Positions 1 through 21,262 of a DNA stretch of 21,262 nt are shown piece by piece; positions within the stretch are counted from its first letter, which is position 1, and each line of letters opens with the position of its first letter. A model generated the notes under the pieces. That model saw nothing but the letters and a program-made list of their open reading frames with translations. It did not search any database and was not told the DNA's origin. This DNA comes from a virus. The stretch is taken from IMG/VR virus record IMGVR_UViG_3300031749_000037, positions 1 to 21,262 of that record; one strand, 5' to 3'. The position numbers and the translations under genes were made by a program.

Positions 1-249
1 TTTCACCACGAACGAGCGATCTTCCGTCCGGCCGCCCGTCGTGACAATGCGGTTCGTTACCGTATACGACTGATCCGCCGTGCCACCGGAGAGCCAGACC
101 GTGGTCTTGGTCGTGGTCATCGTATCCGTGATCTTCGTGAGGCCCGCCGGGACTATCCACTCGCTTGTCGAGATCTCGTCGCCGGCCAGCCACCGGGACC
201 AGTCCACCGAGTAGTCGAGGACGGCGTTGGGGTCCTTGGCGAACGTCAT
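1..249 (-). CDS. Phage fibre-tail adaptor-like protein (3' end cut by window edge)
   Basis: The first 83 codons are visible from an ATG at 249-247; the rest lies beyond position 1. Residues 1-25 carry the pattern FAKDPNAVLDYSVDWSRWL, followed by GDEI and a W-V-P-A-G-L stretch. A Thr-rich strand region then ends in a TVTNRIVTTGGRTEDRSFVV segment typical of a small beta-sandwich. I recognise this from siphovirus and podovirus fibre-tail adaptor proteins (the Gp77-like group), which link tail tip and fibre; that assignment is from memory. The start overlaps the stop of the preceding gene as ATGA, so the two are translationally coupled in the tail-fibre block. Confidence 0.75.
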   Translation of the reverse strand, partial: MTFAKDPNAVLDYSVDWSRWLAGDEISTSEWIVPAGLTKITDTMTTTKTTVWLSGGTADQSYTVTNRIVTTGGRTEDRSFVVK

Positions 250-818
250 GCGTCGATGCTCCTCGTTTCCGCCGGCACCTCGATGATCCGGCCCTCGGCT
301 CCCACCGCCAACACGCGTTTCTCACAGCGCGCGGCCAGTGACCGGGATTCGGAACCCACTCCCAACGTTCGGCGTTCACACCGGATGGCGAACACCCGCC
401 CAGGTGGGGTCGCCACGGCGGGCAGCAGGAGGCCGACGATATGCGACCATCCGGCTGCGATGTCTGCGAGCGAGCGCAACCCGGCGAACCGCCCCAGCAC
501 GGTGGAGGTTCCCGTTGCATGTGCCGCGAGCGGCCGCACACGGGCCAACGGGGCGCGAACGACGGCCGATCCTGTGGCTACCGCGCGTAGCGCCCGGATT
601 GCCGCCAGACGCGCGGACACCTGGCCGGATGCCCGCGCCGCTCCTGCCAGAGAGCGAACTCTCCAGAATTCGGTTGCGGCCTCCCCCTGTCCGGCCGTGA
701 TACCGGCCATTCCCCGAACCACTGCCAGGCCTGCCTGGACAGACGCCTGCCCGAAGACCGCGCCGGCGAGTGCGTGCGTAGCCGCCGCACGCGAGCGAAG
801 CAGCAGGACAAGGGACAC
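246..818 (-). CDS. Tandem-repeat virion protein, probable tail fibre or shaft component
   Basis: A 190-residue protein starting at GTG (818-816). Residues 15-134 are six tandem 20-residue units, five of which begin R-x-(L/M), as in RGMAG, RSLAG, RALRA, RPLAA and RSLAD; the centres are Ala/Gly/Ser-rich. Residues 141-190 are 9-residue units of the form R-x-(L/I/F)-x-(V/I/A)-x-x-E-x, five complete and one partial. Both arrays look like short beta strands and turns, as in fibrous phage shaft proteins. It sits between the 515-residue tail protein and the fibre adaptor, overlapping the latter by 4 bases (ATGA), which supports a role in the tail fibre. No enzymatic motif is visible. The family is not recognised beyond this repeat architecture. 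The Shine-Dalgarno site is weak, suggesting coupling to the gene ending at 825. Confidence 0.8.
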   Translation of the reverse strand: MSLVLLLRSRAAATHALAGAVFGQASVQAGLAVVRGMAGITAGQGEAATEFWRVRSLAGAARASGQVSARLAAIRALRAVATGSAVVRAPLARVRPLAAHATGTSTVLGRFAGLRSLADIAAGWSHIVGLLLPAVATPPGRVFAIRCERRTLGVGSESRSLAARCEKRVLAVGAEGRIIEVPAETRSIDA

Positions 819-824
819 GGCGCT

Positions 825-2372
825 CTACTTCTGCACGGCCATCTCGAAGACCTCGGCCCCACCCATGCGTTGCAACAGGATGAACACCAGTTTGGTCGCG
901 CCGTCCACGAACATCGCCGTCGCCATTCGCTGTCCCACCGCCGCCGTGCCTTGCGGGTAGCGCACGTAGAAGGCGGGGCTAATGACGCGGTTCTTCACAT
1001 CGAATTTCAGGCAGCGCTGGCCGCCGTTGTAGTTGATGAAGGCGAAGCGTCCGTTGCCGGTGAATGGATCAGGGGTGATCGTACTGCCGGTCGTGAACAG
1101 GACGCCACCGGACCCGCCGTAGGCAATCGCGCCGCTCCACAGGCCGTTGGCGCCCCCTGCCATATCGAAAAGGTCGAGTGTCGCCACGTTGCCGCCGCGG
1201 AAGCTGAAGATGTGGCTGTTGCGCGCCTGCTTCGCCGAGTCCGGACGCATGAAGAACGACGGGCACGAGATGCATCCTGCCCCCATTGCCGCAGGACGAG
1301 CTCCGAACGTGGTGGTGTCCCATGCGTTCGCGGTGATGTTGTACGTGAACGTGCTCGTGCTTGCGGACGACCAGAGCAGGATCCGGTCGCCGTTGTTCTC
1401 GATGACGAAGACCGCGCTCGACGATGGCGTCACGGTCCAGTTGCTCGACACCGTGTAGACCGCCGAGGGCCCCGCCGTGTGCGAAGCGATGTTCCGCCGT
1501 TGCCCGACCGCCGTGGGATTCACCGTGTCCTGCACGATCCGGATCTGGAAGTTCCGGTATTCGTTCGCCAGAACCGCCGCGTCGCCGCTTGCCGCCTGCC
1601 CGGTGATCGAACCCGCCGCCGACGCCGTCGCGGTCAACTGGCCGAAATAGCCGTCGCCGGGATTCGCGTCGAAGGGGACGTATGATTCATCCAGCCCGAT
1701 GAAACTGGAATCGGTGTTGATCGTTGCGGGCAGGTTCGTCGTCGCCAGGTTACCGGAGAAGGAGTTCGTTGCGATGTCGTAGTACTTCCACGCGCCCGCC
1801 GCCAGCGTGCCGGCCCCAAGCAGATACAAACGTCCCGAAAGGATCTCGTAGGCATCGCCCGCGGCGGGAGTGAACGAGAGCGGCGAATCCAGGTAGAGCG
1901 TCGGTGTGGTCCCGCCGGTGTTCCCGACGATGTACCGCTCCTCGGTCTTGCCCGAACCACCCGCGCTGTTGCCGATGATGCGAATCTTGTGGCCGTTGCT
2001 GTTCCCCTTGTTCGCCAACTGGTTCGGCGCGACGGCGGCGGGAAGCGCGGTGCTCAGGACGACGCTCGACGTCGTAGCGCCGGCGGCGAGCGTTCCGCGC
2101 GGTCCCTGCGACGGCATCATCACCGCCCCAGCGCCGACGCCGAACGTACCGGCCAGGGCGGGCGAAGCCAGGGTGAACCAATCGTCGTCCTCGACGTCGT
2201 AGGCGTGCAGACCGGTGTTGCTCGCCAGCAGGAACACGTAGGCTCCGCGGTCGCTGTTGTTGCGAAGTCCGGCGACCAACTGCGTGCCGGCGCCCGAGGC
2301 CGCAGGCGCGTTCGCAATGGGCCGCCACTCGGGGAGGTCGATGAGCGGTTTGAAAGCAAGGGTCGTGGGCAT
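825..2372 (-). CDS. Kelch-like phage tail or fibre protein with duplicated insert
   Basis: A 515-residue protein without signal peptide or membrane span. About six segments resemble kelch blades, with an aromatic strand followed by Y/F-D-x-x-x-N-x-W: near residues 45-70, 181-208, 329-352, 386-413, 442-468 and 493-513. This suggests a beta-propeller. Two related inserts at about 118-185 and 267-334 share LAN, then KIRI or QIRI, a G-rich or Q-R loop, a repeated T-P turn, and a closing GRLYL or DRILL strand. Similar G-x-x-R-x-I-x-x-N/H units occur in other phage surface proteins. The ATG follows the upstream TAA directly, with GAGG about ten bases before it. Position among fibre genes suggests a receptor-binding or tail-surface role; this is inference. 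Confidence 0.85.
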   Translation of the reverse strand: MPTTLAFKPLIDLPEWRPIANAPAASGAGTQLVAGLRNNSDRGAYVFLLASNTGLHAYDVEDDDWFTLASPALAGTFGVGAGAVMMPSQGPRGTLAAGATTSSVVLSTALPAAVAPNQLANKGNSNGHKIRIIGNSAGGSGKTEERYIVGNTGGTTPTLYLDSPLSFTPAAGDAYEILSGRLYLLGAGTLAAGAWKYYDIATNSFSGNLATTNLPATINTDSSFIGLDESYVPFDANPGDGYFGQLTATASAAGSITGQAASGDAAVLANEYRNFQIRIVQDTVNPTAVGQRRNIASHTAGPSAVYTVSSNWTVTPSSSAVFVIENNGDRILLWSSASTSTFTYNITANAWDTTTFGARPAAMGAGCISCPSFFMRPDSAKQARNSHIFSFRGGNVATLDLFDMAGGANGLWSGAIAYGGSGGVLFTTGSTITPDPFTGNGRFAFINYNGGQRCLKFDVKNRVISPAFYVRYPQGTAAVGQRMATAMFVDGATKLVFILLQRMGGAEVFEMAVQK

Positions 2373-2783
2373 TTAGCTGATCCTCTGCCGGACGGAGTTG
2401 TTCCACAGATTGCGATCGGTGGGTTTCAGGAGCACATCCAGGATGGGGAAGCCGCCCATCTGCGTTTGGTTCGTCACCGTACTCACCGTCGTCACGGTGG
2501 AGAGCGTGAGGCTCGCGGTGATCGCGTCCACCAGAACGCGCAGCCTCCCCGTGCCGGGGTCCTGCGAGATCGGGCGCGTGATCGCTTCCAGGATCGCGTA
2601 CAGGGCGGCGCCGATATCGGAGAGGCTAACCTCCTGCGTGCCGTCGGCGCGCACGCTCGCGTGGTTTTCCGACCCTTCCACGCCGTCGGTGAGCTTCACC
2701 CGCTGGTAGTGCCGGCCGCTCCCGACCTGGTCGGTTGCGACGGTCGCGCCCGAGCCGGGCGAGATGTCGATGTTGTCGGGCAT
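2373..2783 (-). CDS. Conserved phage tail-region protein, function unknown
   Basis: A 136-residue protein with the N-terminal pattern ISPGSGATVATDQVGSGRHY followed by QRVKLTDG. I recognise this from small structural proteins of many siphoviruses and podoviruses, where it lies among tail or fibre genes. The middle contains an amphipathic helix (about 55-72), then a Thr/Val-rich strand region (TVTTVSTVTNQTQ). The C-terminus, with PTDRNLWNNSVRQ, looks like an oligomerisation tail. The start at 2783 has a strong AAGGAGGA seven bases upstream, and its TAA abuts the next ATG. No catalytic motif is seen. Its partner is likely the 515-residue protein encoded next. Confidence 0.85.
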   Translation of the reverse strand: MPDNIDISPGSGATVATDQVGSGRHYQRVKLTDGVEGSENHASVRADGTQEVSLSDIGAALYAILEAITRPISQDPGTGRLRVLVDAITASLTLSTVTTVSTVTNQTQMGGFPILDVLLKPTDRNLWNNSVRQRIS

Positions 2784-2786
2784 CGC

Positions 2787-3188
2787 TCAGTCCTCCTTCA
2801 CAACCAGCGTTCCGGTTGCGAACTGGCCGTAGTCGTCCTGTTCCACGGTCTTCGGCGTCGGGAGCATGTCCCAGTACAGGAGGTTCCCGTTGGTCTGCGC
2901 GTCGAAGATTCCGAACGCGACCACCTGCGCCCAGCCGGAGGGCGTCGCCGGCCCGAAGGAGACGTTGTTCGTGTTCGAGACCTTCCGGATATTCCCGGCG
3001 TCCGCTGCGGGAGCGCCGAACGCCACGGACTGCCTTTGGTAGCCATTACCGTTGAGCTCGGTTCCGGCCGTGCCGTCGTCCACGGGCGCCGCAGAGAACA
3101 GTCCGGCGTAGGGTGTCACTCCGGCCAGGGTGGTTCCGCGAAGGACGTTCAGGACGGCGTCGGTGTGGCTCTGCGATTTGCCGGGCAT
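2787..3188 (-). CDS. Gp80-like tail fibre protein
   Basis: A 133-residue protein matching the general pattern of the Gp80-like tail-fibre family: an N-terminal helix (HTDAVLNVLRGT), a strand of the form PYAGLFSAAPVDDGTAGTEL, an NGNGYQRQSVAFG turn, N-x-x-x-FGPATPSGWAQVVAFGIFDA, and a closing NGNLLYWDMLPTPKTV strand. These proteins are small beta-sandwich subunits near the tail tip; the family call is from memory. The ATG is preceded by GAGGAGAA at good spacing, and the gene ends three bases before the start of the next one. Length is typical for the group. Confidence 0.8.
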   Translation of the reverse strand: MPGKSQSHTDAVLNVLRGTTLAGVTPYAGLFSAAPVDDGTAGTELNGNGYQRQSVAFGAPAADAGNIRKVSNTNNVSFGPATPSGWAQVVAFGIFDAQTNGNLLYWDMLPTPKTVEQDDYGQFATGTLVVKED

Positions 3189-3197
3189 CGTTTCTCC

Positions 3198-3599
3198 TCA
3201 GGCCAGTTCGACGAGTTGAATGTTCACATCCGACCGGCCGGGCAAACAGGACTGGCTCCATTCGCAGTCGAATCGGACGGTGTACCTGCCGGTCGTGGCC
3301 GTGCCGGTGGGGTCCCAGGAGAACTTGGGATTCGTCTCGTAGGGATCGTAGAAGTAGAAGGGCTCAGCCGGGCCGTTGCGAGCGTCGTAGAAATCCCGGA
3401 GCGCCTGCAACTGGGTGGGTACGAGACGCTTTGCCAGCCGCCAATATTTGCGGCTGTTCGTGGCCAGCGTCGACCGCTGCGATTCGCCGTTCCGGTATTC
3501 GTTCTCGATGACAGGGTACTCCTGTGAGCGCGCGAACGCGCCGCACAGGGATTGCGGTAGCACCGTGGCTGGCGCGGCGTTCTGGACGGGGCCGGGCAT
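3198..3599 (-). CDS. Tail-tip protein (lambda gpM / DUF2460-like)
   Basis: A 133-residue protein. The core has EYRNGESQRSTLATNSRKYW, then RLVPTQLQALRDFYDARNG and PFYFYDPYET, then DPTGTATTGRYTVRF. A helix, a 'FY-DARNG' turn and an FYFYDP strand are typical of small distal-tail proteins such as lambda gpM and DUF2460 members, which cap the tube at the tip. The position, first tail gene after the tape measure in transcription order, agrees. The ATG at 3599 lacks a clear Shine-Dalgarno site, and the GTG at codon 13 could be used instead. The plus-strand moron separates it from the tape measure, so its translation is not coupled as elsewhere in the operon. Confidence 0.75.
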   Translation of the reverse strand: MPGPVQNAAPATVLPQSLCGAFARSQEYPVIENEYRNGESQRSTLATNSRKYWRLAKRLVPTQLQALRDFYDARNGPAEPFYFYDPYETNPKFSWDPTGTATTGRYTVRFDCEWSQSCLPGRSDVNIQLVELA

Positions 3600-3728
3600 T
3601 TGCAGAAAGTCGAGACGAATCAGCGGACGCGACTGAACCCTCTTCGAGACCCACTAGACCAACAAACCGAATAGCGCTACCGGCCTCGGACGGCGCGGCT
3701 CTCAATCCGATCTGGTAACCTCGTCAAC
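3600..3728. other. Divergent intergenic region
   Basis: 129 bases between the minus-strand tail-tip gene and the plus-strand moron gene. It should hold the moron promoter. I see no convincing -35/-10 pair and no Shine-Dalgarno site before the ATG at 3729, so initiation may be leaderless or the promoter non-canonical. No terminator hairpin was found. Confidence 0.5.
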
Positions 3729-4181
3729 ATGTGGTGGCGCCGAGCAAAGAAGACGGATCGCCAGTATCTTGTTCCAAATAGGCTTGCTGATGTGCTGGCC
3801 TTGATCCAGGTTCTTGCACTCGACGAACACGCCCACCGAAGCGAAGATGGCCTCAATAGCGAGCTCCAGGGCGGCCCAAAGTCGGGAGGCACATGGACTG
3901 AGGTCGCAAGGATGCACCCGGAGTTCTTTCGTGTGCGCCCCGAAGCGGCTCACGGCGTATCCCTAGTTTCACGCCATGTATTGCCCAAAGACGAACAGGG
4001 AGTCCGCCGCCTGCCGTCAGACCTCGTCGGCCAACTCATAGCTGCTGCGGTTGACCTCTATGACAGACAAGTCAAACGCAGCGAACGTTGGACGTACCTC
4101 GTGCCAATCTGGGTGGCTCTGGTTGTAGGTGTGTTCGGACTACTCGGTGTCGTACTCAAAGCCGTATTCCAGCAGAATTAG
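3729..4181 (+). CDS. Moron: small protein with a single C-terminal membrane segment
   Basis: A 150-residue protein on the strand opposite all surrounding tail genes. Residues 1-115 are a soluble alpha/beta region with LADVLALIQVLALDEHAH, then W-T-E-V-A-x-x-HPEFFRV, then VSLVSRHVLP. A basic stretch (RQVKRSER) leads into one hydrophobic segment at about 122-146, so the protein is probably tail-anchored with its N-terminus in the cytoplasm. I recall similar small hypothetical proteins in many bacterial genomes but no established function. Two 60-base samples gave about 50-53% GC, against about 72% in a sample of the neighbouring tape-measure gene, which suggests separate acquisition. A lysogen-expressed role such as superinfection exclusion is possible but only inferred. 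No terminator separates it from the convergent tape-measure gene. Confidence 0.75.
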   Translation: MWWRRAKKTDRQYLVPNRLADVLALIQVLALDEHAHRSEDGLNSELQGGPKSGGTWTEVARMHPEFFRVRPEAAHGVSLVSRHVLPKDEQGVRRLPSDLVGQLIAAAVDLYDRQVKRSERWTYLVPIWVALVVGVFGLLGVVLKAVFQQN

Positions 4182-4216
4182 TTCGGCCCTCTGGTTCCCG
4201 CATGCAATCTGCACTC

Positions 4217-7200
4217 TCACGCAGTCAATAGCCCAGGACTCAACTGAAGTGCCGTCAGCTCGCGGCGCCCGGCATTGGATCGAGTCGCCATCAAGGTCGC
4301 TCCCTGCACCGCGCGCGGGTTGTCGGCCATTGCCTGTACCGCCTCGCCGCGCAGAAGTGCGGTGGTCGCCGGCCCGTCCAACTGGATGACAACGGCGCCC
4401 GCGCCCGACGCGACTCCACCACCGATCCGGTCGAGTGTCGGCAGACCACCCAGCCCGGGGAGTTCGGTCCCGTTGGCGTAGCCCGACGACTGGAACAGCG
4501 AACCGCCCGACTGGACCAGGTCCACCGGACGGACAGTGCCCGGCAGGCCGGTCGGCTTCTGCCCTGTGCTCATGGCGTACAACTCCACCAAGTCCCGGAT
4601 CTGCTGGCTCCGGATCGCCATGTCGAGGTTGCCGCCAAAGGCCTGCTTCGCGGTATCGACGATCTGCTTCAGGACTCCCTTGTCGGAGATGTCCACACCA
4701 TAGATCGCCTTCACCTTCTCGCGCGCCTTCTCCGTCGCGCCCTTCACAAACAGGCGCACGATTCCGGCCGCGAAACCGATGGCGCCGCCGATCAACGCGC
4801 CGAGAGGGCCGCCGAACTTCGCTCCAATCAGCGCGCCGCCAGCGGTGGTCTCGCCGACGCCCAGCCAGCCGCCGCGTCGCAGACCATCCATCGCGAGGAT
4901 GGAACCGCCGGCCAGCATCGCGCCGCCCTTCCACCCGCCGACGCCGCGCGCATCGGCGATCTTGGTCATGTTGCCCATCTCGTCCACGCGCCAGCGTTCG
5001 GGCCGGAATCCGAGGTTGCCGAGGTTGGTGAGCCATCCTTTGTACCCCGCGGCCATCGACCCCCAACCGCCAATGCCGGCGCCAGCGCCGCCGGAAGCGC
5101 CGCCTTCGGGCGGGACGAATGGGGGCGTGCCCCAACCCCCAGCCGACCCGCCCGGAATCGGCCCACCGCCACCGCCAACGATGCCGCCAAAGCCGCCCAG
5201 GACGGATGCCCAGCCACTGCCTCCGGAAACGCCAGCCTGTGCGTACCCGCCGCGCGCGGCGCCGAACAACTGCATCAGCATGCGGGCGACCTGGGACGTG
5301 ACGACCTCTTTGATCGCAGTCAGCATGGCGGTCTTGAAGGCGTTCCCGATCGCCGACCACACCGACTGAGACTTCGAGACCAGCGCATCGAAGACGCCTT
5401 CCGCCTGCCGCTTGAAGGAGTCGAAGATCTGCCGGTTGTGATCGCGGATGAGCGCGGCCGTCCGGTTCACGGCGTTCTGGCGCGCGGCGTCCACCGCCAC
5501 GTCCGTTGCCTCCTGATTGGCCTGCCGGAGTTGCTCCCGCTGCTGGGTATACTCCGTGATTCGGGCCTTGATCTCCTCGGCCTGGTAGCCGAGCCGCTTC
5601 ATCTCCAGTTCATAGTCGAGGACCCGTTGCGAAGTTTCGAGATCGAACAGGCGCTGCTTGATCTCGTGAACTTGCTCCAAGTAGTCGACTTCGATCTGCG
5701 CCTTCTGCTGCTCGACCCATACCTTCTGCTGGATGGTCTTTGCGTCGTAGGCCTCCAGCGTCCGCAGGCGCGCGTCGCGCTCGTAACCAGCGCGCTGCTC
5801 CTCGATCTGGAGCATGTGCGCGCTGTGCTCCAGGTCCCGGCGCGCCAGTTCCTCGTTGTACGCGAGGCGCGCCTGGTACAGTTCGGCTTCGCGCGCCATC
5901 CGCTGCCGGTTCGCCTCCTCCTCATCCTTCAGGTAGTCGGCGAGATGCCTGCGGTTGTCTTCCAGGAGGCTGCGCTTGAAGGCGCCCCACCGGCGCTCCA
6001 ACTGGTCGATGACGTTGACCCACGCATCGCGGGTGAGCTTGATCCGGTGCTCGACGCCCTTGTCGTCGGTGAACGTGGTCCACTTCCGGACCTGTTCGTT
6101 CACCTCCGCAATGTCCTTCGCAAAGCCGGCCTTTCCCTTGATCCCGGCCTGCTCGGCCGCGCTCAACGACTCTCGCTCCACCTCCTGCTGCCGCTTCCGG
6201 ATCGCCGCCGCCAGCTTCAACTGCTCGATGTCCGGCTCGTTTCCAACCTTCAGCGAGATCTTCGGGAGCCCGCTGAGATCGATATCCTCGCTGCCGGGCA
6301 GCGCCCGCCGCCGCGAAATCAGCTCGCGCAGTTCATCGGTGGTGAAGGTGCGATCGCCGAGGGCCCACGTGCCATCCTTACCTTGCTTCGCCTTGCCGGC
6401 CAGGACCTGTTCGCGAAGGGCGTCGCGCTCCTGCTCTTTGAAGCGTGCCTCCATCTGCTCCTGCGTGTCCTTCCAGTTGGAATACACGATCGCGCCGGCT
6501 GCGAGCACTCCGGCCGCCAGGAGCGCATACGGGTTGATGGCGGCGAGATTGAGCGCGGCAATGGCCTTCGCAAGCGCCATGATCTTGGTCGCGAGGGCAT
6601 ACGTCGCCAACACCCCGGAAACCCACAGCGCGACCTGCCCGAACTTTGCCAGCAGGTCAATGTTCTCTTTGAGCCACTTCGCGACGTCTTTCAGGTGGCC
6701 CACCATTGACTTGTAGTTCTCCTGGAACCGCTGCCCGATGGCCTCGCGGAGTTCCACCATCTCGCGGTGGAACTTCTTTACCTGCGCCTCGGCCTCACCC
6801 GACGCCGCGGCGTGCGCCCCGGAAACCTTGGCGCCCTCGCGCATGACGGCGTTGTACCGCACCTGCTGGATCTCGTTCTCGTTCAGGGTCCGGCCCAACT
6901 TCAGTTCTTCGCGCTGCACCTCCTTCTCGAAATCCAGGAAGATACCCATCGACCGGAGACCCCGCGACACGCCGCCCTCGATCGCCAGCAGAAGCTTCTC
7001 CATCGCCTCGCCGGCGTCGATGTTCTCGATGGCGGCGGCGTCCTTGGCGAGCTTCGCCAGCCCGGTCGCCTTCGAGAGATCCATGTTCGCGATCATGAGG
7101 CGATTGACGGTGTGCGTGGCCTCCTGCGTGTGGTAGCCGATCTGTTTGACCTGCTCCACCCAATGCTGCACCTGCGCCGCCGAGTATCCGTGCGCCTGGC

Positions 7201-7498
7201 CCAGCGCCTTGGCCGAGGCCAGGATCTTGTTGGAGTGCGCGGCGTACTCCACCGCGCCGACCGTCCACGACTTCGCCCACGCGAGCGCGGACTTGATGGC
7301 GTCCGCAAGCAGGTTGCCCGCCGTCGCGCCCTTCACCATGGCGGCGGTCATGCCGTCGATGCCGGTCGCGGCGGTCTTCGCGCTCTTCGTGGCCGTGGCC
7401 TCGATGCTGGACAGGTTCGCGTTGACGCTCTTGATGGACTGGTTGGCCTTGTCCACCTCCACGGTGACGACCAGTTCGATCTGGTTATTGCTGGCCAT
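4217..7498 (-). CDS. Tail tape measure protein
   Basis: A 1093-residue protein that sets tail length and is threaded through the tail tube. The N-terminus (to about 270) is mostly helical, with the TAAMVKGATAGNLLADAIKS motif common near the start of tape measures. Two hydrophobic segments follow at about 286-308 and 321-341, typical of the membrane-insertion region. Residues about 540-700 form long Glu/Arg/Gln-rich coiled coils. Then comes a Gly-rich linker (about 745-820) and a Gly/Ala-rich C-terminus with GGPLGALIGGAIGFAAG. The start overlaps the frameshift extension of the tail chaperone by 14 bases, as in lambda G/T-H. The Shine-Dalgarno site is weak, which fits coupled translation. Length is within the normal tape-measure range. 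Confidence 0.95.
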   Translation of the reverse strand: MASNNQIELVVTVEVDKANQSIKSVNANLSSIEATATKSAKTAATGIDGMTAAMVKGATAGNLLADAIKSALAWAKSWTVGAVEYAAHSNKILASAKALGQAHGYSAAQVQHWVEQVKQIGYHTQEATHTVNRLMIANMDLSKATGLAKLAKDAAAIENIDAGEAMEKLLLAIEGGVSRGLRSMGIFLDFEKEVQREELKLGRTLNENEIQQVRYNAVMREGAKVSGAHAAASGEAEAQVKKFHREMVELREAIGQRFQENYKSMVGHLKDVAKWLKENIDLLAKFGQVALWVSGVLATYALATKIMALAKAIAALNLAAINPYALLAAGVLAAGAIVYSNWKDTQEQMEARFKEQERDALREQVLAGKAKQGKDGTWALGDRTFTTDELRELISRRRALPGSEDIDLSGLPKISLKVGNEPDIEQLKLAAAIRKRQQEVERESLSAAEQAGIKGKAGFAKDIAEVNEQVRKWTTFTDDKGVEHRIKLTRDAWVNVIDQLERRWGAFKRSLLEDNRRHLADYLKDEEEANRQRMAREAELYQARLAYNEELARRDLEHSAHMLQIEEQRAGYERDARLRTLEAYDAKTIQQKVWVEQQKAQIEVDYLEQVHEIKQRLFDLETSQRVLDYELEMKRLGYQAEEIKARITEYTQQREQLRQANQEATDVAVDAARQNAVNRTAALIRDHNRQIFDSFKRQAEGVFDALVSKSQSVWSAIGNAFKTAMLTAIKEVVTSQVARMLMQLFGAARGGYAQAGVSGGSGWASVLGGFGGIVGGGGGPIPGGSAGGWGTPPFVPPEGGASGGAGAGIGGWGSMAAGYKGWLTNLGNLGFRPERWRVDEMGNMTKIADARGVGGWKGGAMLAGGSILAMDGLRRGGWLGVGETTAGGALIGAKFGGPLGALIGGAIGFAAGIVRLFVKGATEKAREKVKAIYGVDISDKGVLKQIVDTAKQAFGGNLDMAIRSQQIRDLVELYAMSTGQKPTGLPGTVRPVDLVQSGGSLFQSSGYANGTELPGLGGLPTLDRIGGGVASGAGAVVIQLDGPATTALLRGEAVQAMADNPRAVQGATLMATRSNAGRRELTALQLSPGLLTA

Positions 7499-7817
7499 GG
7501 TTTCCCGGCAGGCTCTCGCGGTCGTGCCGATCCCGCTCTTCTTCGAGGATCTGCATCGCCATGAACTCGTCGGCCCGAATCTCGTCGAGCGAGATCCGGA
7601 CGCCCAATTTGAGGGCCGTGCGCAGGTCCAGGGCGCGCCGGATCAAGAGTCCGGCCTCGGTGTGCTGCGCGGCGTCCAACTTGTCGAGCGGGCACGCGTC
7701 GCAGCGCCCGCCCTCAGGCGCGTCCGGGCAGAGACGCGGCTCGCAGAGTTGCTCCCGCCGGAGCGCCCAATAGACTAGGTGCCGCAGGGAGGGCCGCTTC
7801 GGCCACTCCCCCGCTAA
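7485..7817 (-). CDS. Tail assembly chaperone frameshift extension (lambda T-like), four-Cys motif
   Basis: An open frame of 110 codons, -1 relative to the chaperone gene, running from the slippage site to TAA at 7487-7485. It has no ATG or GTG near its 5' end; the first usual start is a TTG at 7679, after the most conserved-looking part, so expression by frameshift is the simplest reading. Early residues include FLAGEWPKRPSLRHLVYWAL. A cysteine cluster C-x4-C-x8-C-x2-C at extension residues 25, 30, 39 and 42 could bind zinc. A charged helix, LKLGVRISLDEIRADEF, ends the domain. Fused to the upstream gene it gives a 317-residue product. In lambda the equivalent gpGT binds the tape measure and recruits tube protein. 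The 3' end overlaps the tape-measure start by 14 bases. Confidence 0.8.
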   Translation of the reverse strand, partial: LAGEWPKRPSLRHLVYWALRREQLCEPRLCPDAPEGGRCDACPLDKLDAAQHTEAGLLIRRALDLRTALKLGVRISLDEIRADEFMAMQILEEERDRHDRESLPGNHGQQ

Positions 7818-7820
7818 AAA
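7785..7820 (-). other. Programmed -1 ribosomal frameshift signal (U-run plus hairpin)
   Basis: In mRNA sense the chaperone gene ends AGT TTT TAG. Five consecutive U (7820-7816) let the P-site UUU codon at 7819-7817 re-pair with UUU one base back, giving UUA next, with a stop codon waiting in the A site. A strong stem starts within about four bases: GGGAG (7810-7806) pairs with CTCCC (7791-7787), with one U bulge at 7805, and GGCC (7804-7801) pairs with GGCC (7795-7792) around a GAAGC loop. This is not a standard X-XXY-YYZ heptamer, but run, stop and hairpin together fit a tail-chaperone slippage site. Confidence 0.75.
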
Positions 7821-8437
7821 CTTGAGTCCCGGTCCTCCTGGGCGAGGTTGTCGAGCGCGTCGATGGCCGCCTTGACCGCGACCGCCTGATGGATGATCGG
7901 CACCGCGCCCACGTAACCCTCCGTCGCCTGCACGAGCCTCTTGTAGAGGTCGCCGGCCGCGCGCAGGTTGATGGTCAGTTCCTGCCGGTTGTACGGCAGA
8001 TCGACGACCCGGGCGAAGCCGCGCCGGTACTCGAACACATCCTTCGCGGAGGGCATGCGGAGCAGATGAACCGTCGTGGCGCCCAGCACGTTGGTGACGA
8101 CCCGGATGTTGTCGCCGACAGAGACCGCGTCATCCACCTCCGCATGGCTCAACTGCTCGACGCACCGGGCCGCCTCGAAGGGATCGATCTCGGCAGCCGC
8201 GTCTTCGTCGGTGCGGATCTTGGCGAGCAGGGCGGCGTCCACATCCTCGGCATTGGGGATCAACGTCTCCGACCGCCCGCGCCCGAGTTGCTTGATCACG
8301 ACCTTGCGCCGGCGCTGCCGCTCGGCCCAGTCGTCATCGGAAGGGAAACGGACTCGCACGGTCTTGGTCCCGTCCGGGGTCCGCAGTTGAATGGCGACCG
8401 GCACGGTCCCATCGAACACTGGAGCGTTGCTGTCCAT
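7814..8437 (-). CDS. Tail assembly chaperone (lambda G-like), zero-frame product
   Basis: A 207-residue acidic helical protein between the tail tube and tape-measure genes, the position of lambda gpG. It opens with a strand region containing VPVAIQLRTPDGTKTVRVRF, then DDWAERQRRRKVV, and continues with charged helices that include DPFEAARCVEQLSHAEVDDA. A start 27 bases upstream (8464) is possible, but the ATG at 8437 follows the previous gene's TAG and a strong AGGGAGGA five bases before it, so I chose that. Its last codons, TTT TAG, form part of the frameshift signal producing the longer fusion. In lambda the short and long forms in fixed ratio coat the tape measure during tube assembly; the same is inferred here. 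Confidence 0.85.
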   Translation of the reverse strand: MDSNAPVFDGTVPVAIQLRTPDGTKTVRVRFPSDDDWAERQRRRKVVIKQLGRGRSETLIPNAEDVDAALLAKIRTDEDAAAEIDPFEAARCVEQLSHAEVDDAVSVGDNIRVVTNVLGATTVHLLRMPSAKDVFEYRRGFARVVDLPYNRQELTINLRAAGDLYKRLVQATEGYVGAVPIIHQAVAVKAAIDALDNLAQEDRDSSF

Positions 8438-8447
8438 CGAATCCTCC

Positions 8448-9491
8448 CTACTGGCAGATCCCATCCACGTTGCATTTCGCGACCGCCTGGATAACGCCGT
8501 TGCTGGTGTCGTACATCGGCAGGCAATCGACGGCGACAGTCAGAATCTGATCCGTCTCCGCGATCTCCACGGCAGAGAAGGAGACCTTCTGCCAGGTGAC
8601 CTGGAGCGAGTTGTTGACGTCGAACTGAAGGTTGATCACCGCCGTCCCGGTCGTTTGCGCCTTGAGCTTCGTGTACTCGGTCGAGCCGTTATCGAAGCGG
8701 GCCACGAATCGCAGGTTGCCTTGCCGGTTGCCGAACTCGAGGCGGCCGCGGATCGCGCCCGATGCGCCGTCGCCGGCAGACTGGAACCCGGATCCGGGGA
8801 AGAAGCCGGAGTCCATCCGGATGTTGTTCTTCCAGCCGGTTTCGAGCGAGACGATGTTCTTGCTGGTGACGTAGTCCACGCCGTTGATCGAAAGCGTCAA
8901 CGACGCGGCGGGCAGCAGCTTTTCCGTCTGCGCGGCCGGCATGGTGATGCCCGTCGCGGAGTCGATCACCTTGCCTGAGCCGACGAACTCGACGCTGATC
9001 TTCGAGTTCGCGCGGCCCGGCCCAGATCCGATGGAGATCTGCCACGATTCGACTGCGCAACCGACCGCCTGACGGTCGAGCACGACGCCCGCGCCCGGGC
9101 GGATCTGCTCCACGAAGGAGAAATAGGGTAGTTCCGCGAGATCCCCGTTCGCCGGAAGGAGCGGCGTTACCGTGTAGGTGAAGTTCGGGTTCGATCCCGA
9201 CTTGACCGGCTTGCCCAGCCCAAAACACATGGCCCACGCCGCGATCTCCGCGCCCAGGTGCTTCTCCAGCGTGCCGCCCACGTCCCAGGAGGTCTTGAAC
9301 GTCTGGGTGGGAAACTCGTGCCCCTTGCCGTACTCGTCGGCGTCGTTCTCCGTGGCCAGGCGCGGATTGGCGAGCGCGCCGTTGAGCTTCGAGAAGCGCC
9401 ACAGCGCGGCGGCGCCCTGCGCCGTCGCGATATCGGTCTGCTTGCCTTTGCCGAAGGCAATCAGAACCTCTTGAAGCCTAGTCGTGGACAT
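8448..9491 (-). CDS. Major tail tube protein
   Basis: A 347-residue beta-rich protein. Features are an N-terminal FGKGKQTDIATAQGAAALWR arm, WDVGGTLEKHLGAEIAAWAM (a tube-protein strand-helix-strand core), a central LPYFSFVEQIRPG segment, and a C-terminal part with repeated strands (LEFGNRQGNLRFVARF, AVINLQFDVNNSLQVTW). This fits the phage tail tube family 2 (Phage_tube_2-like) by my recollection. Subunits stack as hexamer rings around the tape measure. It has the strongest Shine-Dalgarno site in the region, GGAGGAGGTGA about seven bases before the ATG at 9491, as expected for a highly expressed structural protein. Position before the chaperone equals lambda V. It is longer than simple tube proteins, so an extra surface domain may be included. 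Confidence 0.88.
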   Translation of the reverse strand: MSTTRLQEVLIAFGKGKQTDIATAQGAAALWRFSKLNGALANPRLATENDADEYGKGHEFPTQTFKTSWDVGGTLEKHLGAEIAAWAMCFGLGKPVKSGSNPNFTYTVTPLLPANGDLAELPYFSFVEQIRPGAGVVLDRQAVGCAVESWQISIGSGPGRANSKISVEFVGSGKVIDSATGITMPAAQTEKLLPAASLTLSINGVDYVTSKNIVSLETGWKNNIRMDSGFFPGSGFQSAGDGASGAIRGRLEFGNRQGNLRFVARFDNGSTEYTKLKAQTTGTAVINLQFDVNNSLQVTWQKVSFSAVEIAETDQILTVAVDCLPMYDTSNGVIQAVAKCNVDGICQ

Positions 9492-9633
9492 CGGTCGTCA
9501 CCTCCTCCTTCGTCGTGGGCGGCTCGCACTGGCTCCACCCGGCTACGAGAAGCGGCACCAGGACCGCGGGCGTCGTTTCAACCTCCTTCGGCTCGCCCAC
9601 GCCGAATGGGGGCAACATCCATACCGTCTCCAT
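9478..9633 (-). CDS. Small 51-residue phage protein before the tail tube gene
   Basis: ATG at 9633-9631, TAG at 9480-9478. The N-terminus reads METVWMLPPFGVGEPKEVE, followed by a hydrophobic LVPLLVAGWSQCEPP stretch and a charged tail. Start and stop both interlock with neighbours: TGATG with the terminator gene upstream and a 14-base overlap with the tail-tube start downstream. The same small ORF, with its W-M-x-PPFG and AGW-x-QC residues, is familiar to me from other siphoviruses in this position. Function is not known. Such overlaps in both directions are unlikely by chance, so I consider it real. Confidence 0.75.
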   Translation of the reverse strand: METVWMLPPFGVGEPKEVETTPAVLVPLLVAGWSQCEPPTTKEEVTTDVHD

Positions 9634-10106
9634 CACTCGTCTCCGATCTCCGTGAACGTTATGGGCACTTCAAAATAGTCCACACCCTCCGCGTCCGTCT
9701 GCCGTTGAATCAACGGCAGGTCCATGGGGTAGCAGTTCGGGTGCACAGCGGCGTTCAGCATCAGCATCCCGCCCGCCGTGGGGACGCCTTTCGTGATCAA
9801 ACGGAACAGCCGGTAGTAGGCGGTCGGCGGATCGCCGTCGAACGTCTCCGGGGCGCGCAGGTAAAGCGTCACCTGGTGCTTCCACACGTCCACACCGCCG
9901 AAGGAACCAGGCGCGGTGCCCATCCAGACGGCCATGACCGATGGGACGGGCATCGAGTGGATCGCGTGCGTGAGGCTCACGCGCTTCGGGTACTGGTCGT
10001 GATAGGCGTAGATCCGCTCCGGATCGCCACCCATCTCAGCGATCAGGTCCGGGATGTCGCGGAGCATCGCGACCAGGTTGGTTACCAGTTGCGAGGGGTC
10101 GATCAT
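9633..10106 (-). CDS. Tail terminator-like protein (lambda U position)
   Basis: A 157-residue alpha/beta protein. It starts with a helix (IDPSQLVTNLVAMLRDIPDLIAEM, residues 2-25), then an IYAYHDQYPKRVSLTHAI segment, the strand WKHQVTLYLRAP, a helix AYYRLFRLITKG, and a final strand pair ending in FEVPITFTEIGD. This helix-strand-helix order is the usual terminator fold; terminators form a hexameric ring that stops tube growth and joins the tail to the head connector. The position between tail-completion and tube genes equals lambda U. The start shares ATGA with the preceding stop and the stop shares TGATG with the following start. Sequence-level family membership is not certain. Confidence 0.75.
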   Translation of the reverse strand: MIDPSQLVTNLVAMLRDIPDLIAEMGGDPERIYAYHDQYPKRVSLTHAIHSMPVPSVMAVWMGTAPGSFGGVDVWKHQVTLYLRAPETFDGDPPTAYYRLFRLITKGVPTAGGMLMLNAAVHPNCYPMDLPLIQRQTDAEGVDYFEVPITFTEIGDE

Positions 10107-10558
10107 TGCTGTTTACCGCCGAGGGAACGCTCCAGGGTCAGGCGCGGGACCATCTCCGCGACCACCCGCCTGGTAGCCTCGGCTACCGCCGCACGGTTCT
10201 TGGGCGAGAAAACCACCCAGGGCTCGATCTTCTGATTGATCCACGCCTTGATCCGGTCTTTCCGGGTCGAGTTGCTGGCCTTGGCCTGCTTCTCGCTCAC
10301 CGACCGCACCATGAAGTTGCGGAGCATGTCTCCGGTCAGCGTGAGGTTGCGCCGGTTGCCCCGGCCCAGTCTCGTCTTCCGGATCGCGTACCGTTTGGTG
10401 AGCGGCTTGGCCGGCGAGTCGTCCGGTCCCTGGGCCGCGGTCACACGGTTCTTCACCGCCGCCACTCCGACGTTGCCGATCTTGAACATCTGGTTCTGCC
10501 TAAAGTTCAGACGGTCAAGCCGGATCTCCTTCTTCTGGTAGATCCGTACGGACGCCAT
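10103..10558 (-). CDS. Tail completion / virion morphogenesis protein (lambda Z position)
   Basis: A 151-residue very basic helical protein. It has a LTKRYAIRKTRLGRGNRRNL segment directly followed by TLTGDMLRNFMV, the 'L-S/T-x-x-YA-x-x-K ... L-x-x-TG-x-L' arrangement of phage virion morphogenesis and HK97 gp10-like neck or tail-completion proteins. The C-terminus holds a second helix (AAVAEATRRVVAEMVPRL). It probably caps the tail end that meets the head. The ATG at 10558 follows the preceding TGA within eight bases, with GAGG close by, and the stop overlaps the terminator start as ATGA. No other function is suggested. Confidence 0.72.
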   Translation of the reverse strand: MASVRIYQKKEIRLDRLNFRQNQMFKIGNVGVAAVKNRVTAAQGPDDSPAKPLTKRYAIRKTRLGRGNRRNLTLTGDMLRNFMVRSVSEKQAKASNSTRKDRIKAWINQKIEPWVVFSPKNRAAVAEATRRVVAEMVPRLTLERSLGGKQQ

Positions 10559-10565
10559 GCCTGCC

Positions 10566-10862
10566 TCACGATTCGCGAAGCGCCAGCCACGCGCCCCGTG
10601 TTGGATCGGACAGCACCTCGTACACCTTGTAGGTCCTGCCCGCCACCGTCACCTCATCGCCGTGCTCCGGCGCGGCTGCAAAGTCCGCGAGGTTGACGAA
10701 CAGGCGGGCATAGACGCCTTCGGTATGGCGTTGCTCGTCGGTAGAGCGTTCGAGGATCGCCTTGACGCTGAACGCCTGACCGGTGGCGGGCTGGTAGCTC
10801 ACGAGTTGGCCGAACGCCGCCACGACCGTGCGATTCAGGATGCCGAACGCATCGGAAGCCAC
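10566..10862 (-). CDS. Head-tail stopper (lambda FII-like)
   Basis: A 98-residue protein starting at GTG (10862-10860), preceded by GAAGGTGG. After an N-terminal helix (FGILNRTVVAAFG) it is mostly beta: YQPATGQAFSVKAILER, then GVYARLFVNLADF, then GDEVTVAGRTYKVYEV. The pattern of a modified base strand, an 'F/L-F-V-x-L-A-D' strand and a GD-x-V-x-V-x-G-x-x-Y-x-V hairpin is the same as in lambda gpFII and related stoppers, which seal the portal channel after packaging and provide the tail docking site. The size is close to lambda FII (about 117 residues). The position before the tail-completion gene fits. Confidence 0.78.
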   Translation of the reverse strand: MASDAFGILNRTVVAAFGQLVSYQPATGQAFSVKAILERSTDEQRHTEGVYARLFVNLADFAAAPEHGDEVTVAGRTYKVYEVLSDPTRGAWLALRES

Positions 10863-10874
10863 GAACCACCTTCG

Positions 10875-11357
10875 CTAGAAACCGGTCTGATGGATGCGGT
10901 ACGCGAACTTCACGCGCAGCACGCCGTCTCCGGCGGCGTTGCCCGTGATCTCGCCCGCCCCCACGTTTTGCAGCACCAGCGGCTGGTTCTCCCCGTTCGC
11001 TTTGGACACGATGCTGTCCAGCTTGGGCAGGATGTTCGTCACGGTGTCGGCGGCCTGATCGATGAAGCCGGTCGTCTCCACGGTCTGCGACACCTGCACG
11101 CCGGAGCCGTTGGTGAACTTCACCGCAAGATTGGCGGTCGCCTCCGCGAAGACGTTCGTCCCCGCGTCGAGGAACGCCAGGCCGCCAAGGAACTCCAGCA
11201 CCTTGCCGGCGCCGGGCGCGGGCGCCAGGGTCTTCGGCGTGGCACGGAGGGCCTTCACCTCCGCCGAGGTCAGGACGACTTCGCCGTACCGGAGCTCGCC
11301 GCCGCCCTGCACGATGCCCGCCGCCATCACGCGCTGCTTAAACTTTTGCACGCCCAT
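10875..11357 (-). CDS. Conserved virion protein, function unknown
   Basis: A 160-residue protein. The start at 11357 is chosen over an ATG 48 bases upstream (11405) because AAGGAGAAA lies about six bases before it. The core contains YGEVVLTSAEVKALRATPKT, APGAGKVLEFLGG and NLAVKFTNGSG, with strands and turns but no catalytic motif. I have seen 'VLTSA-x-VKAL-x-ATP ... L-x-PAPGAGK' in prophage structural proteins lying between capsid and connector genes, function unassigned. The C-terminal half is a regular beta region (GDGVLRVKFAYRIHQTGF). A head-surface, neck or decoration role is likely from location, not shown by sequence. Confidence 0.75.
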   Translation of the reverse strand: MGVQKFKQRVMAAGIVQGGGELRYGEVVLTSAEVKALRATPKTLAPAPGAGKVLEFLGGLAFLDAGTNVFAEATANLAVKFTNGSGVQVSQTVETTGFIDQAADTVTNILPKLDSIVSKANGENQPLVLQNVGAGEITGNAAGDGVLRVKFAYRIHQTGF

Positions 11358-11595
11358 GCGCTTTCTCCTTCCGCTGTTTGGTTTGAGGGGCTGCGGCGGG
11401 CCCACCCATCTGGATCTTCCGCAACTCGAACAACTGCCGCAGAGTCCGCAGGTACTGCCGCGCCGGGCCCGGAGCGTCCGGAGGAGGCGGCATCGCCTCC
11501 CCCGGCTTCATAGGCTGGCCGTTGAAAACCGGCAGGCGCTCGGTCGCCAGGTATTGCGCCGAGGGGTCGAACTTCGGCAGAGCACGGTAGGCCAT
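11338..11595 (-). CDS. Small 85-residue protein after the major capsid gene (lambda FI position)
   Basis: ATG at 11595-11593 with GGGAGGA five bases upstream, directly after the capsid TAG. The sequence starts with YRALPKFDPSAQYL, has a Pro-rich middle (PPPPDAPGPARQYL) and an ELRKI helix (TLRQLFELRKIQMG) followed by a basic Lys/Arg tail. Its 3' end overlaps the next gene's start by about 20 bases. It occupies the place of lambda FI, which stimulates terminase-prohead docking, but it is shorter and I see no clear similarity, so function is unknown. The same frame extends far upstream, but only this part is translated sensibly. Confidence 0.7.
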   Translation of the reverse strand: MAYRALPKFDPSAQYLATERLPVFNGQPMKPGEAMPPPPDAPGPARQYLRTLRQLFELRKIQMGGPAAAPQTKQRKEKAHGRAKV

Positions 11596-11609
11596 GACGA
11601 TCCTCCCGG

Positions 11610-12599
11610 CTACGCGACCGCCGAAGCGAAGAAATAGCCCATCTCGCTCGCGACGAGCTTGATGTCGAAGGCCATCTCGATCTCGACGATGTCGGAGGCA
11701 ATGATCTCCCACCGGTAGCGCTTGATCCGGTTGCCTTCCGCGCCCGCGCCGAGATACCCGCTCCACGCAAAGGTGTAAGCGGCGCTCGGCGTGAGCAGCC
11801 CGGCGTTCGGGGCGACGTGCGCCAGCAGCGCCTGCTTGCCGCCGATGAAGGAGTGCGACGCCGTGGCGCCCTCGGCCGCCGTGTTCTCGATGGCGCCCAT
11901 CACGAGGATGCGGTCGATTTCGAGGATTGCCGCCAGGGCCTCGCGCGTGATGCGCGCGGGACCGCCGTTGGTCTGGCCGTACTTCACGCGGTCCACCAGG
12001 TCGGGATGGTCCACCAGCTTCAGCCACACCGGTTCCGAGATCACCAGCGTGTTGGCGGGATAGCCCGTGGCCTGCTTGATGGCGAGCTTGCCGGCGCGAA
12101 TGTCCTCGATGGGGTTCGAGGCCGGATCGTTCCACTGGAGGAACTGGCTGCCAGTCGGGCCGGCGGCGACGCCGGTCATATCGGTGCCCCACTTGCCGGT
12201 CGAGAACAGGGCGCCCGCGAAGAGCTTCTCGCGCCGGATCAGCGCTTGCTGGCTGAGGAACTCGGTCGCGTCGCGGTCCATGTTGATGACCGGGTCGGCG
12301 TTGCCGCGAAGCTGGTCGGGAATCGGCTTGGACTCGGCCCACACGTTGCAGAAGTAGGTGGGCGTGTTGTCCAGCCGGTAGCCCACGCTCGCGGCGGGCG
12401 TGCCGGGCGCGCGCTGTTGCATCTGATCGCGGAAGAAGTCGCCGCGATTGTAAACGTAGTAGCGGTCGCTCTGCTTGGAAACCGGAATCACCGGGCAGAT
12501 CTGCGACGCCACGAACTCCGACTGATTCTGCAGGTACGCGATGCTGATCTGCGTCAGCGGCGTATTGACGTGGACGTCACCGGGGGTCGGGAGGTACAT
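11610..12599 (-). CDS. Major capsid protein (lambda E-like)
   Basis: A 329-residue protein with features of the HK97-fold major capsid family E: an N-terminal LTQISIAYLQNQSEFVASQI segment, PVIPVSKQSDRYYVYNRGDF (E-loop region), DRDATEFLSQQALIRREKL (spine helix area), and a P-domain with TLVISEPVWLKLVDHPDLVD. The C-terminus has a strand-rich YLGAGAEGNRIKRYRWEI segment and ends in FASAVA. It has no N-terminal propeptide long enough to act as a scaffold, which agrees with a separate scaffold (see the nested gene). AAAGGAGC lies about ten bases before the ATG. The gene follows the cement protein as lambda E follows D. Confidence 0.93.
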   Translation of the reverse strand: MYLPTPGDVHVNTPLTQISIAYLQNQSEFVASQICPVIPVSKQSDRYYVYNRGDFFRDQMQQRAPGTPAASVGYRLDNTPTYFCNVWAESKPIPDQLRGNADPVINMDRDATEFLSQQALIRREKLFAGALFSTGKWGTDMTGVAAGPTGSQFLQWNDPASNPIEDIRAGKLAIKQATGYPANTLVISEPVWLKLVDHPDLVDRVKYGQTNGGPARITREALAAILEIDRILVMGAIENTAAEGATASHSFIGGKQALLAHVAPNAGLLTPSAAYTFAWSGYLGAGAEGNRIKRYRWEIIASDIVEIEMAFDIKLVASEMGYFFASAVA

Positions 12600-12633
12600 G
12601 GTTGGTTATGCTCCTTTCGTTTGCTGGCTGCTG

Positions 12634-12999
12634 CTACCGCTGAAGGATCAGCAGGGCCGGAATGATCTCGCCCGCGGCGCCGGCCGCGGCAAGCGCCTTG
12701 CCGAGGATCTTGCCCGAGGACTGCGTGACGGCGCGCCCGCTGGAATCCGCCTCGAGCAGGGCCCCGCGCGCGACGGCCGCGCCCGCCACCACCTTCGACA
12801 CCTGGCCAGGCTGGCAGGCGAACGCGAGCGCCTTACCCGCCGCGTCGGGCTTGTTCTGAATCACGCCGTCTGCTGCCAGGCCGGCGCCGGTCGGGTCCAC
12901 CTGCCCATCGGCGGCGATGGTCCCGAAGTAGAATTGCTTCCCGCTGAGGTCCTGGCCGGCCTCAACGGTGAGCGTCGTCAGACCCAATTCGTAAGCCAT
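12634..12999 (-). CDS. Capsid cement / decoration protein (DUF2190-like, lambda D position)
   Basis: A 121-residue protein with the cement-protein pattern: AGQDLSGKQFYFGTI, then GAGLAADGVIQNKPDAAGKAL, then PGQVSKVVAGAAVARGALLE and SGKILGKALAAAGAAGEIIP. The DLSGKQ-x-x-F, G-V-x-Q-N-K-P and V-x-AGG/AA-V-x-x-G strands are characteristic of DUF2190/phage cement proteins, which form trimers on the capsid surface and stabilise it after expansion. The ATG has an AAAAAGGAGAC site about eight bases upstream. It lies between scaffold/protease and major capsid, as lambda D does, and is of normal length. Confidence 0.85.
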   Translation of the reverse strand: MAYELGLTTLTVEAGQDLSGKQFYFGTIAADGQVDPTGAGLAADGVIQNKPDAAGKALAFACQPGQVSKVVAGAAVARGALLEADSSGRAVTQSSGKILGKALAAAGAAGEIIPALLILQR

Positions 13000-13036
13000 G
13001 GATCGTTGTCTCCTTTTTGTCGATTGGCTCGCCGCG

Positions 13037-13513
13037 CTAACTCGGCTTTACCGTGGCCGACTTCTCAGCGAGGTACTGCTCGTAGAGCTTGGGGTTCTGG
13101 GTCAGCGCCTCCACATACGCCTGCGCGAACCGGATGCGCTTCGCCGCCGCGATCTGCTCGGCGGTTCCCTTCAACTGCGCCTCCGCGCCCACCGGGAGTG
13201 CGTGCGTCTGCGTCTGCACCGCCGTCCGGTGCGAGTCCGCGGCCTTGGCGGCCAGCAGCGCGTCGCGCACCTGCGGGACGGTCATCTTCTTCGAGATGGC
13301 CTCCGGCAGGAACTCCGGCTTTCCAGCCAGGGAGCACAGCGCCGCGATTTCTTCGTACTGCGCGCGGAGGTTGGCCTCGATTGCGGCAGCATCGACAGTC
13401 GGTGCTGCAGGAGCCGCGGCGGGAGTCGGAGTCTCCGCAGGTTTCGTTTCCGTGGGTACCGGCGGCGCCGGAGCTGCGGTGGCGTCTGCCGTCTTGGTTA
13501 CTTCCTGGTCCAT
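13037..13513 (-). CDS. Nested scaffold protein (lambda Nu3-like), internal start in protease gene
   Basis: Within the protease frame, ATG codons occur at 13519-13517 and 13513-13511. AAGGAG (13527-13522) stands eight bases from the second one, ideal spacing, and only two from the first. Starting at 13513 gives a 158-residue protein, with a disordered Pro/Ala/Thr-rich head (to about 45) and then helices with IEANLRAQYEEIAALC, SKKMTVPQVRDALLAAKAAD and EQIAAAKRIRFAQAYVEALT. This is the arrangement of lambda Nu3, which is translated from inside gene C, binds the capsid protein through its C-terminus and directs prohead assembly. The call rests on that parallel plus the visible ribosome-binding site. 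Confidence 0.72.
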   Translation of the reverse strand: MDQEVTKTADATAAPAPPVPTETKPAETPTPAAAPAAPTVDAAAIEANLRAQYEEIAALCSLAGKPEFLPEAISKKMTVPQVRDALLAAKAADSHRTAVQTQTHALPVGAEAQLKGTAEQIAAAKRIRFAQAYVEALTQNPKLYEQYLAEKSATVKPS

Positions 13514-14464
13514 CGTCATTTCTCCTTGTGGAATTTGCGTCCCGGCAGACGCCGCGACGCGAGCTTGCCTTCGGGCCTTCGCCGCCTCGGCTACGGCGGC
13601 CACGGCCTGGTCAAACGTGCCTACCCGATCCGCGAGGCCCGAGGCGAGTGCTTTCTCGCCGTAGAACAGGCCCGCCTCGGTGTTGCGAACCAGCGCCGCC
13701 TTCAAGTCGCGGTTCCGGCCGACCGCGCCCACGAAGATTTCGTAGAGCCGGTCGATCTCGGTTTGGAGCGTGGCGCGGGCGTCGTCCGTGAGCGGCTGGT
13801 GCGTGCTGAAGTCGTTCTTGCGCGCGCCGGCATAGACCGCGGTGAACTTCCGGCCAACTTTCTCGTCGAAGCCCGACTGGTCCAGGTGGACCGCGATTAC
13901 ACCCACCGATCCGACGCCGCCGGTCCGGGTGACGAACAGCTTCTCCGCGCTCGATGCGAGGGCGTACGCAGCCGAGAAGGCCTCGTCGTTCGCTATCGCG
14001 TACACCGGTTTCTCCGGCCGCGCCGCGAAGATCTCGTCAGCCAGGTCGAACAGACCGCCAACCTCACCGCCGGGCGAATCCACGTCGAGCAGGATTCCCC
14101 GGATGCGCGGGTCCGCGACGGCGTCACCGAACTGGCTCCGGATGCTCTCGTAGGATTGGAGGCCGGATTCGGTATCCAGCCACGATGCCTTCTTCACCAG
14201 CGTGCCGGAGATGCCGATCACCGCAATGCCGTCCGGAGTGACCATGTACGGCTTGCGGTCGCGTTCTTTATCGGGACCCGCGCCGTCCAGGCCATCGTCC
14301 ATTGGCATGGCGACTGGAACGATCACTTCTTCGAGTGCGACCGGATCGGGAATGCCGACGCGCGGCCCGATCGCCTGGAGGATGACGCTCAGCTTCTGGG
14401 GCTGGATCAGCAGCGGAACCCCAAACACCCGTCCGGCGAGGTGCGGGAGATAGCTCGTCTTCAC
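13037..14464 (-). CDS. S49-family capsid maturation protease with C-terminal scaffold (lambda C-like)
   Basis: A 475-residue protein from a GTG (14464-14462) that overlaps the portal stop as GTGA, with AAGGAG eight bases before. Residues about 75-290 form a ClpP/SppA-fold peptidase: GIAVIGISGTLV, then GILLDVDSPGGEVGG, the serine segment AFSAAYALASSAEKLF (Ser164), GGVGSVGVI, and VYAGARKNDF (Lys216). The Ser-Lys distance of 52 residues equals that reported for lambda C (Ser166/Lys218). The C-terminal part (about 316-475) is Ala/Pro-rich, then helical, and acts as a scaffold (see next entry). In lambda, gpC enters the prohead, cleaves portal and scaffold and is destroyed. A longer frame to 14755 exists, but its N-terminus is low-complexity Arg-rich translation of the portal gene. 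Confidence 0.9.
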   Translation of the reverse strand: MKTSYLPHLAGRVFGVPLLIQPQKLSVILQAIGPRVGIPDPVALEEVIVPVAMPMDDGLDGAGPDKERDRKPYMVTPDGIAVIGISGTLVKKASWLDTESGLQSYESIRSQFGDAVADPRIRGILLDVDSPGGEVGGLFDLADEIFAARPEKPVYAIANDEAFSAAYALASSAEKLFVTRTGGVGSVGVIAVHLDQSGFDEKVGRKFTAVYAGARKNDFSTHQPLTDDARATLQTEIDRLYEIFVGAVGRNRDLKAALVRNTEAGLFYGEKALASGLADRVGTFDQAVAAVAEAAKARRQARVAASAGTQIPQGEMTMDQEVTKTADATAAPAPPVPTETKPAETPTPAAAPAAPTVDAAAIEANLRAQYEEIAALCSLAGKPEFLPEAISKKMTVPQVRDALLAAKAADSHRTAVQTQTHALPVGAEAQLKGTAEQIAAAKRIRFAQAYVEALTQNPKLYEQYLAEKSATVKPS

Positions 14465-16047
14465 TCGGTCGTCTCCTTCCTGCCTTCTTCGCTCTCCGGT
14501 CCCTGCTTGTCCTTCTCCTCGCCGCCCGCCAGCAGATTCCCCTTGGGTGTGGTCTTGCGAGGATCGGAGTCGAGAATGAGACCGAGCCGGTCGGCGCGCT
14601 CGTTGTCTTTGGAGATCTGCCGGTCCACTTCTTCCTCGTCCATGCCGGTTTCGTTGATCGACATGCTCCGCGACTTCAGGCCGGCGCGGATCGCCAGGAT
14701 CTCGGCCTTGACGTCTTTCTCCGGATCGACCCAGGCCCACTTCGGCGTGTGCCACTCGACCGCAAGGTAGTCGGCGCGGTTTGCCTGGTAGTCGCGCGCA
14801 TCTAACTGGCCGGCGAGCGCCGCCTGCTCAATGAACGCCTGCCAGGTCGCACGGCAGAACTGGTAGATGAAGACGCTGTACTGGATCTGCTCGCACAGTC
14901 GGCGGAACGACAGGATGCCAGCCCGGATCGACGAGTAGTTCGTCTGCGAGAGGTCGCCGGTGAGCACGTCGTAAGGCAGGCCGATTCCGGCGGCGATCCG
15001 CAGCAACTGGAGCCGCTCGAAGGCTTCGTAGTTGCCGCCCACATCCGCCGGTTCCGTGAACTTCACGTCCTCGCCCGGGTCCAGTTCCTGCATCGTCCCG
15101 GCCTCGAGGCGGGCCTCCACCACGCCTTCCTCACTGGACGCGGCAGGACCGCCCGACTCGTTCTTCTCACCCGGCGAGGATCCGGGGAAGAACGGGTCTT
15201 CCGGATTCGTGCGGACGATGAAGGCCATCATCATCGCGGCGAACTTCTTCCGCAGTAGCTCCGCGTCGTCGTACTGATCGAGTTCCCACAAGCGCACGAG
15301 CGCGGTCGCCAGCCAGGGCACGCCGCGGAGCTGGCCCGGGCGAAGCGGCCGGAACAGGTGCATGACCTCGCTCGCCGGGACCCGCATCAACTCCAGGTAG
15401 TTCGGCGCAAAGATGCGCTCGCCGGGATGCTCCCGGTAGAAATAGTAGGCGGCGCGGCGGCCAGCGGAGTCGAACTCGATCGAGCACTTGACGGTGTGGC
15501 CTGCCGGCGTCTCGGGCGTAGGGCGTGAGACGTAATACGGCAACTGCTCGGCTTCGATCAACTGCAACTGGAGCGGAACCGTCAGCCCGTCCCGCATCGT
15601 CCGGACGTACCTGCGGACGAAGCACTCGCCGCCTTCCACCATCGACCGGAACGCAAGCGCCTGGAGGCCATAGATGTCCGTAGTGCCCGAAGCGTCAGCC
15701 TCGTTGGCCCACTGGCTCCACAGCTTCTGGATCGTCTCCTTGACAGCGTCCGTCGGATGCAGGGACTGCGGCTTGATGCCGTTGCCGACGGCGTTGCATA
15801 CCCACTCGTCCACCGCCTTCGAGGCCCAGCCATCCTTGCGGACGATGTCCCGCGAGCGCGCCACCAACTGGTCCTGCGACTGATACCAGATGGAGTTGAT
15901 GGCATCGCGAGTCGTGGTCCACGACCCCATTCGCCGCCCGGTCGTCGCCGCATCGTACGGGGCGCCGCCGGCCCGGCGCGCGGGCGGGTTGGACGCACCT
16001 CTCCCGCCCCGTGTGATGCGGGTTAGAAACGATCCAAGTTTGAACAC
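14461..16047 (-). CDS. Portal protein (lambda B-like)
   Basis: A 528-residue protein of the lambda portal family. It begins at GTG (16047-16045), with AAAGG about nine bases upstream. Recognisable parts are DQLVARSRDIVRKDGWASKA with WVCNAVGNGIKPQS (N-terminal core), GGECFVRRYVR, PLQLQLIEAEQLPYYVS, the hallmark RVPASEVMHLFRPLRPGQLR with GVPWLATAL, and YDDAELLRKKFAAMMMAF. The final part, WAWVDPEKDVKAEILAIRAG and RQISKDNERADRLGL, resembles the usual crown region. Twelve subunits form the DNA channel at the capsid vertex. The upstream neighbour is the gpW-like joiner, with a three-base gap including its stop; downstream the protease start overlaps its stop. Confidence 0.95.
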   Translation of the reverse strand: MFKLGSFLTRITRGGRGASNPPARRAGGAPYDAATTGRRMGSWTTTRDAINSIWYQSQDQLVARSRDIVRKDGWASKAVDEWVCNAVGNGIKPQSLHPTDAVKETIQKLWSQWANEADASGTTDIYGLQALAFRSMVEGGECFVRRYVRTMRDGLTVPLQLQLIEAEQLPYYVSRPTPETPAGHTVKCSIEFDSAGRRAAYYFYREHPGERIFAPNYLELMRVPASEVMHLFRPLRPGQLRGVPWLATALVRLWELDQYDDAELLRKKFAAMMMAFIVRTNPEDPFFPGSSPGEKNESGGPAASSEEGVVEARLEAGTMQELDPGEDVKFTEPADVGGNYEAFERLQLLRIAAGIGLPYDVLTGDLSQTNYSSIRAGILSFRRLCEQIQYSVFIYQFCRATWQAFIEQAALAGQLDARDYQANRADYLAVEWHTPKWAWVDPEKDVKAEILAIRAGLKSRSMSINETGMDEEEVDRQISKDNERADRLGLILDSDPRKTTPKGNLLAGGEEKDKQGPESEEGRKETTE

Positions 16048-16049
16048 GG

Positions 16050-16250
16050 TCAGAAGCCTTTGCTCGACGAGAGTCGGTACTGGCGGCGGCGACGGGTAGC
16101 CGGGTTGAGTTCCTTTTCGATGGCGGCGATCACGCGTTCCATCTCGTTCAGGGAACGGTAGACCGTCGTGCGCCCCTCAAACGAGACGGTCGTGACGCCG
16201 GAGGCGTAGGCCTCTTTGATTGCGTCCAGGTGTGCCTGCGTCCACGCCAT
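16050..16250 (-). CDS. gpW-like head-tail joining protein
   Basis: A 66-residue protein: AWTQAHLDAIKEAYASGVTT, VSFEGRTTVYRSLNEMERVI, and AAIEKELNP with a basic RRRRQYR tail. This is the alpha-beta-beta-alpha layout of lambda gpW, including the strand pair V-x-x-EGRTTVYRS. gpW sits under the portal as part of the connector and is needed for DNA stabilisation and tail joining. The gene starts three bases after the terminase TGA, with the G-rich GGTGGTGA nearby, and ends just before the portal GTG. Size equals lambda gpW (68 residues). Confidence 0.88.
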   Translation of the reverse strand: MAWTQAHLDAIKEAYASGVTTVSFEGRTTVYRSLNEMERVIAAIEKELNPATRRRRQYRLSSSKGF

Positions 16251-16253
16251 CGA

Positions 16254-18176
16254 TCACCACCCAAAGCGCCCAACGATTCTGCGGCCCGTGCGGGATCTCG
16301 CCGGCTTTGCCGGAGCGGGCGGTTCCGGCTTGACTGAGGGCCGCGACGGGACGTGTGCGCCCATGCGTTCCTCCATCGCGCGCCAGTGCTTTTCCTGGTA
16401 GCGGTCAAGACCGATGCGTGCGGCCGCCGCGCGGGCGTAGACCCGGCAATCGAGCGCCTCGTTGCGCTCGCGCATCTTCTGCCACTCGTGCCGCCGGTAG
16501 CCTTTCACGAGCTTGGTCACCAACTGCTCGGCGGTGAGCTGCTTGAAATACTCATCGCTGTAGTGCGGGAAATGGCAGTAGCCCGGCGGGAAGGAGATGC
16601 CGTTTGCCAGGTCCTCGTCCGTGGGCCGTTCGAGGCGCAGCCACCGGTACAGCTCCTCCTTGGCCATGCCCGAGTTCACCGGCCACACACGGACGCCCCG
16701 TTTCAACTTCGCGCCCAAGGGCCCGACCTCGACCGGAGACGCCGACCCGACGAGCGCCGGCGCCCTCGAGTCGCCTTTGATGACAAGCACGCGGCCGCCC
16801 TGCCGGCGGGCCCACTGGTACACCTCCGTGGTGGCGAAACCAGAGTCCACCGCCAGTTGCAGGATGGGCAACTCCACACCGCTCGCCGCCGGGTACGTCT
16901 CGTTGAGCAGCGCCGTCAGTTTTTCCCATACCGCCACGCGCGACGTGTCGCCTTCGAACACCCGATAGTCGACGGACCACGACTCCTTACCGCGCCCGTA
17001 CGCGACGACTTCCACTTCGATCCGGTCCTTCTGGACGTCAGCGCCGGCCACGAGGAACAGCCCGCCGCGCGGAACAGTGCCGACCTTGTACTGCTCCCGC
17101 CGGTCGTACAGCTTCTGCCAGTCCGGAGCCTCGCCGAGCAGGGTCCACGTCTCGCCCAGGACGGTGTTGACGAAAACCTGGAGCAGCGCGGGGTTCTTCT
17201 GCGCCTGCTCGAAGTGTTTGGCGGCATCCGACCAGGCGAACCAACCGACCGGCGAATAGAGGCTCGACAGGTGAAAACCCGCCGTGCGCCCGTCGCCCGC
17301 CGCCCCAGCCCGCCACTGGCCGCGCGCCAGCATCCAGTGCTTCTGGTGATTCTGGATCTCCTGGCCGCAGTGCTCGCAGACGTAGACGACCTTCTCGGGC
17401 TGGCCCTTCGGCCACCGCAGTTGCGCGAACTTCAAAACCTGGAACTCGCGGCACACCGGGCACGGCACCCAGTAGCGGCGTTGGTCGCTCTCCTCGAACG
17501 CCGCCTCGATCCGGCTCATGCCCGTAATCTTCGGCGTCGAGCACAGGAACACCTTGCGGCGCGCGAACGTGCGCGTGCGCGCCATGGCCAGGTTGACCGG
17601 GTCCCCCTCGCCTTCCACATCGCCCGGGTAGGCGTCCACCTCATCCAGAAACAGGAAGCGGGCCGCCATCGAGCGGAGACCGACCGCGGAATTCGCGCCG
17701 GTCATCACCAGGACGCCGCCGGGGAACTCCTTCGAAAGGACTGTGTTCCCCGAGTCTCGGGACCGCGGACTCTGCACGAGATTCCGCAGCACTTCGGACT
17801 CCTCGATCAGCGGATCGACGCGCTGCTTCGAGTTGCGCTTCGCCATCTCGACCGTGGGCTGCACGGCCATCATCGGACCCGGCGCCTGGTGCACCACGTA
17901 TCCGATCCAGTTGTTCCCACACTCGGTGCCCCCGATCTGCGCGCCCTTCATAAACACCACACGCTCGACCGGAGATGACGGCGAGAGGCAGTCCATGATC
18001 TCGCGCAGGTACGGCGTGCGATCGGTGCGCCAAGGCCCCGGCTCGGCTGACGCTCGCTGCGAGAGCGTGCGGTACTTGTCGGCCCATTGCGAGATGGTCA
18101 GCAGCGGGTCGGGCCGCGCGCCCGCGCAGGCGGCGCCCGAGTAGATCTCCTCAGCCGTTGGAGTCTGCAAACTCAT
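16254..18176 (-). CDS. Terminase large subunit (GpA family)
   Basis: A 640-residue packaging motor with ATPase and nuclease. ATPase: Q-motif region about 30-60, Walker-A-like K77GAQIGGTE, Walker B FLFLDEVD (D178, E179), coupling motif STP (213-215). A four-cysteine element, CPVC (239-242) with CEHC (267-270), lies after the ATPase and probably binds zinc. Nuclease: D380 in GADVQKDRIEVEV, D444 in LAVDSG, and D576 in ALDCRVYA are candidate metal ligands, by comparison with the GpA nuclease; D380 is the likely equivalent of lambda gpA D401. A Pro/Arg-rich tail (about 610-640) would bind the portal. The ATG overlaps the small terminase stop by 26 bases. The length matches lambda gpA (641). Confidence 0.96.
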   Translation of the reverse strand: MSLQTPTAEEIYSGAACAGARPDPLLTISQWADKYRTLSQRASAEPGPWRTDRTPYLREIMDCLSPSSPVERVVFMKGAQIGGTECGNNWIGYVVHQAPGPMMAVQPTVEMAKRNSKQRVDPLIEESEVLRNLVQSPRSRDSGNTVLSKEFPGGVLVMTGANSAVGLRSMAARFLFLDEVDAYPGDVEGEGDPVNLAMARTRTFARRKVFLCSTPKITGMSRIEAAFEESDQRRYWVPCPVCREFQVLKFAQLRWPKGQPEKVVYVCEHCGQEIQNHQKHWMLARGQWRAGAAGDGRTAGFHLSSLYSPVGWFAWSDAAKHFEQAQKNPALLQVFVNTVLGETWTLLGEAPDWQKLYDRREQYKVGTVPRGGLFLVAGADVQKDRIEVEVVAYGRGKESWSVDYRVFEGDTSRVAVWEKLTALLNETYPAASGVELPILQLAVDSGFATTEVYQWARRQGGRVLVIKGDSRAPALVGSASPVEVGPLGAKLKRGVRVWPVNSGMAKEELYRWLRLERPTDEDLANGISFPPGYCHFPHYSDEYFKQLTAEQLVTKLVKGYRRHEWQKMRERNEALDCRVYARAAAARIGLDRYQEKHWRAMEERMGAHVPSRPSVKPEPPAPAKPARSRTGRRIVGRFGW

Positions 18177-18633
18177 TCAGGGCCTTCCGGATCTCTGTCG
18201 CGAGGATCTCGTAGCACTTGCCTGCTTCTGTCTCCGCGGCGAGCAAGGCCGCAACGCGGTCGGGGATGTTCAGCAGGTGATCCCGGAACTGCCGGAACCT
18301 GTTGAAGGCCGCCACCTGCACCTCATCCTTCGACACCAGCTTCGCGATGCGCTCTTCGTACTCGATCTTTGCGAGCCGCGCCTGGTAGTGCTCCCGCACG
18401 GCCCGCGCCTTGGTGTACTGGCTGGCGCCGAACCCCGTGCCGTCGTCGTCACCGTGTCCGCCTACCGCCGGAGCGTACTCGCGCGTGTTCCGCGCCCACT
18501 CCTGATCGGCGACCTCCGGGTCGATCCGGCCATCCGGCAAAGTCGAGATGCGGCCTGCCTGAATGGCCTTCTGGACGGCCAGGACCGCTACACCGCGATG
18601 CCGGGCATATGCCCGTTGGCTCATTGCCGCCAT
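18151..18633 (-). CDS. Terminase small subunit (Nu1-like)
   Basis: A 160-residue DNA-binding protein. N-terminal MSQRAYARHRGVAVLAVQKA with GRISTLPDGRIDPEVADQEW is the winged helix-turn-helix seen in Nu1-type and phage-terminase small subunits. Residues 60-75 are acidic and Gly-rich. The second half has coiled helices (YTKARAVREHYQARLAKIEY, EVQVAAFNRFRQFRDHLLNI) that would carry oligomerisation and the gpA-binding region. It binds packaging sites and stimulates the large subunit. Either ATG at 18633 or that at 18624 may be used; no strong Shine-Dalgarno site separates them. The 3' end overlaps the large subunit start by 26 bases. It is the first gene of the late operon seen here. Confidence 0.85.
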   Translation of the reverse strand: MAAMSQRAYARHRGVAVLAVQKAIQAGRISTLPDGRIDPEVADQEWARNTREYAPAVGGHGDDDGTGFGASQYTKARAVREHYQARLAKIEYEERIAKLVSKDEVQVAAFNRFRQFRDHLLNIPDRVAALLAAETEAGKCYEILATEIRKALNEFADSNG

Positions 18634-18709
18634 CGATCTATTTCCCGAAGATTCCGCTTGCTATTCCGTTTGACCGAAGGGATGAATGGACCTGCAAGGA
18701 GATAAGCAG
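18634..18709 (+). promoter_or_regulatory. Leader copy 1 (promoter/5'UTR of the DUF3489 cassette)
   Basis: Bases 18675-18709 match 19290-19324 at 31 of 35 positions, with 17 identical bases at the 3' end, TGCAAGGAGATAAGCAG. Weaker similarity extends about 30 bases further upstream. In both copies a TTGC-starting hexamer lies 17 bases before GATGAA, a possible but weak -35/-10 pair. Copy 1 carries an ATG at 18686, but the better start for the gene is 18731, behind its own AAAGGA. Confidence 0.55.
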
Positions 18710-18730
18710 CAGCGGAAAGGAACCACGAAC

Positions 18731-19204
18731 ATGAAAAACGCCAGCAAAGCCAAAACCAGCAAGACGCCGAAGGCCAGCAACCCGGCCTCCAAAGCCGCCA
18801 CCAAGAAGGGCGCGAACGCGCCCACCAGACACGCCACCGCGAAGCCGGCCGGCGGGAAGCAGACCGGCGCGCTCAGCCCGGAGAAGCTCGATCAGGTCCA
18901 GGCCGTGGCCAACTCCGGTGTGACCAACCCTGAGATCCTCGAAGCCGCGGTCGATGCGATCATCAAGGCCCCGGCGCCCGCCAAGCAGGAGAAGCCCGAA
19001 GCCCGCGACGGCAGCAAGAAGGCGGTGGTCCTCGCCATGCTGCGCCGCGAGGGCGGCGCCACCCTGGGCGAGATCGCGAAGGAGACCGACTGGCAGCTCC
19101 ACAGCATCCGGGGCTTCCTGAGCGGCCAGATCGCCAAGAAGATGGGCATCAAGATCGAGTCCACCAAAGCCGACGGCGGGAAGCGGCGCTACCACATCGC
19201 GTAG
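18731..19204 (+). CDS. DUF3489 protein with basic histone-like N-terminal tail
   Basis: A 157-residue protein from the ATG at 18731 (AAAGGA about nine bases before); a longer frame from 18686 includes the leader. Residues 1-50 are Lys/Ala/Thr/Pro-rich and probably disordered, like linker histone tails. Residues 93-157 form the DUF3489 core: SKKAVVLAMLRREGGATLGE, IAKETDWQLHSIRGFLSGQI and KKMGIKIESTKADGGKRRYHI, which looks like a winged helix-turn-helix. The function of the family is not established; DNA binding is inferred. It is monocistronic, with a dedicated leader and terminator, oriented away from the late operon. The family is common in proteobacterial and other soil-bacterial genomes and prophages. 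Confidence 0.85.
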   Translation: MKNASKAKTSKTPKASNPASKAATKKGANAPTRHATAKPAGGKQTGALSPEKLDQVQAVANSGVTNPEILEAAVDAIIKAPAPAKQEKPEARDGSKKAVVLAMLRREGGATLGEIAKETDWQLHSIRGFLSGQIAKKMGIKIESTKADGGKRRYHIA

Positions 19205-19222
19205 CAACCTTCGCCCGAAGAT

Positions 19223-19250
19223 CGCCGCCCCGGAAGCGGGCGGCGTTTTT
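19223..19250 (+). terminator. Rho-independent terminator after the DUF3489 gene
   Basis: An 8-bp GC stem, CGCCGCCC (19223-19230) with GGGCGGCG (19238-19245), seven-base loop, then TTTTT at 19246-19250. It lies 19 bases after the stop codon. Confidence 0.9.
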
Positions 19251-19261
19251 CGTTCTTCCCG

Positions 19262-19324
19262 CGATTATTCCCTTGCCTTCTTCGCGCACCGAAGTGATGA
19301 ATCGTCATGCAAGGAGATAAGCAG
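19262..19324 (+). promoter_or_regulatory. Leader copy 2 (promoter/5'UTR of the 109-residue cassette)
   Basis: Second copy of the leader. The conserved block at 19290-19324 ends in AAGGAGATAAGCAG directly before the ATG at 19325, placing AAGGAG eight bases from it, an ideal ribosome-binding site. The TTGC-17-GATGAA spacing seen in copy 1 is kept. An ATG at 19307 inside the leader is probably not the start. Confidence 0.6.
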
Positions 19325-19654
19325 ATGGCCAAAGCCAGAACCAAGCAGACGAAAGAGGCGCCCACGCCGGGATTCGCGATCCGGATCACTCCTCAAACGG
19401 AACTGGGCCTCGCGATGTTGATCGCAGAGACCGAGGATGGCCGCTACGAACCGGTCGCGGTGGTGGCCTCGGTTGCGGAGGCGCAGGAGATCGCGAAAAG
19501 CGACTTCGCCCGCCGCGTCAAAGAGATCTCGATGGGTTGCGAGGACGTGGCCTGCCCGGCGCGCTACGCTATCTGGGCGCAGGGCCTGGGCGGCGACTAC
19601 AAGCCGCTCCGCGACTACACCATCGAGGGCGCCGAACCCCACATCGAGTGGTAG
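19325..19654 (+). CDS. Conserved hypothetical protein, 109 residues
   Basis: The ATG at 19325 is chosen because it follows the shared leader's AAGGAG at eight bases. After a basic start (AKARTKQTKEAPTPG) the protein has FAIRITPQTELGLAMLIAET, then YEPVAVVASVAEAQEIAKSD and RYAIWAQGLGGDYKPLRDYT, a compact alpha/beta domain with two cysteines (C-x4-C around residues 72-77). I do not recognise an established family, though I recall similar small ORFs near DUF3489 genes. It is single, with its own leader and terminator, and ends opposite the methyltransferase gene. Sharing a leader with the DUF3489 gene suggests common control. Confidence 0.75.
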   Translation: MAKARTKQTKEAPTPGFAIRITPQTELGLAMLIAETEDGRYEPVAVVASVAEAQEIAKSDFARRVKEISMGCEDVACPARYAIWAQGLGGDYKPLRDYTIEGAEPHIEW

Positions 19655-19673
19655 CCGGCAAGGCTCCCCTCGG

Positions 19674-19697
19674 CCGCCCGGCGACGGGCGGTTTTTC
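19674..19697 (+). terminator. Rho-independent terminator after the 109-residue gene
   Basis: CCGCCCG (19674-19680), GCGA loop, CGGGCGG (19685-19691), then TTTTT (19692-19696). It lies between the convergent ends of this gene and the methyltransferase gene and overlaps the latter's stop codon. Confidence 0.88.
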
Positions 19698-20955
19698 AGT
19701 TCACGGCCACTGCATTCTCCTTCGCCACATCGTCGAACGCCCGCCCGGTAGCTTCCTGCATGGCGTGACCGCCCGTGAATTCCTGCCAGCGGCGAACGAT
19801 CACGTCGCAGTACCTGGGCTCGAGTTCGACGATCCGCGCCTGCCGCCCGGTCTTCTCGCACGCGATCAGCGTCGAGCCCGAGCCGCCGAACGGATCAAGC
19901 ACGGTGTCGCGGCTCTTGCTGCTGTTCCGGATCGCCCGGTCGACGAGTTCGACGGGCTTCATCGTCGGGTGCAGGTCGTTCACCACCGGCTTCTTCACGA
20001 ACCACACGTCGCCCTGATCGCGGGCCCCGCACCAGTAGTGCTCGGCGCCTTCCTTCCAGCCGTAGAGCATCGGCTCGTACTGCCGCTGGTAATCCGACCG
20101 GCCCATCGTGAACGTGTTCTTCGCCCAGATGACGAACGTGGACCAGTGGCCGCCGGCCTCGCGGAAGACCCTCTGCAGCGTGTGCAATTCCGAAGACGAC
20201 ATGCAAATGTACACCGCACCCTTCGTGACTGCCAGGATGTTGGCGCAGGCCTGCTGAAGGAACCGCTCGAAATCCGCTCCCAGGTTGTCGTTGGCGATCT
20301 TCCGGTTCTTCTTTCGGAGCTTGTCCTTCATCGTCGCGCCGTAGTTCACGTTGTACGGCGGGTCGGTGAAGACCATATCGGCGAGGCCTCCGGCGAGGAC
20401 CTTTTCGACGGACTCGATCTGCGTGGCGTCGCCGCACAGCAGGCGGTGATTGCCCAGCACCCAGATGTCGCCGGGAGCGGTTACCGGACGCTCAGGCGCC
20501 TCCGGAACGGCGTCGTCGTCCGTGAGGCCCGCGCCCGGCTCCGCTTCGGGATCGGCGAGCAGGGTTTCCAACTCATCGTCGGTGAAGCCGACCAGGTCGA
20601 GGTTGAAGCCGTCCTCCTCGAGCGTGGCCAACTCCACACGCAGCATCTCTTCGTCCCAACCGGCGTTGAGCGCCAGCCGGTTGTCGGCCAGCACCAGCGC
20701 GCGGCGCTGGGTTTCGGTCAGGTGGTCGAGGACGATGACCGGAACTTCGGTCATGCCCAGTTTGCGGGCGGCGAGCAGGCGGGCGTGGCCGGCGATGACG
20801 ATGCTGTCGGCGCCGGCAAGAATCGGATTGGTCCACCCGAACTCGGCGATTGACGCCGCGATCTGGGCGACCTGTTCGTCACTGTGCGTGCGCGCATTCC
20901 GGGCGAACGGAATCAGCTTCTCGACCGGCCACGCCGCGACCTGCAAGCTCGTCAT
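19696..20955 (-). CDS. ParB-like / beta-class DNA (N6-adenine or N4-cytosine) methyltransferase fusion
   Basis: A 419-residue protein. N-terminal residues about 8-90 are a ParB/Srx-type domain: LIPFARNARTHSDEQVAQIA, then EFGWTNPILAG, and GHARLLAARKLGMTEVPVIV with GHAR (56-59) in place of the GHRR motif. An acidic linker (about 125-160) follows. The C-terminal half is a methyltransferase: DPPY at 198-201 (motif IV) comes before the SAM-binding FGGSGST at 356-362 (motif I), the order of the beta class. HPTMKPVELVDRAI precedes motif I as usual. Such fusions are common in phages and plasmids; they methylate DNA and may protect it from host restriction. No restriction nuclease is seen nearby, so it appears solitary. 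The start overlaps the preceding stop (ATGA). Confidence 0.93.
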   Translation of the reverse strand: MTSLQVAAWPVEKLIPFARNARTHSDEQVAQIAASIAEFGWTNPILAGADSIVIAGHARLLAARKLGMTEVPVIVLDHLTETQRRALVLADNRLALNAGWDEEMLRVELATLEEDGFNLDLVGFTDDELETLLADPEAEPGAGLTDDDAVPEAPERPVTAPGDIWVLGNHRLLCGDATQIESVEKVLAGGLADMVFTDPPYNVNYGATMKDKLRKKNRKIANDNLGADFERFLQQACANILAVTKGAVYICMSSSELHTLQRVFREAGGHWSTFVIWAKNTFTMGRSDYQRQYEPMLYGWKEGAEHYWCGARDQGDVWFVKKPVVNDLHPTMKPVELVDRAIRNSSKSRDTVLDPFGGSGSTLIACEKTGRQARIVELEPRYCDVIVRRWQEFTGGHAMQEATGRAFDDVAKENAVAVN

Positions 20956-21119
20956 GCTTTGGTGGGTTGAGCGGACTTTTGGAACAGGCCGAGCGCGTTG
21001 TGCAGGTCGACGATCCTAGCGATCATCGGCACGACCACGGTGACGAGCTTGTCCCAACTGAACTGCTTGGTGAGGTCCGTGCTGGCGTCGTACGCGGACT
21101 TGAGCACGTCCAGCACCAA
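20952..21119 (-). CDS. Short ORF coupled to the ParB-methyltransferase gene
   Basis: The open frame ends in TGA at 20954-20952, sharing ATGA with the methyltransferase start. Reading upstream it gives a helical peptide with DVLKSAYDASTDLTKQFSWD, then KLVTVVVPMIARIVDLHNAL and GLFQKSAQ, and is open back to a stop at 21164-21162. No ATG lies at a sensible place; TTG at 21119 or GTG at 21116 are candidates, giving 54-55 residues, next to GGAG at 21123-21120. The middle (TVVVPMIARIV) is hydrophobic but too short for a sure membrane segment. The family is not recognised. The 4-base overlap and clean amphipathic pattern make it probably real. The start is uncertain. Confidence 0.5.
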   Translation of the reverse strand: MVLDVLKSAYDASTDLTKQFSWDKLVTVVVPMIARIVDLHNALGLFQKSAQPTKA

Positions 21120-21262
21120 CTCCAGCTTCTTCTTTTTATGTTGTGCACAACATAACAGGAATTATGTTGTCACCGGAGTTATGTTGTGAAGGCCCGCCGC
21201 TGGCCGATTTTGTTGGGGCTTTGCGTGAGGCCAACACAACATAATTTGTTATAGGGAGCGGA
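21120..21262. other. AT-rich intergenic region with operator-like repeats
   Basis: 143 bases without a convincing gene on either strand. It is clearly more AT-rich than the rest of the window. It holds the repeat cluster listed separately and an imperfect hairpin, TGTTGG (21211-21216) with CCAACA (21231-21236). A promoter toward the methyltransferase operon is expected here, but no firm -35/-10 pair was found. Confidence 0.6.
21136..21244. promoter_or_regulatory. Cluster of five TTATGTTGT operator-like sites, including a 20-bp palindrome
   Basis: The 9-mer TTATGTTGT occurs on the plus strand at 21136, 21162 and 21179 and on the minus strand at 21147-21155 and 21236-21244. The first two, separated by GC, form a perfect 20-base palindrome (21136-21155). 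Spacers between adjacent copies are 2, 6, 8 and 48 bases. This looks like a set of dimer and half sites for a transcriptional regulator controlling the minus-strand operon, or the divergent gene beyond the edge. An iteron-type origin is an alternative. Confidence 0.7.

What the first reader, a model, noticed from the sequence alone, without database searches (positions are those of the whole stretch)
7485..8437. Programmed -1 frameshift joins the tail chaperone to a four-cysteine extension
The chaperone stop codon sits in a run of five U, and the -1 frame is open for 110 codons with no ATG or GTG near its 5' end. A hairpin (GGGAG/CTCCC plus GGCC/GGCC, one bulged U) begins about four bases downstream. 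This resembles lambda G-GT, but the slippery site is P-site UUU with UAG in the A site, not a standard X-XXY-YYZ heptamer. A simple gene caller would miss the extension's start and break it at a TTG.
Basis: partly seen in the sequence, partly recalled or inferred. Interest (0 to 1): 0.72.

Follow-up and report, generated by a model that had tools for sequence, protein, structure and literature searches.

The report
Conserved frameshift in phage tail gene
This soil-bacterium phage, like phage lambda, appears to make a second, longer form of a tail-assembly helper protein by letting ribosomes slip back one base; about 140 related viruses keep the same slip, so it is real but of a well-known kind.

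Summary
A 207-codon tail chaperone lies between the major tail and tape-measure genes and ends TCA AGT TTT TAG. The -1 frame runs on for 110 codons with no start codon, overlapping the tape-measure start by 14 nt. I compared 142 distinct sequences (window plus relatives from IMG/VR and Acidobacteriota genomes). In every one the extension leaves the slippery site in the -1 frame; L138 alone departs further downstream, through an extra C inside the extension. Most relatives have a standard heptamer (C CCA AAC, A AAU UUU/C or G GGA AAC). The window belongs to a minority (19 of 141) with A AGU UUU-like sites, where only tRNA-Phe can re-pair (U_UUY); these arose at least three times. The downstream hairpin has moderate support. 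Four cysteines are invariant in every complete extension and absent from lambda T. More distant relatives also shift -1. Verdict: a lambda G/GT-type -1 frameshift with dnaX-like stimulators, a new member of a known kind. The repeated swaps of slippery site and the Cys4 extension are the interesting parts. No protein-level test was possible.

The parts
7814..8437 (-). G-like tail assembly chaperone, 0-frame product, 207 aa
   Evidence: 56-75% identical relatives; lies between the major tail gene and the tape-measure-sized gene
7834..7839 (-). internal Shine-Dalgarno-like AGGAGG, 10 nt 5' of the slippery site
   Evidence: anti-SD pairing -7.98 against -5.73 +/- 0.20 kcal/mol after synonymous randomisation; Glu at codons -5/-4 is GAG 126 to GAA 11 against 1196 to 742 in the rest of the gene
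7817..7823 (-). slippery site A AGU UUU (core U_UUU)
   Evidence: the same place holds C CCA AAC (86), A AAU UUU/C (31), G GGA AAC (5) or degenerate forms (19) in 141 sequences
7814..7816 (-). 0-frame stop UAG, directly 3' of the slippery site
   Evidence: adjacency not conserved in all relatives
7787..7810 (-). predicted stimulatory hairpin GGGAG-(U)-GGCC / GGCC-CUCCC
   Evidence: sequence; region more stable than synonymous shuffles across 138 sequences; pairing and double changes above all 300 synonymous shuffles
7485..7817 (-). T-like extension read in the -1 frame, 110 codons plus stop
   Evidence: 60-75% identical in relatives; 68% of pairwise differences at third codon positions of this frame
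7692..7745 (-). four-cysteine stretch C-x4-C-x8-C-x2-C in the extension
   Evidence: 84 of 84; present in every complete extension, 138 sequences
4217..7498 (-). tape-measure-sized gene (1093 aa); its start overlaps the end of the extension by 14 nt
   Evidence: identity inferred from length and position (no profile match)
8448..9491 (-). major tail protein candidate, immediately upstream
   Evidence: PHROG 290 (tail), E 8e-12

Best explanation
A programmed -1 ribosomal frameshift of the lambda G/GT type in a siphovirus-like phage or prophage of Acidobacteriota (Bryobacterales and kin). Most ribosomes stop at UAG and make the 207-aa chaperone. A minority, paused by AGGAGG pairing with 16S rRNA behind the slippery site and by a hairpin ahead of it, slip back one base on U_UUU through re-pairing of tRNA-Phe. 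They continue ...DSSF|LAGEWPK... into a 110-aa extension, giving a fused ~317-aa protein. By analogy with lambda, both forms would coat the tape-measure protein and the extension would recruit the major tail protein. Shown: frame relation, conservation, slippery sites, synonymous constraint, absence of start codons. Inferred: slippage itself, its efficiency, the stimulatory role of SD and hairpin, zinc binding, role in assembly.
For: 142 distinct sequences have the extension in the -1 frame at the junction (L138 then has an extra C inside the extension). Among 141 classed, the junction carries C CCA AAC (86), A AAU UUU/C (31), G GGA AAC (5) or degenerate U_UUY sites (19). The tree needs 14 swaps between site types, so slipperiness rather than sequence is kept. 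125 of 139 have no ATG/GTG/TTG in the extension frame before its conserved Trp, and some have a -1-frame stop only 10-13 nt before the chaperone stop. The extension is protein-coding: differences 22/11/68% by codon position. SD-like element. Synonymous constraint peaks at the SD codons (z 2.95) and the first ~12 extension codons (z 2-3). Distant subfamilies also shift -1. Gene order matches lambda V-G-T-H. A host genome has a canonical anti-SD, GGCTGGATCACCTCCTTT.
Against: No protein or reporter data. The window's own site breaks the heptamer rule: P-site tRNA-Ser would have to mis-pair on AAG. The hairpin is not significant in the single sequence, differs in the PSF/PSY subgroup, and tree-controlled covariation is inconclusive. 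Neither protein matches a named chaperone family at a meaningful level, so 'chaperone' rests on gene order and frameshift architecture.
Confidence: 0.94

Rival explanations
1. The extension is a separate gene with its own start (TTG 7679 or re-initiation at the chaperone stop).
For: A mechanical ORF of 64 aa starts at TTG 7679; an SD-like AGGAGG lies upstream of the junction.
Against: The segment 5' of that TTG (EWPxxPSLRxLxxWxLRR...C...C...CxxC) is among the most conserved parts. 125 of 139 relatives have no ATG/GTG/TTG before the conserved Trp, and no start codon lies at SD distance in the window.
Confidence: 0.03
2. Transcriptional slippage on the T run makes mRNAs with an altered number of U, producing the fusion without ribosomal slippage.
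For: The window has a run of five T at the junction.
Against: Most relatives shift -1 at CCCAAAC or GGGAAAC with no long homopolymer; five bases is short for polymerase slippage (general knowledge).
Confidence: 0.01
3. A frame error or decayed gene: the chaperone and extension were once one ORF.
For: Two open frames meet end to end.
Against: The same -1 offset at the same place in 142 sequences from independent contigs and genomes, with kept slippery sites. No in-frame fusion was found. One relative (L138) does show what a frame error looks like: an extra C in a C run within the extension.
Confidence: 0.01
4. The shift is real, but in the window it is a stop-codon-driven single-tRNA slip (UUU in the P site, UAG in the A site) rather than a tandem slip on a degenerate heptamer.
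For: P-site AGU, ACU or GAU cannot re-pair in the -1 frame; only U_UUY is kept in the 19 degenerate sites and in L252 (AGATTTT TAA); 18 of 19 have the stop adjacent. The minimal -1 site is described as a tetranucleotide Z_ZZN with one tRNA re-pairing (PMC5009743).
Against: L217 keeps A AGU UUU with CCU next and the stop 12 nt on, so the stop is not strictly needed; standard A AAU UUU/C sites have the stop adjacent just as often (28 of 31). Both routes give the same peptide.
Confidence: 0.4

Closest known systems
Phage lambda G/GT -1 frameshift (tail assembly chaperones)
   Same: Gene order major tail - G - T - tape measure; extension in the -1 frame; extension overlaps the tape-measure start
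   Different: Lambda uses G GGA AAG (sequence); proteins are not recognisably homologous; lambda T has no cysteine, here four are invariant; an SD-like element is conserved here
E. coli dnaX -1 frameshift
   Same: Three-part layout: internal SD, slippery site, downstream hairpin (described in PMC5600365)
   Different: Different gene; here no A AAA AAG site; slippery site varies within the family
PRFect 'twoonefour' and 'threetwotwo' motifs in phage tail chaperones (PMC10885494)
   Same: By the motif names, the window's AAGTTTT fits twoonefour; distant relatives use CCCGGAA, the commonest threetwotwo site there
   Different: Those motifs were inferred from annotated phages; here they are seen replacing standard heptamers within one family
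Single-tRNA tetranucleotide sites Z_ZZN (for example A_AAG of IS1222; PMC5009743)
   Same: Only one tRNA can re-pair in the new frame
   Different: Here U_UUU/U_UUC with tRNA-Phe, mostly followed by UAG

Membership tests
lambda-type G/GT programmed -1 frameshift | Two overlapping ORFs between the major tail and tape-measure genes, second in the -1 frame | tested here: met
   -1 at the junction in 142 of 142 sequences
lambda-type G/GT programmed -1 frameshift | Slippery sequence at the junction | tested here: met
   Standard heptamer in 122 of 141; degenerate U_UUY in 19 including the window
lambda-type G/GT programmed -1 frameshift | Extension lacks its own start | tested here: met
   window; 125 of 139 relatives
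lambda-type G/GT programmed -1 frameshift | Fused product made at a low fixed ratio and needed for tail assembly | not testable with these tools
   needs a bench test
named tail chaperone protein families (Pfam, PHROGs, NCBIfam) | Profile match of G or T | tested here: inconclusive
   No match at E 0.001; stray hits at E 0.069 and 0.15 to PHROG 344 and 15493 'tail assembly chaperone' in one member each; fold search weak (Mu FS-gp41 at E 0.13, prob 0.38)
standard X XXY YYZ heptamer | Both tRNAs re-pair in the -1 frame | tested here: not met
   Window A AGU UUU: only UUU re-pairs
dnaX-like stimulated frameshift | Internal SD about 10 nt upstream | tested here: met
   AGGAGG 10 nt upstream, selected at synonymous sites
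dnaX-like stimulated frameshift | Downstream hairpin supported by covariation | tested here: inconclusive
   Stability and pair counts above synonymous shuffles; tree-controlled pairs too few
zinc-binding domain | Bound metal | not testable with these tools
   Cys4 invariant; distant relatives carry further CxxC pairs; predicted model locally unsure there

The most novel reading that the evidence does not exclude
A family of phages in which two-tRNA heptamers have been replaced several times by a single-tRNA U_UUY site backed by a strong internal SD, so that slippage no longer depends on the P-site codon, and in which the frameshift-made extension is a zinc-binding Cys4 domain, a type of T extension I did not find described.
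Probability: 0.4. Interest if true: 0.5.

Novelty: new member of a known kind. Interest (0 to 1): 0.33.

Why it matters
It extends the G/GT tail frameshift to a large, previously unmatched phage group of Acidobacteriota (no hit to P0001 or P0002 in 50,697 named phage records) and corrects gene models that lose the extension. The family is a natural experiment: the same junction with four classes of slippery site swapped many times, which makes the contribution of the P-site codon, the stop codon and the internal SD directly comparable. The invariant Cys4 suggests that the tail-recruiting part is a metal-binding domain here.

Tried and rejected
Rfam: no match. Named phages: no match to G, T or the distant T versions. 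Pfam/PHROGs/NCBIfam: nothing meaningful for G or T. Fold search of the T model (viral) and of G (PDB and viral): no convincing match. Second look for T in PDB: best Z 3.0, uninformative. PDB by sequence for T: only E about 0.2 to ribosomal S3, judged chance. A consensus RNA fold over all relatives failed because the PSF/PSY subgroup folds differently. Transcriptional slippage and independent start were considered and rejected (see rivals). The list of 'starts' printed was read in the wrong frame when the upstream stop was far; supersede it. The first tree mislabelled L172 and held a partial row, L149; one search replaces it.

Full report
What is there. The relevant genes are on the minus strand. 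The chaperone ORF runs 8437-7814 (207 aa) and ends GAC TCA AGT TTT TAG. Read one base back, the sequence continues AAG TTT TTA GCG GGG GAG TGG (K F L A G E W) and stays open to 7485, 14 nt past the start of a 1093-codon tape-measure-sized gene at 7498. Upstream is a tail protein gene (8448-9491, PHROG 290, E 8e-12); further upstream come head closure, major head, scaffold, head protease, portal and terminase genes. This is the lambda order V-G-T-H. The record is a 21-kb virus contig.

Relatives. Searching IMG/VR with G and T and GTDB genomes with a G alignment gave relatives; all 40 genome loci are in Acidobacteriota, mostly Bryobacterales by their record titles. A T profile found matches in 29 of 101 genomes of one host family. 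After removing copies, 142 sequences (window included) cover the junction. In all of them the extension begins in the -1 frame right after the slippery site. The one row flagged as frame 0 (L138) starts in the -1 frame and is then displaced by an extra C in a C run inside the extension.

Slippery sites. Of 141 sequences (a partial row, L149, left out): C CCA AAC 86, A AAU UUU 26, A AAU UUC 5, G GGA AAC 5, and 19 degenerate (A AGU UUU 15 including the window; one each of G AGU UUU, C AGU UUU, A AGU UUC, A ACU UUU). On a tree of the chaperone the four classes need 14 changes; the degenerate class alone needs 8, of which at least 3 are forced by well-supported branches. The window's nearest relatives (L111-L115) use C CCA AAC. 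The degenerate sites keep U_UUY and lose only the P-site match. The 0-frame stop is adjacent in 18 of 19 of them and in 28 of 31 A AAU UUY sites, but is absent next to the site in L172, L207, L217 and L223, and is one codon downstream in 33 of 86 C CCA AAC sites. So an A-site stop may help but is not required. Distant subfamilies (G profile E about 1e-34 to 1e-40 for most) also place T in the -1 frame, at C CCA AAC (L241-L243, L245, L248), C CCG GAA (L244, L246, L249, L250) or C UCG GAA (L247); L252, less distant, uses A GAU UUU UAA. From the motif names, AAGTTTT fits PRFect's 'twoonefour' class; CCCGGAA is given there as the commonest 'threetwotwo' site (PMC10885494). A review describes the minimal -1 site as Z_ZZN with one tRNA re-pairing (PMC5009743), which fits U_UUU.

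Is the extension translated, and how? Differences between relatives fall 22, 11 and 68% at codon positions 1, 2 and 3 of the extension frame. In 125 of 139 sequences no ATG, GTG or TTG lies in that frame between its upstream stop and the conserved Trp; in the window none lies from -316 to +60. Five relatives have a -1-frame stop 10-13 nt before the chaperone stop. Independent initiation of the conserved N-terminal part is therefore practically excluded. The order of slip cannot be told from peptides: tandem and single-tRNA slips both give DSSFLAGEWPK.

Stimulators. An AGGAGG lies 10 nt upstream of the window's site (7839-7834). SD-like sequence ends 10 nt upstream in most A-type and degenerate sites and 7-9 nt upstream in most C-type sites. 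Pairing with the anti-SD is -7.98 kcal/mol on average against -5.73 +/- 0.20 when codons are swapped synonymously, and Glu codons at that place are GAG 126 to GAA 11 against 1196 to 742 elsewhere in the gene. A host genome has the canonical 16S 3' end. Synonymous conservation peaks over these codons (z 2.95) and over the first dozen extension codons (z 2-3), then returns to background. The hairpin region is more stable than synonymous column shuffles (-18.0 against -16.4 +/- 0.17), while a region further downstream is nearly neutral. The bulged hairpin is paired in 83.2% of cells and has 20 double changes, above all 300 synonymous shuffles (maximum 82.3% and 16), including G-C to C-G swaps at paired wobble positions. 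These shuffles ignore relatedness; a tree-controlled test had too few informative pairs, and the PSF/PSY subgroup prefers another stem. Verdict on the hairpin: likely, not proven.

The extension. W5, C25, C30, C39, C42 and several other residues are invariant in 84 of 84 sequences; every complete extension in the larger set (138) has the four cysteines. The three exceptions are two truncated contigs and L138. More distant relatives have additional CxxC pairs, as in zinc ribbons. Lambda T has no cysteine. The predicted T model is confident for its helices but not for the cysteine stretch. Zinc binding is an inference.

Conclusion. It is a lambda G/GT-type frameshift with a dnaX-like layout. The slippery site in this genome is a degenerate member of an otherwise standard set rather than a new principle.

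Noticed in passing
window 19696-20955, minus strand: ParB-like nuclease fused to a DNA methyltransferase (PHROG 498, E 5e-162) upstream of the terminase genes.
   Followed up: no
window 3729-4181, plus strand: A 150-codon ORF on the opposite strand within the tail region, with a hydrophobic C-terminal segment; may be a moron gene or a spurious ORF.
   Followed up: no
window 18686-19204 and 19307-19654, plus strand: Two opposite-strand ORFs upstream of the terminase genes; the first (172 aa) has an alanine/lysine-rich start and resembles small DNA-binding proteins by eye only.
   Followed up: no
L241-L250: Distant tail-chaperone subfamilies in the same host family whose -1 extensions carry two or more CxxC pairs and use C CCA AAC, C CCG GAA or C UCG GAA slippery sites.
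   Followed up: partly
L138, about 5600-5660: An extra C in a C run inside the extension shifts the frame; probably an assembly error or a decayed copy.
   Followed up: partly
L207, L217, L223, L172 junctions: Relatives in which the 0-frame stop has moved downstream of the slippery site, giving a longer unshifted chaperone.
   Followed up: partly
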